In this document: piece by piece, positions 1 to 64,000 of the stretch
Layout: the number at the start of each line of letters is the position of its first letter
Numbering within the stretch: the stretch's first letter is position 1
Origin: an uncultured Monoglobus sp.
Lineage (GTDB): Bacteria > Bacillota > Clostridia > Monoglobales > Monoglobaceae
NCBI GenBank assembly: GCA_947630505.1
Contig: CANRHV010000009.1
Location: forward strand, 1 to 64,000
Reading direction: 5' to 3'
DNA length: 64,000 bases
The notes under the pieces: model-generated
The model's input: only the letters and a program-made list of their open reading frames with translations
What the model was told of the DNA's origin: nothing
Databases searched by the model: none
Program-made: the position numbers and the translations under genes

Positions 1-309
1 ATTGTTTTGCCTAAGTTGTCAAGGGTGACGGCGTTTTTTATTCTTCTTTTATTTTTCATATCCTACTTTACAGTATCAAATAAAAAGTGTGTGGTCGCAA
101 ACGGAACCACACACGAAAAATGCTTAGCTCCGATTGCTGCCACACAAATTCTCAACTGTTTACAAATACGTGAAAATAGAGCGTGCATTTTTGCCTATAA
201 AGCACAAAAACACGTTTTGCAAACAGTCATATTTAATTTATGTGGCAAATTTATTCTACCATATTATTTCCAAAAGGTCAATGAAATTTTCAAAAACAAT
301 ATCATTCTC
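1..309. other. AT-rich stretch without a convincing gene
   Basis: A 106-codon frame is open across positions 7-327, but it has no ribosome binding site, runs into a repeat array and matches no family I know, so I do not call it. The only structure is a hairpin at 87-114, listed separately. Confidence 0.6.
87..114 (-). terminator. Possible intrinsic terminator, leftward
   Basis: GTGTGTGGT (87-95) pairs perfectly with ACCACACAC (106-114). Read leftward the 9-bp stem is followed by five T residues. No leftward gene ends nearby except the DUF3737 gene about 800 bases away, which already has a closer terminator, so the hairpin may belong to a lost gene. Confidence 0.4.
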
Positions 310-344
310 CTAGTCCCTAGTACCTAATCACTAGTACCTATGTT
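310..344 (+). repeat. Heptad array 1 (five CTAnnnn units)
   Basis: Five consecutive 7-bp units each begin with CTA, and the last is CTATGTT. It is followed at once by a composite hairpin repeat. Confidence 0.85.
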
Positions 345-532
345 AACCCCTCTCCGTCAGGCTTCGCCTGACACCTCTCCCCAAGGGGCGAGGCTTTCGG
401 GCGGCCGAGGTCGTCCGCCCCTACGGCGTTTTGCACACTTTGGTTGTAGGGCGGCATACCCACATGCCGCCGGCCGGATGTGGGCATCCGGCCCTACGGA
501 TTTGGTGCGAGGCATACGGGCTGCCGCCCGTC
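345..532 (+). repeat. Composite intergenic repeat, copy 1
   Basis: Modules in order: a hairpin around CTCTCCCCAAGGGGCGAG (about 374-393), a second module with self-complementary ends GGGCGG and CCGCCC followed by CTACGG (about 409-427), and a hairpin with arms GCCGGATG and CATCCGGC. Related modules recur in at least nine other gaps of this window. No coding role is apparent. Confidence 0.75.
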
Positions 533-567
533 CTAGTCCCTAGGTCCTATTTCCTAGTCTCTACGTT
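533..567 (+). repeat. Heptad array 2 (five CTAnnnn units)
   Basis: Five exact 7-bp units, each starting CTA and ending with CTACGTT. A fragment of the GGGCGGAT module follows at 575-600. Confidence 0.85.
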
Positions 568-631
568 GAGGCAGACGGGCGGATAATATCAGCCCTTACG
601 GCATAGGCGTTGTCATTATTATAAAAAAAGC

Positions 632-657
632 AGCGGCATAGCCGAAACTATGCCGCT
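632..657 (-). terminator. Intrinsic terminator, leftward
   Basis: AGCGGCATAG (632-641) pairs with CTATGCCGCT (648-657) around a 6-base loop; read leftward it is followed by a run of seven T. It is the best terminator candidate for the leftward DUF3737 gene that ends at 919. Confidence 0.6.
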
Positions 658-712
658 GGCAAAATTTAAAATTTTATTGTTTTATGGGAACATGGGCGCG
701 TTTTTTGTTGCC

Positions 713-747
713 CTAATTACTATTTGCTAATCGCTAATCGCTATGTT
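713..747 (+). repeat. Heptad array 3 (five CTAnnnn units)
   Basis: Five exact 7-bp units starting CTA, the third and fourth identical (CTAATCG), the last CTATGTT. A composite repeat begins directly after it. Confidence 0.85.
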
Positions 748-904
748 AACCCCTCTCCGTCTTTCCGCCTTTGGCGGAAATCCACCTCTCCCCAAGGGGC
801 GAGGCAGACGGGCGGATAATATCCGCCCCTACGGTATTTTGCACACTTCAGTCGTAGGGGACGGCGCGGGGATACGCGAACGATTTTCGCCATGCTGTCT
901 CCGC
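748..904 (+). repeat. Composite intergenic repeat, copy 2
   Basis: Contains the CTCTCCCCAAGGGGCGAG hairpin (about 785-804), the palindrome GGGCGGATAATATCCGCCC followed by CTACGG, and a GC-rich module with arms CGCGGGGA and TCTCCGCG. The last module recurs at 2827-2866. Confidence 0.75.
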
Positions 905-939
905 GTAGTCTCTAGTCCCTATTTCCTAGTCACTACGTT
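905..939 (+). repeat. Heptad array 4, overlapping the DUF3737 gene end
   Basis: Five 7-bp units; the first is GTAGTCT rather than CTAnnnn, the last CTACGTT. The array overlaps the 3' end of the leftward DUF3737 gene and supplies its last six codons and its TAG stop. Confidence 0.8.
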
Positions 940-1773
940 GCCCTTAGCCCAGGGCTCGTCGAAGATTATTTCGCCTATGGTGTCGGCTGTGACGGTGCCG
1001 CTCAGCGGGTTCTTGACGCTTGTGATCTCTCCGCGCACATCGGCGGTCACCTCGCTCTTTTCAAACGACAGGTCGCAGTCCCGCATCTCGCAGTCCTCAA
1101 GGATAAGGCCTTTGGCGTAGCACAGCGGCTGGGTGCCGCTTATTTTGCAGCGCACGAGGCGCAGGTTCTCGCTGTACCACGCGAGATACTCGCCGTCTAT
1201 CACGCTGTCGTACACCGTGACGTTTTTGCTGTGCCAGAACGCGTCCTTCGTGTTGAAATTCGAGTTCCTGATCACCGCGTTTTCCACATACTGAAACGAG
1301 TATTTGCCCGTCATCGTCAGGTTGTCGATCTCCATATCGCAGCTGCGCAGAAACGGGTACTCGGAATTTAACTCGCAGTCCGAGATACTCAGGCCGCGGC
1401 AAAACCAGCCGAACTCGACCGAGTCTATCTCGCAGCTTTTGAGCGTTGAGCCGTCGCACTCGCGCAGGGCCTTGATGCCGCCCAGCTTTGAGTTTGTTAT
1501 GTATATATTTTTATCGTACCAGAGCGCCGCGCGGCAGGTGTCCGCCATGGAGCAGTTTTCGATCTCGGCGTTTGTCACGTGCCAGAGCGGATAGCGCAGC
1601 CTAAAATCACAGCCGCGCGCGACAAGGTTCCCGCACTCCTTGAGCGCCGATTCCCCGTCCGCGGGGCCGCTGAATTTTGTATCCGCGATCTCCGCGTTAT
1701 GCAGTCCGTACAAGGCGCGCTCCTCGTCAAAGGTTTTGCCGTTTATTCGGGTAATTTCTCCGTCAAAGCGCAT
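919..1773 (-). CDS. DUF3737 family right-handed beta-helix protein
   Basis: A 284-residue cytoplasmic protein, with no signal peptide, built of short repeats in which hydrophobic, Asn, Cys and Ser positions recur about every 20 residues. This is the pattern of a pentapeptide-like or right-handed beta-helix fold, and the whole sequence fits the widespread DUF3737 family of Firmicutes, whose function is unknown. I start at ATG 1773 because GAAAGGAG lies eight bases upstream; a GTG two codons earlier would sit too close to that site. The gene follows the CDF transporter by 74 bases and may share its transcript. Its last six codons and TAG stop lie inside heptad array 4, so the native C-terminus may have been replaced. 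Confidence 0.8.
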   Translation of the reverse strand: MRFDGEITRINGKTFDEERALYGLHNAEIADTKFSGPADGESALKECGNLVARGCDFRLRYPLWHVTNAEIENCSMADTCRAALWYDKNIYITNSKLGGIKALRECDGSTLKSCEIDSVEFGWFCRGLSISDCELNSEYPFLRSCDMEIDNLTMTGKYSFQYVENAVIRNSNFNTKDAFWHSKNVTVYDSVIDGEYLAWYSENLRLVRCKISGTQPLCYAKGLILEDCEMRDCDLSFEKSEVTADVRGEITSVKNPLSGTVTADTIGEIIFDEPWAKGNVVTRK

Positions 1774-1847
1774 AAGCACAACTCCTTTCTGTAAATTATA
1801 TAATCAAGTCGTTAAAATATGAAGTTTATGTGATTTAAGCCGCCGCT

Positions 1848-2747
1848 TTACATATTTACTTTTTCTATGTACGGGTTAACATGGACCATACAGTGCTTGA
1901 CCTTCGGAAAGCTGCGCTCTATCGCGTGATGGACCTGCTCGGCTATGGCGTGGGCCCTTATCAGGCTGATATTGCCGTCAGCCGAGATCTCCACGTCCAC
2001 GTATATTTTGGAGCCGAACATCCTTGTCATCAAAAGGTCGAGGCTTATAACTCCGTCCTGGAGCTTGATTATCTCCGCCATCTCCCGCTCGGTCTCATCG
2101 TCGCAGGATTTGTCGACCATTTTGTCGAGCGCCTCCTTGCATATGTCATAGGCGGCCTTCAGGATAAACAGACAGATCACCACGCTCGCGATCGGATCGC
2201 ACACGGGGAAGCCCAGGCGCGCGCCCAGGATTCCGACAAACGAGCCGATCGACGACAGCGCGTCGCTGCGGTGGTGCCACGCGTCAGCCATCAGGGCGGT
2301 AGAATCGACTTTTTTGCCGTAATACCTGGTGTACCAGAACATGGCCTCTTTGACGACGATCGAGAGCGCCGCGGCTCCCAGCGCCAGCGCGCCCGGGACC
2401 GCGAGGGTCTCAAACCGCGCGGATGCGATTTTTTTCACTCCGTCAAATCCTATGCCGAGGCCCGTCACAAACAGCACCGCCGACAGGATCACCGCCGCGA
2501 TGCACTCCATGCGCTCGTGGCCGTAAGGGTGGTCGTGGTCGGCTTTTTTGGCGGCCGCACCTGCTCCTATCATGACGATTATCGTGCTGAAAACGTCGGA
2601 GGCGGAATGTATCGCGTCACTGATTATGGCGCCGGAATTCGCCGCGAAACCTGCGACCAGCTTAACGGCGGACAACAGCATGTTTATCACAATGCTGACG
2701 TTCGACACGCGCATTATTATTTTTTTTGTATTGTCCGCCATTTCCAA
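1848..2747 (-). CDS. Cation diffusion facilitator (CDF) metal efflux transporter
   Basis: 299 residues, the usual size for FieF/YiiP-like CDF proteins, which export Zn, Fe, Mn or related divalent metals in exchange for protons. Transmembrane helix 2 carries SDAIHSASD and helix 5 carries DAWHHRSD, the two H/D-x-x-x-D pairs that form the metal site. A cytoplasmic HDHPYGHER loop and a C-terminal ferredoxin-like dimerisation domain (about residues 215-295, ending in an HVNPY-type motif) complete the family layout. Start is uncertain between a TTG at 2747, five bases after GAGG, and the ATG two codons later. Metal specificity cannot be read from the sequence. Confidence 0.93.
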   Translation of the reverse strand: MEMADNTKKIIMRVSNVSIVINMLLSAVKLVAGFAANSGAIISDAIHSASDVFSTIIVMIGAGAAAKKADHDHPYGHERMECIAAVILSAVLFVTGLGIGFDGVKKIASARFETLAVPGALALGAAALSIVVKEAMFWYTRYYGKKVDSTALMADAWHHRSDALSSIGSFVGILGARLGFPVCDPIASVVICLFILKAAYDICKEALDKMVDKSCDDETEREMAEIIKLQDGVISLDLLMTRMFGSKIYVDVEISADGNISLIRAHAIAEQVHHAIERSFPKVKHCMVHVNPYIEKVNM

Positions 2748-2783
2748 ATTCGCCTCACTTTTTTCTCTCTATATGCCTCGCCC

Positions 2784-2818
2784 AACATAGGTACTAGGGA
2801 TTAGTAACTAGGTACTAG
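2784..2818 (-). repeat. Heptad array 5 (minus orientation)
   Basis: On the minus strand five exact CTAnnnn units end in CTATGTT. It points away from array 6 at 2867-2901, and a CGCGGGGA...TCTCCGCG module lies between the two. Confidence 0.85.
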
Positions 2819-2866
2819 GCATATGACGCGGGGAAATGCCAATGATTTTTGCCAAATTCTCTCCGC

Positions 2867-2901
2867 GTATTCGCTATTCGCTAATTACTAATCACTATGT
2901 T
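2867..2901 (+). repeat. Heptad array 6 (five units)
   Basis: Units are GTATTCG, CTATTCG, CTAATTA, CTAATCA and CTATGTT. As in array 4 the first unit begins with G and the array is preceded by TCTCCGC. Confidence 0.85.
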
Positions 2902-2955
2902 TATGTATGCCGAAAGACTGTGTTTTGTGATTAAATATATAAAAAATATTCAAAA

Positions 2956-4098
2956 CTATTCCAGATAATCTTTCAGCTTTTTGCTGCGGCTGGGGTGGCG
3001 CAGCTTTCTGAGCGCCTTGGCCTCGATCTGGCGTATGCGCTCGCGGGTGACATTGAACTCCTTGCCGACTTCCTCGAGGGTCCTGGCTCTGCCGTCGTCG
3101 AGGCCGAAGCGGAGGCGCAGCACCTTTTCTTCTCTGGGGGTCAGAGTGCTGAGCACGTCAACCAGCTGCTCTTTGAGCAGCGTGAAAGTCGCCGCGTCGG
3201 AGGGAGCGGGCGCGTCGTCGTCTCTGATAAAGTCGCCCAGGTGGCTGTCCTCCTCCTCGCCTATCGGGGTCTCGAGCGAGACAGGCTCCTGCGCGATCTT
3301 TAGTATCTCGCCCACCTTGTCGACCGGCATGTTGAGCTCTTTTGCGACCTCCTCGGGCAGAGGGTCGCGGCCAAGCTCCTGAACCAGCTGTCGCGAAACG
3401 CGCACCAGCTTGTTTATCGTCTCGACCATGTGCACCGGTATCCTGATGGTTCTCGCCTGGTCGGCTATCGCTCTTGTGATGGCCTGCCTTATCCACCATG
3501 TGGCGTAGGTCGAGAATTTATAGCCTTTGGTGTAGTCGAACTTTTCGACCGCCTTGATAAGGCCCAGGTTTCCCTCTTGTATCAGGTCGAGGAACAACAT
3601 TCCGCGGCCCACATAGCGTTTCGCTATGCTGACTACCAGACGTAGATTCGCCTCGGCCAGCTTGCGCTTGGCGTACACGTCGCCCTCGCTCATCTTCTTT
3701 GCCAGCTCGGCCTCCTCCTCGCCTGTCAGCAGGTTTACCTTGCCTATCTCCTTGAGGTACATGCGCACCGGATCGTCAATGCTGACGCCGTCTGGCACCG
3801 ACATGTCCTCGAGCTCTTCCTCGGTCACGCGGTCCGCCTCGTCGACGACCGGCTCCGGGTCTATGCTGCCCACTATCTCGATGCCCTGCTTCTCGATTAT
3901 CTCGTAGATGCGATCCATCTGATCGGCCTCGAGTTCAAGTTCCTCAAGCTTGTCCGCCACGGTCTTGTACTCAAGCATACCCATTTTTTTGCCCTCATCG
4001 AGCAGACCCTGGATGATCTGCGCCTTTTTCTTGGCGACGCTGATATCGGGCTTGGTCTCCGGCGTCTTTTTGTTCATGTCATCGTTTTTACTGCTCAT
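2956..4098 (-). CDS. rpoD: Primary RNA polymerase sigma factor RpoD (sigma-A)
   Basis: 380 residues, the size of Firmicute sigma-A. An N-terminal region 1.1-like segment and acidic linker precede region 1.2 ([13 protein letters not shown]), region 2 ([20 protein letters not shown], then [10 protein letters not shown], the -10 reading and melting helices), region 3 ([11 protein letters not shown]) and region 4, with the helix-turn-helix [20 protein letters not shown] that reads the -35 box. It directs RNA polymerase to housekeeping promoters; many promoters in this window fit its TTGACA-17-TATAAT consensus. The gene begins one base inside the stop codon of dnaG (TAATG), so the two are translationally coupled in a dgt-dnaG-rpoD operon. 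Confidence 0.98.
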
Positions 4099-5900
4099 TA
4101 TTTTGCACCTCCGGTTGCATTTTTTCTGTTTTTCTTCTTTTCAAAGAGCAGTCTCAGCTGCTCATCGTCCTGCGCGGCGTTCAGCCGCTGCCGCTCCTCC
4201 TTTGCCCGAACCAGAATACCTATCGGCCCGGCGCAGGCGAGAAGCTTGTCCTTTGTTTCCTTATCGTTTATAAGTATATCCGAGACCGTTCCCGCGTCCT
4301 CGGGAGCGCATCTTCCCATTATGTCGGAAGGCTCGGGCACCGCGCCGCTCTCGGCGAGACTTATCAAAAGTTCCGCCAGCCGCTTGTGCGCCGGCTCGGA
4401 CGCGAAATCATCAGGCGTCAGGCCGCTTTCCAGAACCTTTTTTATCACTCGCTCGTCGCACATCAGGTTGAGCAGGAACCGCTCCGCCCAATACACGCCG
4501 CGCACATTTTTTTCCTCGGGCAGCGGCCTGTGCATAGTTCTGCGCAGCCGCTCCGATTCCCGGCACCTTTGGTCGGTCTCGGCGTTTTTGAGCTCGATAT
4601 CCGAGACTCCCGCCATGATGCCCGCGGCGCTTATCTTGAGTTCATCCGCCAGGCGCCCGACGTATATCTCCCGCTGCGCGGCGTCCTTTATCCGCGCCAG
4701 AACCTCCGAAACCTCGCGGGTGAAGTCAACTTTATCGTCCACATCGTTTAGGTTATATTTTTCTCTGATGCCGTCGATTTTATACTCGATCAGCGGCCGC
4801 GACCGCTCTATCAGCACGGAGAACATGTCGGGGCCCTTGTTTTTGATAAACTCGTCGGGGTCCTTGCCGTCGGTGACGGTCAGCACCCTGACCTTTACGC
4901 CCTCGTCAAACAGTATGTCGCCCGCTCTCAGCGTGGCCTTGATTCCCGCCTCATCGTTGTCGTAGCACAGCACCGCGCGGGGCGCGTATCGCTTGACGAG
5001 CCGCGCCTGCTCGGGCGTGAACGCCGTGCCCAGCGAGGCCACCGCGTTTCCGAATCCGCTCTGGTGCAGCGCAACAACGTCCATGTAGCCCTCCATCAGC
5101 AACAGCCGTCCCGACTTGTCGTTTTTGGCAAGGTTCAATCCGAACAGGTTGTCCTTTTTTTTGAATATAAGCGTTTCGGGCGTGTTCCAGTATTTGGGCG
5201 CGTCGGTCCCGTCTCTGATTATTCTGCCGCCGAAGGCTATCACCCTGCCGCGGACGTCGATTATCGGGAACACCACCCTGCCGTCGTAAAACGCGTCGTA
5301 GTACGTGCCGTTCTGTCTGCGCCTGATCAGACCCGCGTCCTCCATGTCGCCTTCCGCGCAGCCCTGCGCCTTCAGATGATCATAAAGATCAGTCCAGCCC
5401 TCGGGCGCGTAGCCTATGCCGAATTTTTTTATCGTGGAATTTTTGAGCTTGCGCTCTCTTAAATAGTCGAGTCCCGGTTTTCCCTCGGGCTTTGACAAAC
5501 AGTCAAAATAATACCGCGCCGCCATAGCGTTGATTTGATACAGCCGCTCCTTTTTCTTGGAGAGCATCAACTGTTTCTGTTTATCGCCCCCGCCGCGGGT
5601 GCTCGGCATCTCCATATGCGCCCGATCCGCCAGATACTTCACGGCGTCCATAAAATCAAGGTTCATGGCGGCCTCGACGAACTGTATCACGCTGCCCCCG
5701 GCCCCGCAGCCGAAGCAGTGGAATATCTGCTTGTCGGGCGAGACCGAAAGAGACGGGGATTTTTTGTCGTTATGCAGCGGGCACAGACCCATCATGTTGT
5801 TTCCACTGCGCTTCAGCGTGGTGAAGCCCGATATTATCTCAACGATGTCGTTTCTCATCACGACCTCGTCGAGAAAGCTCTGAAAATCACTGCTTGCCAT
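4098..5900 (-). CDS. dnaG: DNA primase DnaG
   Basis: 600 residues, normal for bacterial primase, which makes RNA primers at the replication fork. The N-terminal zinc finger shows [11 protein letters not shown] and [10 protein letters not shown] (about residues 40-70). The catalytic core contains [23 protein letters not shown] and the Toprim motifs [14 protein letters not shown] and CYDNDEAG, with the acidic residues that bind metal. The C-terminal third is the weaker DnaB-helicase-binding region. The gene lies 15 bases after dgt and shares one base with rpoD. Confidence 0.98.
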
Positions 5901-5915
5901 CGGGCCCGCCTCCTT

Positions 5916-6920
5916 TTATTTTACCCAGAATTTGGGAACATACAGTTCCTCGTACCGCTTGACCGCGAACGGGTCGCTCATTCCCGCGATGTAGTCGGCG
6001 GTGATTATATGCTTATCGTCGGTGCGGCTGTTTTCCCGCGTCTCGCGCGGGATCAGATCAATATCGTTTAAAAAACTCTCGTAAAGACTTTCTATAATAT
6101 TCTTCGCTTTTTCTTCCTCGACCGCGATCTCCAGTTCGGGATTGGTGTATACCCGATCGTACAAAAACTGCCGAAGCCCGGTCATCGCCGCGTGGACCTC
6201 GGGCTCCATGGCTATGTCTCCCGATTTTTCGCTCTCGCCGATAACCGCCTTTATCATGGTGTCGATCCTGACCGAATGGCGGCCGCCGAGAACCGCGGTG
6301 AAGTCGGACGGTATATCGCTCTCGCTGAGCACCCCGCCGCGAACCGCGTCGTCAATATCGTGATTTATGTAGGCTATCCGATCGGACAGCGCCACTATCC
6401 TGCCCTCGAGGGTCTCCGCCTTTCGGCTGCCCGTGTGATTGATTATTCCGTCGCGCACCTCGTGTGTCAGGTTCAGACCTTTGCCGTTTTCCAGCACGTC
6501 GACCACACGAAGGCTCTGCTCGTTGTGCCTGAAACCCTTGGGACAAATGTCGTCAAGCACCCTCTCGCCCACGTGGCCGAAGGGCGTGTGCCCCAGATCG
6601 TGTCCCAAGGCGATCGCCTCGGTCAAATCCTCGTTAAAGCTGAGAGAGCGGGCGATCGTTCTGGCGATCTGCGCCACCTCGAGAGTGTGTGTGAGGCGCG
6701 TCCTGTAGTGGTCGCCCTGAGGCGACAGGAACACCTGCGTCTTGTGTTTAAGCCGTCTGAACGCCTTTGAATGGATGATGCGGTCGCGGTCGCGCTGGAA
6801 GCAGGTGCGCAGCTCGCAGGGCTCCTCGCTCTCGCGTCTGCCCTTTGACTCGGCGCTGAGAACCGCTCCCGCGGACAAATATTCGCGCTCTCTGTTTTCG
6901 ATCATCTCTCTGACATTCAT
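5916..6920 (-). CDS. dgt: dGTPase-like HD-domain triphosphohydrolase
   Basis: 334 residues, the short Firmicute form of the Dgt family, which removes triphosphate from deoxynucleotides (dGTP in E. coli; related Firmicute enzymes can act on other dNTPs). The HD metal site is clear: RRLKHKTQVF, then RTRLTHTLEVAQIAR, then ALGHDLGHTPFGHVGE. Further family blocks are FRHNEQSLRVV and LSDRIAYINHDIDD. It is the first gene of the dgt-dnaG-rpoD cluster, an arrangement seen in other Clostridia. The start ATG has AGGAGTGA upstream. Confidence 0.93.
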   Translation of the reverse strand: MNVREMIENREREYLSAGAVLSAESKGRRESEEPCELRTCFQRDRDRIIHSKAFRRLKHKTQVFLSPQGDHYRTRLTHTLEVAQIARTIARSLSFNEDLTEAIALGHDLGHTPFGHVGERVLDDICPKGFRHNEQSLRVVDVLENGKGLNLTHEVRDGIINHTGSRKAETLEGRIVALSDRIAYINHDIDDAVRGGVLSESDIPSDFTAVLGGRHSVRIDTMIKAVIGESEKSGDIAMEPEVHAAMTGLRQFLYDRVYTNPELEIAVEEEKAKNIIESLYESFLNDIDLIPRETRENSRTDDKHIITADYIAGMSDPFAVKRYEELYVPKFWVK

Positions 6921-6981
6921 AAAATCACTCCTATGTTTAATATTCTACAAAAAATCCTTTTTTCCTTTTATTTATTCCGCG

Positions 6982-7010
6982 TTGACAAATTATCCGTTTT
7001 ATTATATATT
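6982..7010 (+). promoter_or_regulatory. Sigma-A promoter of trmK
   Basis: TTGACA (6982-6987), 17-base spacer, TATATT (7005-7010); the start codon follows 33 bases later. Confidence 0.75.
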
Positions 7011-7042
7011 AAAATATATTATTGAAGAAAAGGAAAATTTAT

Positions 7043-7726
7043 ATGATAAAACTAACGCCGCGGCTTGAAATCATAGCCGGGCTTGTCAAAAATTCGGAAG
7101 TGACCGCCGATATCGGCACCGACCACGCGTATCTTCCGGTGTCTTTGATCGAGCGGGGAAAAGCGAAAAAAGCGATCGCCTCGGACATAGCCGAAGGCCC
7201 TCTCACGCGGGCCGCCGAAACCGTGAACAAGCACCGCATGAACGGCATGATCTCGCTGCGCTTGGGCGCGGGGCTTGAAACTCTGACGCCCGGAGACAAA
7301 GCGGACACGATCATTATCGCAGGAATGGGCGGCGAGACGATCGCGGAAATACTCGAAAACTCACCGGAAATTGTAAACGCGGCGAAGCTGATCATAGCGC
7401 AGCCCATGTCGTCGGCGCCCGAGTTCCGCGACTATATATACGAAAAGGGATATTCCGACATACGGGAGCGTTTGGCGGTCGAGGGCGGCAAGATATACAA
7501 TATTATCTCGATGTCGCCGATAAAGATAACCCACGCTCCGCTTGAGCCCCATGAGCGCCTCGCGGGGCGGGACCTGCTCGAGCGGCGGCCGGAGCATTTC
7601 GACAAATATCTCAAAAATCTGACAAACGCCCTTGAAGCGAAAATAAGCGGACTGAGCCGCGCGGCGTCGCCCGAAGCGAAATCCGAGCTTGAGCGGACAA
7701 AAGATATATTGTCAAAACTGTCTTAG
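7043..7726 (+). CDS. trmK: tRNA (adenine(22)-N1)-methyltransferase TrmK
   Basis: 227 residues. TrmK methylates N1 of A22 in the D-loop region of bacterial tRNAs using S-adenosylmethionine. The SAM-binding motif ADIGTDHAYLP and the catalytic-loop motif IIAGMGGETI are present, followed by the helical C-terminal domain typical of the family. I start at ATG 7043 because AGGAAA lies nine bases upstream; an in-frame TTG at 7022 would place that site inside the gene. It is paired with the Nif3-like gene downstream, the arrangement also found in Bacillus (yqfN-yqfO). Confidence 0.95.
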   Translation: MIKLTPRLEIIAGLVKNSEVTADIGTDHAYLPVSLIERGKAKKAIASDIAEGPLTRAAETVNKHRMNGMISLRLGAGLETLTPGDKADTIIIAGMGGETIAEILENSPEIVNAAKLIIAQPMSSAPEFRDYIYEKGYSDIRERLAVEGGKIYNIISMSPIKITHAPLEPHERLAGRDLLERRPEHFDKYLKNLTNALEAKISGLSRAASPEAKSELERTKDILSKLS

Positions 7727-7742
7727 CGCGGATCGCATGCAG

Positions 7743-7761
7743 GGGCGGATATTATCCGCCC
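7743..7761. repeat. Palindromic intergenic repeat
   Basis: GGGCGGATATTATCCGCCC is a perfect 19-bp palindrome, one of the modules of the composite repeats, here alone between trmK and the Nif3-like gene. Confidence 0.7.
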
Positions 7762-7811
7762 GCATATATACGGATAAATACAACAATCGTAAAATATAAA
7801 GGAGTGATCTT

Positions 7812-8612
7812 ATGTCAACAACCGTAAAACAGATCGCGGCTCATATCGAGCGTCTGGCTCCGCGTGAGCTGGCCGAGCACTGGGACAACGTCGGGCTTAT
7901 GGTCGGCGATCTTGAAAAGGAAGTGAACACGGTCTACGTCGCGCTGGACGGCACAAGCCGCAATGTCCGCGAGGCGATAGACAAGGGAGCGAATATGATA
8001 ATAACCCACCACCCGCTGATCTTCACCTCGGTAAACCGCGTTATCGAGCAGGACGTGACCGGCAGCGTTATCATCAATCTTATCAAAAACGACGTCGCGC
8101 TATATAGCGCCCACACCAATTTCGACATCGCGGACGGCGGCATGAACGACATACTCTGCGACAAGCTGGACATAGTCGACACGCGGCACTTTCTGGACTC
8201 AGAGTGCGTTGACGGCGGCGGAAAGCCTCTTGACAACATAGGCAGGGTCGGACGGCTGGACACTCCCTCCGAGCTGGCGGACTATGTTGATTACGTCAAA
8301 AGCGTTCTCGGCTGCGCCGCCATAAGCTATGTGGGAGACCCGTCCGAAGTCGTCACCACCGCGGCGGTATGCAGCGGCAGCGGCGGAGATCTGATCTACT
8401 GCGCCTATAACGCGGGCGCCGATGTCTATATTACCTCGGAAATAAAGCACCACGAGGCGCAGCTGGCGCTGGAGCTGGGCATAAACCTGATCGACGCGGG
8501 ACATTTTGAGACCGAAAACATCATATGCGGATTTATGGAGGACTTTCTCAAAGAACGGTTCCCCGACCTCAAAATAATAAGCTCCTCCGCCGATCCGTAC
8601 AAAAAAAGATAA
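7812..8612 (+). CDS. Nif3-like dinuclear metal-centre hexameric protein
   Basis: 266 residues, the short form of the Nif3/YbgI/DUF34 family (Bacillus YqfO carries an extra central domain). The metal ligands sit in IITHHPLIF, LYSAHTNFD and the C-terminal GHFETE, and HWDNVGLMVGD is the N-terminal signature. The family forms toroidal hexamers with two metal ions per subunit; cyclohydrolase or metal-insertion roles have been proposed but the physiological job is not settled. ATG 7812 is preceded by GGAGTGA. It is co-oriented with trmK 85 bases upstream, so one transcript is likely. Confidence 0.92.
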   Translation: MSTTVKQIAAHIERLAPRELAEHWDNVGLMVGDLEKEVNTVYVALDGTSRNVREAIDKGANMIITHHPLIFTSVNRVIEQDVTGSVIINLIKNDVALYSAHTNFDIADGGMNDILCDKLDIVDTRHFLDSECVDGGGKPLDNIGRVGRLDTPSELADYVDYVKSVLGCAAISYVGDPSEVVTTAAVCSGSGGDLIYCAYNAGADVYITSEIKHHEAQLALELGINLIDAGHFETENIICGFMEDFLKERFPDLKIISSSADPYKKR

Positions 8613-8722
8613 AACGGCTTCCCCTTGAGGGGAAGCTGCCGCCGAAGGCGGCTGATGAGGTGTCTTTGCCTGCAAATTCAACTTTTTATGCAATTGGGGC
8701 TTCCCCTTGACGGGAAGCTTTT
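8613..8722. repeat. Composite intergenic repeat, copy 3
   Basis: GCTTCCCCTTGAGGGGAAGC, then inverted arms GCCGCC and GGCGGC and GATGAGGTG, then a second diverged half-palindrome at about 8699-8720. It lies between the Nif3-like gene and xpt. Confidence 0.7.
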
Positions 8723-8750
8723 ATTTTGTCTTTAATTCGCTATTTATTTA

Positions 8751-8779
8751 TTGACAATATATTGCAAAAAATGTATAAT
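8751..8779 (+). promoter_or_regulatory. Consensus sigma-A promoter of xpt-pbuX
   Basis: TTGACA (8751-8756), exactly 17 bases, TATAAT (8774-8779): a perfect consensus. The start codon is only 37 bases past the -10 box, leaving no room for the roughly 70-base guanine riboswitch that controls xpt-pbuX in Bacillus. Confidence 0.9.
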
Positions 8780-8816
8780 TCTAATTAACATCATTCTATG
8801 GAAAGGCGGGGCAGTT

Positions 8817-9404
8817 ATGAACTTTTTGGAAGAGAGGATCACGCGGGACGGCGTGGTCAAAGAGGGCGGAGTTCTGAAGGTCGACAGCTTTCTGAACCAC
8901 TGCATGGACATTGATCTATTCGAGGAAATGGGCAGAGAGTTTAAAAATCGGTTCGCGGACAAAGAGATAAACAAAATACTCACTATCGAGGCCTCGGGCA
9001 TAGGCATCGCCTGCATAGCGGCGAGATATTTCGGGGTGCCGGTAGTGTTCGCCAAAAAATCTCAATCTATCAATATCGACGGAGACGTGTACCTCGCCGA
9101 GGTCGAATCGTTCACACACAAACGCACGAACCGGGTGATCGTATCCAAGAAATTTATAAACGAGGGCGACAAGGTTCTGATAATAGACGACTTTCTCGCC
9201 AACGGCTGCGCGCTCAAAGGGCTGATCTCGATAGCCGAGGCGGCGGGTGCCAGCGTTGAGGGCATAGGTATCGCGGTAGAAAAGGGTTTCCAGCCCGGCG
9301 GCAAGATCATACGTGATATGGGATATGATCTTAAATCCCTCGCCATTGTGGACGGCATGAACGCGGACACCGGAGAAGTTATTTTCAGAGAGCAGGGGGA
9401 ATAA
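8817..9404 (+). CDS. xpt: Xanthine phosphoribosyltransferase Xpt
   Basis: 195 residues, matching the family. It converts xanthine plus PRPP to XMP for purine salvage in the cytoplasm. The PRPP-binding loop is [17 protein letters not shown]; the N-terminal MNFLEERI and the KKSQSIN segment are characteristic of Xpt rather than of adenine or hypoxanthine transferases. I start at ATG 8817, preceded by GAAAGGCGGGG; an upstream in-frame ATG at 8751 would lie on the -35 box. The permease gene follows three bases after the stop, coupling uptake and conversion of xanthine. Confidence 0.96.
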
Positions 9405-9407
9405 TTT

Positions 9408-10763
9408 ATGAAAAAAGAGAAATCAAATAAGGCGCAGAAACCCGCCTCGGTCGAGAATATCTACACCCTTGACGGCAGAGTGCCTCTCGGAAAGGCGGTG
9501 CCCTTCGGGCTCCAGCATATTTTGGCGATGTTCGTGGCGAATATCGCGCCTATAATCATCGTGGCGGGCGCCTGCGGCCTTAGCGACCACGACACGGCGC
9601 GCCTTATCCAGACCGCTATGATCGTGGCCGGTGTCGGAAGCCTTATACAGCTTTTCCCGATTTGGCGTCTGGGCTCGGGACTGCCGATCGTTATGGGAAT
9701 CAGCTTCACGTTTGTTTCGATACTTTGCTACATAGGCCCCGCTTACGGATATGAGGCCGCGATAGGCGCCATTATGATAGGCGGAATCGTTGAGGGAATT
9801 TTGGGTCTGTTCGCTAAATACTGGCGCAGGATCATATCGCCGATAGTCGCGGCCTGCGTCGTTACCGCCATCGGCTTTTCGCTGCTCTCTGTGGGCGCGA
9901 GCTCGTTCGGAGGCGGCAGCGGCAGCGAGCAGTTCGGCTCCGCTACCAACTGGATACTGGGCGGCGTGACGCTTCTGGCGTGTATTTTGTTTAACATCTT
10001 CGCCAAGTCGTACTGGAAACAGCTTTCGGTTCTGTTCGGTCTTGTTGTGGGATACATATTCGCGGCGGTCATAGGCGCGGTGGACTTCGAGTCGCTCAAG
10101 GGCACCTCGGTCGTGGCGTTGCCCTCGGTACTGCCTTATAAACCGGCCTTTAATCTCAACGCGATAATTTCGGTGACACTGATCTTTCTTGTCTCCGCCA
10201 CCGAGACGATAGGCGACACCTCGGCGCTGGCGTCAAGCGGCCTGGGCCAAGACGTCACCGACAGAGAGATCTCGGGCTCGATCGCCTGCGACGGATTTAT
10301 CAGCGCACTCTCGGCCTGCTTCGGCTGTATGCCGATCACCTCGTTCAGCCAGAACGTGGGTCTGGTGGCGATGACAAAGGTCGTCAACCGCTTCGCTATC
10401 GCGACCGGCGCCGTGATAATGATACTTGCGGGAATATTCCCGATATTCGGCGCGCTGCTGGCGACCATGCCCGACGCAGTGCTGGGCGGCTGCACGATAA
10501 TGATGTTCGGCACGATCGTCGTCAGCGGTCTGCAAATGATCGGAAACTGCGGCTACACCCAAAGAAATATAACGATAGCCGCGCTCTCGCTGAGCATAGG
10601 CCTGGGCTTCACCCAGGTGCCCGAGATATTCGCGATCTTTCCCAAAATCATCAACAGCGTTTTCGCCGAAAACTGCGTGGCGGTGGTGTTCCTGACCGCG
10701 GTTATCCTGAACCTGGTTCTTCCAAAAAACATGGAGACAAACAAAAAACAAAACAACGCATAA
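9408..10763 (+). CDS. pbuX: Xanthine/uracil-type permease (NCS2 family), likely PbuX
   Basis: 451 residues with about 12-14 hydrophobic segments, the size of NCS2 nucleobase:cation symporters. The N-terminal PFGLQHILAMFVANIAP block and the TM8-TM10 region (ATETIGDTSALASSG, then GCMPITSFSQNVGLVAMT) carry the conserved Glu and the Q/N-x-G signature of the family. Position three bases behind xpt argues for xanthine as substrate; uric acid or uracil cannot be excluded from sequence alone. A strong bidirectional terminator follows. Confidence 0.92.
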   Translation: MKKEKSNKAQKPASVENIYTLDGRVPLGKAVPFGLQHILAMFVANIAPIIIVAGACGLSDHDTARLIQTAMIVAGVGSLIQLFPIWRLGSGLPIVMGISFTFVSILCYIGPAYGYEAAIGAIMIGGIVEGILGLFAKYWRRIISPIVAACVVTAIGFSLLSVGASSFGGGSGSEQFGSATNWILGGVTLLACILFNIFAKSYWKQLSVLFGLVVGYIFAAVIGAVDFESLKGTSVVALPSVLPYKPAFNLNAIISVTLIFLVSATETIGDTSALASSGLGQDVTDREISGSIACDGFISALSACFGCMPITSFSQNVGLVAMTKVVNRFAIATGAVIMILAGIFPIFGALLATMPDAVLGGCTIMMFGTIVVSGLQMIGNCGYTQRNITIAALSLSIGLGFTQVPEIFAIFPKIINSVFAENCVAVVFLTAVILNLVLPKNMETNKKQNNA

Positions 10764-10764
10764 C

Positions 10765-10792
10765 AAAAACCGCGGCAGCCGCCGCGGTTTTT
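10765..10792. terminator. Bidirectional intrinsic terminator
   Basis: AAAAACCGCGGC (10765-10776) pairs with GCCGCGGTTTTT (10781-10792) around a 4-base loop. It lies between the convergent pbuX and Xre genes and can end both transcripts. Confidence 0.92.
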
Positions 10793-10794
10793 AC

Positions 10795-11052
10795 TTATTT
10801 ATGTCTGTCTTTTACCAGATCGTCGATCGTAACGTCAAGGGCTTCGGCTAAGGCGACAAGCTCTATATCCGTCACGAACCTCTTGCCGCTTTCAATACGC
10901 TGCACAGCGTTTTTATCAATATCAATGCCCGATAACTGCAGCTTGTCGGCGAGCGCTCTCTGTGACACCCAAGGCGATAACCTCGCCCTGAATCTCGCCA
11001 CATTTTCACCGCATAAATTAAGTTTTCCGTTATCCGCTTTATTTTTGAACAT
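10795..11052 (-). CDS. Small Xre-family helix-turn-helix repressor
   Basis: 85 residues, almost entirely one lambda-repressor-like HTH domain. QRALADKLQLSGIDIDKNAV gives helices 2-3, followed by QRIESGKRFVTDIELVALAE, the usual Xre signature. I start at ATG 11052 because GAGGGTG lies five bases upstream; the longer frame from 11073 contains that site. The divergent gene at 11160 shares a 107-base control region with two related dyads, so it probably represses itself and that neighbour. Confidence 0.85.
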   Translation of the reverse strand: MFKNKADNGKLNLCGENVARFRARLSPWVSQRALADKLQLSGIDIDKNAVQRIESGKRFVTDIELVALAEALDVTIDDLVKDRHK

Positions 11053-11067
11053 AATAACACCCTCTTT

Positions 11068-11086
11068 TGACATTTAGTGCTTGTCA
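11068..11086. promoter_or_regulatory. Operator 1 of the Xre divergon
   Basis: TGACATTTAGTGCTTGTCA has outer arms TGACA and TGTCA and matches the left half of the perfect dyad at 11121-11139. It overlaps the -35 box (TTGTCA) of the rightward promoter and lies just upstream of the Xre start. Confidence 0.65.
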
Positions 11087-11109
11087 TATCAGATATTTTG
11101 TGATATAAT
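11081..11109 (+). promoter_or_regulatory. Promoter of the membrane-protein gene
   Basis: TTGTCA (11081-11086), 17 bases, TATAAT (11104-11109). The operators overlap its -35 box and lie just past the expected transcription start. Confidence 0.7.
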
Positions 11110-11120
11110 TGAGCAATAAA

Positions 11121-11139
11121 TGACATTTACTAAATGTCA
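11121..11139. promoter_or_regulatory. Operator 2 of the Xre divergon
   Basis: TGACATTTACTAAATGTCA is a perfect 19-bp dyad with a single central base. Its position just downstream of the -10 box is that of a classic repressor roadblock. Confidence 0.75.
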
Positions 11140-11159
11140 AAATCAAGAAGGAACTTATC

Positions 11160-11606
11160 ATGAAAATATTAAGTACAAAAAATTCGGCTTTCGCCGAAAG
11201 AATACAGGGATTTATTATATATATAATATTAATTATTTCGGGGTTCGGAGTTTTATTATTCGGAATACATGTTAAAAATAATATATCCTCAAAACCGGCA
11301 CCGATAATAACAATTATTGCTTTACTAATTATAAGCAGCGGCTTAATACAAATTTTACTTCTGCATTTTACAGCTTATTCATATCTCAATATGTATGAAG
11401 ATCACATAGAAGGAAAAGGGGTCCAAGGTTTAAAACTCAAAGCATTTTCACTTAAAATAAAAGAAATAAATTATATTACAATTAGTGCCGCCATCGGCGG
11501 GACAAAAATATATATTCATTCCGCTTCGGAAATATTTAAAGTTTTAACCGATAAAAATATTGCGGAAAAAGTATTTGATTATTATAAATTATCACTTTTC
11601 AAATAA
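11160..11606 (+). CDS. Unknown small membrane protein under Xre control
   Basis: 148 residues. Two hydrophobic segments (about residues 16-38 and 48-70) are followed by a cytosolic domain of mixed beta strands and a C-terminal helix, an arrangement resembling bacterial PH-domain proteins, though I cannot assign a family. The gene is clearly more AT-rich than its neighbours, with many ATA and TTA codons, suggesting recent acquisition. AGAAGGAA precedes the ATG. Its promoter is flanked by dyads that the divergent Xre protein probably binds, so it is likely kept off and induced by a signal acting on the repressor. Confidence 0.75.
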   Translation: MKILSTKNSAFAERIQGFIIYIILIISGFGVLLFGIHVKNNISSKPAPIITIIALLIISSGLIQILLLHFTAYSYLNMYEDHIEGKGVQGLKLKAFSLKIKEINYITISAAIGGTKIYIHSASEIFKVLTDKNIAEKVFDYYKLSLFK

Positions 11607-11615
11607 AATAACAGG

Positions 11616-11643
11616 AAAAACCGCGAACGTCGCCGCGGTTTTT
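11616..11643. terminator. Bidirectional intrinsic terminator
   Basis: AAAAACCGCG (11616-11625) pairs with CGCGGTTTTT (11634-11643). It serves both the rightward membrane-protein gene and the leftward toxin gene, whose stop overlaps it. Confidence 0.88.
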
Positions 11644-11962
11644 AGTATTTTAAATCATCAAAGATTATTTTTAAATAATCTCTGCGCGCATACAAAATTC
11701 TGAAAATGGAAATAAATTTATTATCCTCTTTATAAATAATCATATAGTTCCCGCTTGTAATGTATCGAAAATCCGTTTCAAATCCGAGTTTCGCGGATAA
11801 CGGTGATCCGATTTTGGGCGCGCTTTTCAGTCTGGTATAATCATTTATGATCCTGTTTATTGTATTCCGCGCGGCAACAGGATTTGAGAGATCAGACTCT
11901 ATATAATTTTTTATATCGCGCAAATCATCAAGAGCGGTCGGTGAAAGGCGTATTTCCGGCAT
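11642..11962 (-). CDS. RelE/ParE-superfamily toxin
   Basis: 106 residues with the ParE/RelE fold pattern: an N-terminal strand (EIRLSPTALDDL), a long amphipathic helix (DIKNYIESD to INRIINDY), and strands with FRYITSGNYMIIYKED and ISIFRILYARRDY, the C-terminal basic/aromatic block of the family. It starts two bases after the antitoxin stop. Whether it is a gyrase poison (ParE type) or an mRNA interferase (RelE type) cannot be decided by eye. Confidence 0.88.
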   Translation of the reverse strand: MPEIRLSPTALDDLRDIKNYIESDLSNPVAARNTINRIINDYTRLKSAPKIGSPLSAKLGFETDFRYITSGNYMIIYKEDNKFISIFRILYARRDYLKIIFDDLKY

Positions 11963-11963
11963 A

Positions 11964-12209
11964 TTAAACCCCCAGCTTTTCTTTCACGATATCGCCGTCT
12001 ATCCAACCGTTTTCTTTGACCGACTTTTCAGCATCCGCAAGCTTGCTCATCAGCCGCAAGACCGCGTTTGTTCTTTCATATTCTTTTATATCCACGATAG
12101 CATAGCAGCCTCTGCCGTTTTTCGTAAGAAATACCGGTGAATCCGCAGTGATCTCTCTTAAAACCTCATTATAGTTCCTCAAATCCGATACCGGTCTTAT
12201 ATTCGGCAT
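11964..12209 (-). CDS. Phd/YefM-family antitoxin
   Basis: 81 residues. The N-terminal half (PVSDLRNYNEVLREI, then PVFLTKNGRGCYAIVD) is the DNA-binding Phd/YefM fold; the C-terminal half is a helical toxin-binding tail. CGGAGATGA precedes the ATG. Antitoxin-first order with a toxin two bases downstream is the standard type II layout, and such antitoxins usually repress their own promoter. Confidence 0.9.
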   Translation of the reverse strand: MPNIRPVSDLRNYNEVLREITADSPVFLTKNGRGCYAIVDIKEYERTNAVLRLMSKLADAEKSVKENGWIDGDIVKEKLGV

Positions 12210-12243
12210 AATAAATCATCTCCGATCATTTCTTATTATATTT

Positions 12244-12272
12244 ATTCTAACACAATTTTTCTTAAAATACAA
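12244..12272 (-). promoter_or_regulatory. Promoter of the Phd/ParE-like pair
   Basis: On the minus strand, TTGTAT (12272-12267), 17 bases, TAGAAT (12249-12244), 35 bases before the antitoxin start. Confidence 0.5.
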
Positions 12273-12281
12273 CATAAAATT

Positions 12282-13235
12282 TTACGAATTTTTCCGCGCA
12301 AGGCCTTTGGGCTTGGGAACCGTTTTTGAGGGAACATCCGAAAGATATTTGGCAAGACCGGGAATTTTTTGTTTTATTTCCTCCGCTATGAATCCCGCGT
12401 AAACATAGGAGCCGTAGCGGTTCTGGTGGGTGTTGTCGATCTCGGCGTATTCTCCGCTTTCCATGATCCTGTCATAGTCCTCGGGCCAGCGCTTGGGTCT
12501 GCCCAGCCGCGCCTCGCCGATGGTCTTGCCCTCCGCGTCCTTTATCGACTGCAGATATTTGAACTTATCCTCTCCCAGCTCGTCAATAAAACTCTTTGCC
12601 CTTTCAAACAGTTCGATCAGCGGAACATCCTCTTCCTCCGCCGTCTGCCTTATGGCGCGTATGTAGACGTATTCGCCGAATTTGTCCGCGCCGCCGTGGT
12701 TTCCGGGCACAGACGCGATAATGCCGCCGACAAAGCAGCCTCTGGGCGGAGGCGTTACCAACACGGGATTCGCGCCCTTTTCGCGGATCTTTTTTATGTA
12801 AAATTTTAAGTAACCCTTATATGTTGCGCCGCAGCCAAAGGAATACGGCGCGTCTCCCTCGGGCATAACGCTCGGATATATCCCGTTTTCGTCTGGCACC
12901 CCCAGCGGCGTGTGGCGCGCTTCCCGCTTTTCGCGGCGAGCCGAATCGTCGTCGTTGTGACAAAACTCGATCAGCGCCCAATCGCCTCGGCTCATCAGCT
13001 CATAGCATGGGCCGACGCCTTGCGGAAACATATCTTTTGTGAATTTTCCGTTGTCGATAAATCTGCCCTCGTTTAAATAGCTTCTGGTGCTCCTGCCGCC
13101 GTTGGCGCAGGGGATCACCAAAATCTCATCCCCGAAAAAGCAGCCGAGGTGGTCGCCCCAGCCGCCGATTATGTTTTCCGAATCCTTTCCGTAGGCGGTC
13201 ACGATCGAGTCGCCCAAAAGAAAAATTTTTATCAT
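12282..13235 (-). CDS. SGNH/GDSL esterase, rhamnogalacturonan acetylesterase-like
   Basis: 317 residues. SGNH blocks are in order: LLGDSIVTAYG (nucleophile Ser), PCANGGRSTRSYL (oxyanion Gly), IEFCHNDDDS (Asn) and DNTHQNRYG (Asp and His). The spacing fits the rhamnogalacturonan acetylesterase group (CE12-like), which removes acetyl groups from pectin. There is no signal peptide, so it probably acts on imported oligosaccharides in the cytoplasm. I start at ATG 13235 with AAGGGTGAT just upstream; a TTG at 13253 would overlap the MATE stop. It is the last gene of a MATE-esterase pair. Confidence 0.87.
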   Translation of the reverse strand: MIKIFLLGDSIVTAYGKDSENIIGGWGDHLGCFFGDEILVIPCANGGRSTRSYLNEGRFIDNGKFTKDMFPQGVGPCYELMSRGDWALIEFCHNDDDSARREKREARHTPLGVPDENGIYPSVMPEGDAPYSFGCGATYKGYLKFYIKKIREKGANPVLVTPPPRGCFVGGIIASVPGNHGGADKFGEYVYIRAIRQTAEEEDVPLIELFERAKSFIDELGEDKFKYLQSIKDAEGKTIGEARLGRPKRWPEDYDRIMESGEYAEIDNTHQNRYGSYVYAGFIAEEIKQKIPGLAKYLSDVPSKTVPKPKGLARKNS

Positions 13236-13245
13236 TTTATCACCC

Positions 13246-14589
13246 TTATTCAAACGCCCCGACGCGCTTTTTATTTTCGGTTATCATGAAATATATCAGG
13301 CACAGAATGATCTGCACTATCGTTGAGCAAGGCGTGGCAAGGCCTATGTAGAAAAGCGGCACGCCCGCTATGCGGCTCACGAAATACGAGACCGGTATGC
13401 GCACGCAGAACGCGCCCAGCACGCCCTGAGCCATGTTGAACATCGTTTTTCCGCAGCCGTTGAAATACCCGCTGAAGCAGAACAGGAACGACGTCAGTAT
13501 GCAGTCAAACGCGTACGCCTTGAGATAGCTCGCGGCCGCCGCTATGACCTCGGGGTCGCTTGTGAATATCGTCGAAAGCTTATCCCCCTGAAAAAATGAA
13601 ACGTAAAACATCACAACGCCCACCGCCAGCGACGACAAAATGCCGCATAGCAGCGCTTTTTTTGCCCTGTCGTATCTTTCGGCGCCGATATTCTGCGCCA
13701 CAAACGCGGACATAGACTGCATATAGGCCGAGGGCACCAGCATGATGAACGCGCACAGCTTTTCGGCGACGCCGACTCCCGCCGACGCCACAAGGCCCAA
13801 AGAATTGACGATAGCCAGAATAACCAGAAACGATATGCTGACGAGCAAATCCTGAAGCGCTATCGGAATACCAAGAAAAAGTATGCGCTTGACTATTCTT
13901 TTGCGCAGGCGTATGTCGCGGCGGGTAAGCCTGAACGGCATTTTCACGCGCTTTATTATAATAAGCGACAGCAGCACGCTGACGCCCTGCGCCATCACGG
14001 TGGCAAGAGCCGCGCCCGCGACGCCCAGCTTAAACCCCGCGACGAAAACCAGATCGCCGATTATATTAAACGCGCAGGCGATCGCCACGGTCATAAGCGG
14101 GACGCGGGAGTTTCCCACACCGCGAAATATGCTGCCAATCAGGTTGTATGCCACTATGAATATCATGCCCGCGGAGCAGACGAAAATATAGGACACGGTC
14201 CTGCCGAACGCCTCCTCGGGAGCCCGCATAAGCGCCGCCAAAGGACGGGCGCAGGCGAGCATAACGGCGGTGGCGCCGACCGCGATCATGGCGAACAACG
14301 CTATGCCGCTGCCTATCACGCGGCCCGCCTCCTTGTTGTTGCCCTCGCCGATCCTGTGGCCCGCGAGGACCGTGATGCCCATCGACACGCCCTCGATCAT
14401 GAAGGTGACCGTCTGCATTATCTGGCTTCCGGTAGACACCGCCGAAACGTCGGCGGATATTCCGAACCTGCCCACGACCAGAAGATCAATCGCGCCGTAC
14501 ATCGCCTGCAAAAACAGGGCCAGAAGCATCGGCAAAGCGAATCCGATGAGCTTGCTTAAAATTGCGCCCCGCGTGAAATCCTGATTCAT
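13246..14589 (-). CDS. MATE-family efflux transporter
   Basis: 447 residues with 12 hydrophobic helices in two homologous halves, the MATE pattern. The N-terminal FTRGAILSKLIGFALPML, the helix-1 region AMYGAIDLLVVGRFG and the second-half LGIPIALQDLLVSISF are family blocks. These antiporters expel organic cations or other small molecules using Na+ or H+ gradients. Substrate is unknown. The next gene begins 11 bases after its stop. Confidence 0.93.
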   Translation of the reverse strand: MNQDFTRGAILSKLIGFALPMLLALFLQAMYGAIDLLVVGRFGISADVSAVSTGSQIMQTVTFMIEGVSMGITVLAGHRIGEGNNKEAGRVIGSGIALFAMIAVGATAVMLACARPLAALMRAPEEAFGRTVSYIFVCSAGMIFIVAYNLIGSIFRGVGNSRVPLMTVAIACAFNIIGDLVFVAGFKLGVAGAALATVMAQGVSVLLSLIIIKRVKMPFRLTRRDIRLRKRIVKRILFLGIPIALQDLLVSISFLVILAIVNSLGLVASAGVGVAEKLCAFIMLVPSAYMQSMSAFVAQNIGAERYDRAKKALLCGILSSLAVGVVMFYVSFFQGDKLSTIFTSDPEVIAAAASYLKAYAFDCILTSFLFCFSGYFNGCGKTMFNMAQGVLGAFCVRIPVSYFVSRIAGVPLFYIGLATPCSTIVQIILCLIYFMITENKKRVGAFE

Positions 14590-14617
14590 AAAACCTCCGA
14601 TATACCAAGTTTAACTT

Positions 14618-15451
14618 TTAATTAAATTTCTGGAAATGCTGATAGTCGCGGTAGCCGGCCCAGCTTCCGCCCCATTCCCAACCGTGCTCCTCAACGAATA
14701 TCCTGTAAATATCCGTGCCCGGGCCGATATACGCCCGTTTGGCTGTCTCGTCGCTCCACGAGCCGATGTCTCTTGACCAATACTCGGCCGCGTTCTCATG
14801 AGAGCCTGTGCCGCTTGAGTTGACATAAGGATTTATCTGAGGATTAATGTCTATGGCGCGGCCCAGAGCGTGCTTTGAAAGCGACGTTCCGCCGTCGGTC
14901 GACATTCTGTAGTTAAAAGCCGAGGTGTTGTTCTCCTCGATCGAGGCAAAGTCGCTGCCGCCGTATTTGTCAACAAGCCGCATACGCTCTATCGGATAGC
15001 CGATCTCATAAAGCTCGGCGAATATGTCGAGCACCTCATCGGCCAGGTCTCGCGCCACGATCATCTCGCCCGTTTGAGTGCCGCCGCTGAAATCGCGGTA
15101 CGGTATCGTGAGATACGCCAGCTCATCAAGCGATATCACGGCGCTGCCGTCCGACGGATACGATGTTCCGGTTATTTCCGAAACCACGCTCTCGGGGATC
15201 GGCTGCCAACTTCCTCTTCCGCCTATCTGCCTGGGAGTTTCGGTCGGCGTCGAGGTCGGCGCCGCTGTCACGGCCGCTTCTTCCGCGCGAATGTTCGGTT
15301 CCGCGTTTCCGTTATTTGCCGAAGCTTCTTCCTTCGCGCCGCCGTGTCTGAGCGCCGTTATAACCAACGCCGCGGCAAGCACCAGCAGCGCGCCCGACAC
15401 GATTCCGGTTATAACGGCTTTGCCTGTTGAAATATCTCTTTTTTTATTCAT
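14618..15451 (-). CDS. Membrane-anchored M15-family peptidoglycan peptidase
   Basis: 277 residues. A single N-terminal membrane helix (about 13-33) and a Pro/Thr-rich linker (about 60-75) place the catalytic domain outside the cell. The domain carries SKHALGRAIDINP, the S-x-H-x-x-G-x-A-x-D zinc motif of D-Ala-D-Ala carboxypeptidases and L-Ala-D-Glu endopeptidases (VanY/Peptidase_M15_4), and a C-terminal GYRDYQHFQK with the last zinc His. It lies 11 bases behind the kinase gene, so the two are probably co-transcribed. Confidence 0.9.
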   Translation of the reverse strand: MNKKRDISTGKAVITGIVSGALLVLAAALVITALRHGGAKEEASANNGNAEPNIRAEEAAVTAAPTSTPTETPRQIGGRGSWQPIPESVVSEITGTSYPSDGSAVISLDELAYLTIPYRDFSGGTQTGEMIVARDLADEVLDIFAELYEIGYPIERMRLVDKYGGSDFASIEENNTSAFNYRMSTDGGTSLSKHALGRAIDINPQINPYVNSSGTGSHENAAEYWSRDIGSWSDETAKRAYIGPGTDIYRIFVEEHGWEWGGSWAGYRDYQHFQKFN

Positions 15452-15461
15452 GCCAAAACTC

Positions 15462-17150
15462 CTAATATACCGATATCTCGCTGATAGCCACGTCTTTCCA
15501 GTCGCCGTAGACCGAGTCCGCGACCTTTATTGAAATGTACGAGGTATCGACCGGGACCGTGAGAGGTATATCCTGCATGACCCTGTAGGCGTCCTCCTGA
15601 AGATCGGCAACTTGACTGCCGCCCTCATACGTAATCAGTATCTGCGTTACTCTCCTGTTTTTGTAATAGGTCTGGCTTGACTTGCAATAGCCGTTGGTGA
15701 GCTTTATGCCGCTCACATGCTGCTTTGTGCCCGCTCTGAGCGTGTACGTCGGCGTCAGCTCCACGTTTCTGTCACACGACCAGGCGGTGGTCATATCCCC
15801 GTCTATGGCGTACGATGCGTAATAATAATTGGCGTAGCCCGCGGTGTAATCGGCGCCTCTGGTGCTTGAAGCGCTGTAGTCGCCGAAAACCGGAGGCGGG
15901 GGCGGAGTGGGCGTCGGAGCCGCCGTAGGCGGAGGCGCCGCTGCGGTCCGCGTCGGTTCGTCGCCTCCCGATGAGCCGAACATCAGAATAATACCGACTA
16001 TTATCGCCACAGCAACCACCCCCATCGCGGATATGACCGCGATCAAAACCGGATTGCTTTTCTTTTTCTTTGTCTGCGGCTCTGCGGAATGATATCTGCC
16101 TCTCGGCGAGCCCTGACCCGCGCTTATATTCCTGCTCTGATCGGCACCCTCGGGTCGGCGGTTCGGGTCATACTCAACCGCCGCGCCGCGGTAGATCGCG
16201 TTATACAGATCGTCAACGTTTTCATATCTGGCGCTCGCGTAGACCGCCATGCCCTTCATCAGCGCCGCCTCGATCCTTGGGTCAATATTCACACCCATTT
16301 TTGAGGGCGGGACCAGATTATCCTCGTACATTCTCTCCAGCGACTGGACCGGGATCTGTCCCGTTATCGCGCGGTAAATGGTGGCGCATATGGCGTACAC
16401 ATCAGTCCAGGACCCCTGCTTGCCGTGGCTCCTGTACTGTTCCTCGGGCGCGTAGCCGTGTTTTAGCTGCACCGACATGCTCTTGGCGCCGTCGAGAGAA
16501 ACACCCCTCGCCGCGCCGAAATCAAGCAGCTTTACCTCGCCCTTTTTGGTTATCATAATATTGTCGGGACTGATGTCGCGATGAATGATGCCGCTTTTAT
16601 GTATCAGGCTCAGCGACTTCAAAAGGGGCTCGGTCATTCTCAAGGCTCTGTCGACGCTCATCTTTCCGCCGTTTTTCTTGAGATAGTCTTTGAGACTGAT
16701 ACCGTCGATAAACTCCATAACGATATACGCGGTGCCGTTCTCGTTAAAGAAATCCCTAACCGACACGATACCGGGCAGATCGTCGAACTTCGCCAGGGTT
16801 TTGGCCTCGAACAAAAACTTGTTTTTTTCGTCCTCATATTCATGCGGGTCGCCCGAGGTATACAGCGTCACGCTTCCCTCTCCTACTGTGCCGCGGGTCA
16901 CCATACCGCTCGGAAAATACTCTTTTATGGCAACTCTTATGTCAAGGTTGAGATCATATCCCACATAGGTTATGCCGAAACCGCCCTCGCCCATGGCCGC
17001 GCCGATCACATATTTTCCGTTGAGAATCGTTTTGGGCTTCAGATGGTGGGGAGGCGTTTCATATTCGCCGTTGTTGAAACCGCAAACTTCGCAAACGCCG
17101 TTGTTGGTCTTTCCCATGCATCTGAAGCAAAAATTGTCAAAATCAAACAT
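15462..17150 (-). CDS. Transmembrane Ser/Thr protein kinase with zinc ribbon and extracellular discoidin-like domain
   Basis: 562 residues. An N-terminal zinc ribbon (Cys 8, 11, 20 and 23) precedes a complete Hanks-type kinase: glycine loop MGEGGFGITY, catalytic Lys76 in AIKEYFP, HRDISPDNIMI, DFGAARG and APEEQY. A membrane helix (about 370-395) and a Pro/Thr/Ala-rich linker follow. The outer domain of about 130 residues (YASYAIDGDMTTAWS near its start) has the pattern of F5/8 type C or NADase-type glycan-binding domains. The layout suggests a receptor kinase that senses a glycan or wall fragment. It is not the usual PASTA-domain PrkC. It sits between a pectate lyase and an M15 peptidase on the same strand. 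Confidence 0.92.
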   Translation of the reverse strand: MFDFDNFCFRCMGKTNNGVCEVCGFNNGEYETPPHHLKPKTILNGKYVIGAAMGEGGFGITYVGYDLNLDIRVAIKEYFPSGMVTRGTVGEGSVTLYTSGDPHEYEDEKNKFLFEAKTLAKFDDLPGIVSVRDFFNENGTAYIVMEFIDGISLKDYLKKNGGKMSVDRALRMTEPLLKSLSLIHKSGIIHRDISPDNIMITKKGEVKLLDFGAARGVSLDGAKSMSVQLKHGYAPEEQYRSHGKQGSWTDVYAICATIYRAITGQIPVQSLERMYEDNLVPPSKMGVNIDPRIEAALMKGMAVYASARYENVDDLYNAIYRGAAVEYDPNRRPEGADQSRNISAGQGSPRGRYHSAEPQTKKKKSNPVLIAVISAMGVVAVAIIVGIILMFGSSGGDEPTRTAAAPPPTAAPTPTPPPPPVFGDYSASSTRGADYTAGYANYYYASYAIDGDMTTAWSCDRNVELTPTYTLRAGTKQHVSGIKLTNGYCKSSQTYYKNRRVTQILITYEGGSQVADLQEDAYRVMQDIPLTVPVDTSYISIKVADSVYGDWKDVAISEISVY

Positions 17151-17189
17151 AACTTTACCTCTTTAAACTTTATTGCTTTAAAAATATTG

Positions 17190-20100
17190 TTATTCAACGC
17201 TTACGCCGACGTTGTCGAGATACATCTCAAATCCGCCTCGGCGCTCAAAATGCAGCTGACTGACCGCCACGCTCGTGTCAAAGTCGAATTCAAGATCGAA
17301 TATCGAATCTCCCGTCACATACTTTTCGGTCGATGAATTATACTCGGTATAAGGCTTAAAAGCGTACGTTCCCTTGCCGGTGTTATAGTCAAGGGTCATC
17401 TCGACCTTGTACCACTTTTCAATATCATATTTGGCGTCGGATGTCGGAGTAATAGTCGGATTTGACGGAGTATCGTCGTAGTCCTCGAAAAATCCCAGAG
17501 AGTGCTGAGCGTAAACGCTCTTTATCTTGACCGTTTCACCCGCTTCGTTTATGCCCTGAAGCATAAATCTGGCGCCCGCCATCGGGTCTACCCTCGGCGT
17601 GGTCCTGGTAAAGAAGTCGGCCGTCGCCTTGACAACGCCCGCGCTCTGAGGGTTAAAATCTCTGGAGCAGGGACCCCAGAACAGAGCCGCTTCGCCGATG
17701 TTTCCGTCAAGAGGCGTCTCGGCCAGACTCTTGGAGCCGCTTCCCGACGGGAAGAACCAATCGGAATTGGTAAATTCCTCGTCATAAAACGGAACCGTTC
17801 CCTTCTCGGGAGGCTCGACGTCTCTCTCGCCGTTTAATATCAGATTGCTGAACTTAGCGGTCGAGAAATACTCTTTTGTCGAAACTCCGCTCGCCGAATC
17901 GGTGGCGAGACCCACATACATCGTCTCGGGCAGAGCGTTATACTCGATCGTCACGGGCTGACGGTCGTTGTCTGTCCAGTCGATTCCCATGTTCGAGACG
18001 CTGAATGTCAGACTGTTGCCATTTCTTTCTATCCTCATATATTTCGGCATGCTCTTGCTGTGCTTGTCGTCGGAATTGTCAACCGCCGCGCCGCTCTTGT
18101 CTTTGAAGTATATTTCCTGCGCAGAGCTTTTTTCGGTCTTTCGGGTCAGTATCCTCGCGTTCTCGCCGTTCTTTACCCAGCCGTCGCCTATCATAGCCAT
18201 TATGTCGCCCTGATTCATGCCCGAGCGCACCATGAGGCCGCTCACCTGCTGATTCTCAAATTTGGGTATTTCCTCAACTCTGACAGTCACGTCAAAGTCG
18301 CCGGTGACCTCTTTGTACATAAATCCGCAGCTGTCGCTTGAATCGGTGGTGAGCCTTCCCGAGCCGTATATCGTGTAAACGCCCTTCTCGTCCATAGAGG
18401 CGCCGCCCTTGCCGGCGTATCCCGTGTAGCCGCTTTCCTTGATCTCCTCAAATGAGTAGCTGCCCGGAGCCGCCGCAGACTTGACATACACGATCGAGGT
18501 CGTGCTCTGGGTCTTTTCGCCGCGGGTGTTTATCGCGCGGCAGGTGAGGTAATGGGTCCCGGCGGGAAGGCTGATATCATCGTCTATCGCGGAGCCGTCA
18601 TAATCTCCGATCTTAGCGTTGCGGTCGTAGAGCTCCATTTTTGTGACTTCGTTTCCGCCCCTCGCTATGGCTGTCGCTTTGTATCTCAGCGGCTCGCCCT
18701 CGGTGATGACCGACCACTCTCCGTTGTCGACCTCCATGCCCTCGATATTGTCGCTGAGCGCCGCGATCGCGGGCGACTGCACAATAATATTCGCGTTGGT
18801 GGGCGGAGTTTTGCTCTCCTCCTCGGTCAGATAATTAACGTATTCCTCGATAACGGTGTAACCGCTGTCGGTGATATCGGTCTCCGCCATGCCGGTATAA
18901 CCGCTGCTCTCAAGCCAATCGGCCGGTATCTCAAACACTCTCGTCTCGGACTCGACGGGTATCAGGCCGCCGACCTCTCCGGCGTTGTTGATGACTCTGC
19001 CGGTGCCGTTTATAACGTCGTTAACTATTCTGGCGTCGTTGGCGTCGCGTCTGGGCAAAGTCGCTCCCGCGGTGCTCAAAACACGGTCGAGAGCTTCCTC
19101 GGCCGAGGTCTGACGGTATTTGTAGTAGCCCATGTCGATCTCGCTGTCGGCGAAATCCGCTCCGGCAAAGTTGTTCACTATCTTGTTGTCTTTATAGTCT
19201 GTGACCTCGCCCATGCCGTCGATGATATTATTTTCAAAATAGAACACCGATTTTCTGTCGGTATCGGTCAGAGGCTCGGTCACGTCAAATATTCTTGTTT
19301 TGAGCATCGCTCTGGTGGACGGGCCCGACTTGTAGTAATTTCCGACCCAGTTGACGTTTGAGGGATTCCTCTGGTCGGCGGTCGATTTCTCGTTGGCGCT
19401 CGAATACGGCTCGGCGCCGTAAGCCGAGTTAGTCTGGCCCCAGTTGTATATCACGTTGTTGCTCACATCGGTGGCGACAAGCTGACGGTCAAGACGGGGG
19501 CTGCGGCTGTCGTGGTGCGCCAGCAGGTTATTCAGATAGCTGGCGTATGTGCCGCCCCAGATCGCGCCGTAGCCGTGAGCGCCCTTGGTGTGGTTGCTCA
19601 TGCGTAAGCTCTCGCTGCCGATCGTGTTCTGTATCGTCAGATGATTGCCCACGGGCTTATCGGCCTTGGCGTCCTGAGCCGCGCCCGCGTAGAGGGTCAA
19701 AAGCTCGTCGACGCACCACGATGTGCTTACATGGTCGAATATAATGTCGGTGCCGTATCTGCCGCCGATTCCGTCGGGCTCAAGACCGTTTTTGTCGGTG
19801 GGGCGCACCTTTAAGTATCTTATTATTATATTCTTAACTCCGTCGCCCGTTACGATCGAGCCGCCGCTGACGGTCACGCCGTCTCCGGGCGCGGTCTGAC
19901 CCAGTATCGTGACGTTGTTTCTGTTCATATTGATATCGCTTTTGAGCTCGATCGTGCCGCTTATGTCAAACACCACGATCCTGCCCGACTTGGAAACAGC
20001 GTCGCGCAGGGTGCCTTTGCCCGAGTCATCAAGCTTTGTCACATGATACACCTCGAGCTTTCCGCCGGGCAGCGCTCCCCTGGCGCCGGGCGAAAATTTT

Positions 20101-20510
20101 CCGCCGCCCTCGGCTCCCGGAAACGCGAGCAGCAGATCGGGCATGGCGTCGATCACATCGCCGTACGGCTCTATGCTGCTCTCCGACCATAGGTAGCACC
20201 TGATATCGGTATACTCCTTGTCAAACTCGACCCGAGCCTCGGTGTTTCCGCTTCCCGAGGGAATCGTTTGGGTCTCGGCGTCCGCCACAACCCCGTTTTC
20301 GTACGCGGCCGCGATAAACATCACGTTTTCGCCGCTGCCGTTCGCTATCTCCGCGGTGACTGTTTTTCCATCGGTTATGGTCGGCTCTTGGGTATAATAT
20401 GCCTCTTCGCTCTCATCCGCGAGCGCGGGCGCGCACATCAATGAAAACGCAAGGAAAATAACCGCCGTAAAAGCGCACAGCGCTTTTTTAAAAATTGTGC
20501 AGTGTCTCAT
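17190..20510 (-). CDS. Secreted multidomain pectate lyase (PL1-like)
   Basis: 1106 residues. A signal peptide (about 1-31, ending APALADES) precedes a small beta domain. The pectate lyase beta-helix runs from about residue 129 (LAFPGAEGGGKFSPGARG) to about 560, with GTLRDAVSKSGRIVVFDISG, IIIRYLKVRP and FDHVSTSWCVDELLT as the PL1-type blocks. An Ig-like segment (about 600-700) and two C-terminal concanavalin-like domains (about 700-870 and 890-1106) may bind glycans. It would cleave polygalacturonate by beta-elimination outside the cell. No LPXTG or SLH anchor is visible. The MalT-like regulator lies directly upstream. Confidence 0.92.
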   Translation of the reverse strand: MRHCTIFKKALCAFTAVIFLAFSLMCAPALADESEEAYYTQEPTITDGKTVTAEIANGSGENVMFIAAAYENGVVADAETQTIPSGSGNTEARVEFDKEYTDIRCYLWSESSIEPYGDVIDAMPDLLLAFPGAEGGGKFSPGARGALPGGKLEVYHVTKLDDSGKGTLRDAVSKSGRIVVFDISGTIELKSDINMNRNNVTILGQTAPGDGVTVSGGSIVTGDGVKNIIIRYLKVRPTDKNGLEPDGIGGRYGTDIIFDHVSTSWCVDELLTLYAGAAQDAKADKPVGNHLTIQNTIGSESLRMSNHTKGAHGYGAIWGGTYASYLNNLLAHHDSRSPRLDRQLVATDVSNNVIYNWGQTNSAYGAEPYSSANEKSTADQRNPSNVNWVGNYYKSGPSTRAMLKTRIFDVTEPLTDTDRKSVFYFENNIIDGMGEVTDYKDNKIVNNFAGADFADSEIDMGYYKYRQTSAEEALDRVLSTAGATLPRRDANDARIVNDVINGTGRVINNAGEVGGLIPVESETRVFEIPADWLESSGYTGMAETDITDSGYTVIEEYVNYLTEEESKTPPTNANIIVQSPAIAALSDNIEGMEVDNGEWSVITEGEPLRYKATAIARGGNEVTKMELYDRNAKIGDYDGSAIDDDISLPAGTHYLTCRAINTRGEKTQSTTSIVYVKSAAAPGSYSFEEIKESGYTGYAGKGGASMDEKGVYTIYGSGRLTTDSSDSCGFMYKEVTGDFDVTVRVEEIPKFENQQVSGLMVRSGMNQGDIMAMIGDGWVKNGENARILTRKTEKSSAQEIYFKDKSGAAVDNSDDKHSKSMPKYMRIERNGNSLTFSVSNMGIDWTDNDRQPVTIEYNALPETMYVGLATDSASGVSTKEYFSTAKFSNLILNGERDVEPPEKGTVPFYDEEFTNSDWFFPSGSGSKSLAETPLDGNIGEAALFWGPCSRDFNPQSAGVVKATADFFTRTTPRVDPMAGARFMLQGINEAGETVKIKSVYAQHSLGFFEDYDDTPSNPTITPTSDAKYDIEKWYKVEMTLDYNTGKGTYAFKPYTEYNSSTEKYVTGDSIFDLEFDFDTSVAVSQLHFERRGGFEMYLDNVGVSVE

Positions 20511-20542
20511 GTTCGTACCTCCTTAAAAATCATATATGGAAC

Positions 20543-20571
20543 ATTATAACATATATTTTTAAGAATTTAAA
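20543..20571 (-). promoter_or_regulatory. Likely promoter of the pectate lyase gene
   Basis: Minus strand: TTTAAA (20571-20566), 17 bases, TATAAT (20548-20543), 33 bases before the ATG; AAGGAGGT is the ribosome binding site. Confidence 0.55.
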
Positions 20572-20582
20572 GCCCTAAATAT

Positions 20583-20608
20583 AAAAAAAGCGCAAGATCC
20601 GCGCTTTT
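20583..20608 (-). terminator. Terminator of the MalT-like regulator gene
   Basis: AAAAGCGC (20586-20593) pairs with GCGCTTTT (20601-20608); read leftward it is followed by seven T. It overlaps the stop codon of the regulator gene. Confidence 0.75.
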
Positions 20609-22982
20609 ATTGCGAAATTATTTTTTTGACCTGCGCCTCTCGAATTGCCGCGAAACGATTTTTGACATTCATTTTGCCGTAAATATTGGTGAGGTGGAAC
20701 TTGACGGTGCGGAGCGAAATATTCATGATCGATCCGATCTCCTCGTTGGAAAGCCCGTCGCACAGCAGCTTGAGCACCATGCGCTCTGTCTCGCTCAGAT
20801 TATAATCGATTCTCGTCACGGGCTGCAAATACCTCGGATAAAGCACCGCCTGCCTTTTGGCGCAGTCAAGCAGCGACTTTTTGAACGGCTTGTTAATGTC
20901 GGCTTTTGTGGCGCGCAGCAAATTCAAAACCGCCACTCCGAAGTTTGACAAAACGCGCACGAATCGGTATTCCTCGCACATTTTCAGAGCCTCGGAAAAG
21001 GCCTCGTCCCACGCGCCGTCTCCCAGACGATCCAGGATCACGGCCCGAATGATCAGCGCCTCGATGTGCATGTACGGTCTGTCGTATTCGGTAAAGTATT
21101 TGTCGCACCTGCTGAGCAGCGCCAGCGCCTCGTCGTATTTTTCGATTGCGGTGTATATCCTGACCTTTGTCATGTACCGATAGCGATAACTTATGCAAAA
21201 CGGCTCAAGCTCGTCCGGCGCCTCGTTTTTGAGCCAGTTCATCATGCTCTCGTCCTCTCCGGAAAGCATGCGGATATTTGTCAAAAAAGCGTTCATATTT
21301 TTTCTGATCTCGGCCGTTTTCGGTATTTTCTTTTCGAATCTGTCTATCAAGTCAAGCGCGTCGTTTAAATTTCCGCGGATTATGCGTATCTTGGCCATGA
21401 CCGCCAGAGCCGCGAACTGCAGCTGGATATTCCCGCATTTTTCCGCGTCATAAAATCCTCGGCTGAGATAGGTCAGCTCCTCGGTGAAGTTGTCGTCGGC
21501 ATTATGCAGAAACAGGCTCTCGCCGATTCCTATATCCGGAAGGCCCAGCGCGGTTTTTCCGACCACCGTCTGAAGCGGCACGCGCATGGTTTTGTATAAA
21601 AATTTGTCCGATTTTGTCCACTCGCTGAAATCCTTGCCGCCATTCACAAGGCCGGGCATGTCTCCGGTGACGCTCATGGTGTTGAGGCTCATATCGCGGC
21701 TGGAAATTATCGCCGCCAGACTCTTTACTATCTTGACTATGCTGTTTGAGCCGCGGTGCGGCAGAGAGATCGTGAGATACGCTATCTCCTCGCGGGCGCG
21801 CTTTTTAAGGGCGGCGTCGCTTTTTTTGTCATTTTCGATACTCACAAGCATGTCAAAATACCGCTCGCTCTCATCCACATTGCACATCCCGGAATAGATC
21901 ATCGAGATCATGCTGATAAGCTCGGGATACTGCTCCACCGTCTCGTCGGGAAGCTCGAAAAAGTATTCGCGCAAGTCATAAAAGAAACTCATGCTTGAGT
22001 TGCTTCGCGTGCTTTTTAAAAGCAGCTCGGCGATCTTTCGGGTGTTTCCCGCCATTTTGTAAAATCTGAGCGCGCTCCTTATGTCGTCGTGCAGAGTGTA
22101 ATAAAGCGCCGATATCTCGTACTGTCGCGCCAGCGCGTCGCCGCTCAGCTCTTTCTGCTGCTTCCACTTCATATAGGGAACCGCGTGTTTTTCAAACTTG
22201 AATTTGTCGGGAGGGGTGAAACATAAAAAACCGCTCAAGTCAAGCGCCCGCTCGAGCCACGGTTTTATGCCGGGGTCGCCGCACAGCATTTGAGCGTGGA
22301 CAAGCGTGAACTCGTCAACATGAGCAACGTTCAGTAAAATCTCCTGCACTTCGGGCGGAAGCTCCGAGAAAAACGCGTGATCCGCATACTGGTAAACGTC
22401 GAGACTTAGCAGCTGCTTCTGCTCTTCGGTAAAGCCCGCGCTGAAGTCTCCGCCCTTTTCGAACAAGAATACCGGACCAAGTATCCAACCGCCGGTAAAC
22501 TCGCGAATCTCGTGCAGGATATTCGGGGTTAAATCGAGGCGGTACAGTCTCATCAAAGCGTTCAGCTCGTCGTCTTTATAGGCAAAGAGAGTTTCATTAT
22601 AGACAGCGAGCTGTCGGGTGCTGTAAAACGCTTTCAAGTATGAGGGCAGCGGCGCTCGTCCGATAATATAAAACGCGGTTTTCGGAACCGAAGCGGCGAT
22701 AAGCTCGGAAAGCTCAACGCCTTTTGAAAAAGCCGTATGTATATCGTCGATAACTATATGCTCCGCTCCGTCCGCCGCAGCCTCTCGGACCGCGCTGAAC
22801 CAATCACTCGTCCGCGCGGAAACATATGTATAGTCATAGTTGCTTAAGTCAAGATACTGCCTGACGGCAGTGGTTTTTCCCCAACCCAAACCGGCGCCGA
22901 AATACACGATTTTTTTGTGTTTCAGTTCTTTGTTCAGCTTTTCAATAAGCCGCGTCCTGATAATCAGTTTGCCGCCGTTCAT
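20607..22982 (-). CDS. MalT-like LuxR-family ATP-dependent transcription activator
   Basis: 791 residues, the length of the LAL/MalT group of STAND regulators. The Walker A motif is GAGLGWGKTT (about 29-38) and Walker B HIVIDDIH. Helical TPR-like repeats fill the middle and should hold the inducer-binding site. The C-terminus is a LuxR helix-turn-helix: LSETERMVLKLLCDGLSNEE, then SLRTVKFHLTNIYGKM. Such proteins multimerise with ATP and a sugar inducer and activate catabolic operons. Its place directly upstream of the pectate lyase suggests a pectin-derived signal, which is inference. Confidence 0.9.
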   Translation of the reverse strand: MNGGKLIIRTRLIEKLNKELKHKKIVYFGAGLGWGKTTAVRQYLDLSNYDYTYVSARTSDWFSAVREAAADGAEHIVIDDIHTAFSKGVELSELIAASVPKTAFYIIGRAPLPSYLKAFYSTRQLAVYNETLFAYKDDELNALMRLYRLDLTPNILHEIREFTGGWILGPVFLFEKGGDFSAGFTEEQKQLLSLDVYQYADHAFFSELPPEVQEILLNVAHVDEFTLVHAQMLCGDPGIKPWLERALDLSGFLCFTPPDKFKFEKHAVPYMKWKQQKELSGDALARQYEISALYYTLHDDIRSALRFYKMAGNTRKIAELLLKSTRSNSSMSFFYDLREYFFELPDETVEQYPELISMISMIYSGMCNVDESERYFDMLVSIENDKKSDAALKKRAREEIAYLTISLPHRGSNSIVKIVKSLAAIISSRDMSLNTMSVTGDMPGLVNGGKDFSEWTKSDKFLYKTMRVPLQTVVGKTALGLPDIGIGESLFLHNADDNFTEELTYLSRGFYDAEKCGNIQLQFAALAVMAKIRIIRGNLNDALDLIDRFEKKIPKTAEIRKNMNAFLTNIRMLSGEDESMMNWLKNEAPDELEPFCISYRYRYMTKVRIYTAIEKYDEALALLSRCDKYFTEYDRPYMHIEALIIRAVILDRLGDGAWDEAFSEALKMCEEYRFVRVLSNFGVAVLNLLRATKADINKPFKKSLLDCAKRQAVLYPRYLQPVTRIDYNLSETERMVLKLLCDGLSNEEIGSIMNISLRTVKFHLTNIYGKMNVKNRFAAIREAQVKKIISQ

Positions 22983-23072
22983 AAGCTGTACCTCCTCATA
23001 TCATATTATAACATGCCGTAAATTCGCTGTCACCGTACCAAAGTACAGTTTGCTCCTTCGAATAAGCGCCGA

Positions 23073-23876
23073 TTATTTAATAAGCTGACTTATATTCTTT
23101 CGGTATTCACCGGGTGTCTGACCGTAAGCGGTCTTAAACATTCGATTAAACGTCCTTGTGTTCTCAAAGCCCGCCTGCTGGCTTATCAGCGTGAAGCTCT
23201 CGTTTGTGGAACGGATCAGCCCCGCCGCGTACTCGGCTCGTATCAATCCGAGATAATTCCGAAGATTCATTTTGAACTTTCGGCTGAAGATCGAGGATAT
23301 GTAGCTCTCGCTCACATTAAAATGCTCGGCAAGGCTCCGACGCGTCACTGTCTCTGTAAAGTTCTGCTCTATATATTTTATTATCTTGTATGTAATATCG
23401 GTGACCGGGCCTTCCGCTTTGCGGCTTAAGGTCAGCGCCCTGAGCAAATACGAAATTATAACGCAGGCCCACGAGAACGTTATTTCGAAGCTGTCGCCGG
23501 GCTTTATATTATTGAGAGCGCATCGGAACTCATCGCATATTTCCGACTTGTCAAGCGTCGGATCTTCGGGTCTTAAGTCCTTGAGATTGGGGAACAGCCC
23601 GCCGAACATTTTGGGCGCGCACATGAGTATCAGCACCTCATTGTTCTTTTTGTCCTGTCCGTCCGGCGCGGAGAACGAGTGGACGGTCTCGGGGAACACC
23701 GCGGCCAAACCTCCCTCGCGGATCTCGAATCTGCCGCTCTCGATGCTGAGCCGCTGAACGCCCTTATACACATATATTATCTCTATGTATTCATGCATAT
23801 GCTCGGGATAACTCAGCTGGTAATCGTTGCGTTTGACCGTCAAATCGGACGGTCGTATCTCATAAACCGGAAGCAT
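23073..23876 (-). CDS. AraC-family transcriptional regulator with cupin sensor
   Basis: 267 residues. The N-terminal half is a cupin-type sugar sensor (LSYPEHMHEYIEIIYVYKG, IREGGLAAVFPETVHSF). The C-terminal pair of helix-turn-helix motifs (RRSLAEHFNVSESYISSIFS, then FENTRTFNRMFKTAYGQTPG) is typical of AraC/XylS proteins. It is divergent from the giant GH3 gene across 140 bases and is the natural candidate to regulate it. AGGGAGAG lies somewhat far (about 11 bases) from the ATG. Confidence 0.92.
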   Translation of the reverse strand: MLPVYEIRPSDLTVKRNDYQLSYPEHMHEYIEIIYVYKGVQRLSIESGRFEIREGGLAAVFPETVHSFSAPDGQDKKNNEVLILMCAPKMFGGLFPNLKDLRPEDPTLDKSEICDEFRCALNNIKPGDSFEITFSWACVIISYLLRALTLSRKAEGPVTDITYKIIKYIEQNFTETVTRRSLAEHFNVSESYISSIFSRKFKMNLRNYLGLIRAEYAAGLIRSTNESFTLISQQAGFENTRTFNRMFKTAYGQTPGEYRKNISQLIK

Positions 23877-24016
23877 TTTCCGCGTCTCTCCCTTCTGTTC
23901 ACTTTTTGTCTTAAACTCTCTATATTATGACTTTAATTATATCAGCATTTGTGGTATATTTCAAGTAGGAAAATATTAATTAAGTGTTAATTTTCAAATA
24001 ATAAGGAGGAAAAATC

Positions 24017-27000
24017 ATGAAAGTACGGAAAACAATCTCAGCCTTCGCGGCTGCCGCGATGCTGCTGACCTGCGCTCCGAACGCGGCAGTCTTGGCGGCA
24101 AGCGATAATGCCGAGCCTCAGACCGCGGCGGGACAGACGGTCCAAGCCGAGCAGCCCGCGGAGCAGACAGTTCAAACAGATCAGACGGTTCAGGCCGCGG
24201 CGGATCTGCTTCCCTATCAGGACGAGTCGCTCAGCTTTGAGGAAAGAGCGGCCGATCTGGTATCCCGCATGACCCTTGAAGAAAAAGCGGCGCAGACCGC
24301 GGCGAAAAACGCCCCCGCTATCAGCCGTCTGGGCGTTCAGAGCTACTACTACTGGCGCGAAGGCATCCACGGCGTGGCCCGTCAGGGAAAGGCGACGAGT
24401 TTCCCCTCGAGTCTCGCGATGTCAAACACCTGGGACACCGCTCTTATGCAGACCGCCATGGACATCACGTCCACCGAGGCGAGAGCCATTAATCCCAAGG
24501 ACTTAAACTACTGGAACCCCACGATCAACATGGCGCGCGACCCGCGCTGGGGCAGAAACGAGGAAAGCTACGGCGAGGATCCGTATCTGACATCCGAGAT
24601 AGGCAGCGCGGCGGTGCGCGGTATGCAAGGAACGGATGACAAATACCTGAAAACAATGACTACGCTCAAGCACTACGCCGCCAACAACGTTGAGGGCGAG
24701 CGTTTCAGCGGAACCTCGATCATGAACGAGCGCACAATGCGCGAATATTACACGAGAGCTTTCCGCGACATCACCAAAAACGCGGATCCCGCGGCGGTTA
24801 TGAGCTCTTACAACGGAAGCACCGTGTACAGAAACGGTCAAATACTCACGTCGATGGACGGACAAAAGATCGACTACATAGCGTCCAGCGCCAACTCTTA
24901 TCTCTTGAATGATCTGCTGCGCAGGACCTACGGTTTCGGCGGCTTTGTTGTAGGCGACTGCGGAGCGTGGGATAACGCTTTCGGACAGCAGCCTCTGAGA
25001 AAGAAGCTCTATCCCGACCTGCCTCTTGACCAGATCACCTCGCCCATGACGGTTTCAAAAATCGTAAACGCGGGTTCGAGCCTTGACTGCAACAGCGGCG
25101 GCGCAGGCACGACACAGGTGGCGTCCGCGGTCCAGCAGGGTCTGCTCAGCGAGGAAGCCCTGGACATCATGGTATACGAGCTGTTTTTGCAGCGCATGAA
25201 AACGGGCGAGTTTGACAAGAATCCCAAGTATAAGGATATATCAAAAGATGTTATCGAGTCGGACGAAAGCGTGGCCGTCGCCGAAAAAGCGGCCGAGGAA
25301 AGCTGGGTTATGCTCGAGAACAAAAACAACGCTCTGCCTCTGAAAGAAAAGAGCGGCGGATATAAAGTCGCTGTTGTCGGAAACTTGGCAAACAAGCTGG
25401 TTCTCGGCGACTACTCGGGTTCTCCGACCAAGACAAAGACCCCGGTGGAGGGCATAAAAGAGGAGATACAAAAAAAATACCCCGGCTCCGAGATAAATCA
25501 TCTGGGCGCCGTTTCGGATGACGAGCTCCTGTTCAACTTAAAGAGCCTGACGCTGGTTCTGAACGACGGAAAAACAAGAGCGGTTGATCTCTCAAAGGCC
25601 GAGAATGTCGCGGGAATGACACAGTCCGGCACCGCTCTCAACGACATGACCCCCAAAGCTTACGCCGTTATCAAAGACGTCGATTTCAAAGACGTTAAAT
25701 CCATAAGAGCCGAAATAGCCACCGGTGACAGAATGGGCGGCACGGTCAACATCGCTTACAGCGAAGACGGCGTTGGCGGAATCAACGTTGCCAACATAGA
25801 AGCGCAGAAAACCGACAACATCGCCACATACGCCACCTGCGAGGCGCCCTATGACGGCGCGCTGGGCGGATATGTAGCGAAGGCGCATCTGATCATCTCG
25901 GCCACGCCCGCGGTCAAGCCGTTCACGGTTGAAAGCTACAAAACAGAGCTTGACAACGCGGACTTTATCGTCGCTTACGGCTGCACGGTTCCCAAGCAGG
26001 ACGGTCTCGGCACGGTTGACGCTTCCGAGTCGCACGACAGAAGCAGCATCAATCTGCCCTCGTCTCAGGCGCACGTTCAGCAGATCTGCGACGCGTATCC
26101 CGACAAAACGATCGTCGCGCTGCAGACAGTGGGACAGATGAACGTTGAAGGCTTTAAGGACAAGTGCGCGGCGCTGCTGTGGACATCCTACAACGGCCAG
26201 ACGCAGGGCACCGCTCTGGGCAAAATACTCACCGGCGACGCGAATCCCTCGGGCAGACTCTCGACCACCTGGTACGCCGCGGCGGATCTTGACAAGATGC
26301 CTCTCGGCAGCAGCAAAACGACCGTGGACAACATAGGCTACAATCTCACAAACTACGAGCTGTCCTCGGATATCAATAACCCCGACGCCGATTATCCCGG
26401 AAGAACCTATCAATATTATAACGGAACCCCCGTTTATCCGTTCGGCTACGGCAAGAGCTACACAAGCTTTGAATATTCCAACATAAAAATCGATAAAATA
26501 ACGGCGGACGCCAACGACACCGTGACGATCACAGCCGACGTTAAAAACACGGGCAGCGTCGCGGGCGACGAGGTCGCTCAGCTCTATATAACCGTTCCCG
26601 GCGCGGACGGCAAAAAGCTGCCGCTCAAGCAGCTCAAGGGCTTTGAGAGATTGACGTTAAATCCCGGCGAGACCAAGGCCGCGACTTTCAGCCTCAACAT
26701 TGCGGACGTATACTTCTTTGACGAGGAGAAGCAGCAAAATTATGTTATCCCCGGCGAGTACACCGCAAAAGTCGGCGCGAACGCCAACGACGCGAACGCG
26801 CAGGAGATCAAGTTCACGGTGAGCGGCGACATATCGGAATCCGTCGACAGCGTTTACGCGATCCCCTCGGGAATTAAGCTGTACAGCGTGAACAACGGCG
26901 CGGACGCCGCCAACAGCATTTCGGCGAACGCCAGCGTGACGCTCAAAAACGACAAGGTTATAACCGACTATGCGGCAAGCGGCGTCACCGTCGCCTACAA

Positions 27001-30000
27001 GAGCGGCAACGAGAACATCGCCAAAGTCGATGGAAACGGAACGGTTACGGCCGGCGCCGCCGAAGGCGTCACGATGATCACAGTCACCGCGTCAAAGGCG
27101 GACGGAAGCTCTGCGAGCTATTCGTTCCCGGTCGTATCTCAATACCGCGACGGCATAAGCGCCGAGACAAAAGCAGACTATCTCGCTCGTTTGGACGCCG
27201 CGTACGCGGCATGCCCGGAGCTGGCGTACACATCCGAGAATTGGCAAAAACTCAATGATATTTACACCGAGATCCACTCCACGGTTGAAAGCGCGTTGAT
27301 AGACGACGGTCTTGAACTGGCTGTCAGCGAGGCGATCGAAGCGATGCTGGCCGTTCCCAAGATCGAGCTCTCGCCCGACTACACGATCGAGGCGTCAGCC
27401 GGGATCATAACCGACGGCGTTATAGAGTATTCGGAAAACGGAATCGGAAAAATCAACGCGGACTCCGCGTCGATCAGCGGAACGATCACCGAGAGCAATC
27501 CCGCTAAGATCTCGCTGAGCGCGATGAGCGGCGGCAGCGCCGTAAGCGACGCCCTGATCTGGACCGTTGAGCGTCTGGACGGCTCCGGCAGAAAGGATCC
27601 GGAAATCAATTTAAACACCGGCGAGCTTACGCTCTACTCCAACGGCGTTTATAAGATCACCGCCGCCAACTATCCAAACGGCAAAAGCGGCGAGCTGACG
27701 GTTTACGCGGCATTGCAGCTCGAGGGTGAAAACGCCGACGACGCCGGCGGCGCGGACTTGGACAACAGCAAGGACGGCGCCAGCGGCGGCAAATGCGCCG
27801 GAAGCACAACGAACAGATGGCTGAGATTTGACGGCGTTATGCTCAAAAATCTGACCGGTATCACCGCCAGAGTTTCAAAGGAATCCGGCGACAGCGTAAT
27901 CAACGTTTCGCTGATGCCGGGCACGGATTGGCTGTTTGCCGCGGGCACGGCTCCGGCCACAGGCTCGTACAACTCATGGGAGGAAGTCAACATAGGCGTG
28001 ACCAAAGCCGAGCTTGACAGACTTACCCTTGACGAAAGCGGCTGCGGCACGATCTACGTTCAGACAAACGGCGCGTGCCTTGACTATATCATTCCGATAT
28101 ACAACAACTCGAACATGACCGTAAAAAACGAGGCGGGCGGAACTGTAAGCGTTACGACCGACGCGGCAAGCGGAACGCTTATCGCGGCCTCGTACGACAG
28201 CGCTGGCGCGCTTACCGCAAGCAGCGTAAAACCTGTCGCTTCGGCGGGAGAATACAAGTTTGACGGTTTCAAAGACGGCGACAGAATATCGCTGTTTGAG
28301 TGGAACAACACAGACGCGGCGGCTCCCATCGGCAAAAAAGCCGACACGGTTTACTCGGAGCCTATCAAAAAAGACATGATCGTGTATAATCTGAGCGATC
28401 CGGCATACGACGCTTTCTTTGACAGCGCGGGCGGAGCTCAGCTTATCGGCGGTCTGGGACTTGACGGTTTCGGCGGCTGGGCGACCGACAAGGGCGGCTC
28501 GTTTACATATAACGGCAAGACCCTCACGTTTACCCGGAGCCTCAAGGCCGGCAGAGGCGACAGAACAACGACCTGCGTTTATTTCACGCCTGACAGCGAC
28601 GGCGTCGCGACCGCGGTATTCAACGCCAACGATCAGAGATGCATATACATTGACCAGGAAGACGGCGGCAAGATCGAGCAATACGGAACCGGAGCTATAT
28701 CCGCCGCTCAGATGAACGTCAAGGCGGGAAAACCCGTTTACGTGTATGGCGGCGGCTCCAACAAGAACCTTTACGCCGTGCTGTTTGAGCCCGGAGCCGA
28801 GGTCGTTGAAGCGACACCCACCCCCGCTCCCACGGAAGCGCCGACTCCCGAGCCTCTGCCCGAGGTTGTAGATCAAAAATTCATTGAGTTTGAGGATTAT
28901 ACCAAGAGCTGGCCCGAGCCCGGTTCAAAGAGGATCACCACAAGCGACAGCTCAAGCGCAAGCGGCGGCAAGGTTGTTGACAACACAAAAGACAAAGATA
29001 CCTTCTATTTCGGAGAGGTCGACACCGACAATCTGGTCGGCATAGAACTGAACGTGGGCACCAAGCAGGCAGGAGTCACGGTCGAGTATTACCTCGTTGA
29101 CATGAACGGCACAACACCCGACGCGGCTCAAAGCTCTAAGCTGACGGACGACAGCAAGATCGGCACGCAGCTCCTGAACGTGGGCAAAGATTGGAACGCG
29201 TACGAAAATTATAAACTAAGAGTGCGCGGCGCGGCTATCGGCGGCAAGAAGGGTCTGTTTGTGAGAGGTTTGACACCGGGCAGCTATGTCGGAAACTTTG
29301 ACTACATACAGCTGCTCTACGGAAAAGCCGGAGCGGCGTCAGTTGATTCGGCATCGTCTCTCACAGCCGAAAACGACTCTGCGATAATCACTGTTAAAGG
29401 CAGCGACGTGACCTCTGTCAACAAATACACCGGAGAGGTCTCGGCAGCCGATTTGAGCAAAGAATACGGCGACATCTCGGTTGAAAAGCTGACCGTTTGG
29501 AACGGAATGCTGACCGCGATGGCAAAGAGCGGCGAAAATTCAAAGCTGCTCACCAGCCCCATGGGAACGGTGTGGATCGACGCGACTCCCGACTACTACG
29601 CGGAGTCCGACCCCGGAGCTCCCGAAAGTCCCGTGATCAACGACATGCTGGAGGCTGACGGTCAGATGTATCTGGGCTGTGACGGCGGCTGGCTTATCAC
29701 CATGAACAACTGCTCAAAATGCACGACTATCAAAAAAGTTTGCGACTTTGACATCAAAGAGCTTGACGCCGACGGTGAGAAGCTTTATCTGAGCGGAAGC
29801 GGCAAAAACGCCGAGATCGCCATCGCCGATGCGCGCCAGGAGAACATCAAGGCCGACGCGGCAAAAGAGCTTATCGCGGCGGGCGCTGTGCCCGTTGACG
29901 TGAGATCGGCCGAGGAATTCGCGAAAGACGGCATTAAAGGCTCGATCAATGTGCCCGTAGACAAATTCTCACAGTGGCTCGACACGCAGGATAAAAACGA

Positions 30001-30115
30001 GACGATCGTCGTTTACTGCGCGTCGGGAAACCGCGCCGGCAAAGCGGCCGAGACCGCCAAAGAGAAGGGCTTTAAGAACATCTACAACGCCGGCTCGATA
30101 AACGACCTTAAATAA
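24017..30115 (+). CDS. Giant secreted GH3 glycoside hydrolase with carbohydrate-binding modules and a C-terminal rhodanese domain
   Basis: 2032 residues. Signal peptide about 1-28. GH3 N-domain about 65-340 with NMARDPRWGRNEESYGEDPY and the nucleophile Asp314 in VVGDCGAWDN. GH3 C-domain about 425-760 is split by an insert (about 500-633). Fibronectin-like domain about 830-917 (YFFDEEKQQNYVIPGEYTAK). Then a bacterial Ig-like domain (about 943-1040), a helical stretch (1051-1110), CBM6-like modules (about 1233-1370 and 1620-1765) separated by a beta module and a Pro/Thr linker, a propeller-like segment (1770-1943), and a rhodanese domain (about 1944-2032) with VPVDVRSAEEF and active-site Cys2001 in VVYCASGNRAGKA. 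The GH3 part resembles plant-type beta-xylosidase/glucosidases; the substrate is not determined. AAGGAGG precedes the ATG. The frame is open throughout. Confidence 0.93.
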   Translation: MKVRKTISAFAAAAMLLTCAPNAAVLAASDNAEPQTAAGQTVQAEQPAEQTVQTDQTVQAAADLLPYQDESLSFEERAADLVSRMTLEEKAAQTAAKNAPAISRLGVQSYYYWREGIHGVARQGKATSFPSSLAMSNTWDTALMQTAMDITSTEARAINPKDLNYWNPTINMARDPRWGRNEESYGEDPYLTSEIGSAAVRGMQGTDDKYLKTMTTLKHYAANNVEGERFSGTSIMNERTMREYYTRAFRDITKNADPAAVMSSYNGSTVYRNGQILTSMDGQKIDYIASSANSYLLNDLLRRTYGFGGFVVGDCGAWDNAFGQQPLRKKLYPDLPLDQITSPMTVSKIVNAGSSLDCNSGGAGTTQVASAVQQGLLSEEALDIMVYELFLQRMKTGEFDKNPKYKDISKDVIESDESVAVAEKAAEESWVMLENKNNALPLKEKSGGYKVAVVGNLANKLVLGDYSGSPTKTKTPVEGIKEEIQKKYPGSEINHLGAVSDDELLFNLKSLTLVLNDGKTRAVDLSKAENVAGMTQSGTALNDMTPKAYAVIKDVDFKDVKSIRAEIATGDRMGGTVNIAYSEDGVGGINVANIEAQKTDNIATYATCEAPYDGALGGYVAKAHLIISATPAVKPFTVESYKTELDNADFIVAYGCTVPKQDGLGTVDASESHDRSSINLPSSQAHVQQICDAYPDKTIVALQTVGQMNVEGFKDKCAALLWTSYNGQTQGTALGKILTGDANPSGRLSTTWYAAADLDKMPLGSSKTTVDNIGYNLTNYELSSDINNPDADYPGRTYQYYNGTPVYPFGYGKSYTSFEYSNIKIDKITADANDTVTITADVKNTGSVAGDEVAQLYITVPGADGKKLPLKQLKGFERLTLNPGETKAATFSLNIADVYFFDEEKQQNYVIPGEYTAKVGANANDANAQEIKFTVSGDISESVDSVYAIPSGIKLYSVNNGADAANSISANASVTLKNDKVITDYAASGVTVAYKSGNENIAKVDGNGTVTAGAAEGVTMITVTASKADGSSASYSFPVVSQYRDGISAETKADYLARLDAAYAACPELAYTSENWQKLNDIYTEIHSTVESALIDDGLELAVSEAIEAMLAVPKIELSPDYTIEASAGIITDGVIEYSENGIGKINADSASISGTITESNPAKISLSAMSGGSAVSDALIWTVERLDGSGRKDPEINLNTGELTLYSNGVYKITAANYPNGKSGELTVYAALQLEGENADDAGGADLDNSKDGASGGKCAGSTTNRWLRFDGVMLKNLTGITARVSKESGDSVINVSLMPGTDWLFAAGTAPATGSYNSWEEVNIGVTKAELDRLTLDESGCGTIYVQTNGACLDYIIPIYNNSNMTVKNEAGGTVSVTTDAASGTLIAASYDSAGALTASSVKPVASAGEYKFDGFKDGDRISLFEWNNTDAAAPIGKKADTVYSEPIKKDMIVYNLSDPAYDAFFDSAGGAQLIGGLGLDGFGGWATDKGGSFTYNGKTLTFTRSLKAGRGDRTTTCVYFTPDSDGVATAVFNANDQRCIYIDQEDGGKIEQYGTGAISAAQMNVKAGKPVYVYGGGSNKNLYAVLFEPGAEVVEATPTPAPTEAPTPEPLPEVVDQKFIEFEDYTKSWPEPGSKRITTSDSSSASGGKVVDNTKDKDTFYFGEVDTDNLVGIELNVGTKQAGVTVEYYLVDMNGTTPDAAQSSKLTDDSKIGTQLLNVGKDWNAYENYKLRVRGAAIGGKKGLFVRGLTPGSYVGNFDYIQLLYGKAGAASVDSASSLTAENDSAIITVKGSDVTSVNKYTGEVSAADLSKEYGDISVEKLTVWNGMLTAMAKSGENSKLLTSPMGTVWIDATPDYYAESDPGAPESPVINDMLEADGQMYLGCDGGWLITMNNCSKCTTIKKVCDFDIKELDADGEKLYLSGSGKNAEIAIADARQENIKADAAKELIAAGAVPVDVRSAEEFAKDGIKGSINVPVDKFSQWLDTQDKNETIVVYCASGNRAGKAAETAKEKGFKNIYNAGSINDLK

Positions 30116-30118
30116 AAT

Positions 30119-30137
30119 CGAGGGGCTCCGCCCCTCG
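30119..30137. terminator. GC-rich hairpin after the GH3 gene
   Basis: CGAGGGGC and GCCCCTCG form a perfect 8-bp stem with a TCC loop five bases after the GH3 stop. There is no T-run, so it may be only an mRNA 3' end stabiliser. Confidence 0.4.
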
Positions 30138-30189
30138 GTTCACCCAAATCGAAAAAAATTAATTAATATAATTTCTTCCCAATTAAAAA

Positions 30190-30221
30190 GGCCTTCCCGC
30201 TTTTCGGGAAGGTCATTTTTT
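30190..30221. terminator. Bidirectional intrinsic terminator between GH3 and DUF445 genes
   Basis: GGCCTTCCCG (30190-30199) pairs with CGGGAAGGTC (30205-30214), with ATTTTTT to the right and AAAAA to the left. It can end both convergent transcripts. Confidence 0.8.
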
Positions 30222-31137
30222 ACAGGCTGATCAGCACGTTGGCGAAGCCCATTATAAATCCCAGCAGGGCGCCCAGCCACACTATGGCGCTTAGCTCTTT
30301 TTTCATGACCGAGAACACCAGATCCTCAAGCATGCGCGCGTCGTAGCCGTTGATCTTGTCCTCGACTATTTTGGCTATGTCCACGACCGCCAAAATTTTC
30401 GGCAGGTCGTTCTCGATCGTCCGTCTGTATATATCGACCGCCGCCTGCTCAAGCCTCGGCTTTTCGCTGTCCAGTCTCTCGCCTAAGGCAGACAGCTTGG
30501 TGTCCATGATCCTGTCAACCTCGCCGCCCAGAGCGCCGCCCACGATCTCCTCGGAATTTTCGGAAACCAGACGATCTATCGTCTTGCCGAGAGGCTCGGC
30601 CATGCTGTTTATCATGTTGTCGTCCACCATTTTGGCGAACACCGCCCTAAGACTGCCCGACTCGGCGTATTTGTCGCGGGTCGAGGTTATAACTTTTTTG
30701 GCTATCTCGGTGCCGAAGTTGAATTTTGACAGGCGGTCGTGTATCAATCCCGTTATGTCGGCGGTCATTCGCGACGCCATGTTGTCCACAAGTTCCTTGT
30801 CGGTTTTTTCGTAGAGCGACTGCCTGAGAGTATGCTTGCTTTTTTTGAGCCTGTCTATCCCGCCGCTCACCATGTTTTTTATGCCGCCGATAAGCTTGTC
30901 GGAGAGCAGTGTATCGCGCAGGGTATCGCTGCTCAAAAGCTCACCGCTTATCACCTTTCCGATCGTTTCGGCTATCCTCCCCTTCTCTTTTGGTATAAGT
31001 CCCGGAGTGAACGGGATTTTGAACCGTCCTATATATTTTGCCTCATAGGGGCGGAGCAGCATTTTTATCGCTATGCTGTTTGTGATATATCCGATGATCA
31101 GACCCATGATCGGGCCCGCGATCAGCTGTATATTCAT
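30220..31137 (-). CDS. DUF445 family membrane protein
   Basis: 305 residues. An N-terminal membrane helix with [20 protein letters not shown] and [19 protein letters not shown] is the DUF445 (YheB-like) signature. A long alpha-helical middle part and a C-terminal hydrophobic hairpin ([18 protein letters not shown]) follow. The family is common in Firmicutes; its function is unknown. Nothing in the neighbourhood points to a role. Confidence 0.88.
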
Positions 31138-31209
31138 GTTCTCACCTCATATTTTGTGGTCATTACGGCTATTTTACCACAAAATATTATGTTTTTCAAG
31201 AAAAAATAC

Positions 31210-31238
31210 TTGATATGCAAAAATCGTTATGTTATAAT
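31210..31238 (+). promoter_or_regulatory. Promoter of mscL
   Basis: TTGATA (31210-31215), 17 bases, TATAAT (31233-31238), 42 bases before the ATG. Confidence 0.75.
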
Positions 31239-31280
31239 AAAACAAAAATACATAAATTTTTCAGGCAAGGAGGGAAATTC

Positions 31281-31688
31281 ATGGGTATCATTAAGGAATT
31301 TAAGGAGTTTATCGCTCAGGGCAACGTTATGGACCTGGCAGTCGGCGTTATCATCGGCGGAGCCTTCAAGACAATTGTTGACTCGCTGACGAATGACATA
31401 ATCTCGCCTATCCTGGGCTTGGTCGGCGGCGTTGATTTCTCGGATCTGTCGCTTAAGATCATGGGCGTTGACCTCAAGTACGGCTCGTTCATCACCGCGA
31501 TAATCAACTTCCTGATCATGGCTGTTATCATCTTCTTTATGGTCAAGGCCGTCAACAAGGTTATGAGCCTCGGCAAAAAGAAAGAAGAAGTTGTTGAGGA
31601 AGTCAAGACAAAGGTTTGTCCTTACTGCAAGAGCGAGATCGACAAGGACGCCACAAAGTGCCCCCATTGTACATCCGAAGTTAAATAA
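31281..31688 (+). CDS. mscL: Large-conductance mechanosensitive channel MscL with C-terminal zinc ribbon
   Basis: 135 residues. The first 100 are canonical Msc[21 protein letters not shown] (N-terminal helix and TM1 gate), the periplasmic loop, and TM2 [20 protein letters not shown]. The channel opens under osmotic downshock to release solutes. Instead of the usual short helical bundle alone, the C-terminus carries a zinc ribbon with Cys 113, 116, 127 and 130 ([13 protein letters not shown]). In the pentamer five ribbons would sit at the cytoplasmic mouth. AAGGAGGG lies upstream of ATG 31281; an in-frame start 22 codons earlier would overlap the promoter. Confidence 0.95.
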
Positions 31689-31703
31689 TTTTAAAACTTC
31701 ATC

Positions 31704-31736
31704 AAAAAACCGCCTTTTTCGGAAAGGCGGTTTTTT
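31704..31736. terminator. Terminator of mscL
   Basis: AAAAAACCGCCTTT (31704-31717) pairs perfectly with AAAGGCGGTTTTTT (31723-31736) around a 5-base loop. Confidence 0.92.
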
Positions 31737-31739
31737 GCT

Positions 31740-32037
31740 CGGGCGGATTGCCGCGCCCGTTTTTGCCTCGCCCCTTGGGGAGAGGTGGATTTCCGCCAAA
31801 GGCGGAAAGACGGAGAGGGGTTTCCCATGCGATTTGGAACACAAACCCCTCTCAGTCTGCGGACAAGCCGCAGCCGGCTCTCCCCAAGGGGCGAGCCTAG
31901 TCCCTAGTACCTATTTCCTAGTCTCTACGTTGGCGGCTCTTCCCAAGAGGAGAGCCTGACGGGCGGCCGGGGTCGTCCGCCCCTACGGCATTTTGATAAG
32001 AGACAAGAGAGGCGGATGATATCCGCCCCTCTTTTAT
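31740..32037. repeat. Large composite intergenic repeat, copy 4
   Basis: This gene-free stretch between mscL and the gene ending at 32039 holds two copies of the CTCTCCCCAAGGGG hairpin in opposite orientation (31766-31785 and 31877-31896), heptad array 7, a further CTCTTCCCAAGAGGAGAG hairpin, the GGGCGGCC...CCGCCCCTACGG module, and a final GAGGCGGAT...ATCCGCCCCTC hairpin with TTTTA that may act as a terminator. Confidence 0.75.
31897..31931 (+). repeat. Heptad array 7 (five CTAnnnn units)
   Basis: Five exact 7-bp units ending CTACGTT, embedded between two hairpin modules of the composite repeat. Confidence 0.85.
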
Positions 32038-32038
32038 A

Positions 32039-32410
32039 TTATTTCATTGTTTTTGCTGCCTCCAAAGCCTGGTCGAGCCAGAACATGCCGATATCAAAAG
32101 CTCTGTAGAGCCCGTCGCGCTCGGCCTGGCGCATCAGCTTTGACGCTTTGCCCTCGTTGGTCTTGAGCTCGATTATGACCCGCTTTGAAACGGTCAAATC
32201 ATTGAGCTCCTCGTTGTCCTCAAGACGGAAACACGCGATATACGGGTCGTCGGCGCTGCCGTAGCGGATCTCGTTGCCGACTCTCACCAGCTTTTTGCCC
32301 TTGTACTCAAGGTACTCGTTTCCGGTCATAGCTATTTTCTTTTTGGGCGCCGCCTTCTTTTTCGGCTTGGGAACCGCCGCTTTAGCGTCCTTTTTGGTGT
32401 TTTCAGCCAT
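32039..32410 (-). CDS. Conserved hypothetical protein with Lys/Ala/Pro-rich N-terminus
   Basis: 123 residues. Residues 1-27 are rich in Lys, Ala and Pro (KKDAKAAVPKPKKKAAPKKK), like histone-H1-type or nucleic-acid-binding tails. The remainder is a compact domain (GNEYLEYKGKKLVRVGNEI, then RVIIELKTN and a helical FDIGMFWLDQALEAAKTMK end) that I cannot assign to a family. No signal peptide. It follows purA by 45 bases on the same strand, so co-transcription is likely. Confidence 0.75.
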   Translation of the reverse strand: MAENTKKDAKAAVPKPKKKAAPKKKIAMTGNEYLEYKGKKLVRVGNEIRYGSADDPYIACFRLEDNEELNDLTVSKRVIIELKTNEGKASKLMRQAERDGLYRAFDIGMFWLDQALEAAKTMK

Positions 32411-32455
32411 AATTCGAACCTGCCTTTCTCACTGTGTATTTTCAGTCCGTATCTT

Positions 32456-33733
<1,278 letters not shown>

Positions 33734-33860
33734 TCACTCCTTTTTTAAACACACCTATATATATTATCACAGAAACGCGGCAAATGCAAGAAATTTTTCT
33801 TGATTTGCCGCTTTATATTTAAATATTTTTGTCCGCGCATCAAAAGCGCCGCTCTTTTTT

Positions 33861-35063
33861 CTATTTGGCGAATAATTTGTCCGCGAGCTCAAAGCCGTGC
33901 TCCGTGAATACGCCGGTTTTTTCGGCCTCGGCCTCGGTGAACGATTTGACGCCGCTCGACCTTTCATCATTGCTCGAGTACAGCATATAAGGTATGGGAG
34001 CCGCCGAATGGGTGCGGGTCGCCAATGGCGTGGGGTGATCGGGCATAAGCAGGACGCGAAAATCCTCGCCGCAGCCTTTCAGGTACTCCAGCACGGGCGC
34101 GACTATCTTTTGGTCGATCAGCTCGATCGCCTTGACCTTGTTGTCGATCTCGTGTCTGTGCCCCGCCTCGTCGGGGGCCTCGAGATGGATATAGACAAAA
34201 TCACCGCCGTTTTTCAGAGCGTCCACCGCCGCCTCGGCCTTGCCGTCAAAGTTGGTGTTGATGTTGCCCGTGGCGCCCTCGATGTCGGGCACATCGAGGC
34301 CCGCGCAGATGCCTATACCCTTGATGAGATCGACCGCCGAAACGACCGCGCCGCTGACGCCGAAGCGCTCGGCATAGGTCGTCAGATTCGGCTTTGTGCC
34401 GTTGCCCCATATCCAGATCGAGTTGGCGGGATTGAGGCCGCGCTCGATCCTCGCCTTGTTTATCGGATGGTCTTTGAGCAGATCATAGCTTTTTTTCATC
34501 AAATTTAAAATGGTCTCGTCCTTGGGCAGGTAGGGGCCGATCACACGATCTGATATATCGTGGGGCGGGGTCAGCTCAAACTCGTTTTTCTTGTTGTGCC
34601 ACACCATCAGGTGACGGTAGCTAAAGCCTCCGAAAAACTCGTATTCCTCGCAGCCTAAATTCTCGTTAACATATTTGATAAGCTTGCGGGCCTCCTCGGT
34701 GGAGATCTCGTCGGAGCTGTAGTCTACCATGGTCTTGTCCTCGTAATTCGGCTCGTTCGACAGAGTGACGACGTTGGTCCTGAATGTCGTGTCGGTAAGC
34801 TCGAGAGGCACATTCATCGAGACCGCCTCAAGGGGTGAGCGGCCCGTGTAATATTTCTGCGGATCGTAGCCGAAAACCGCCAGATTTGCCACATCGCTTC
34901 CCGGGGGCAGGTTATCGGGCACGGTCCTCACCATTCCCACCTCCGAGAGCTTCGCCAGCGCGTCAATGTTCGGCTTATTCGCCGCCTCAAGCGGCGTCTT
35001 GCCGCCCAGTTCCTCGACCGGAGTGTCCGCCGCGCCGTCGGTCAGTATAACAACATATTTCAT
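33861..35063 (-). CDS. apgM: 2,3-bisphosphoglycerate-independent phosphoglycerate mutase, ApgM type
   Basis: 400 residues, of the ApgM (archaeal-type) branch rather than the 510-residue GpmI. It interconverts 3- and 2-phosphoglycerate. Alkaline-phosphatase-superfamily metal sites are seen in VVILTDGAAD (N-terminus), GYDPQKYYTGRSPLEA, FVYIHLEAPDEAGHRHE and LLMPDHPTPLATRTHSAAPI. I choose ATG 35063 because GAGGTGA lies upstream; a GTG three codons earlier overlaps that site. pfkA, another glycolytic gene, lies divergently upstream. Confidence 0.95.
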   Translation of the reverse strand: MKYVVILTDGAADTPVEELGGKTPLEAANKPNIDALAKLSEVGMVRTVPDNLPPGSDVANLAVFGYDPQKYYTGRSPLEAVSMNVPLELTDTTFRTNVVTLSNEPNYEDKTMVDYSSDEISTEEARKLIKYVNENLGCEEYEFFGGFSYRHLMVWHNKKNEFELTPPHDISDRVIGPYLPKDETILNLMKKSYDLLKDHPINKARIERGLNPANSIWIWGNGTKPNLTTYAERFGVSGAVVSAVDLIKGIGICAGLDVPDIEGATGNINTNFDGKAEAAVDALKNGGDFVYIHLEAPDEAGHRHEIDNKVKAIELIDQKIVAPVLEYLKGCGEDFRVLLMPDHPTPLATRTHSAAPIPYMLYSSNDERSSGVKSFTEAEAEKTGVFTEHGFELADKLFAK

Positions 35064-35309
35064 GATTCTCACCTCGTGATCAATTTAAACAACTTTAATA
35101 TTATACAATGATTTTCCTCGATTGTCAACGTCGGAACAGGGGATTCGCGGAAATTTTAACAAATTTTAATGCGGTAATTTATTGAAAATGCCCGTTTATT
35201 TAAACCGCTTTTTGTTATAATATACAAAAATATTGATTTGACTTGCATTTTAAACCGTATTGGAGTAAACTAAAAGAAGATTAAACAGCTTATATCGGAG
35301 GTTTTTTGT

Positions 35310-36410
35310 ATGAGCGGAATAAAAAAGATCGGAGTTATGACCGCCGGCGGCGACTGTCCCGGACTGAACGCGGTGATCAGAGCGGTCGTTAAGACCGCTA
35401 TACAGGAATACGGCCTTGAGGTCGTGGGAATAAAACACGGGTACCGCGGACTTTATCTGGGCGGAGACGAGTTTGTGCCCCTCTGCCTGCACGACGTTTC
35501 GGGCATTATCTCAAGAGGCGGAACGATACTTTACAGTTCCAACAAAGACAACCTGTTTGACTACACCTATGTCGACGAGCACGGCCGGCAGCAGCGCGGC
35601 GACGTTTCCGACAAAGGCGTTGAGAATCTCGAAAAGGCGGGGATCGACGCCATGGTCATAATCGGCGGCGACGGAACTTTGACCTCAGCCAGAGACTTTT
35701 CCCGCAAGGGCGTCAAGATAATCGGCGTGCCCAAGACGATTGACAACGACTTGTCCTCGACCGACACCACATTCGGATTTGACACGGCGGTCGCCACGGC
35801 CACCGAGTCCATAGACCGTCTAAGGACCACCGCCGAATCCCACAGCAGGATAATCGTCGTTGAGGTAATGGGAAGATACGCGGGATTTATCGCCATAGCG
35901 TCGGCTCTCGCGGGCGGTGCGGACGCGGCTCTGATACCCGAGATACCATATGACATAAACAAGGTCGCGGAGGCCGTAAAAGCGAACAGGGCTCGCGGCA
36001 AAAACTTCGCTCTGGTCGTTGTGGCGGAGGGCGCGAAGCCCAAGGACGGCGATATCGTTATATCAAAGATCGTCGAGAACAGCCCCGACCCGATCAGGCT
36101 TGGCGGCATAGGCGAGGTTATCGCGGGACAGCTTGAGCATCTGGCGGGTCTTGAGTGCCGCGCCACGATACTGGGCCACACACAGCGCGGAGGCACGCCC
36201 ACAGCCAACGACAGGATATTGTCCACCCGATACGGAGCGTACGCGGTGGAGCTGCTCATGAACGGCAAATTCGGCAACATGGTGACGCTGAACGGCGCCG
36301 ATCTGGGCTATGCCTCGCTCGAAAACGTGATAGGCAAAAACAAGGCAGTTGAAAAAGACGGCTATTGGGTAAAGGCCGCCAGAGCGGTGCATATGTGCTT
36401 GGGGGATTAA
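35310..36410 (+). CDS. pfkA: 6-phosphofructokinase (group III type)
   Basis: 366 residues. It phosphorylates fructose 6-phosphate in glycolysis. TAGGDCPGLNAVIR binds the phosphoryl donor; GGDGT (119-123) keeps the Gly typical of ATP users, while PKTIDND (141-147) has the Lys found in PPi-dependent and mixed group III enzymes in place of the ATP-type Gly. Later blocks (VEVMGRYAGFIA, ILGHTQRGGTPTANDR) are standard. By established family rules this combination predicts ATP use. GGAGG lies eight bases before the ATG. A TATAAT box at 35216-35221 is the likely -10; its -35 is weak. The 3' end is repeated downstream in decayed form. Confidence 0.96.
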   Translation: MSGIKKIGVMTAGGDCPGLNAVIRAVVKTAIQEYGLEVVGIKHGYRGLYLGGDEFVPLCLHDVSGIISRGGTILYSSNKDNLFDYTYVDEHGRQQRGDVSDKGVENLEKAGIDAMVIIGGDGTLTSARDFSRKGVKIIGVPKTIDNDLSSTDTTFGFDTAVATATESIDRLRTTAESHSRIIVVEVMGRYAGFIAIASALAGGADAALIPEIPYDINKVAEAVKANRARGKNFALVVVAEGAKPKDGDIVISKIVENSPDPIRLGGIGEVIAGQLEHLAGLECRATILGHTQRGGTPTANDRILSTRYGAYAVELLMNGKFGNMVTLNGADLGYASLENVIGKNKAVEKDGYWVKAARAVHMCLGD

Positions 36411-36632
36411 TTTTCATATTTTTTAACAAAAATATGAAAATTGGGAAAAACCGCCGGAGTGGTACACATGTGTTTAATTTTCTTAATTTTAAAAAATTTG
36501 AAAATTGGGGAAAGTAGCCGGAGCGGTTCGCATGTGTTTAACTTTCTTAATTTTAAAAAATTTGAAAATTGGGAAAAGCTAACTGTTCACATGCGCTTGC
36601 GAATAATTTTAAAAAATTTTAAAAAAAGTGTT
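36365..36632 (+). repeat. Tandem 64-bp repeat derived from the 3' end of pfkA
   Basis: The last codons of pfkA plus the following AT-rich hairpin (unit 36365-36439) are followed by three imperfect copies at 36440-36503, 36504-36567 and 36568-about 36632. Each begins ATTGGG, carries GCCGGAG-GGT-ACATGTGT-like remnants of the terminal pfkA codons, and ends in an AATTTTC...GAAAATT hairpin. The copies hold stops and are not part of a gene. The pfkA-rpmE gap is otherwise empty apart from the rpmE promoter. Confidence 0.8.
36409..36442 (+). terminator. Perfect AT-rich hairpin at the pfkA stop
   Basis: AATTTTCATATTTTT (36409-36423) pairs with AAAAATATGAAAATT (36428-36442) around TAAC: 15 perfect base pairs, starting in the stop codon. 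It could end the pfkA transcript or protect its 3' end, though it lacks GC pairs and a T-run. Confidence 0.5.
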
Positions 36633-36659
36633 GCAATCGCGAAAATATTGTGTTATAAT
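36631..36659 (+). promoter_or_regulatory. Promoter of rpmE
   Basis: TTGCAA (36631-36636), 17 bases, TATAAT (36654-36659), giving a leader of about 70 bases. Confidence 0.8.
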
Positions 36660-36736
36660 GTTTTGGTTGCAATTTGAAGGGTAAATAATGGAGCTTAGGC
36701 TCTTGTTCATATTAAAACCGAAAGAGGTGAAACACA

Positions 36737-36940
36737 GTGAAAGAGAAAATTCATCCGAATTATCAGCAGACGCAGATCAGATGCGCTTGCGGAAACGTTA
36801 TTGACACGGGCTCCACAAAGAAGGACATCCGTATAGAAATTTGCTCGGCCTGCCATCCTTTCTACACCGGAAAGCAGAAGCTGGTTGACACCGGCGGCAG
36901 AGTTGACAAGTTCAGAAGACGTTATGGTCTTGATAAATAA
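36737..36940 (+). CDS. rpmE: Ribosomal protein L31 (zinc form)
   Basis: 67 residues, a complete L31 of the large ribosomal subunit that helps bridge the two subunits. The zinc-binding Cys residues of the C+ form are kept: CACG near residue 16 and [13 protein letters not shown] near residue 36, so this is the zinc-replete paralogue. Translation starts at GTG with AGAGGTGA upstream. It is monocistronic, with its own promoter and terminator. Confidence 0.97.
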
Positions 36941-36987
36941 TCGGAACCGAATACACGGTTTCAACAAAGTCAATACCCGGAACATAA

Positions 36988-37017
36988 AACCGCGGCTCTT
37001 ACACGCCGCGGTTTTTT
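36988..37017. terminator. Bidirectional terminator of rpmE and higBA
   Basis: AAAACCGCGGC (36988-36998) pairs with GCCGCGGTTTT (37007-37017), followed by further T. Confidence 0.9.
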
Positions 37018-37018
37018 G

Positions 37019-37303
37019 CTATTTTATGTTTATCTGTATTTCTTTTCCCAAAGACCTGACAACTTTGGCAAGAAAATCCAAAGACGGATTATACGTCCCG
37101 CTTTCCAGCTGCGAAATATTTGATTTCCGAGTTCCGACGCGGAGCGCCAGTTCTTCCTGAGTTATGTTCTGCTTGGCCCGCTCGTCGATAATTTGAGAGA
37201 TTATCTCGTATCTGGGCTTAAGTCTTTCATACTCGGCCTTAAACTCCGAATCTTTCATCAAAAGCTCTTTGGCCGCTTCAAATTTAATGCCTGCCTTATT
37301 CAT
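37019..37303 (-). CDS. higA: HigA-type Xre antitoxin
   Basis: 94 residues. The N-terminal 40 are helical and probably contact the toxin; the C-terminal half is an Xre helix-turn-helix (ITQEELALRVGTRKSNISQL, then ESGTYNPSLDFLAKVVRSLG). I start at ATG 37303 because AGAAGGA is six bases upstream, inside the end of the toxin gene; the two genes overlap by eight bases. Toxin-first order and this domain are typical of HigBA. It is likely to repress the operon through the dyad at 37697-37718. Confidence 0.87.
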   Translation of the reverse strand: MNKAGIKFEAAKELLMKDSEFKAEYERLKPRYEIISQIIDERAKQNITQEELALRVGTRKSNISQLESGTYNPSLDFLAKVVRSLGKEIQINIK

Positions 37304-37661
37304 TTTCATTCCTTCTTTCATAGTCTTCCTTATATTTAAGCGCGCGTTCCAACTCGGTTCTTGGTGTTTTATTTGCCTTCTTTGTAAATCCGTGAAGCAA
37401 AACAAACGTGTTGTTTTGATATGTAAAATAAAATATCCTTGAAATATCCGAGGAAAATTTCACGCGCAATTCAAACAAATCTTTATATTTACTGCCTGAT
37501 ATGGGTTTAGTATATGGTTCGCGCAAATTAATTCCATGCTTTTTTAAAAGTTCAATTTCCATAAAGGCTTTTGCCCGCATTTTCGAATTTAATGTCAATA
37601 AATATTCCAACACGGGTATTTTTCCGTTTTCTCTTTGATAGAACTCCACATTCCAATCCAT
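37296..37661 (-). CDS. higB: HigB/RelE-superfamily toxin (Gp49-like)
   Basis: 121 residues. VEFYQRENGKIPVLEYLLTL, AFMEIELLKKHGINL, the KDLFELRVKFSSDISRIFYF strand pair and FVLLHGFTKKANKTP are the phage-derived Gp49/HigB signature, a ribosome-dependent mRNA interferase family. GGAGAGA precedes the ATG. The downstream overlap with higA couples synthesis of both proteins. Confidence 0.9.
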   Translation of the reverse strand: MDWNVEFYQRENGKIPVLEYLLTLNSKMRAKAFMEIELLKKHGINLREPYTKPISGSKYKDLFELRVKFSSDISRIFYFTYQNNTFVLLHGFTKKANKTPRTELERALKYKEDYERRNENE

Positions 37662-37696
37662 TATATTCTCTCCGGTTTTATTATATTATACATATT

Positions 37697-37718
37697 AAGT
37701 TATCATATAAGATAACTT
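37697..37718. promoter_or_regulatory. Perfect dyad in the higBA promoter
   Basis: AAGTTATC (37697-37704) and GATAACTT (37711-37718) form a perfect 8-bp inverted repeat with a 6-base centre, directly beside a minus-strand TTGACA (37725-37720). It is the likely HigA operator. Confidence 0.65.
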
Positions 37719-37817
37719 TTGTCAAGTGTAAATTTATTTAAAAAATTTTTAATATTCGGGAACTTTTGGACTATATTTGTCGTCTAATAAAATAAAGCAC
37801 AAAAAAGGAGATTTATC

Positions 37818-38129
37818 ATGTTTAAAAAGTTTTTGACTGTCGCGATAGCTTTTGTGATCATCGCCGCTTGTTTCGGCACATTGTGTTTTGCCGATGAAAA
37901 TAACGCTGCTGCGGGCTTGAGCCTCAAAATAAACGGTGTTGAACGTATAGAAATCCGATCAAGCGGCAACGGACACTCCGGCGAAAATAATTATATTACC
38001 GGAGATCAAAACGAAATTAAATATATAATTAACACTATTAATTCATTTGATTTAATAGATGACGGGAAAAAGATATACCGAGCCGACGGCCGATCGGACA
38101 GTATATATGTATATTACAAAATTACATAA
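37818..38129 (+). CDS. Small secreted protein of unknown function
   Basis: 103 residues. A signal peptide (MFKKFLTVAIAFVIIAACFG, cleavage near TLCFA-D) is followed by about 75 residues of polar beta-rich sequence. No family recognised. The protein stops soon after a YVYYKIT strand in the middle of what looks like a beta sheet, so it may be a truncated version of a longer secreted domain. AAAGGAG precedes the ATG. Composition is more AT-rich than the neighbours, as for other accessory genes here. Confidence 0.65.
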   Translation: MFKKFLTVAIAFVIIAACFGTLCFADENNAAAGLSLKINGVERIEIRSSGNGHSGENNYITGDQNEIKYIINTINSFDLIDDGKKIYRADGRSDSIYVYYKIT

Positions 38130-38145
38130 CAAATTAAAAAAACTC

Positions 38146-38174
38146 TTGAAAAAAGTTTGTGTTTATATTATAAT
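38146..38174 (+). promoter_or_regulatory. Promoter of glyQS
   Basis: TTGAAA (38146-38151), 17 bases, TATAAT (38169-38174). The short leader has a CGGGTC/GGCCCG hairpin but lacks the TGGnACCGCG core of a T-box. Confidence 0.7.
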
Positions 38175-38255
38175 TTATAATGATTGGTATTTTGGAGATT
38201 TATCGGGTCTTTGCGCCGCTTTGGCCCGAAAAATAGAAAAGAAAGGTTGATAAAA

Positions 38256-39638
38256 TTGCAGAACCAAGAAAAAACTATGGAAAAGATCGTCGCATTGTGC
38301 AAGGGCAGGGGCTTTGTTTACCCCGGCTCGGATATATACGGAGGCCTGGCCAACTCCTGGGACTACGGTCCTTTGGGCGTTGAGTTCAAGAACAACGTAA
38401 AGGACGCCTGGAGAAAAAAATTCGTTCAGGAGAGCCCCTACAACGTGGGTCTGGACGCGGCTATCCTCATGAACCCCAAGGTTTGGGTTGCGTCGGGCCA
38501 TGTGGGCGGTTTTTCGGACCCGCTTATGGACTGCAAGGAATGTAAGGCGCGTTTCCGCGCGGACAAGCTGATCGAAGACTTTTCGGGCGAGAACGCCGAC
38601 GGCTGGACCGACGAGCAGATGGTGAGCTATATCAAAGAGCACAACATTCCCTGCCCCGAGTGCGGCAAGCACAACTTTACCGATATAAGAAAGTTTAATC
38701 TGATGTTCAAGACATTCCAGGGCGTCACCGAGGACAGCTCCAGCGAGATATATCTGCGCCCCGAGACCGCTCAGGGAATATTTGTGAACTTCAAGGCGGT
38801 ACAGAGAACATCGAGAAAAAAGATACCCTTCGGCATAGCCCAGGTGGGCAAATCGTTCAGAAACGAGATCACGCCCGGAAACTTTATATTCAGGATCAGA
38901 GAGTTTGAGCAGATGGAGCTTGAGTTCTTCTGCAAACCCAGCACCGACCTCGAGTGGTTCAAATACTGGAAGGACTACTGCGAGAACTTCCTGCTGTCGC
39001 TGGGGATCAAGAAAGAAAACATCCGTCTGCGCGACCACAGCCCCGAGGAGCTTTCCCACTATTCAAACGCCACCACCGACATTGAGTATCTGTTCCCGTT
39101 CGGCTGGGGCGAGCTGTGGGGCATCGCCGACAGGACCGATTTTGACTTAAAGCAGCACAGCGAGCACAGCGGCGAAAAAATGGAGTACACCGACCCCGAG
39201 ACGGGCGAGAAGTACATTCCCTACTGCATAGAGCCCTCGCTGGGCGCGGATCGCGTGGCGCTGGCGTTTTTGGTCGAGGCGTACGACGAGGAAGTCGTTG
39301 ACCCCGAGAAGAACGACACCAGAGTTGTTATGCACTTCCATCCGGCAATCGCCCCGATAAAGGCGGCTGTTCTTCCTCTTTCGAAAAAGCTCTCCGACGA
39401 GGCGAAAGCGGTATACGCCGACCTGTGCAAGGACTTCATGTGCGAGTATGACGAGGCGGGCTCGATCGGCAAAAGGTACCGCAGACAGGACGAGATAGGA
39501 ACCCCGTTCTGCGTGACGTATGATTTTGACTCCCGCGACGACGGCTGCGTGACAGTCCGCCACCGCGACACCATGGAGCAGGAAAGAATCAAGATAGAGG
39601 ACCTGAAAGATTACATCGCCGATAGGATAAAGTTTTAG
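38256..39638 (+). CDS. glyQS: Glycine-tRNA ligase, single-chain (alpha2) type
   Basis: About 460 residues, the dimeric eukaryotic/Gram-positive type rather than alpha2beta2 GlyQ+GlyS. It charges tRNA-Gly. Class II motifs are visible: [18 protein letters not shown], the motif 2 region [12 protein letters not shown] and [20 protein letters not shown], and motif 3 [16 protein letters not shown]; the anticodon-binding domain follows. The likely start is TTG 38256, nine bases after GAAAGG; ATG 38277 is the alternative. GAGN-type zinc Cys residues ([17 protein letters not shown]) are present. Confidence 0.95.
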
Positions 39639-39639
39639 T

Positions 39640-39697
39640 TAACCCCTCTCAGTCGCCTTCGGCGCCAGCTCTCCCCAAGGGGCGAGCCTTGTGTGGC
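39640..39697. repeat. Composite intergenic repeat, copy 5
   Basis: CCCTCTCAGTCGCCTTCGGCG followed by the CTCTCCCCAAGGGGCGAG hairpin (about 39669-39688), placed directly after the glyQS stop and before heptad array 8. No independent terminator is visible, so this hairpin may serve. Confidence 0.65.
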
Positions 39698-39732
39698 CTA
39701 TTCGCTATTCGCTAATATCTAATCACTACGTT
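39698..39732 (+). repeat. Heptad array 8 (five CTAnnnn units)
   Basis: Five exact 7-bp units ending CTACGTT; the ribosome binding site TTAGGAG of the next gene begins one base later, so the array replaces the usual upstream region of that gene. Confidence 0.85.
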
Positions 39733-39748
39733 GTTAGGAGTAAATGTT

Positions 39749-41149
39749 ATGTTTGAAAAAACGCTGCTTGATGAGCTGATCAAATTTTCAAAAAAAGACA
39801 CAGTGCGCGCCCATATGCCCGGCCACAACGGCGGAGAAGGCCTTGACCCAAAGTTTAAGCATAACGCCTTCCGCGTTGACCTGACCGAGCTCGACGGCAC
39901 CGACAATTTGCAGGAACCGCAAGACATACTGAAAAAGAGTTTGGAGCGCGCCGCCAAAGCTTTCGGCGCCAAACAGACTTTCTTTTTGGTGAACGGCTCG
40001 ACCGTCGGCATTCAGGCCGCGCTGCTCGCGTCGGTCCCGCGAGGCGGCAAGCTGATAATCGACCGCTGCTGCCATAAGTCGGTGATAGGCGCGGTTATCC
40101 AGGCGGGGATAATGCCTATATTTATCGAGCCCGAATTTTCGACCAAAACCGGCGTTTACGGCGCGGTGCAGCCCGTAGCCGTTATGGACGCCATGCACGA
40201 CAATCCCGACGCAGCGGGCATCGTTATAACCTCGCCCAATTACTACGGCGTTTGCGCCGATATAGAAAAGCTGGCGCGGCACGCCCACAGCGCGGGAATG
40301 TTCCTGCTGGTGGACGAGGCTCACGGCGCCCATTTCGCGTTCAGCGACAGCCTGCCAAAAACCGCCCTGTCTCAGGGCGCGGACATGGTTGTGCAGAGCG
40401 CCCACAAAACGCTGCCCGCGCTTGGGCAGACAGCGCTGCTTCATTTGGGAGACAGTAATCTGATCTCGGCGGCGCGGCTTCAAAAATGCGTGAACATGCT
40501 GCAAACATCCAGTCCGTCGTATATGCTGCTAGCGTCTCTCGACGCGGCGATCTGCTATATGAAGGGCGCGGGAACCAAGCATCTGAATAAGCTTATCGAA
40601 AGAATAACCGATATCAAATCCAAGATAGGTGTGCTTGACAACGTGTCATGTATTGTCAAAAGCAGCCTTGAAAACGACTACGATATAATGAAAACGGTGA
40701 TCGACTTTTCAAACTTAGGCATCACCGGATACGGCGCGGCGGAGCTTTTAAAGCGCGACTACGGCATATATCCCGAAATGGCGGACGAGAGAAACGTGTT
40801 GCTGTATTTCACCGCGGGCACCACGCTCAAAGACCTTGAGAGGGTCGACAGAGCGGTGACCGATATTTCAAAGACCGAGTTTAAGCCCCAGCCTCTCAAG
40901 ACCCTTCCTCCTCTGCCGCCGATACAGATGGCGGCGTCCCCGACCCGAGCGTTCTTTTCGGACACGGAGACGATCGACCCCGGCTCGGCGATCGGCAGGA
41001 TATGCGGCGGTATAGTGAACTGCTGTCCGCCCTGCGTGCCGATAGCGATCCCCGGCCAGCTGATCACCGCGAGAGTGGTTGAGTATATAAACACCTACAC
41101 CGACATAGACGGCATCGAGGTTGTGAAAGAAAGGGTGAGCGGCAGTTGA
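39749..41149 (+). CDS. PLP-dependent Orn/Lys/Arg decarboxylase family protein
   Basis: 466 residues of fold type I. VRAHMPGHNGGEGL, the Ser/Thr loop FLVNGSTVGIQAALL, VITSPNYYGVCADI, the PLP-binding LLVDEAHGAHF and VQSAHKTLPALGQ with the Schiff-base Lys mark the SpeA/CadA-like short form found in Firmicutes next to holB (Bacillus YaaO). The substrate (arginine, lysine or ornithine) cannot be told by eye. ATG 39749 has TTAGGAG upstream. The stop TGA overlaps the TTG start of holB, so the two are coupled. Confidence 0.93.
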   Translation: MFEKTLLDELIKFSKKDTVRAHMPGHNGGEGLDPKFKHNAFRVDLTELDGTDNLQEPQDILKKSLERAAKAFGAKQTFFLVNGSTVGIQAALLASVPRGGKLIIDRCCHKSVIGAVIQAGIMPIFIEPEFSTKTGVYGAVQPVAVMDAMHDNPDAAGIVITSPNYYGVCADIEKLARHAHSAGMFLLVDEAHGAHFAFSDSLPKTALSQGADMVVQSAHKTLPALGQTALLHLGDSNLISAARLQKCVNMLQTSSPSYMLLASLDAAICYMKGAGTKHLNKLIERITDIKSKIGVLDNVSCIVKSSLENDYDIMKTVIDFSNLGITGYGAAELLKRDYGIYPEMADERNVLLYFTAGTTLKDLERVDRAVTDISKTEFKPQPLKTLPPLPPIQMAASPTRAFFSDTETIDPGSAIGRICGGIVNCCPPCVPIAIPGQLITARVVEYINTYTDIDGIEVVKERVSGS

Positions 41150-42147
41150 GCGCGCCGTTTGAGGCCCTGGTCGGCCACGAGAGCGTGAAGAAAATTCTGA
41201 TGTCGGCGCTCGGCTCCGACAAGATCGGGCACGCCTATATTTTCTGCGGCCCGCGCGGAGTCGGAAGACACACCGCGGCGGCGTGCTTCGCCAAAGCGGC
41301 GGTGGGCGGCTCGAAAAACAGCGATCCCGACATAATAACCGTTTCAAACGAGTGGAGCGGAGCGGTGTCAAAAACAAACACCATTGTTGCCGAAACGGTG
41401 AACGAGATGCGCAGGGACATCTATATAAAGCCCTACGGCGGCGGACGGAAGTTCTATATCGTGCCCGAGGGAGACACAATGAACGCCGCGTCGCAGAACA
41501 AGCTGCTAAAGGTATTTGAGGAACCGCCCGACTACTGCACGATAATTTTGATCGCGGAGAATCTGAGCCGATTTTTGCCGACGATCTTATCAAGGGCGAC
41601 GGTTATCAGGTTTATGCCTCTGCCTATTGATACCGTGGCGGAGTATATGACAACGCGCTTCGGCATTGACGCCGACGAGGCGAGGGCGAAGGCCGCTATC
41701 AGCGGCGGCAGGATCGGAGCCGCCCTTGAGCTGATCGACGATCCCGAGCCCGAAAGACTGCGCAAGGAACTTATGGACGGTCTTTTGAGCATGACCGAGA
41801 ACAACAACAAAAACATGATATTGTTCTCAAATTTTTTGAAGACCGAAAAAAACGGGACCGATTTTATATTTTCGGCGCTAAAGAGTCTGCTTGACGATTT
41901 GGTGCGGATAAAATTGGATCTTAAAGATACAGTCAACAAAGATATGGAAAAAGAACTCGCCGAGCTTTCGAAGTCGGTAACCGAGCGAGGCGCCGCGCGG
42001 ATGCTGGACACGGCTGTAAAATACGAGCGGGTTTATAAAATCAACAAAACAAACATAATAACCACAGACTTCCGCATGACCATGTTCTGTATGGCGTGCG
42101 AATTATGGGAGGATATACATGGTAGAAATTATAGGAGTAAGATTTAA
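41146..42147 (+). CDS. holB: DNA polymerase III delta-prime subunit HolB
   Basis: 333 residues. It is a clamp-loader subunit with the AAA+ fold: GHAYIFCGPRGVGRHTAA in the P-loop position, FYIVPEGDTMNAASQNKLLK and FEEPPDYCTIILI, then LPTILSRATVIRF (sensor region). The P-loop Lys is replaced by Arg-His, in keeping with delta-prime subunits that do not hydrolyse ATP. Translation starts at TTG overlapping the previous stop (TTGA), with AAGGGTGAG upstream. It overlaps ricT by 29 bases. Confidence 0.93.
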   Translation: MSAPFEALVGHESVKKILMSALGSDKIGHAYIFCGPRGVGRHTAAACFAKAAVGGSKNSDPDIITVSNEWSGAVSKTNTIVAETVNEMRRDIYIKPYGGGRKFYIVPEGDTMNAASQNKLLKVFEEPPDYCTIILIAENLSRFLPTILSRATVIRFMPLPIDTVAEYMTTRFGIDADEARAKAAISGGRIGAALELIDDPEPERLRKELMDGLLSMTENNNKNMILFSNFLKTEKNGTDFIFSALKSLLDDLVRIKLDLKDTVNKDMEKELAELSKSVTERGAARMLDTAVKYERVYKINKTNIITTDFRMTMFCMACELWEDIHGRNYRSKI

Positions 42148-43225
42148 CAGTTCGGGAAAAGCGTATTATTTTGACCCCTGCGGCATGAAGCTGTCCATCG
42201 GCACAATGGTCGTTGTTGAAACGGCCCGCGGCGTCGAGATGGGCAAGGTGTCGATACCGAACCGCGAGGTTCCCGATGAGGACATAAAAGCGCCTTTAAA
42301 GAGATTATTGCGCGTCGCCAATGACGCGGACAAGCAGCAGGCGGACGAAAATAAGATCAAAGAAAAAGAGGCGCGCGTCATCGCGGTGGACCTGATCCGC
42401 CGCCACGGCCTTGACATGAAGCTGATCGACGTTGAATACACCTTTGACCGCAGCAAGATATTGTTTTATTTCACGGCCGACGGCCGCGTGGACTTCCGCG
42501 AGCTTGTCAAGTCACTGGCGGGAGTTTTCAGAACCAGAATAGAGCTGCGCCAGATCGGCGTGCGCGACGAGGCGCGCCAGATCGGCAGCATAGGTATCTG
42601 CGGCAGATTTTTGTGTTGCAGCACATTTCTTGACGATTTCCGTCCCGTTTCGATCAAAATGGCAAAGGAGCAGGGACTGTCGCTCAATCCGACAAAAATT
42701 TCGGGCGTGTGCGGCAGACTGATGTGCTGCCTCCAGTACGAGCAGGCGGCATATGACGATGCGCTCAAAACCATGCCCCACAGGGGCGAGGCCGTCGAGA
42801 CGCCCGAGGGCAGAGGCATCGTGGCGGACACAAACACTTTAAAGCAGCTGGTTTACGTTAAAATGGATGGCGAGGAAGGCCACAAGTATGAGATATACAA
42901 GCCCGGCGAGTTTAATATTATCGGAAAGGAGCCCACGGTCTCGCTGGACGAGGTGAGAGAAAAACGCGCCAGGGAAGCCAAGGAAAAAGAGGCGGAAAAC
43001 ATGGTGCCCTACTCGCTTTCGGCGATCACAGACGAGCCCGAAGAACCCGAGGAGAAGAAGCCCGCGCGGAACCGCCGCAGACGCGGAGGAAAGCGGAACT
43101 CGGCTCAGCAGAATGACCGGGAGCAGTCCGCGGAAAAGAACTCCGCTCCGAATCCGAAACGGAACAGACGCAGCCGCGGCGGCAACAAAAAGAAACCCGC
43201 CAAAGGCGGCTACACCAACCAGTAA
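42119..43225 (+). CDS. ricT: RicT/YaaT, PSP1-domain Y-complex protein
   Basis: 368 residues. The PSP1 domain (residues 1-270) matches Bacillus RicT (YaaT), part of the RicA-RicF-RicT complex that works with RNase Y in mRNA processing and affects sporulation and competence. The clustered Cys residues GICGRFLCCSTFL and SGVCGRLMCCLQYE are the conserved positions that hold Fe-S in the complex. The C-terminal 75 residues are a disordered basic tail with RNRRRRGGKR and KRNRRSRGGNKKK. GGAGG precedes the ATG. The holB-ricT-rsmE order is tightly packed. Confidence 0.93.
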   Translation: MVEIIGVRFNSSGKAYYFDPCGMKLSIGTMVVVETARGVEMGKVSIPNREVPDEDIKAPLKRLLRVANDADKQQADENKIKEKEARVIAVDLIRRHGLDMKLIDVEYTFDRSKILFYFTADGRVDFRELVKSLAGVFRTRIELRQIGVRDEARQIGSIGICGRFLCCSTFLDDFRPVSIKMAKEQGLSLNPTKISGVCGRLMCCLQYEQAAYDDALKTMPHRGEAVETPEGRGIVADTNTLKQLVYVKMDGEEGHKYEIYKPGEFNIIGKEPTVSLDEVREKRAREAKEKEAENMVPYSLSAITDEPEEPEEKKPARNRRRRGGKRNSAQQNDREQSAEKNSAPNPKRNRRSRGGNKKKPAKGGYTNQ

Positions 43226-43226
43226 T

Positions 43227-43976
43227 ATGCGAAGATTTTTCACGGAGCCCGAAAACATCAACAAAAATACGGGAGTTATAATCATAAGCGAGGACGCGGC
43301 TCATATCTCAAGAGTGCTGCGAATGGAGCCGGGGGACATGATACTCGTGTTCGACGGCAGCGGCGCCGAGTATGAGGCCGAGATAACCGAGATCTCGGGA
43401 GACGGGATACTCGCGGAAATAAGAGCCGAAAAGGATTCCGAATACGAGCCGAAAATAAAGGTCACGCTGTTTCAGGGCATCCCGAAATCGGGCAAGCTGG
43501 AGACCATAGTCCAAAAGGCGGTGGAACTCGGAGCGGTGAGGATCGTGCCCTACCGCGCCGACCGCTCGGTGGCAAAGATCCCGGAAGGCCCGAAGGGAGA
43601 ACAAAAGATCGCGCGACTGGGCAAGATCGCCCGCGAGGCCGCCAAGCAGTGCGGGCGGGGTCTGATACCCGAGGTAGCGAACGCGGTTTCGCTGAGCGAA
43701 ATGCTTGATATGATAAAAAAGCTCGATATCGCAGTCATGCTGTACGAGGAACTTGGCCACGCGGGAGAGAAAAACCTTAAAGACATTCTGAGCCGCGAGG
43801 CCGAAACGATCGGCGTTATCATAGGCCCCGAGGGCGGATTTTCGGCCAAAGAAGCAGAAACGCTCACAGGGCTTGACAACGTTTTTGCGGCGGGACTGGG
43901 ACCGCGGATACTCAGAACAGAAACCGCAGGCATAGCCGCTCTCTCAATAATTATGTACGAAAAAGACGAGATATAA
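43227..43976 (+). CDS. rsmE: 16S rRNA (uracil(1498)-N3)-methyltransferase RsmE
   Basis: 249 residues, SPOUT-class methyltransferase acting on U1498 of 16S rRNA. N-terminal PUA-like part: RRFFTEPENI, HISRVLRMEPGD. SPOUT knot: GIPKSGKLETIVQKAVELGA, then IGPEGGFSAKEAE and GLGPRILRTETAGIAAL, the SAM-binding loops. It starts one base after the ricT stop, at ATG 43227. Confidence 0.96.
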   Translation: MRRFFTEPENINKNTGVIIISEDAAHISRVLRMEPGDMILVFDGSGAEYEAEITEISGDGILAEIRAEKDSEYEPKIKVTLFQGIPKSGKLETIVQKAVELGAVRIVPYRADRSVAKIPEGPKGEQKIARLGKIAREAAKQCGRGLIPEVANAVSLSEMLDMIKKLDIAVMLYEELGHAGEKNLKDILSREAETIGVIIGPEGGFSAKEAETLTGLDNVFAAGLGPRILRTETAGIAALSIIMYEKDEI

Positions 43977-43995
43977 AATCAAAGGAGAAACGACA

Positions 43996-44502
43996 ATGGC
44001 AAACAAGAAAAAGAAAAAACAACCGGTAAAAAAAGTCGACTATGTTAACGAAAAAGGTATAAAGGCCGAAAAGCTAACCAACTGGTACATGATAAACCTG
44101 ACATTCGGAGTGCTGGCGATAATCGTTCTGCTGATCCTCAGAAAGCTCTACCGCACGCAGTCTACTCTGCTTTATATGCAGACCGCGGCGTGGATCATCA
44201 CCGCGGTGTTCGCCGCGGCGGCGATAGTTATATTCGTTTTGGGCAAGACCGGCATAATCAAAAACTTCGGCCGCGCCCGCAACTACTCGATATTTATGCT
44301 GTTCTGCGCGCTGGGCGGACTGTGGCTGGCCCTCTACAATAAGCTGAGAATACCGCTTGAAAAAGTCGTTCAAACAATAACCCGCAACCCCGGTCAGGCG
44401 GTTTCGTCCTACTGGAACATATACCTTCTGATAATCGCGGTTGTCGCGTATTTGATCGGCGCGTTTATTTATTATGTCATCAGGCTCTATAAACTTAAAT
44501 AA
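43996..44502 (+). CDS. Hypothetical membrane protein with four helices
   Basis: 168 residues. A strongly basic N-terminus (NKKKKKQPVKK) is followed by hydrophobic segments at about 34-47, 61-83, 98-112 and 141-163. No family assigned. AAGGAG precedes the ATG. It overlaps the next gene by 29 bases, so both are likely co-translated; nothing ties it to the radical SAM protein in function. Confidence 0.75.
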   Translation: MANKKKKKQPVKKVDYVNEKGIKAEKLTNWYMINLTFGVLAIIVLLILRKLYRTQSTLLYMQTAAWIITAVFAAAAIVIFVLGKTGIIKNFGRARNYSIFMLFCALGGLWLALYNKLRIPLEKVVQTITRNPGQAVSSYWNIYLLIIAVVAYLIGAFIYYVIRLYKLK

Positions 44503-45391
44503 ATTATTCTCGGACTGCCGCCTGTGCCCGCGCGAGTGCGGAGCCGACCGAACAAATGGCAAGCTCGGCTTTTGCGGACAAAACGATAAGATAAAGATCG
44601 CCAGATGCGCGCCCCACTATTGGGAGGAGCCGTGCGTGTCGGGAGACAAAGGCTCGGGAGCGGTGTTCTTTTCTGGCTGCACCTTGGGCTGCGTTTACTG
44701 TCAGAACCGCGACATAAGCCGCGGCGGCAAGGGCTTTGAGATAACCGCCGAGGAGCTGGCGGATAAAATGCTCGGCCTTGAAAAAATCGGCTGCCACAAT
44801 ATAAATCTTGTTACGCCGACCCAGCACCTGCCCGGAATAATTCGGGCGCTTGACATAGCGAAGTCAAATGGCCTGAGCGTTCCGATCGTTTATAACTGCG
44901 GCGGATACGAGAAACCCGAAACTCTGCGCCTGCTTGAAAATTACGTTGACGTGTACCTTCCCGATTTTAAGTACATATCGGAAAAGCACGCCGAAAAATA
45001 TTCCGCAGCGCGGGACTATCCCGAGCGCGCCAAGGCGGCAATAGCCGAAATGGCAAGGCAGACAGGGCCATGCGTTTTTGACAATAGCGGGATAATAAAG
45101 AGCGGCGTCATAGTTCGGCACCTTATGCTGCCGGGCCTGCTGTTTGAGAGCAAGAAAATCATTGATTATTTATACAACATATATAAAAACGGCATTTATA
45201 TCAGTCTCATGAGCCAATACACCGTGATGCCCGGGATAGGCGAAAAATATCCCGAGCTTGACCGCGGCTTAAGCCGCGCCCACTATGACGCGCTGGTCGA
45301 CTACTGCGCGGACCGGGGGATAGAGAACATGTATATTCAGCGGCAGGGCGCGGCCGACAGCGCCTATATACCCGAATTTTACGGAGAATAA
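44474..45391 (+). CDS. PflX-like radical SAM protein (COG1313 type)
   Basis: 305 residues. The radical SAM cluster motif is FFSGCTLGCVYCQN (C-x3-C-x2-C). Extra Cys residues at the N-terminus (DCRLCPRECGADR, LGFCG) are typical of the PflX/COG1313 group annotated as pyruvate-formate-lyase-activating-like, whose target is unknown. NLVTPTQHLPGIIRALDIA and VDVYLPDFKYIS are further family blocks. No glycyl-radical enzyme is next to it. The start lies inside the previous gene. Confidence 0.88.
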   Translation: MSSGSINLNKLFSDCRLCPRECGADRTNGKLGFCGQNDKIKIARCAPHYWEEPCVSGDKGSGAVFFSGCTLGCVYCQNRDISRGGKGFEITAEELADKMLGLEKIGCHNINLVTPTQHLPGIIRALDIAKSNGLSVPIVYNCGGYEKPETLRLLENYVDVYLPDFKYISEKHAEKYSAARDYPERAKAAIAEMARQTGPCVFDNSGIIKSGVIVRHLMLPGLLFESKKIIDYLYNIYKNGIYISLMSQYTVMPGIGEKYPELDRGLSRAHYDALVDYCADRGIENMYIQRQGAADSAYIPEFYGE

Positions 45392-45406
45392 AAGGGGGAA
45401 ATTTTT

Positions 45407-46495
45407 ATGAAAACCTACACAAACGAGCAGTACGAGGCGCTCAAGAAAGAGATCGAGGGTATCGACTTCGCCGAGGTGAAGCTTGAGAATGAGTGCGAGG
45501 AGCGCGTGTGCGGCGACCTGAATCTGTGGGACGGCCGCAACACGGTCTTGGGCTACGCCGACGTTTCCTGGTCCAGCAGCGACCCCGGATCGGTCTCGAC
45601 CTCGGGCGCGGTCATCTGTATGCCCGAGCAGAAAAACGTCACGATAACCGCGCATTTTTCATATCAGGACTATCCGGATATTGAGATCGACAAAAGCTTT
45701 GATCTGACCATACTGAAAGGCAGCGGCAAAAGGCAGGAAAACGGCAAAACCAAGATCGACCGTAAGGGCAGGCCGGTGCTATTTGTTATCGGAGACTCGA
45801 CCGCAAGCCCCTATCCCCACTCGGGCGAGAACAATCGCTTTCCGCAGACGGGCTGGGCACAGTATTTTGACAAATATTTCGACGAGAGCAGAATTTTGGC
45901 TCTCGACATCGCCATGAGCGGCAGGAGCGCAAAGAGCTACATGACCGAGGACAACTTCAAGCTGTTTAAATCAAACATAACAAAGGGCGATTTTATGATA
46001 ATCCAGTTCGGACACAACGACTCAAAGGAGCTTGACAAGAACCGCTACGCCCCGGCAAACGGCTCGATAAACGATGAGGGCTCATATAAAAACCTTTTGA
46101 GCAAATACATAGAGATCGCTCGCGGCGCGGGCGCGGCGCCGATAATCGCCACGTCGGTCAGCCGCAGAAAGCTGTCGGACGACAGCCTTGAGAAATACGT
46201 GAACGCCGCGAAGGAACTGGGCGCGGAGCTGGGTGTTCCGGTGCTGGACGTGTACGCCCGCGTCAACGGCTGGATACGAGAAGTCGGCCTTGAGGAGGCC
46301 AAGTCGCTCTATAAGATAATAAAGCCCCGCGACCCGAGATTCATGTATGACCCGGAATTTCTGAACTCTCAGTTCTACGAATGCGGCGACAACGACGACA
46401 CGCACCTCAATATTTTCGGCGCCGACAAGATCGCGGGCTGGGTGGCGGACGAGATCAGGCTCCGCGTGCCCGAGCTGAAAAAATATTTGAAATAA
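45407..46495 (+). CDS. SGNH esterase with N-terminal Ig-like domain, rhamnogalacturonan acetylesterase-like
   Basis: 362 residues. Residues 1-105 form a beta-rich, Ig-like domain (VSWSSSDPGSVSTSGAV). The SGNH domain follows: LFVIGDSTASPYP (Ser), DIAMSGRSAKSYM (Gly), IIQFGHNDSKE (Asn) and GDNDDTHLNIFGA (Asp, His). The block pattern is that of CE12-type rhamnogalacturonan acetylesterases. There is no signal peptide, although Ig-like domains are usually extracellular; either it works in the cytoplasm or leaves by another route. AAGGGGG precedes the ATG. Confidence 0.88.
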   Translation: MKTYTNEQYEALKKEIEGIDFAEVKLENECEERVCGDLNLWDGRNTVLGYADVSWSSSDPGSVSTSGAVICMPEQKNVTITAHFSYQDYPDIEIDKSFDLTILKGSGKRQENGKTKIDRKGRPVLFVIGDSTASPYPHSGENNRFPQTGWAQYFDKYFDESRILALDIAMSGRSAKSYMTEDNFKLFKSNITKGDFMIIQFGHNDSKELDKNRYAPANGSINDEGSYKNLLSKYIEIARGAGAAPIIATSVSRRKLSDDSLEKYVNAAKELGAELGVPVLDVYARVNGWIREVGLEEAKSLYKIIKPRDPRFMYDPEFLNSQFYECGDNDDTHLNIFGADKIAGWVADEIRLRVPELKKYLK

Positions 46496-46510
46496 TTTGC
46501 GCATAAAATA

Positions 46511-46539
46511 TTGACAAATCGTGTATTTTTTGAGATAAT
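46511..46539 (+). promoter_or_regulatory. Promoter of the atp operon
   Basis: TTGACA (46511-46516), 17 bases, GATAAT (46534-46539). It predicts a leader of about 130 bases before atpB. Confidence 0.75.
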
Positions 46540-46594
46540 ACAAAAGGTGTTTTGATATGATATCAAAATATCCGGACAAGCACTAAAAAATCGG

Positions 46595-46636
46595 GAGAAA
46601 ATCAATGATGATTCCTCATCTGAGGTTTTCTCTTTT
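46595..46636 (+). promoter_or_regulatory. Terminator-like hairpin in the atp leader
   Basis: GAGAAAA (46595-46601) pairs with TTTTCTC (46626-46632), followed by TTTT, with an inner GATGA/TCATC stem. It lies after the atp promoter and before atpB, so it could attenuate the operon or merely end read-through from the esterase gene. Confidence 0.5.
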
Positions 46637-46658
46637 AAATTGTTTATACTTGCTTTAA
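46605..46658 (+). CDS. Possible 17-residue leader peptide of the atp operon
   Basis: ATG 46605 opens MMIPHLRFSLLNCLYLL and stops at TAA 46656-46658, 20 bases before the atpB start. GGGAG lies seven bases upstream. The frame runs through the leader hairpin, so a translating ribosome would open the stem. The peptide is hydrophobic at its end. There is no comparative evidence yet; it may be chance. Confidence 0.35.
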   Translation: MMIPHLRFSLLNCLYLL

Positions 46659-46677
46659 ACTATAGGAGGCGAGACAA

Positions 46678-47370
46678 GTGGAAGGCATAGCGTCCGAGAT
46701 GTACGAGATGCTCAACGAGACAAAAATCGCGTTCACCGTTCCCATATTCGGAGGAATACCCATACCGCAGTCGGTCGTGGTGACATGGGGCATTATGGCG
46801 GTGGTCGTGATTTTCTGCGCGGTCTTCACGCGGAGCTTTGATCTGCTGCCCGGCAGGATGCAGACGGCGATCGAGATGTTCGTCGGCTGGATATACAATT
46901 TCTTTACCGGAATACTGGGCGAAAAGGGCAGAAAATACATTCCCTACTTAGGCACAGTGCTGATATATATCGGCTGCGCCAACATAGTCGGCCTGTTCGG
47001 GCTGACGCCGCCCACCAAGGACTTAAACGTGACTGCGGGTCTGGCGATCATGAGCATAGTGCTGGTCGAGGCGGCGGGCATCCGCGCCAAAGGTATGCGC
47101 GGATGGCTCAAAGACTTTAAGAGCCCGATGCCGGTTATGCTGCCTTTTAACATACTTGAGATAATAATAAAGCCGCTGTCGCTGTGCATGCGACTTTTCG
47201 GAAACGTGCTGGGCGCCTTTGTCATCATGGAGCTCATCAAGGCGGTCGTGCCGATGATAGTGCCGCTGCCGTTCAGCTTTTACTTCGACATATTCGACGG
47301 CCTGCTTCAGGCCTACGTGTTTGTGTTCCTGACGTCGCTGTATATCAGCGAGGCAATGGACGCCGAATAA
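46678..47370 (+). CDS. atpB: ATP synthase Fo subunit a
   Basis: 230 residues with five to six membrane helices. It forms the proton half-channels beside the c-ring. The essential Arg is in SLCMRLFGNVLGAF, and the terminal helix block LQAYVFVFLTSLYISEAM is standard. The short N-terminus fits Clostridia. Start is GTG with AGGAGGCGAG upstream. First gene of atpB-E-F-HA-G-D-C. Confidence 0.97.
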   Translation: MEGIASEMYEMLNETKIAFTVPIFGGIPIPQSVVVTWGIMAVVVIFCAVFTRSFDLLPGRMQTAIEMFVGWIYNFFTGILGEKGRKYIPYLGTVLIYIGCANIVGLFGLTPPTKDLNVTAGLAIMSIVLVEAAGIRAKGMRGWLKDFKSPMPVMLPFNILEIIIKPLSLCMRLFGNVLGAFVIMELIKAVVPMIVPLPFSFYFDIFDGLLQAYVFVFLTSLYISEAMDAE

Positions 47371-47431
47371 TCAAATTCAAAAATAAATTTAGCAAAATAT
47401 ATTACAAAGATATTCAAAGGAGATGCATATT

Positions 47432-47656
47432 ATGGGAGCATTAATAGCAGTCGGTGCCGGAATAGCGGCGCTCACGGGACTTGGCGCGGGCATAGGCATA
47501 GGCATCGCGACCTCAAAGGCGGCGGAGGCCATCGCGAGACAGCCCGAGGCTAAAGGCGAGATAAACAAAACGCTGCTGCTGGGCTGCGCTCTGGCCGAGG
47601 CGACCGCTATATACGGCTTCGTTATCGCGATTATGATAATTCTGTTTTTGAAATAA
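47432..47656 (+). CDS. atpE: ATP synthase Fo subunit c
   Basis: 74 residues, a two-helix hairpin with the loop ARQPEAK. The ion-carrying Glu is in CALAEATAIYG. The Gln and Ser that complete a sodium site in Ilyobacter-type c subunits are Ile and Ala here (GIGIGIATSKA, AEATAIY), which by established rules favours protons. I start at ATG 47432, eight bases after AAAGGAG; the upstream ATG 47423 touches that site. Confidence 0.97.
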   Translation: MGALIAVGAGIAALTGLGAGIGIGIATSKAAEAIARQPEAKGEINKTLLLGCALAEATAIYGFVIAIMIILFLK

Positions 47657-47691
47657 GAATCATAAATCAAGTGTAACGGAGGTCGATATAG

Positions 47692-48163
47692 ATGCTTAAT
47701 TTAAACTGGAACATAATCTGGACCTTTGTGAACATTATCGTCCTGTTTCTTTTGCTGCGCATATTTTTATTTAAGCCCGTTATGAAAATTCTGGACAAGC
47801 GCGCGGATGAGATAAAAAAGACGATCGACGACGCGGACGCGGCCAAGCGCGAGGCCTCGGAGCTTAAAGCGAAATACTCCGAGGAACTGAAAGCGGCGGG
47901 AACGCGGGCCGACGCCATAATCAAAGAGGCGACCGACAACGCGAAGGTCCAGAGAGAAAAAATACTTGACAAGGCGAAAAAGGACGCCGACAACATAATC
48001 AAGACCGCCGAGAAGCAGACCGAGCTCGACAAACAGCAGGCGATGAAGGAGATGCGCTCCCAAATCGCGGATGTCGCGCTCAAGGCTGCCCACAAGGCGA
48101 TGGAAAGCGGCGACATTTCCGAGAACTCGATCGGCAGCTTTTTGAGACAGGTAGGTGAGAGCG

Positions 48164-48171
<8 letters not shown>
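47692..48171 (+). CDS. atpF: ATP synthase Fo subunit b
   Basis: 159 residues: one N-terminal membrane helix ([20 protein letters not shown]) followed by [15 protein letters not shown] and a long charged coiled coil that forms the peripheral stalk. The C-terminus should contact the delta domain of the next gene product. Its stop overlaps the start of that gene by eight bases. Confidence 0.96.
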
Positions 48172-50194
<2,023 letters not shown>

Positions 50195-50198
50195 CATA

Positions 50199-51083
50199 AT
50201 GCCGAATATACGCGAGATCAAGGGGCGCATGAAAAGCGTTAACGACATCATGAAGATAACCAACGCCATGTTTCTCATCGCCTCGTCGAAAATGAAGCAG
50301 GCAAAGAAAAAGCTCGACGACACCGAGCCTTATTTCTATACCCTTCAGGACACGATCGCGCATATTCTCAGGCACACGCCCCACACCAGCAACCCGTATT
50401 TTCACCGCCGCGACGAGATCCCGAACGAAAAACGCAAAAAGGGATATATAATCATCAGCGGCGACAAGGGCATGGCGGGAGCGTATAACCACAACGTTTT
50501 GAAGCTGGCCGAGGACGAGATGTCAAAGGGCGGCGAAATCAAGCTGTTTATCATCGGTCAGGTGGGCAGAATGTACTTCGCGCGGAAAAAGATACCCTAC
50601 GAGGGATATTTCAGATACACCGCCCAGAACCCCACGCTGTACCGCGCGGAGGATATAGTGAACCTGATGCTGGATAAGTTTATAAACGAGGAGCTTGACG
50701 ACGTGTATGTTGTTTACACCGTCGAGAGCGGCGGCGTTAAGGAAGAAGCCAAGGTGCTTCAGCTGCTGCCCTTCCGCAGGACCAAGTTCAGCGACCTTAA
50801 AAAAATGGGCGTGCATGATATACAGTCGGACGCAACGTTTGACCCGTCGCCCGAGGAGGTCATGATGAACCTTGTCCCCAGATACGCCAAGGGCATCCTG
50901 TACGGCGCGATGGTTGAGTCGTTCGCGGCGGAGCAGGCCGCCCGAATGAGGGCTATGGACTCGGCGACCAAGAGCGCCGGAGACATGATCAAGGACCTCA
51001 ATCTGGCGTATAACCGCGCCCGCCAGGCCGCTATAACCCAGGAGATAACCGAGGTAGTCAGCGGCGCGAAGCACAAAAAATAG
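50199..51083 (+). CDS. atpG: ATP synthase F1 subunit gamma
   Basis: 294 residues. It forms the rotor shaft. N-terminal IREIKGRMKSVNDIMKITNA and C-terminal RMRAMDSATKSAGDMIKDLN with LAYNRARQAAITQEITEVV are the conserved coiled-coil ends; the ISGDKGMAGAYNHNVL loop is family-typical. It starts four bases after the delta-alpha stop. Confidence 0.97.
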   Translation: MPNIREIKGRMKSVNDIMKITNAMFLIASSKMKQAKKKLDDTEPYFYTLQDTIAHILRHTPHTSNPYFHRRDEIPNEKRKKGYIIISGDKGMAGAYNHNVLKLAEDEMSKGGEIKLFIIGQVGRMYFARKKIPYEGYFRYTAQNPTLYRAEDIVNLMLDKFINEELDDVYVVYTVESGGVKEEAKVLQLLPFRRTKFSDLKKMGVHDIQSDATFDPSPEEVMMNLVPRYAKGILYGAMVESFAAEQAARMRAMDSATKSAGDMIKDLNLAYNRARQAAITQEITEVVSGAKHKK

Positions 51084-52481
<1,398 letters not shown>

Positions 52482-52493
52482 CCGGAGGCCGAT

Positions 52494-52919
52494 ATGAGCG
52501 ATAACAAAACCTTCAAACTTAATATTCTGGCAAGCGACCGCCCGTTTTACAACGGCCCCTGCGAGATGCTTGTGTTTCCCGGGCTCGACGGCGAGATGGG
52601 CGTGCTGCCCCGCCACGAGGCGATGGTGACCTGCACCAACGAGGGCGAGCTCAGATACAAGGTGGACGGCGATTGGAACTACGCGGCAGTCAGCACGGGC
52701 ATAATCGAGATCATGCCCGACCATGTGACGCTGCTTGCCGACACGGTGGAGCGCCCCGAGGAGATCGACGTGAAGCGCGCGCAAGCCGCCGAGGACAGAG
52801 CGAAAGAGGCTCTGCGCCAGAAACAGAGTATAAAAGAATATTACCAGACCCAGGCCGCGCTCAACCGCGCGATCTCACGATTAAAGGTCTCGGGACACAA
52901 TACGCAGCGCAGGGACTGA
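52494..52919 (+). CDS. atpC: ATP synthase F1 subunit epsilon
   Basis: 141 residues. N-terminal beta sandwich (FYNGPCEMLVFPGLDGEMGV, LPRHEAMVT) and C-terminal two-helix arm (AEDRAKEALRQK, AALNRAISRLKV). It links gamma to the c-ring and can inhibit hydrolysis. CGGAGG precedes the ATG. Last gene of the operon. Confidence 0.96.
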   Translation: MSDNKTFKLNILASDRPFYNGPCEMLVFPGLDGEMGVLPRHEAMVTCTNEGELRYKVDGDWNYAAVSTGIIEIMPDHVTLLADTVERPEEIDVKRAQAAEDRAKEALRQKQSIKEYYQTQAALNRAISRLKVSGHNTQRRD

Positions 52920-52941
52920 TAAACAGTCCCCGCGTTTTTTT
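52908..52941 (+). terminator. Terminator of the atp operon
   Basis: CGCAGGGACTG (52908-52918) pairs with CAGTCCCCGCG (52924-52934, one mismatch), followed by TTTTTTT. The stem begins within the last codons of atpC. Confidence 0.92.
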
Positions 52942-53028
52942 ATTATTTTAAATTTTCTTTGAAAAATTTTTCCGGCTTGTCAAAGGGTATCGCGTCTTAT
53001 TGCCAAGCGTTTCCGCATAGGATATAAT

Positions 53029-53529
53029 ATGAAAAAACCGATAATAGCCGCGATCTGTGCCACAATCCTGCTTACGCCGATTTTGGCGGATAAACCCGAA
53101 CCGCCGGGCTCCGAAAAAATTGTTGAATACGCCCGTGAAAACTGCCTCGGCAAGCTGTATTCCGCCGAAAACCGTCTCGGCCCCGAGTCATACGACTGCT
53201 CGGGCCTGATCTGGCGCGCCTGCTCCGCCTCGGGCTATGAAATGTCGCCCGGCTGCACCGACAGCCAGCTGAATTGCGGCATGCCGATAGAATTTTCAGA
53301 GCTCATGCCCGGCGACCTGATATTTTTTGATTATGAGAACGACGGCGTGACCGACCACGGCGCCATATACTCGGGAGATAATAACATGATCCACGCGACC
53401 CGCTCCGGCGTCCGCGAAACCTCTCTCGACAGCCCCACCGGCGTATATGAAAACCAAACTTTCCGCACCGCCGCCATGGCATTTAGACGCGTCGTCACCG
53501 CTCCCTACGCTCAATCGCTTTCGCGTTAG
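53029..53529 (+). CDS. Secreted NlpC/P60 peptidoglycan endopeptidase
   Basis: 166 residues. A short signal peptide (MKKPIIAAICATILLTPILA) leads to an NlpC/P60 domain. The catalytic Cys is in SYDCSGLIWRA, the His in TDHGAIYSG, and the third polar residue in the MIHATRSG region. These enzymes cut the D-Glu to diamino-acid bond in wall peptides. No wall-binding domain is fused. The last codons run into a hairpin (53518-53537) at the edge of a composite repeat, so the C-terminus may be repeat-derived. Confidence 0.87.
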   Translation: MKKPIIAAICATILLTPILADKPEPPGSEKIVEYARENCLGKLYSAENRLGPESYDCSGLIWRACSASGYEMSPGCTDSQLNCGMPIEFSELMPGDLIFFDYENDGVTDHGAIYSGDNNMIHATRSGVRETSLDSPTGVYENQTFRTAAMAFRRVVTAPYAQSLSR

Positions 53530-53830
53530 CGCGAAAGACTCATCCGCTTCGGGTCGGTTCCTCTTCCCACAAAGCGCACTCCGTTGGCGCTTTGCGGGAG
53601 CCCTGCACGCCCTACGAGCGCTCACCTCATAATCAATGGTTCTCCCCAAAGGGCGAGGCAAAAAAGGCTTCCCCTTGAGGGGAAGCTGTCACCGAAGGTG
53701 ACTGATGAGGTGTATCCCTAATCGCTACGTTGCCACCTCATCCGACTTTTTGCCCATTCGGGCAAAAACCCACCTTCCCCTCAAGGGGAAGGCAAGCGGG
53801 CGGCCGAGGTCGTCCGCCCCTACGACGATG
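53518..53830. repeat. Large composite intergenic repeat, copy 6
   Basis: The stretch contains a CTTTCGCG/CGCGAAAG hairpin, a CTCCCCAAAGGGCGAG hairpin (about 53641-53659), GCTTCCCCTTGAGGGGAAGC (about 53669-53688), a partial heptad array, CTTCCCCTCAAGGGGAAG, and the GGGCGGCC...CCGCCCCTACG module. It separates the NlpC/P60 gene from the RelBE-like pair; no gene is supported. Confidence 0.75.
53718..53731 (+). repeat. Partial heptad array (two units)
   Basis: Only CTAATCG and CTACGTT remain, embedded in a composite repeat. Confidence 0.6.
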
Positions 53831-53897
53831 GGGATATAATATTAAAACAACAGAATTAATTTATACAAGCAAAATTAAAAACAAAATATATTTCCTC

Positions 53898-53926
53898 TTG
53901 ACATGGCAGCCGGATTGATATATAAT
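53898..53926 (+). promoter_or_regulatory. Consensus promoter of the RelBE-like pair
   Basis: TTGACA (53898-53903), exactly 17 bases, TATAAT (53921-53926). Confidence 0.88.
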
Positions 53927-53935
53927 ATAGAAAAC

Positions 53936-53954
53936 GTAACGACAAAAGCGTTAC
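53936..53954. promoter_or_regulatory. Operator dyad of the RelBE-like pair
   Basis: GTAACG (53936-53941) and CGTTAC (53949-53954) form a perfect inverted repeat with a 7-base centre, right at the expected transcription start; it is the likely binding site of the antitoxin. Confidence 0.7.
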
Positions 53955-53975
53955 AAATATAAGGAGAAATTAATA

Positions 53976-54278
53976 ATGGAAAAAACAGCTACCTTAAATT
54001 TAAGAGTAAATCCGGTGGTTAAGCAACGCGCCGAGGAAGTTCTTTCGCGTTTGGGGATCCCCATGTCGACCGCAATAGATATATACTTGAATCAAATATC
54101 ACTTAAAGGCGGCATACCGTTTGCGATAACTCTGCCGCAAGCACCCGCGTCGGTCAATGCGGATCTGATGAGCACAAATGAAATTCACAGCAAACTTTTT
54201 TACGGCTATAAAGACGCTGTCTCAGGCAACACACATGATGCCTCAGCGGCGTTTTCAGAATTCAGAAAAAACAAATAA
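53976..54278 (+). CDS. RelB/DinJ-family antitoxin
   Basis: 100 residues. The N-terminal ribbon-helix-helix (ATLNLRVNPVVKQRAEEVLS, then RLGIPMSTAIDIYLNQI) and GGIPFAITLPQAP are the RelB/DinJ signature. The C-terminal tail binds toxin. AAGGAG precedes the ATG. The toxin gene begins two bases after its stop. Confidence 0.92.
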   Translation: MEKTATLNLRVNPVVKQRAEEVLSRLGIPMSTAIDIYLNQISLKGGIPFAITLPQAPASVNADLMSTNEIHSKLFYGYKDAVSGNTHDASAAFSEFRKNK

Positions 54279-54280
54279 TT

Positions 54281-54604
54281 ATGGATAAGTACAACGTTTT
54301 AATAACAGACAAGGCTCTCGGCGATATGAATGAAATATATACCTACATCGCCGAAATTCTCAAAGAACCCGACACCGCCATTAAGCAATATAACAGAATA
54401 GCGGAAGCGATTGAAAAACTCGACACTTTCCCGAATCGAATCAAAATCATGGATTCCGAGCCTGAACGCTCATGGGGATTGCGTCAGTTTCGAGTGGATA
54501 ATTATTCGGTCTTCTATATCATAGAAAACAAAAACGTGATAGTAATCAGAGTTTTATACAGCGCATCCGACATAAACAAAAGACTGACTGAAAATGAATT
54601 TTAG
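54281..54604 (+). CDS. RelE/ParE-family toxin
   Basis: 107 residues. VLITDKALGDMNEIYTYIAE, QYNRIAEAIEKLDTFPNRI, WGLRQFRVDNYSVFYII and VIVIRVLYSASDINKRL follow the strand-helix-helix-sheet order of the superfamily, with the C-terminal Arg/Tyr block of many RelE/YafQ-type interferases. This is the third type II pair in the window and is lower in GC than its surroundings. Confidence 0.9.
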   Translation: MDKYNVLITDKALGDMNEIYTYIAEILKEPDTAIKQYNRIAEAIEKLDTFPNRIKIMDSEPERSWGLRQFRVDNYSVFYIIENKNVIVIRVLYSASDINKRLTENEF

Positions 54605-54605
54605 C

Positions 54606-54645
54606 AAAATCCGAGAGGCGTTTTTTTCGACGCCTCTCGGGTTTT
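54606..54645. terminator. Bidirectional terminator between the RelBE-like pair and carB
   Basis: CCGAGAGGCGT (54611-54621) pairs with ACGCCTCTCGG (54630-54640), with GTTTTATTT to the right and an A-rich left side for carB. Confidence 0.9.
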
Positions 54646-54647
54646 AT

Positions 54648-57600
54648 TTATTTTATCTCTTTGACCGAGATGACCTCGGTGTCGGCGGGGGTCAGCTTTT
54701 GTTCCATAACGCTTACCAGTGCGCCAACGGTGTCGAGTGAAGTCATCAGCGTGATCGAGCACTCCGAGGCGCAGCGCCTGATCTTGAATCCGTCGCTGCC
54801 CTTGTCGTTGCCCTTTTTGGGCACGTCGATGATAAGGTCGCACACTCCGCTGCGTATCACGTCAAGCACGTTGGGCACGCCCTCGCCTATCTTTTTGGCG
54901 GTTCTCACTTTTATTCCGTTTTCCTTCAAAAACTCAGCTGTGCCGCCGGTCGCGATAAAGCGGCAGCCCATCGCGTCGAACCGCTTTGCCAGCGGCAGGA
55001 AGTTGGGCTTGTCCAGATCGCGTATCGTGGCGAGAATTGTGCTGCCCTCGCGGGGAATAGTCGTCGCGGCGGCCACGAAGCCTTTGTATATCGCTTCCTC
55101 AAATGTCCTGCCCACACCCAAAACCTCACCGGTCGAGCGCATTTCGGGGCCGAGACTGACCTCAACCATTGGCAATTTTTCAGTAGAAAATACAGGAACC
55201 TTGACAGCCACCATTGAGGCCTCAGGGCTTATGCCGCTGCCGTAGCCCATGCTTTTAAGGCTCTCGCCCAGCATGACCCTTGTCGCCAGATCTATAACGG
55301 GCACGCCCGTCACCTTTGTGATATACGGCACGGTGCGGCTCGAGCGGGGGTTAACCTCGATTATATACAGCTCGCCGCGGAACTCGATAAACTGAATATT
55401 TATCATTCCGATGACCTTCATCTCGACGGCGATCCTGCGGGTCACATCCATGATTTTTTCTTTTATATCCTCGGGCACGTTCTGGGGCGGATAGATCGAA
55501 ACGCTGTCGCCCGAGTGTATTCCGGCGCGCTCCAGATGCTCCATGATTCCGGGGATAAACACATCGGCGCCGTCGCATATGGCGTCTACCTCAAGCTCAC
55601 GTCCGCCCAAGTATCTGTCGATCAGCACGGGGTTGTCCTGATCTTTCTTGAACGCGTCCTCAAGGTACTGCACCAGTTCTTTCTCGTTGTGGGTGATCTC
55701 CATCCCTTGACCGCCCAGCACGTATGAGGGGCGCACCAACAGCGGATAGCCAAGCTCCTCGGCCTCGCGTATGCCCTCCTCGAGGGTCCACACGCCTCTG
55801 CCCTTGGGGCGCTTGATGTGAAGCTTTTCGAGCACTGCGTCGAACTTCTCGCGATCCTCGGCCTCGTCTATGTATTTGGGCTTGGTGCCCAGGATCGGCA
55901 CGTTCATGCGGTCGAGGAAATTGGCGAGCTTGATGGCGGTCTGGCCGCCGAATTGAAGTATCACGCCCTCGGGCTTTTCAAGCTCGATTATGCTGTACAC
56001 GTCCTCCTCGGTGAGGGGCTCGAAATACAGTCTGTCCGAAGTGTCGAAGTCGGTGCTGACCGTCTCCGGGTTGTTGTTTATAATTATCGTCTCGATACCC
56101 ATTTTTTTGAGCGCCTGAATACTGTGGACGCTGCAATAGTCGAACTCTATGCCCTGGCCTATTCTGATCGGGCCCGAGCCCAGCACCATGACCTTGCGCC
56201 TGCCCGACGGCACAGCCTCGTTTTCCTCGTCGTAGGTCGAGTAGTAGTAGGGCGATACCGCCTCGAACTCGCCCGCGCAGGTGTCGACCATTTTGTATAC
56301 CGGGCGGATCCCCAGTTCCTCGCGCTTTTCGCGCACCTGATCTCCGGTGCAGCCGATTATCTGGGCTATGCCCTCGTCGGCGAATCCGATTTTTTTGTAT
56401 TTTCTCAGAACCTCCGGCGTCAGAGTGTCGAGGGTGTAGTCTTTGAGCTCCTCCTCCATGCGCACGATGTTGCTGATTTTTTTCACGAACCACGGGTCCA
56501 TGCCCGTGATCTCGCAGATCTTTTCCATTCGGTAGTCGCGGCGGATCATCTCGGCCAGGTCGAACATTCTCTCGTCGTCGGGCACGACTACTCTGTGCTT
56601 GAGCCCCGCCATGTTGTGGTGCTCGGAAAACTCGCGCATCAGCGTGAACTGCTTGATCTCGAGGGAGCGTATGCCCTTTAAAAGCGCCGACTCAAAGCTG
56701 TTGCCGATCGCCATGACCTCGCCGGTCGCCATCATTTTGGTGCCCAGCTGCCTCTTGGCGCCGAAGAATTTGTCAAAGGGCCACTTGGGTATCTTTACAA
56801 CGCAGTAATCGAGAGCCGGCTCGAAGCAGGCGTAGGTCTTGCCCGTGACCGCGTTTTTGATCTCGTCAAGGTTATAGCCCAGCGCGATCTTCGCTCCGAT
56901 CTTGGCGATCGGGTAGCCTGTCGCCTTTGACGCCAGCGCCGACGAGCGGCTCACGCGGGGATTGATCTCGATGACCGCGTACTCAAAGCTGTTGGGGTTC
57001 AGCGCGAACTGCACATTGCAGCCGCCCTTGATCTCGATCGAGTTGATTATGTCGATCGCAGCCTTGCGCAGCATTTGGTACTCCTTGTCCGCCAAGGTCT
57101 GGGCGGGCGCGACGACGATACTGTCGCCGGTGTGCACGCCGACCGGATCGACGTTTTCCATTGAGCAGACGGTTATGCAGTTGCCCGCGCCGTCGCGGAT
57201 GACTTCGAACTCGATCTCCTTCCAGCCGCGTATGCAGCGCTCTATCAAGATCTGGCCCACGCGGGACAGATGTATTCCCTGAGTGGCGATCTCCTCAAGC
57301 TCGTGTCGGTTCTCGGCGATTCCGCCTCCGGTTCCGCCCAGAGTATAGGCAGGGCGCACGATTACCGGATATCCGATCTTTTCGGCGAATCCGCAGGCGT
57401 CCTCGACCGTGTTGACTATCTCGCCCTGTATCATAGGCTGGTTGGTGCGCGCCATCAGGCGCTTGAAGCTGTCGCGGTCCTCGCCCTCTTTGATCGACTC
57501 GATCGAGGTGCCGATGACCTTCACGCCGTACTTGTCAAGTATTCCTTTGTCATAAAGCTCGCAGGCGATATTGAGACCCGTCTGTCCGCCCATTCCGGCG

Positions 57601-57860
57601 ATCAGGCTGTCGGGGCGCTCCTTCGCAATGACCTTTTCGAGGTACTCGGCCGTCAGCGGCTCGATATACGTCTGGTCGGCCGTGTCTTTGTCGGTCATGA
57701 TCGTGGCGGGATTACTGTTCACCAGCACCACGTCGATGCCCTCCTCCTTTATGGCGCGGCACGCCTGAGTGCCCGAATAGTCAAACTCGGCGGCCTGTCC
57801 GATAACTATGGGACCCGAGCCGATAACCAGAACTTTTTTTATGCTGCTGTCCTTAGGCAT
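54648..57860 (-). CDS. carB: Carbamoyl-phosphate synthase large subunit
   Basis: 1070 residues, full length. Two homologous ATP-grasp halves make carboxyphosphate and then carbamoyl phosphate for pyrimidine and arginine synthesis. First half: [44 protein letters not shown]. Second half: [41 protein letters not shown]. The C-terminal MGS-like allosteric domain ([18 protein letters not shown]) is present. It overlaps carA by eight bases. Confidence 0.98.
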
Positions 57861-58932
57861 TCTCGCCGCCTCCTTTCACAAGCGTCAAAAAGTCGTCGAA
57901 TATAAATCCGGTGTCCAGCGGGCCGGGCGACGCCTCGGGGTGGAACTGCACACTGCGGATAGGCAGCTCTTTGTGCTTTATTCCCTCGCAGGTGCCGTCG
58001 TTGACGTTGACATAAAGCTCCTCGACGCCCTCGGGATAGTCGGACAAAATGTAGTTATGGTTCTGCGACGATATATAGACCCGTCCGGTCTCGAGGTTCT
58101 TGACCGGGTGGTTTCCGCCGTGGTGCCCAAACTTCAGCTTTTCGGTTGAGCAGCCCAGCGCCATGCCTATTATCTGGTGCCCCATGCAGATACCGCAGAG
58201 CGGCGCTTTACCGATAAGCTCTTTGACGGTCTCGACCGTCTCGGGCACGTCCTTGGGGTCGCCGGGGCCGTTTGAGATAAACACCAGATCGGGCTTTGAT
58301 TTTAAAATTTCCTTGGGTTTGGCGTTATACGGGAAAACCGTGATCTCGCAGCCGCGGCTCTTTAGGTCGCGCAGTATGCCCGCCTTGCATCCCATGTCGA
58401 TAAACGCTATCTTGGTGCCCTCGCCCTTTATCTTATAGGACTTTTTGCAGGACACGCGGCTTATCACGTCGCTGTTGTCGAGGGAGTCAAGCTTCTTTTT
58501 CACCGCGCCCTCGCTGAGCTCCTTGGTCGTTATAATTCCCCTCATGCAGCCGCTCTCGCGTATCATGCGCGTCAGTGCGCGGGTGTCGATCCCCTGAAGG
58601 CCGACGATCTTGTTCTGGCGCAAAAATCCGTCCAAATCCATCTCTGTCCTGAAATTGCTGGGATAGTCGCACATCTCGCGCACCACAAAGGCGCTCAGCG
58701 CGGGGGCGTCCGCCTCCATATCCTCAAAATTCACGCCGTAGTTTCCGATAAGCGGATATGTCATAACCACTATCTGGCCGCAAAACGACGGGTCAGTCAG
58801 CGTTTCCTGGTACCCCGTCATGTTGGTGGTGAACACCACCTCGCCCACCGTGTCATGAATATACCCGAACGCCGTTCCGCTAAACTCGGCGCCATTCTCA
58901 AGTATAAGCCTCGCGGGCTTGCTTGTCTGCAT
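57853..58932 (-). CDS. carA: Carbamoyl-phosphate synthase small (glutaminase) subunit
   Basis: 359 residues. The N-terminal CarA domain ([32 protein letters not shown]) precedes the class I glutaminase domain with the nucleophile Cys in [25 protein letters not shown], and the His-Glu pair in [14 protein letters not shown]. It supplies ammonia to CarB. GAGGTGAT precedes the ATG. Transcription passes a leader of about 170 bases with a terminator-like hairpin. Confidence 0.98.
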
Positions 58933-58949
58933 ACGATCACCTCAAATAT

Positions 58950-58993
58950 GTTAAAATAAAAGGACAATTGAGAATAATGACCTCAATGTCCTT
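58950..58993 (-). promoter_or_regulatory. Attenuator-like terminator in the carAB leader
   Basis: On the minus strand AAGGACATTGAG (58993-58982) pairs with CTCAATTGTCCTT (58972-58960, one bulged base), followed by TTATTTT. It ends 18 bases before the carA start, the position of a transcription attenuator. PyrR-type control would be natural, but I cannot identify a convincing PyrR binding loop. Confidence 0.6.
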
Positions 58994-59110
58994 AATAATT
59001 ATCTTGTTTTTGAAAATAGGTTACCCCTGAAAATGAAAAACAGGAATTGATCAAACGGCGTATGGTACAAAATCGCAATTTAATCACTTCCTCTTTCAAG
59101 CATTTTTATT

Positions 59111-59139
59111 ATTTTACCACTGCAAAATATATATGTCAA
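59111..59139 (-). promoter_or_regulatory. Promoter of carAB
   Basis: Minus strand: TTGACA (59139-59134), 17 bases, TAAAAT (59116-59111). The start would be near 59104, giving a leader of about 170 bases. Confidence 0.8.
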
Positions 59140-59174
59140 GAGGAAATTTAAAAAAATTTCGGATTTTGCAGTGC

Positions 59175-59299
59175 AGCAATCAGACACCTCATCAGTCGGC
59201 TCCGCCGACAGCTTCCCCTCAAGGGGAAGCCCCTTTTGCCTTCCCCTTGAGGGGAAGGTGGGTTTTTGCCCGAACGGGCAAAAAGTCGGATGAGGTGGG
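59175..59299. repeat. Composite intergenic repeat, copy 7
   Basis: GACACCTCATCAGTCGGC, AGCTTCCCCTCAAGGGGAAG (about 59209-59229), then CCTTCCCCTTGAGGGGAAGG and GCCCGAACGGGC. It fills the gap between the carAB promoter and the duplicated nuclease tail. Confidence 0.7.
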
Positions 59300-59320
59300 A
59301 ACGTAGCGAATAGCGATTAG
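59300..59320 (-). repeat. Partial heptad array (three units, minus)
   Basis: On the minus strand CTAATCG, CTATTCG and CTACGTT. The stop codon of the duplicated tail (59317-59319) lies in the first unit. Confidence 0.75.
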
Positions 59321-59523
59321 GAGCGCTGCGACTGCGACATATTCGCCGCGTTTCTCAGCATTTCCTCGCTCACGCCCATGTTCTTTAAGTTCGCTATCAT
59401 CGCGTCTATGCCTTCCATTCGGCCGCGCGTTTCGCCTTCTTTTATGCCTTCTTTGCGGGCGTCTCTCATCATTGCTTTTTGTATCTGCTCATCATCATAT
59501 AGTGAAAACATTATATCATGCAC
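59317..59523 (-). pseudogene. Duplicated C-terminal fragment of the Rpn-family nuclease
   Basis: 68 codons almost identical to the last part of the gene at 59558-60463: HDIMFSLYDDEQIQKAMMRD through GVSEEMLRNAANMSQSQRS. It lacks the whole nuclease domain and 20 residues of the repeated EG-rich segment. The homology begins exactly where heptad array 9 ends (CTATGTT then GAGGTGCATG), so the array marks the junction. Translation from GTG 59523 is possible but a function is unlikely. Confidence 0.85.
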
Positions 59524-59526
59524 CTC

Positions 59527-59561
59527 AACATAGTGATTAGGAATTAGCGAATAGCGATTAG
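59527..59561 (-). repeat. Heptad array 9 (five units, minus)
   Basis: On the minus strand five exact CTAnnnn units ending CTATGTT. The TAA stop of the full-length nuclease gene lies in its first unit, and its last unit abuts the duplicated tail. Confidence 0.85.
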
Positions 59562-60463
59562 GATCGCTGTGACTGCGACATATTCGCCGCGCTTCGCAGC
59601 ATTTCCTCGCTCACACCCATGTTCTTTAAATTCGCTATCATCGCGTCTATGCCTTCCATTCGGCCGCGCATTTCACCTTCTTTTATGCCTTCTATGCGGC
59701 CTTCCATGCGGCCTTCCATGCGGCCTCTTGTTTCGCCCTCTTTTATGCCTTCTTTGCGGGCGTCTCTCATCATTGCTTTTTGTATCTGCTCATCATCATA
59801 TAGTGAAAACATTATATCATGCACCTCGCTTTCGTGGTTTGACAGGTATTCTTTTAGGATATTCCTGTCTTTGCATATTTTTATCGTTTCGTCTATCGCC
59901 TTTTTCGTTCTGCCGTGGGTTTTTACACGGTCGTTTAATATATGCGTGAACATCACGTATTGGTTTATTATGTCGCCTTCGCGGCTCTCGGTGATCACTT
60001 TGACTCTTACGTCCAATGCCGTCTCGTCTCCGCCGAAATATTCCTCGCTCAGGCTTATCTCTTTTTCCTCTACCTTTTTGTCGCCCGTGTAGATCACATA
60101 AAGCTCAGGCTTCGGTATCTCAAGCTTTTTTGAGCTGTAGATGTTAAGCTCCTCTTTTTCGATATAGTCCTGATATGTCTGCACAAGATACATAAGGCCG
60201 CGAATTATTATATTTACCGTCCATGCGGACTGCGCCTCTACAAGCACTATCAGCCTTTTGTCCATCATAAAGCCCAGGTCGTTATACAGGCTGTCGGTGA
60301 GTATGTTTTTGAGGGTGACTATCTCGATCATGTCCTCGGTCACATAATCAGCCTCGGGGTGCAGGGCTTTATACAGCTCCACTATATATTTTGTATCCTG
60401 AAACAAACTGGTAAACACGCTGTCTTTGACGTTTCGCTTTAGTATCTTTTTATCCGTCGGCAT
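59558..60463 (-). CDS. Rpn-family (PD-(D/E)XK) recombination-promoting nuclease/putative transposase
   Basis: 301 residues. The N-terminal nuclease region (NVKDSVFTSLFQDTKYIVEL, then DLGFMMDKRLIVLVEAQSAW, with the E-x-Q of the PD-(D/E)XK core, and ELYVIYTGDK) matches the Rpn/transposase_31 family, DNA endonucleases first described as promoting recombination. The C-terminus holds tandem (R/K)(M/I)EG and EGIKEGE repeats and a helical end ANLKNMGVSEEML. I start at ATG 60463 because GAGGTG lies six bases upstream; a GTG three codons earlier overlaps that site. The gene end lies in a heptad array and the tail is duplicated downstream. Confidence 0.9.
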   Translation of the reverse strand: MPTDKKILKRNVKDSVFTSLFQDTKYIVELYKALHPEADYVTEDMIEIVTLKNILTDSLYNDLGFMMDKRLIVLVEAQSAWTVNIIIRGLMYLVQTYQDYIEKEELNIYSSKKLEIPKPELYVIYTGDKKVEEKEISLSEEYFGGDETALDVRVKVITESREGDIINQYVMFTHILNDRVKTHGRTKKAIDETIKICKDRNILKEYLSNHESEVHDIMFSLYDDEQIQKAMMRDARKEGIKEGETRGRMEGRMEGRIEGIKEGEMRGRMEGIDAMIANLKNMGVSEEMLRSAANMSQSQRS

Positions 60464-60531
60464 TTTAAGCACCTCATAATTTTTGATATACTTATTATAT
60501 CCTATTTTTGCGAAACAGTCAATATATTTTT

Positions 60532-60612
60532 GACCCCTCTCAGTCGGTTTTGCCTGACAGCTTCCCCCAAGGGGAAGCCTCGGGCGGCCGGGGTCGTCCG
60601 CCCCTACGGGGT
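60532..60612. repeat. Composite intergenic repeat, copy 8
   Basis: CCCCTCTCAGTCGG, AGCTTCCCCCAAGGGGAAGC (about 60558-60577), then CGGGCGGCC...CCGCCCCTACGG. It lies between the Rpn gene and the pectinesterase terminator. Confidence 0.7.
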
Positions 60613-60644
60613 ATGGCGGAATTCGCGCGGTCGGCGGCGGATAA

Positions 60645-60677
60645 AAACCGCCCCTCGGGATTCCCGAGGGGCGGTTT
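60645..60677 (-). terminator. Terminator of the pectinesterase gene
   Basis: AAACCGCCCCTCGGG (60645-60659) pairs perfectly with CCCGAGGGGCGGTTT (60663-60677), followed leftward by TTTTTAT. It ends 10 bases from the stop codon. Confidence 0.92.
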
Positions 60678-60687
60678 GAATTACGGA

Positions 60688-63600
60688 TTAGTTAGCGGGA
60701 TATGTTACTTTGAGTACAGGGAAGTAACCGTTGTTTGTCACAGTGATCGTAGCTGTTCCCGCAGCCTCGGCTGTCATCTTATGCTCGGCGTCACCCGTGA
60801 ACTCCTCGCCATCATTGAACTTATACTTCTCCGCATCCGGTGAATCAGCTCCTTTATCGACTGCATTGTATGTTGTTCCAATGCTGATCTCGCTTCCTAC
60901 AACCACAGGAACAGTAATAACCGTACCTTTGTTTATCTGCACCCATGTACCGTTGCTGTTGTCGAATTTGCCTTTGGGTTCTCCGCTGCAGTCAATATCC
61001 ATCTTAACATCATTACCGTTTTCATCCTGAGCAACATAGATTCCGGTACTGCCTTCCGAAACCAAGAAAACTGTCGCTCCGCTGTTTTTCATGTAATTAA
61101 ACGTGACTGTTCCGCTGATCGGTTTGGTATTCGGAGTAAACACCGGTGTAAGTGTGATATCGCCGGCTGTTTCGGGAGTAATCTGCTCGCCGATTTTGTA
61201 CTCAGTGCTGCCGTCGGTCCAAGCGGTCAAAGTGTATCCGTCTTTATAAAGAGTATCGTTTTTGGGAATGGTTACCGAACCACTGCCAACAATAACTGTT
61301 GCTCCGCCCGGAACGATCGTACCCTGAACGTCTGCGTCATCACCCTTGGCAAATGTTATTTTTGCCTGTTCGGGAACATACGATGAGGGAACAGTAGGTG
61401 TTTGAACGGTAAGCGACTCGTAATACGAACCTGTTGCCGTAGCCGTAACAGTGGGACCTTCGCCATAATAAGTATACGGCTTGGTTCTGTTGAGAACTGT
61501 TCCGTCCGCCATTGTAAAGCCGTCGCTGTCGCCGTTGGCGGTAATTGATATAATCGAACCGTTAACAACCGGAATAGTGAATACAGTTCCGCCGTTTATC
61601 TGGGCCAGACTATCATTTCTGCTGTTGTCATATTTACCGTTTGAAGGATCAATCTTCAGTATATCAACACCATCATCGACATTTATATTGGTATTTTTGC
61701 TCGCCTTAATTTCAAATGCAGTACCCGAACCCTGAGCGGTCTTGGGCTCCGCGCCGTTACTTAAGCCAAAATACCATGTTGTGGTGTAATAGCTCTCAAC
61801 ATCGCTTCCGGCGTTTGTGGGAACGAACTTAGCGCCAAGGAAGTTGCCTTTTGAGCCGCTTACCGAAGCGTAGTAGGTTTCGCCGTTAACAACATCAACC
61901 GTTACAGCAACAGGCTTGTTCTCGCCCGTTGAGTGGTTGGGGTTGTCTGTGCTGCCCACATAGAAGTCTTTGCCTGAGCCGGGAATAGCGTAAACCGTCC
62001 ACTGTCCGTCCGCGGGAGCGACAAATTTAAGCTGGTTATTGCCGTCCTGCGGGGGCCATCTGCCGTTTGTACCGTTGCTTGTGAGGCCACAGTCGAACTT
62101 AATGCCGCCTGCTTCGCCGCCGCCGCCCTGCTTGTCGGGCGAATACATGATCGTCATGCCTCTCATAAGGTATGTATCCTTGGGAGTGCCGACCTCTCCC
62201 GCGTTGGCTCTCCAGAACGTGGTATAAGCCTTGTTTACGTCAGTGTGGTCGGAAACCACGATATCGTCGTATGTGCCGTCGGCAAATTCAACAGTCGTAA
62301 GAACTCCTGTAAGCGTGCCTTCAACCGCAGCTGCCTCGCCACTGTTTACAGAAACGGTTATTGTCTTGTCATCAGCAATAGCGACCTCAACAGTGTTCCA
62401 CTTGTCAGCCGCAAGACCCGCGGGTGTAACAGCTACAGAACCCGTCGCGTCTTTGAGCGTTGCGGCTCCGCCCGTTGATCCGTATACCTTATAGGAAACC
62501 TTAACGGGATCGTTCTCCTCGGGCGTAACGTCAAGCTTCGCGGAAACCGCGCCTTTAACTGCCTTGCCGGAATCTCCGGAGGGATCGTTGATAACAGTGC
62601 CGCCAACCGTTGAATATCCGCCCTCAAAGTCATCATAATACAGATCTGCCTTCTTGTAGGGGATAACAACTTCAAGCTCCATCTCTTCTCTCATAAGAGA
62701 CGTGCCCTTCACGCACTCAATTACATACTTAACCGTGCCGGTTGTGTTTTCGGAGGCGAAAGCGTTTCTGATGATAGTGCCGTCGGGCTTGATAAATCCG
62801 CTGAACTCGGCCGTAACGTTGGTCGTAACGCCGTCTTTCTCCGCAACCACCGGAATAGGCGCCTGTCTGTCAAGAATTACATTGCCCAGAACGTCCTTGT
62901 TTGCGTATGCCGCGTTTATAGTCTTCTTCGCCTCATCAAATGCCGCATTAAACGGTGCGGGATCGATCGTCGGATCGGCAGTGATCGAAACCTTGATCTC
63001 GCGCGAAGCTCCCACGGGACCCGCCATAGGCGAGCTCTTGAGCTTGATATAAGCCGTGATAGAAGTCTCGATAGTACCCTCAACGGGTCTTGTTACCGTA
63101 ACATTGCCGTTATCGTCTATCTTGAGATAGTTCTCGTTGTTGCTTACAAAGCGAACGTCATATTCGGGTGAACCGGGATACTCCGCTGGCAAAGTGAAGT
63201 TACCCGATACGGTGTACACGCCGTCCTCACCGAGCTTGAGAGTGTCGCTCTCGGGGATCTCAAGATCATTCATGTCGGCGATCACTGGCTCCCAAACAGC
63301 TTTTACGCCCATGGGATCCCAATCGTCGCCTTCTCTGATCAAGTAATTATACGGATTGAATTTCAGCGCTTCCCAAACATCGGGAAGAGCTACGTTTCTC
63401 TTCTTAGCCGCGAGGTCTATCAGTTTGCCCTCGGCATCAAGCGTGCCGTACTCATAATACTTGGACTCGGGAGCCTTAGATGACCAGTCGCCCCAGCCGG
63501 AATCCATGATCGCGGGTGTCTTTCCGTCCTTCAGATTGAGAACCTGAACACCGATCGCCGCTGTGGGAGAATCGTTTCCGCCCCAAGGACGTCCGAAGTC

Positions 63601-64000
63601 GCCGGCAACAAATGTGCCGCCCAATGTTCCCATTCCTACGCGTCCGCCGTAGAGCAGATAGCCATTTTCGGTGGTTGAATTTCTAACCGCTGTAACATGG
63701 CCGCCGGCCGAGCCTGTGCCGTAACCGGCCCAGTTGAAGTCGCAGTCGTCGAATACCAGAGTATTGCCGCCGAACATATAGTCGGTCTGACCCTCGATCG
63801 TGCAGTTCTTGAAGTAAATTCTGTTGTCCTTGGAACCCGAATAGATCGTGTCCTGAGAGCTGAGGAACTGGCAGTTATAGAATTCCGTCTTGTCGCAGGT
63901 GTCCTCGATAGCGATCGCGGCCGCTCTCTCGGTGAAGTCTCTGCCGTATACGTTGGAACTCTTTGTTCTCTCGGGCTTGCCGCCTGTGTCGGTATATACT
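60688..64000 (-). CDS. Secreted multidomain pectinesterase (CE8), 5' end outside the window
   Basis: About 1104 residues are visible; the frame stays open to position 64000, so the N-terminus and signal peptide are missing. The visible start is the pectin methylesterase beta-helix: FYNCQFLSSQDTIYSG, FKNCTIEGQTDYMFGGNTLV (equivalent to the QDT and D-x-I/M-F-G active-site blocks) and GDFGRPWGG. It removes methyl esters from pectin so that lyases can cut it. Downstream come two Ig-like domains, a laminin-G-like or carbohydrate-binding module, a beta module (about 62210-61770), and two related C-terminal repeats flanking an InlB/Flg_new-type repeat (GYTLTAWTDGSTEYKIGEQI). No wall anchor is visible at the end. 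Confidence 0.93.
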   Translation of the reverse strand, partial: VYTDTGGKPERTKSSNVYGRDFTERAAAIAIEDTCDKTEFYNCQFLSSQDTIYSGSKDNRIYFKNCTIEGQTDYMFGGNTLVFDDCDFNWAGYGTGSAGGHVTAVRNSTTENGYLLYGGRVGMGTLGGTFVAGDFGRPWGGNDSPTAAIGVQVLNLKDGKTPAIMDSGWGDWSSKAPESKYYEYGTLDAEGKLIDLAAKKRNVALPDVWEALKFNPYNYLIREGDDWDPMGVKAVWEPVIADMNDLEIPESDTLKLGEDGVYTVSGNFTLPAEYPGSPEYDVRFVSNNENYLKIDDNGNVTVTRPVEGTIETSITAYIKLKSSPMAGPVGASREIKVSITADPTIDPAPFNAAFDEAKKTINAAYANKDVLGNVILDRQAPIPVVAEKDGVTTNVTAEFSGFIKPDGTIIRNAFASENTTGTVKYVIECVKGTSLMREEMELEVVIPYKKADLYYDDFEGGYSTVGGTVINDPSGDSGKAVKGAVSAKLDVTPEENDPVKVSYKVYGSTGGAATLKDATGSVAVTPAGLAADKWNTVEVAIADDKTITVSVNSGEAAAVEGTLTGVLTTVEFADGTYDDIVVSDHTDVNKAYTTFWRANAGEVGTPKDTYLMRGMTIMYSPDKQGGGGEAGGIKFDCGLTSNGTNGRWPPQDGNNQLKFVAPADGQWTVYAIPGSGKDFYVGSTDNPNHSTGENKPVAVTVDVVNGETYYASVSGSKGNFLGAKFVPTNAGSDVESYYTTTWYFGLSNGAEPKTAQGSGTAFEIKASKNTNINVDDGVDILKIDPSNGKYDNSRNDSLAQINGGTVFTIPVVNGSIISITANGDSDGFTMADGTVLNRTKPYTYYGEGPTVTATATGSYYESLTVQTPTVPSSYVPEQAKITFAKGDDADVQGTIVPGGATVIVGSGSVTIPKNDTLYKDGYTLTAWTDGSTEYKIGEQITPETAGDITLTPVFTPNTKPISGTVTFNYMKNSGATVFLVSEGSTGIYVAQDENGNDVKMDIDCSGEPKGKFDNSNGTWVQINKGTVITVPVVVGSEISIGTTYNAVDKGADSPDAEKYKFNDGEEFTGDAEHKMTAEAAGTATITVTNNGYFPVLKVTYPAN

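What the first reader, a model, noticed from the sequence alone, without database searches (positions are those of the whole stretch)
905..939. Heptad arrays are stop cassettes in all frames and supply gene ends
Because the period (7) is not a multiple of 3, the TAG present on the reverse strand of each CTA unit falls in all three frames within 21 bp. Forward CTAG and CTAA units also give TAG and TAA in most frames. The array ends real genes: it supplies the last six codons and stop of the DUF3737 gene here, and the stop of the nuclease gene at 59558. The element may have spread because it safely terminates translation wherever it lands, or it may be selected as an insulator.
Basis: partly seen in the sequence, partly recalled or inferred. 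Interest (0 to 1): 0.7.

Follow-up and report, generated by a model that had tools for sequence, protein, structure and literature searches.

The report
Five-heptad end repeats flanking intergenic modules
A 35-base repeat made of five 7-base units is scattered by the hundred between genes of gut bacteria of the genus Monoglobus; it does end some genes, but the stop codons look like a side effect of a repeat that marks the outer ends of small, frequently swapped intergenic DNA modules.

Summary
The array at 905-939 is real. It encodes the last six codons and stop of the DUF3737 gene (NVVTRK*). About 160 copies lie in this 2.7-Mb genome, and 11 of 12 same-genus genomes carry them (0-1 control matches). 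It is not a free tandem repeat: most copies have five heptads, (CTANTCN)4-CTAYGTT, with position-specific fourth bases.

The complement of the CTA strand always stops in three frames, which follows from CTA plus period 7. All six frames are stopped in only 13/59 and 21/126 arrays; shuffling the fourth bases gives about 29 and 49. Non-stop positions are as conserved as TAG.

'Supplies gene ends' is half right. DUF1934 and GH3 genes, and probably DUF3737, got their tails from arrays that replaced native ones. The Rpn stop is native, and other genes keep the same C-terminus without an array.

The outer end (AACRTAG/CTAYGTT) is the boundary: pairs face outward 50:4, outer ends abut gene ends and Shine-Dalgarno sites alike, and orthologous arrays keep outer flanks while inner units and modules are swapped. 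Best reading: terminal repeat of MITE/REPIN-like modules; stops are a by-product. No transposase was found.

The parts
905..939 (+). heptad array of the finding; outer end CTACGTT at 933-939 runs into the DUF3737 gene
919..1779 (-). DUF3737 gene (PF12541); last six codons and TAG (919-921) inside the array
310..344 (+). heptad array
533..567 (+). heptad array
713..747 (+). heptad array
2784..2818 (-). left array of a complete outward-facing pair (118-bp element 2784-2901), conserved in G004
2867..2901 (+). right array of the same pair (first unit GTATTCG degenerate)
2819..2866 (.). inner module of the pair (GCGGGG...CTCCGC type)
31897..31931 (+). heptad array between hairpin repeats
39698..39732 (+). 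heptad array whose outer end lies directly before a Shine-Dalgarno site and start codon (CTACGTT gttaggagtaaatgtt ATG)
59527..59561 (-). heptad array at the end of the Rpn-like gene; the gene's TAA (59558-59560) lies in its first, inner unit
59558..60472 (-). Rpn-like (recombination-promoting nuclease) gene with 4-residue repeats in its tail
59300..59320 (-). shorter heptad array after the duplicated Rpn tail (about 59317-59520)

Best explanation
The heptad array is the roughly 36-bp outer end (terminal inverted-repeat-like sequence, AACRTAG[N4TAG]4 / [CTAN4]4CTAYGTT) of a genus-specific family of small non-coding intergenic modules, MITE/REPIN-like in organisation. Modules accumulate between genes. 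Their outer ends end up flush against gene 3' ends and ribosome-binding sites because that is as close as insertion is tolerated. Recombination within arrays then swaps the inner units and inner modules while the outer flank stays. A gene that reads into the outer end meets TAG within 21 bp, so arrays sometimes supply its last 0-6 codons and stop. Shown: fixed five-unit form, outward pairing, outer-end boundary, swapping between species, and both native and supplied stops. Inferred: transposition or copying in trans as the way of spread, and recombination as the cause of swapping.
For: Fixed size and position-specific columns, not a VNTR. Adjacent arrays under 150 bp apart: -+ 50, +- 4, ++ 28, -- 20. 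Outer ends abut genes (24 3'-end overlaps, 23 within 30 bp of starts); non-Rpn inner ends do so rarely (8). Precise presence/absence between 93%-identical species: a 227-bp pair sits where G004 reads AACGTT; a 117-bp pair in the own genome sits where G003/G004 read ATAACATGACC. Orthologous arrays with 6.1% diverged flanks: N4 mismatches bimodal, mean 3.54 of 16 against 0.98 expected, TAG 0.78 of 15 against 0.92 expected. In pairs whose inner module is unrelated, N4 mismatch rises inward (0.17.35.27.42), whereas it falls inward where the module is kept (.17.15.12.09.04). The DUF3737 array itself switches after unit 2 between G000 and G009.
Against: No autonomous copy or transposase was found between outward pairs at 0.5-4 kb in 3.2 Mb of sequence, and Y1_Tnp/RAYT is absent from the own and G004 genomes. 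No clear target-site duplication: at most ACGT, which overlaps the repeat. Many arrays stand alone, without a partner. One solo array before an EF-G-family gene is identical in G004 and three further MAG contigs (one gene at 92% identity) and recognisable in G001 (86%), which hints at constraint.
Confidence: 0.62

Rival explanations
1. Translation-stop cassette or insulator: arrays spread or are kept because they stop translation in every frame wherever they land.
For: Complement of the CTA strand always stops in three frames. 24 genes end in outer ends; arrays are never internal to predicted genes. In DUF1934 the third TAG is kept in nine species while the units behind it change. An eroded GH3 array lost its stop and the frame extended.
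Against: All-six-frame stops are rarer than in two shuffle controls. The non-stop T of NTCN and the terminal GTT are as conserved as CTA. TAG integrity is the same in gene-end and other arrays. Outer ends abut start codons as often as stops. Native stops are unchanged in array-free orthologues.
Confidence: 0.08
2. Cis-regulatory DNA or RNA element: arrays are binding sites for a protein contacting CTA every 7 bp, acting in 5' and 3' untranslated regions.
For: 18 non-Rpn arrays lie directly before Shine-Dalgarno sites, e.g. CTACGTT-AGGAGG. Arrays persist at orthologous sites down to about 70-76% nucleotide identity. MacGregor (PMC4679880) proposed such a role for TAACTGA heptamers.
Against: Downstream genes share no function (pantoate ligase, NAD kinase, TrkH, IreB, EF-G family). 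Arrays sit at both gene ends and in hairpin mosaics. Array type and inner sequence switch between close species at one site. No common fold: A-type mean -0.5 kcal/mol.
Confidence: 0.15
3. STRR/VNTR-like tandem repeat produced by replication slippage.
For: Heptad periodicity; a 5-unit versus 2-unit difference at one orthologous site; a few 6-7 unit arrays.
Against: Most arrays have five units with unit-specific bases and an invariant GTT end; outward pairing.
Confidence: 0.05

Closest known systems
TAACTGA heptamer direct repeats of Beggiatoaceae, Cyanobacteria and Bacteroidetes (MacGregor 2015, PMC4679880)
   Same: Period 7, intergenic, over 100 sets per genome, often just before start codons or overlapping gene ends; stop codons in three frames on one strand were already noted there as the reason they end ORFs.
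   Different: Units there are identical and vary in number (two to six, up to 43); here units are degenerate CTANTCN, the number is mostly five, the end is CTAYGTT and arrays pair outward.
Bacterial MITEs with stops in all frames: RUP, 155-bp Correia element (reviewed in PMC2229807), MITEAba12 (PMC6382973)
   Same: Small, non-coding, intergenic, inverted terminal repeats, multi-copy; stops in all frames or in-frame fusions to host genes are known side effects.
   Different: Terminal repeats here are heptad arrays; no target-site duplication and no parent transposase were identified; arrays also occur singly.
REPINs with RAYT (Y1_Tnp) transposases
   Same: Inverted hairpin repeats around a short centre; the array often is that centre.
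   Different: The array itself is not a conserved hairpin and RAYT is missing from the own and G004 genomes.
Rpn genes with downstream rpnS copies (PMC10327210)
   Same: Tail copies after the Rpn-like gene, starting at an internal GTG, with variable 4-residue repeats.
   Different: Here each tail copy is usually separated from the next by a heptad array.

Membership tests
MITE | terminal inverted repeats | tested here: met
   outward pairs 50 versus 4 inward at under 150 bp; but many arrays are solitary
MITE | small, non-coding, dispersed in many copies | tested here: met
   93-118 bp for the tightest pairs; about 160 array matches per genome
MITE | target-site duplication at empty/filled sites | tested here: inconclusive
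   AACGTT and ATAACATGACC sites show precise junctions; only ACGT could be a duplication and it overlaps the repeat
MITE | shares ends with an autonomous element | tested here: inconclusive
   none between outward pairs at 0.5-4 kb in the sampled 3.2 Mb; whole genomes not scanned
REPIN/RAYT | RAYT (Y1_Tnp) gene in the genome | tested here: not met
   PF01797 found in only 2 of 12 same-genus genomes, absent from own and G004
REPIN/RAYT | repeat forms a conserved hairpin | tested here: not met
   A-type arrays do not fold; G-type fold only through CTAG palindromes
VNTR / STRR heptamer repeat | variable number of near-identical units | tested here: not met
   41 of 67 and 102 of 172 arrays have exactly five intact units, most of the rest four (first unit degraded); unit-specific bases
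Six-frame stop cassette | stops in all six frames kept above chance | tested here: not met
   13/59 and 21/126 against shuffle means 28.7 and 49.1
Rpn/RpnS toxin-antitoxin gene (nuclease gene) | Rpn-type nuclease domain by profile | tested here: inconclusive
   no Pfam family at E 0.001 for the window gene; resemblance rests on tail repeats and tail copies

The most novel reading that the evidence does not exclude
The arrays are joints of a genus-wide cassette-exchange system: intergenic regions bounded by heptad arrays are swapped wholesale between loci by recombination inside the arrays, while the outermost units stay with the flanking genes, keep them terminated and give many unrelated proteins a shared C-terminal peptide N-V-x-[IT]-[RS]-[DKE].
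Probability: 0.25. Interest if true: 0.75.

Novelty: new variant of a known kind. Interest (0 to 1): 0.45.

Why it matters
It shows how a dispersed non-coding repeat can rewrite gene ends without being selected for it: unrelated proteins (DUF3737, DUF1934, GH3 and others) acquire the same short C-terminal tail. The arrays are also a clear case of a repeat whose skeleton persists while its variable bases turn over faster than the flanks between species, which makes array-mediated exchange of intergenic modules directly testable. The stop-cassette idea itself has precedents in RUP, Correia, MITEAba12 and TAACTGA repeats.

Tried and rejected
Rfam: no match in the window. RAYT as mover: rejected. 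Autonomous element flanked by arrays: none seen. Conserved hairpin: the finding's own array folds well (z -4.7), but A-type arrays do not and G-type arrays fold no better than same-type column swaps, so this was rejected as a common property. Slippage-type VNTR: rejected on unit number. Many apparent 'empty sites' were paralogous hairpin composites, not orthologous sites, and were not used. Papers on Monoglobus repeats: nothing relevant.

Full report
What is there. The window lies in a genome whose closest named relatives are Monoglobus MAGs, a genus of Monoglobaceae, Clostridia. The pattern CTAN4CTAN4CTAN4CTA occurs 154 times forward and 152 reverse in the own genome against 1 for the reversed control. 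Ending in CTANGTT it occurs 160 times in the own genome, in 10 of 11 other same-genus genomes (9 to 173 copies) and in a sister genus (47); it is absent from G008 (2.8 Mb, 99% complete) and from all order- and class-level relatives sampled. Aligned on GTT, 67 arrays of the own genome and 172 of other MAG loci show five heptads, (CTANTCN)4-CTAYGTT, preceded by C. Fourth bases are position specific: unit 2 G or T, unit 3 A or T, unit 4 A or G, unit 5 C or T. Most arrays fall into a G-type (GGTG, GGAG) or an A-type (ATAA, TTAA).

Test of six-frame stops. On the complement of the CTA strand TAG falls in all three frames in 59/59 and 124/126 distinct arrays, a consequence of CTA at period 7. On the CTA strand all three frames are stopped in only 13/59 and 21/126. 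Shuffling fourth bases across units gives 28.7 (95% range 24-34) and 49.1 (41-57); within columns 20.5 (17-24) and 35.0 (30-40); a uniformly random base 10.6 and 23.0. Stops are therefore not enriched. The T of NTCN, which makes no stop, is 88-100% conserved, like CTA, and GTT is invariant among arrays selected by that end. TAG integrity is alike in gene-end, gene-start and other arrays.

Test of gene ends. With a home-made dicodon gene caller, 16 of 67 arrays in the own sample and 22 of 122 in G004 overlap a stop; none is internal to a gene and one overlaps a start. Random placement would give 5.4 and 16.1 stops, and 5.8 and 16.4 starts. Without Rpn genes the stop counts are 10 and 14, so the excess is seen only in the own genome. 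Convergent gene pairs are favoured (8 against 3.9; 15 against 8.2) and divergent ones avoided (4 against 8.9; 9 against 21.2), as expected for tolerated insertions. All 24 non-Rpn stop overlaps are through the outer end: 2 nt (7 genes, stop TAA shared with the array's AAC), 7 nt (4), 14 nt (3) and 21 nt (10). The 21-nt class gives unrelated proteins a common tail N-V-x-[IT]-[RS]-[DKE]-stop.

Does the array supply the stop? For the Rpn-like gene, no: tails without an array end at the same S-Q-S-Q-R-S-stop, with TAA or TGA followed by other DNA (L151, L209, L210, L215, L216, L231). The gene at own C2:74241 ends TGG-TAA in every same-genus genome in which its end could be aligned, with or without an array. 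The gene at own C10:12471 ends V-I-T-stop with the array (TAG) and in G003/G004 without it (TGA). For GH3, yes: G004, G009 and G011 end ..LIIN-VGTRE*, -VVISD*, -IVIRD*, whereas array-free G002/G006/G010 end ..LLLKLPCVERGK* or near it, and G005 ..LIIDLKY*; in the own genome a truncated array lost the stop and the frame runs on for about 33 residues. For DUF1934, yes: nine array species end TVNVEI[RS][DE]*, array-free G008 ends TVTVRTDSVTESKSEIN*. For DUF3737 all five close orthologues (94-97% identity) carry the array; an array-free homologue at 60% identity ends ..CEIICRK*, of similar length, so replacement there is likely but rests on one distant homologue.

What the array marks. Neighbouring arrays under 150 bp apart are outward-facing 50 times and inward-facing 4 times. 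Outer ends overlap 24 gene 3' ends and lie within 30 bp of 23 gene starts, five of which are Rpn tail copies, often as CTACGTT directly before AGGAGG. Inner ends lie that near only 7 gene 3' ends and 1 start apart from Rpn. In G004 outer flanks are single-copy in 53 of 121 cases, inner flanks in 20 of 120; the own genome shows a weaker difference, 23 and 17 of 67. Many arrays form the centre of two-hairpin composites that also exist with a 22-bp non-heptad centre.

Turnover. Between species with at least 88% identical outer flanks, N4 positions of orthologous arrays differ at 3.54 of 16 sites against 0.98 expected, with a bimodal distribution (0-4 or 6-11; random array pairs 7.6), while TAG differs at 0.78 of 15 against 0.92. 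Where the inner module is unrelated, mismatch rises from the outer unit inward; where it is kept, it falls (22 and 23 pairs, not all independent). In the DUF3737 array G000 and G009 share AACGTAG TGACTAG and then part. This fits exchange with breakpoints inside the arrays. TAG persistence at deeper divergence is partly a selection effect of how arrays were recognised, so purifying selection is not shown.

Gain and loss. Own C10:12354-12470 is a gain: G003 and G004 lack it. At own C2:10243 eight of the genomes have the array and G004 alone reads AACGTT, a precise loss. In both, AACRT remains in the empty site, so a target, a footprint or a 4-bp direct repeat cannot be told apart.

Relation to known things. 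Stops in all frames are recorded for RUP and the 155-bp Correia element (PMC2229807) and MITEAba12 (PMC6382973). MacGregor described TAACTGA heptamers that stop all three frames on one strand and so end ORFs (PMC4679880). The stop-cassette idea is therefore not new; the fixed five-heptad end and its turnover are what stand out. I found no description of them in the papers searched, which is a limited search. Verdict: observation partly confirmed, interpretation partly supported, novelty a new variant of a known kind.

Noticed in passing
window 59300-60472; L198:17763-18712; L208, L210, L211, L223: An Rpn-like gene is multi-copy in 9 of 12 same-genus genomes; its tail, from an internal GTG (GRGGTGCATGAT), is tandemly repeated up to four times, each copy usually ending in a heptad array, like stand-alone rpnS copies. 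Two tail types (MSQSQRS and MTQRPTS) mix within one locus.
   Followed up: partly
window 345-412, 748-804, 31932-31960 and many loci: Two-hairpin composites (GACTGAGAGGGGTT - centre - AACCCCTCTCCGTC) and GGCGGATAATATCCGCC hairpins make up most of the intergenic DNA; the centre is either a heptad array or a 22-bp unrelated sequence.
   Followed up: partly
L241:18509-18560: A solo array before an EF-G-family gene is identical in G004 and three other MAG contigs (gene identity 92-98%) and recognisable in G001 (86%), unlike the fast-switching arrays elsewhere.
   Followed up: no
L401 (GH3 gene of the own genome): A truncated array no longer stops the frame; the protein appears to be extended by about 33 residues beyond NVGTR.
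   Followed up: partly
window 36407-36579: A 64-bp unit repeated 2.7 times, AT-rich with a conserved ACACATGTGT end, unrelated to the heptads.
   Followed up: no
G008: The one finished (single-contig) same-genus genome has no arrays at all, although ten of the other eleven (besides the own) do; a natural control for gene content.
   Followed up: partly
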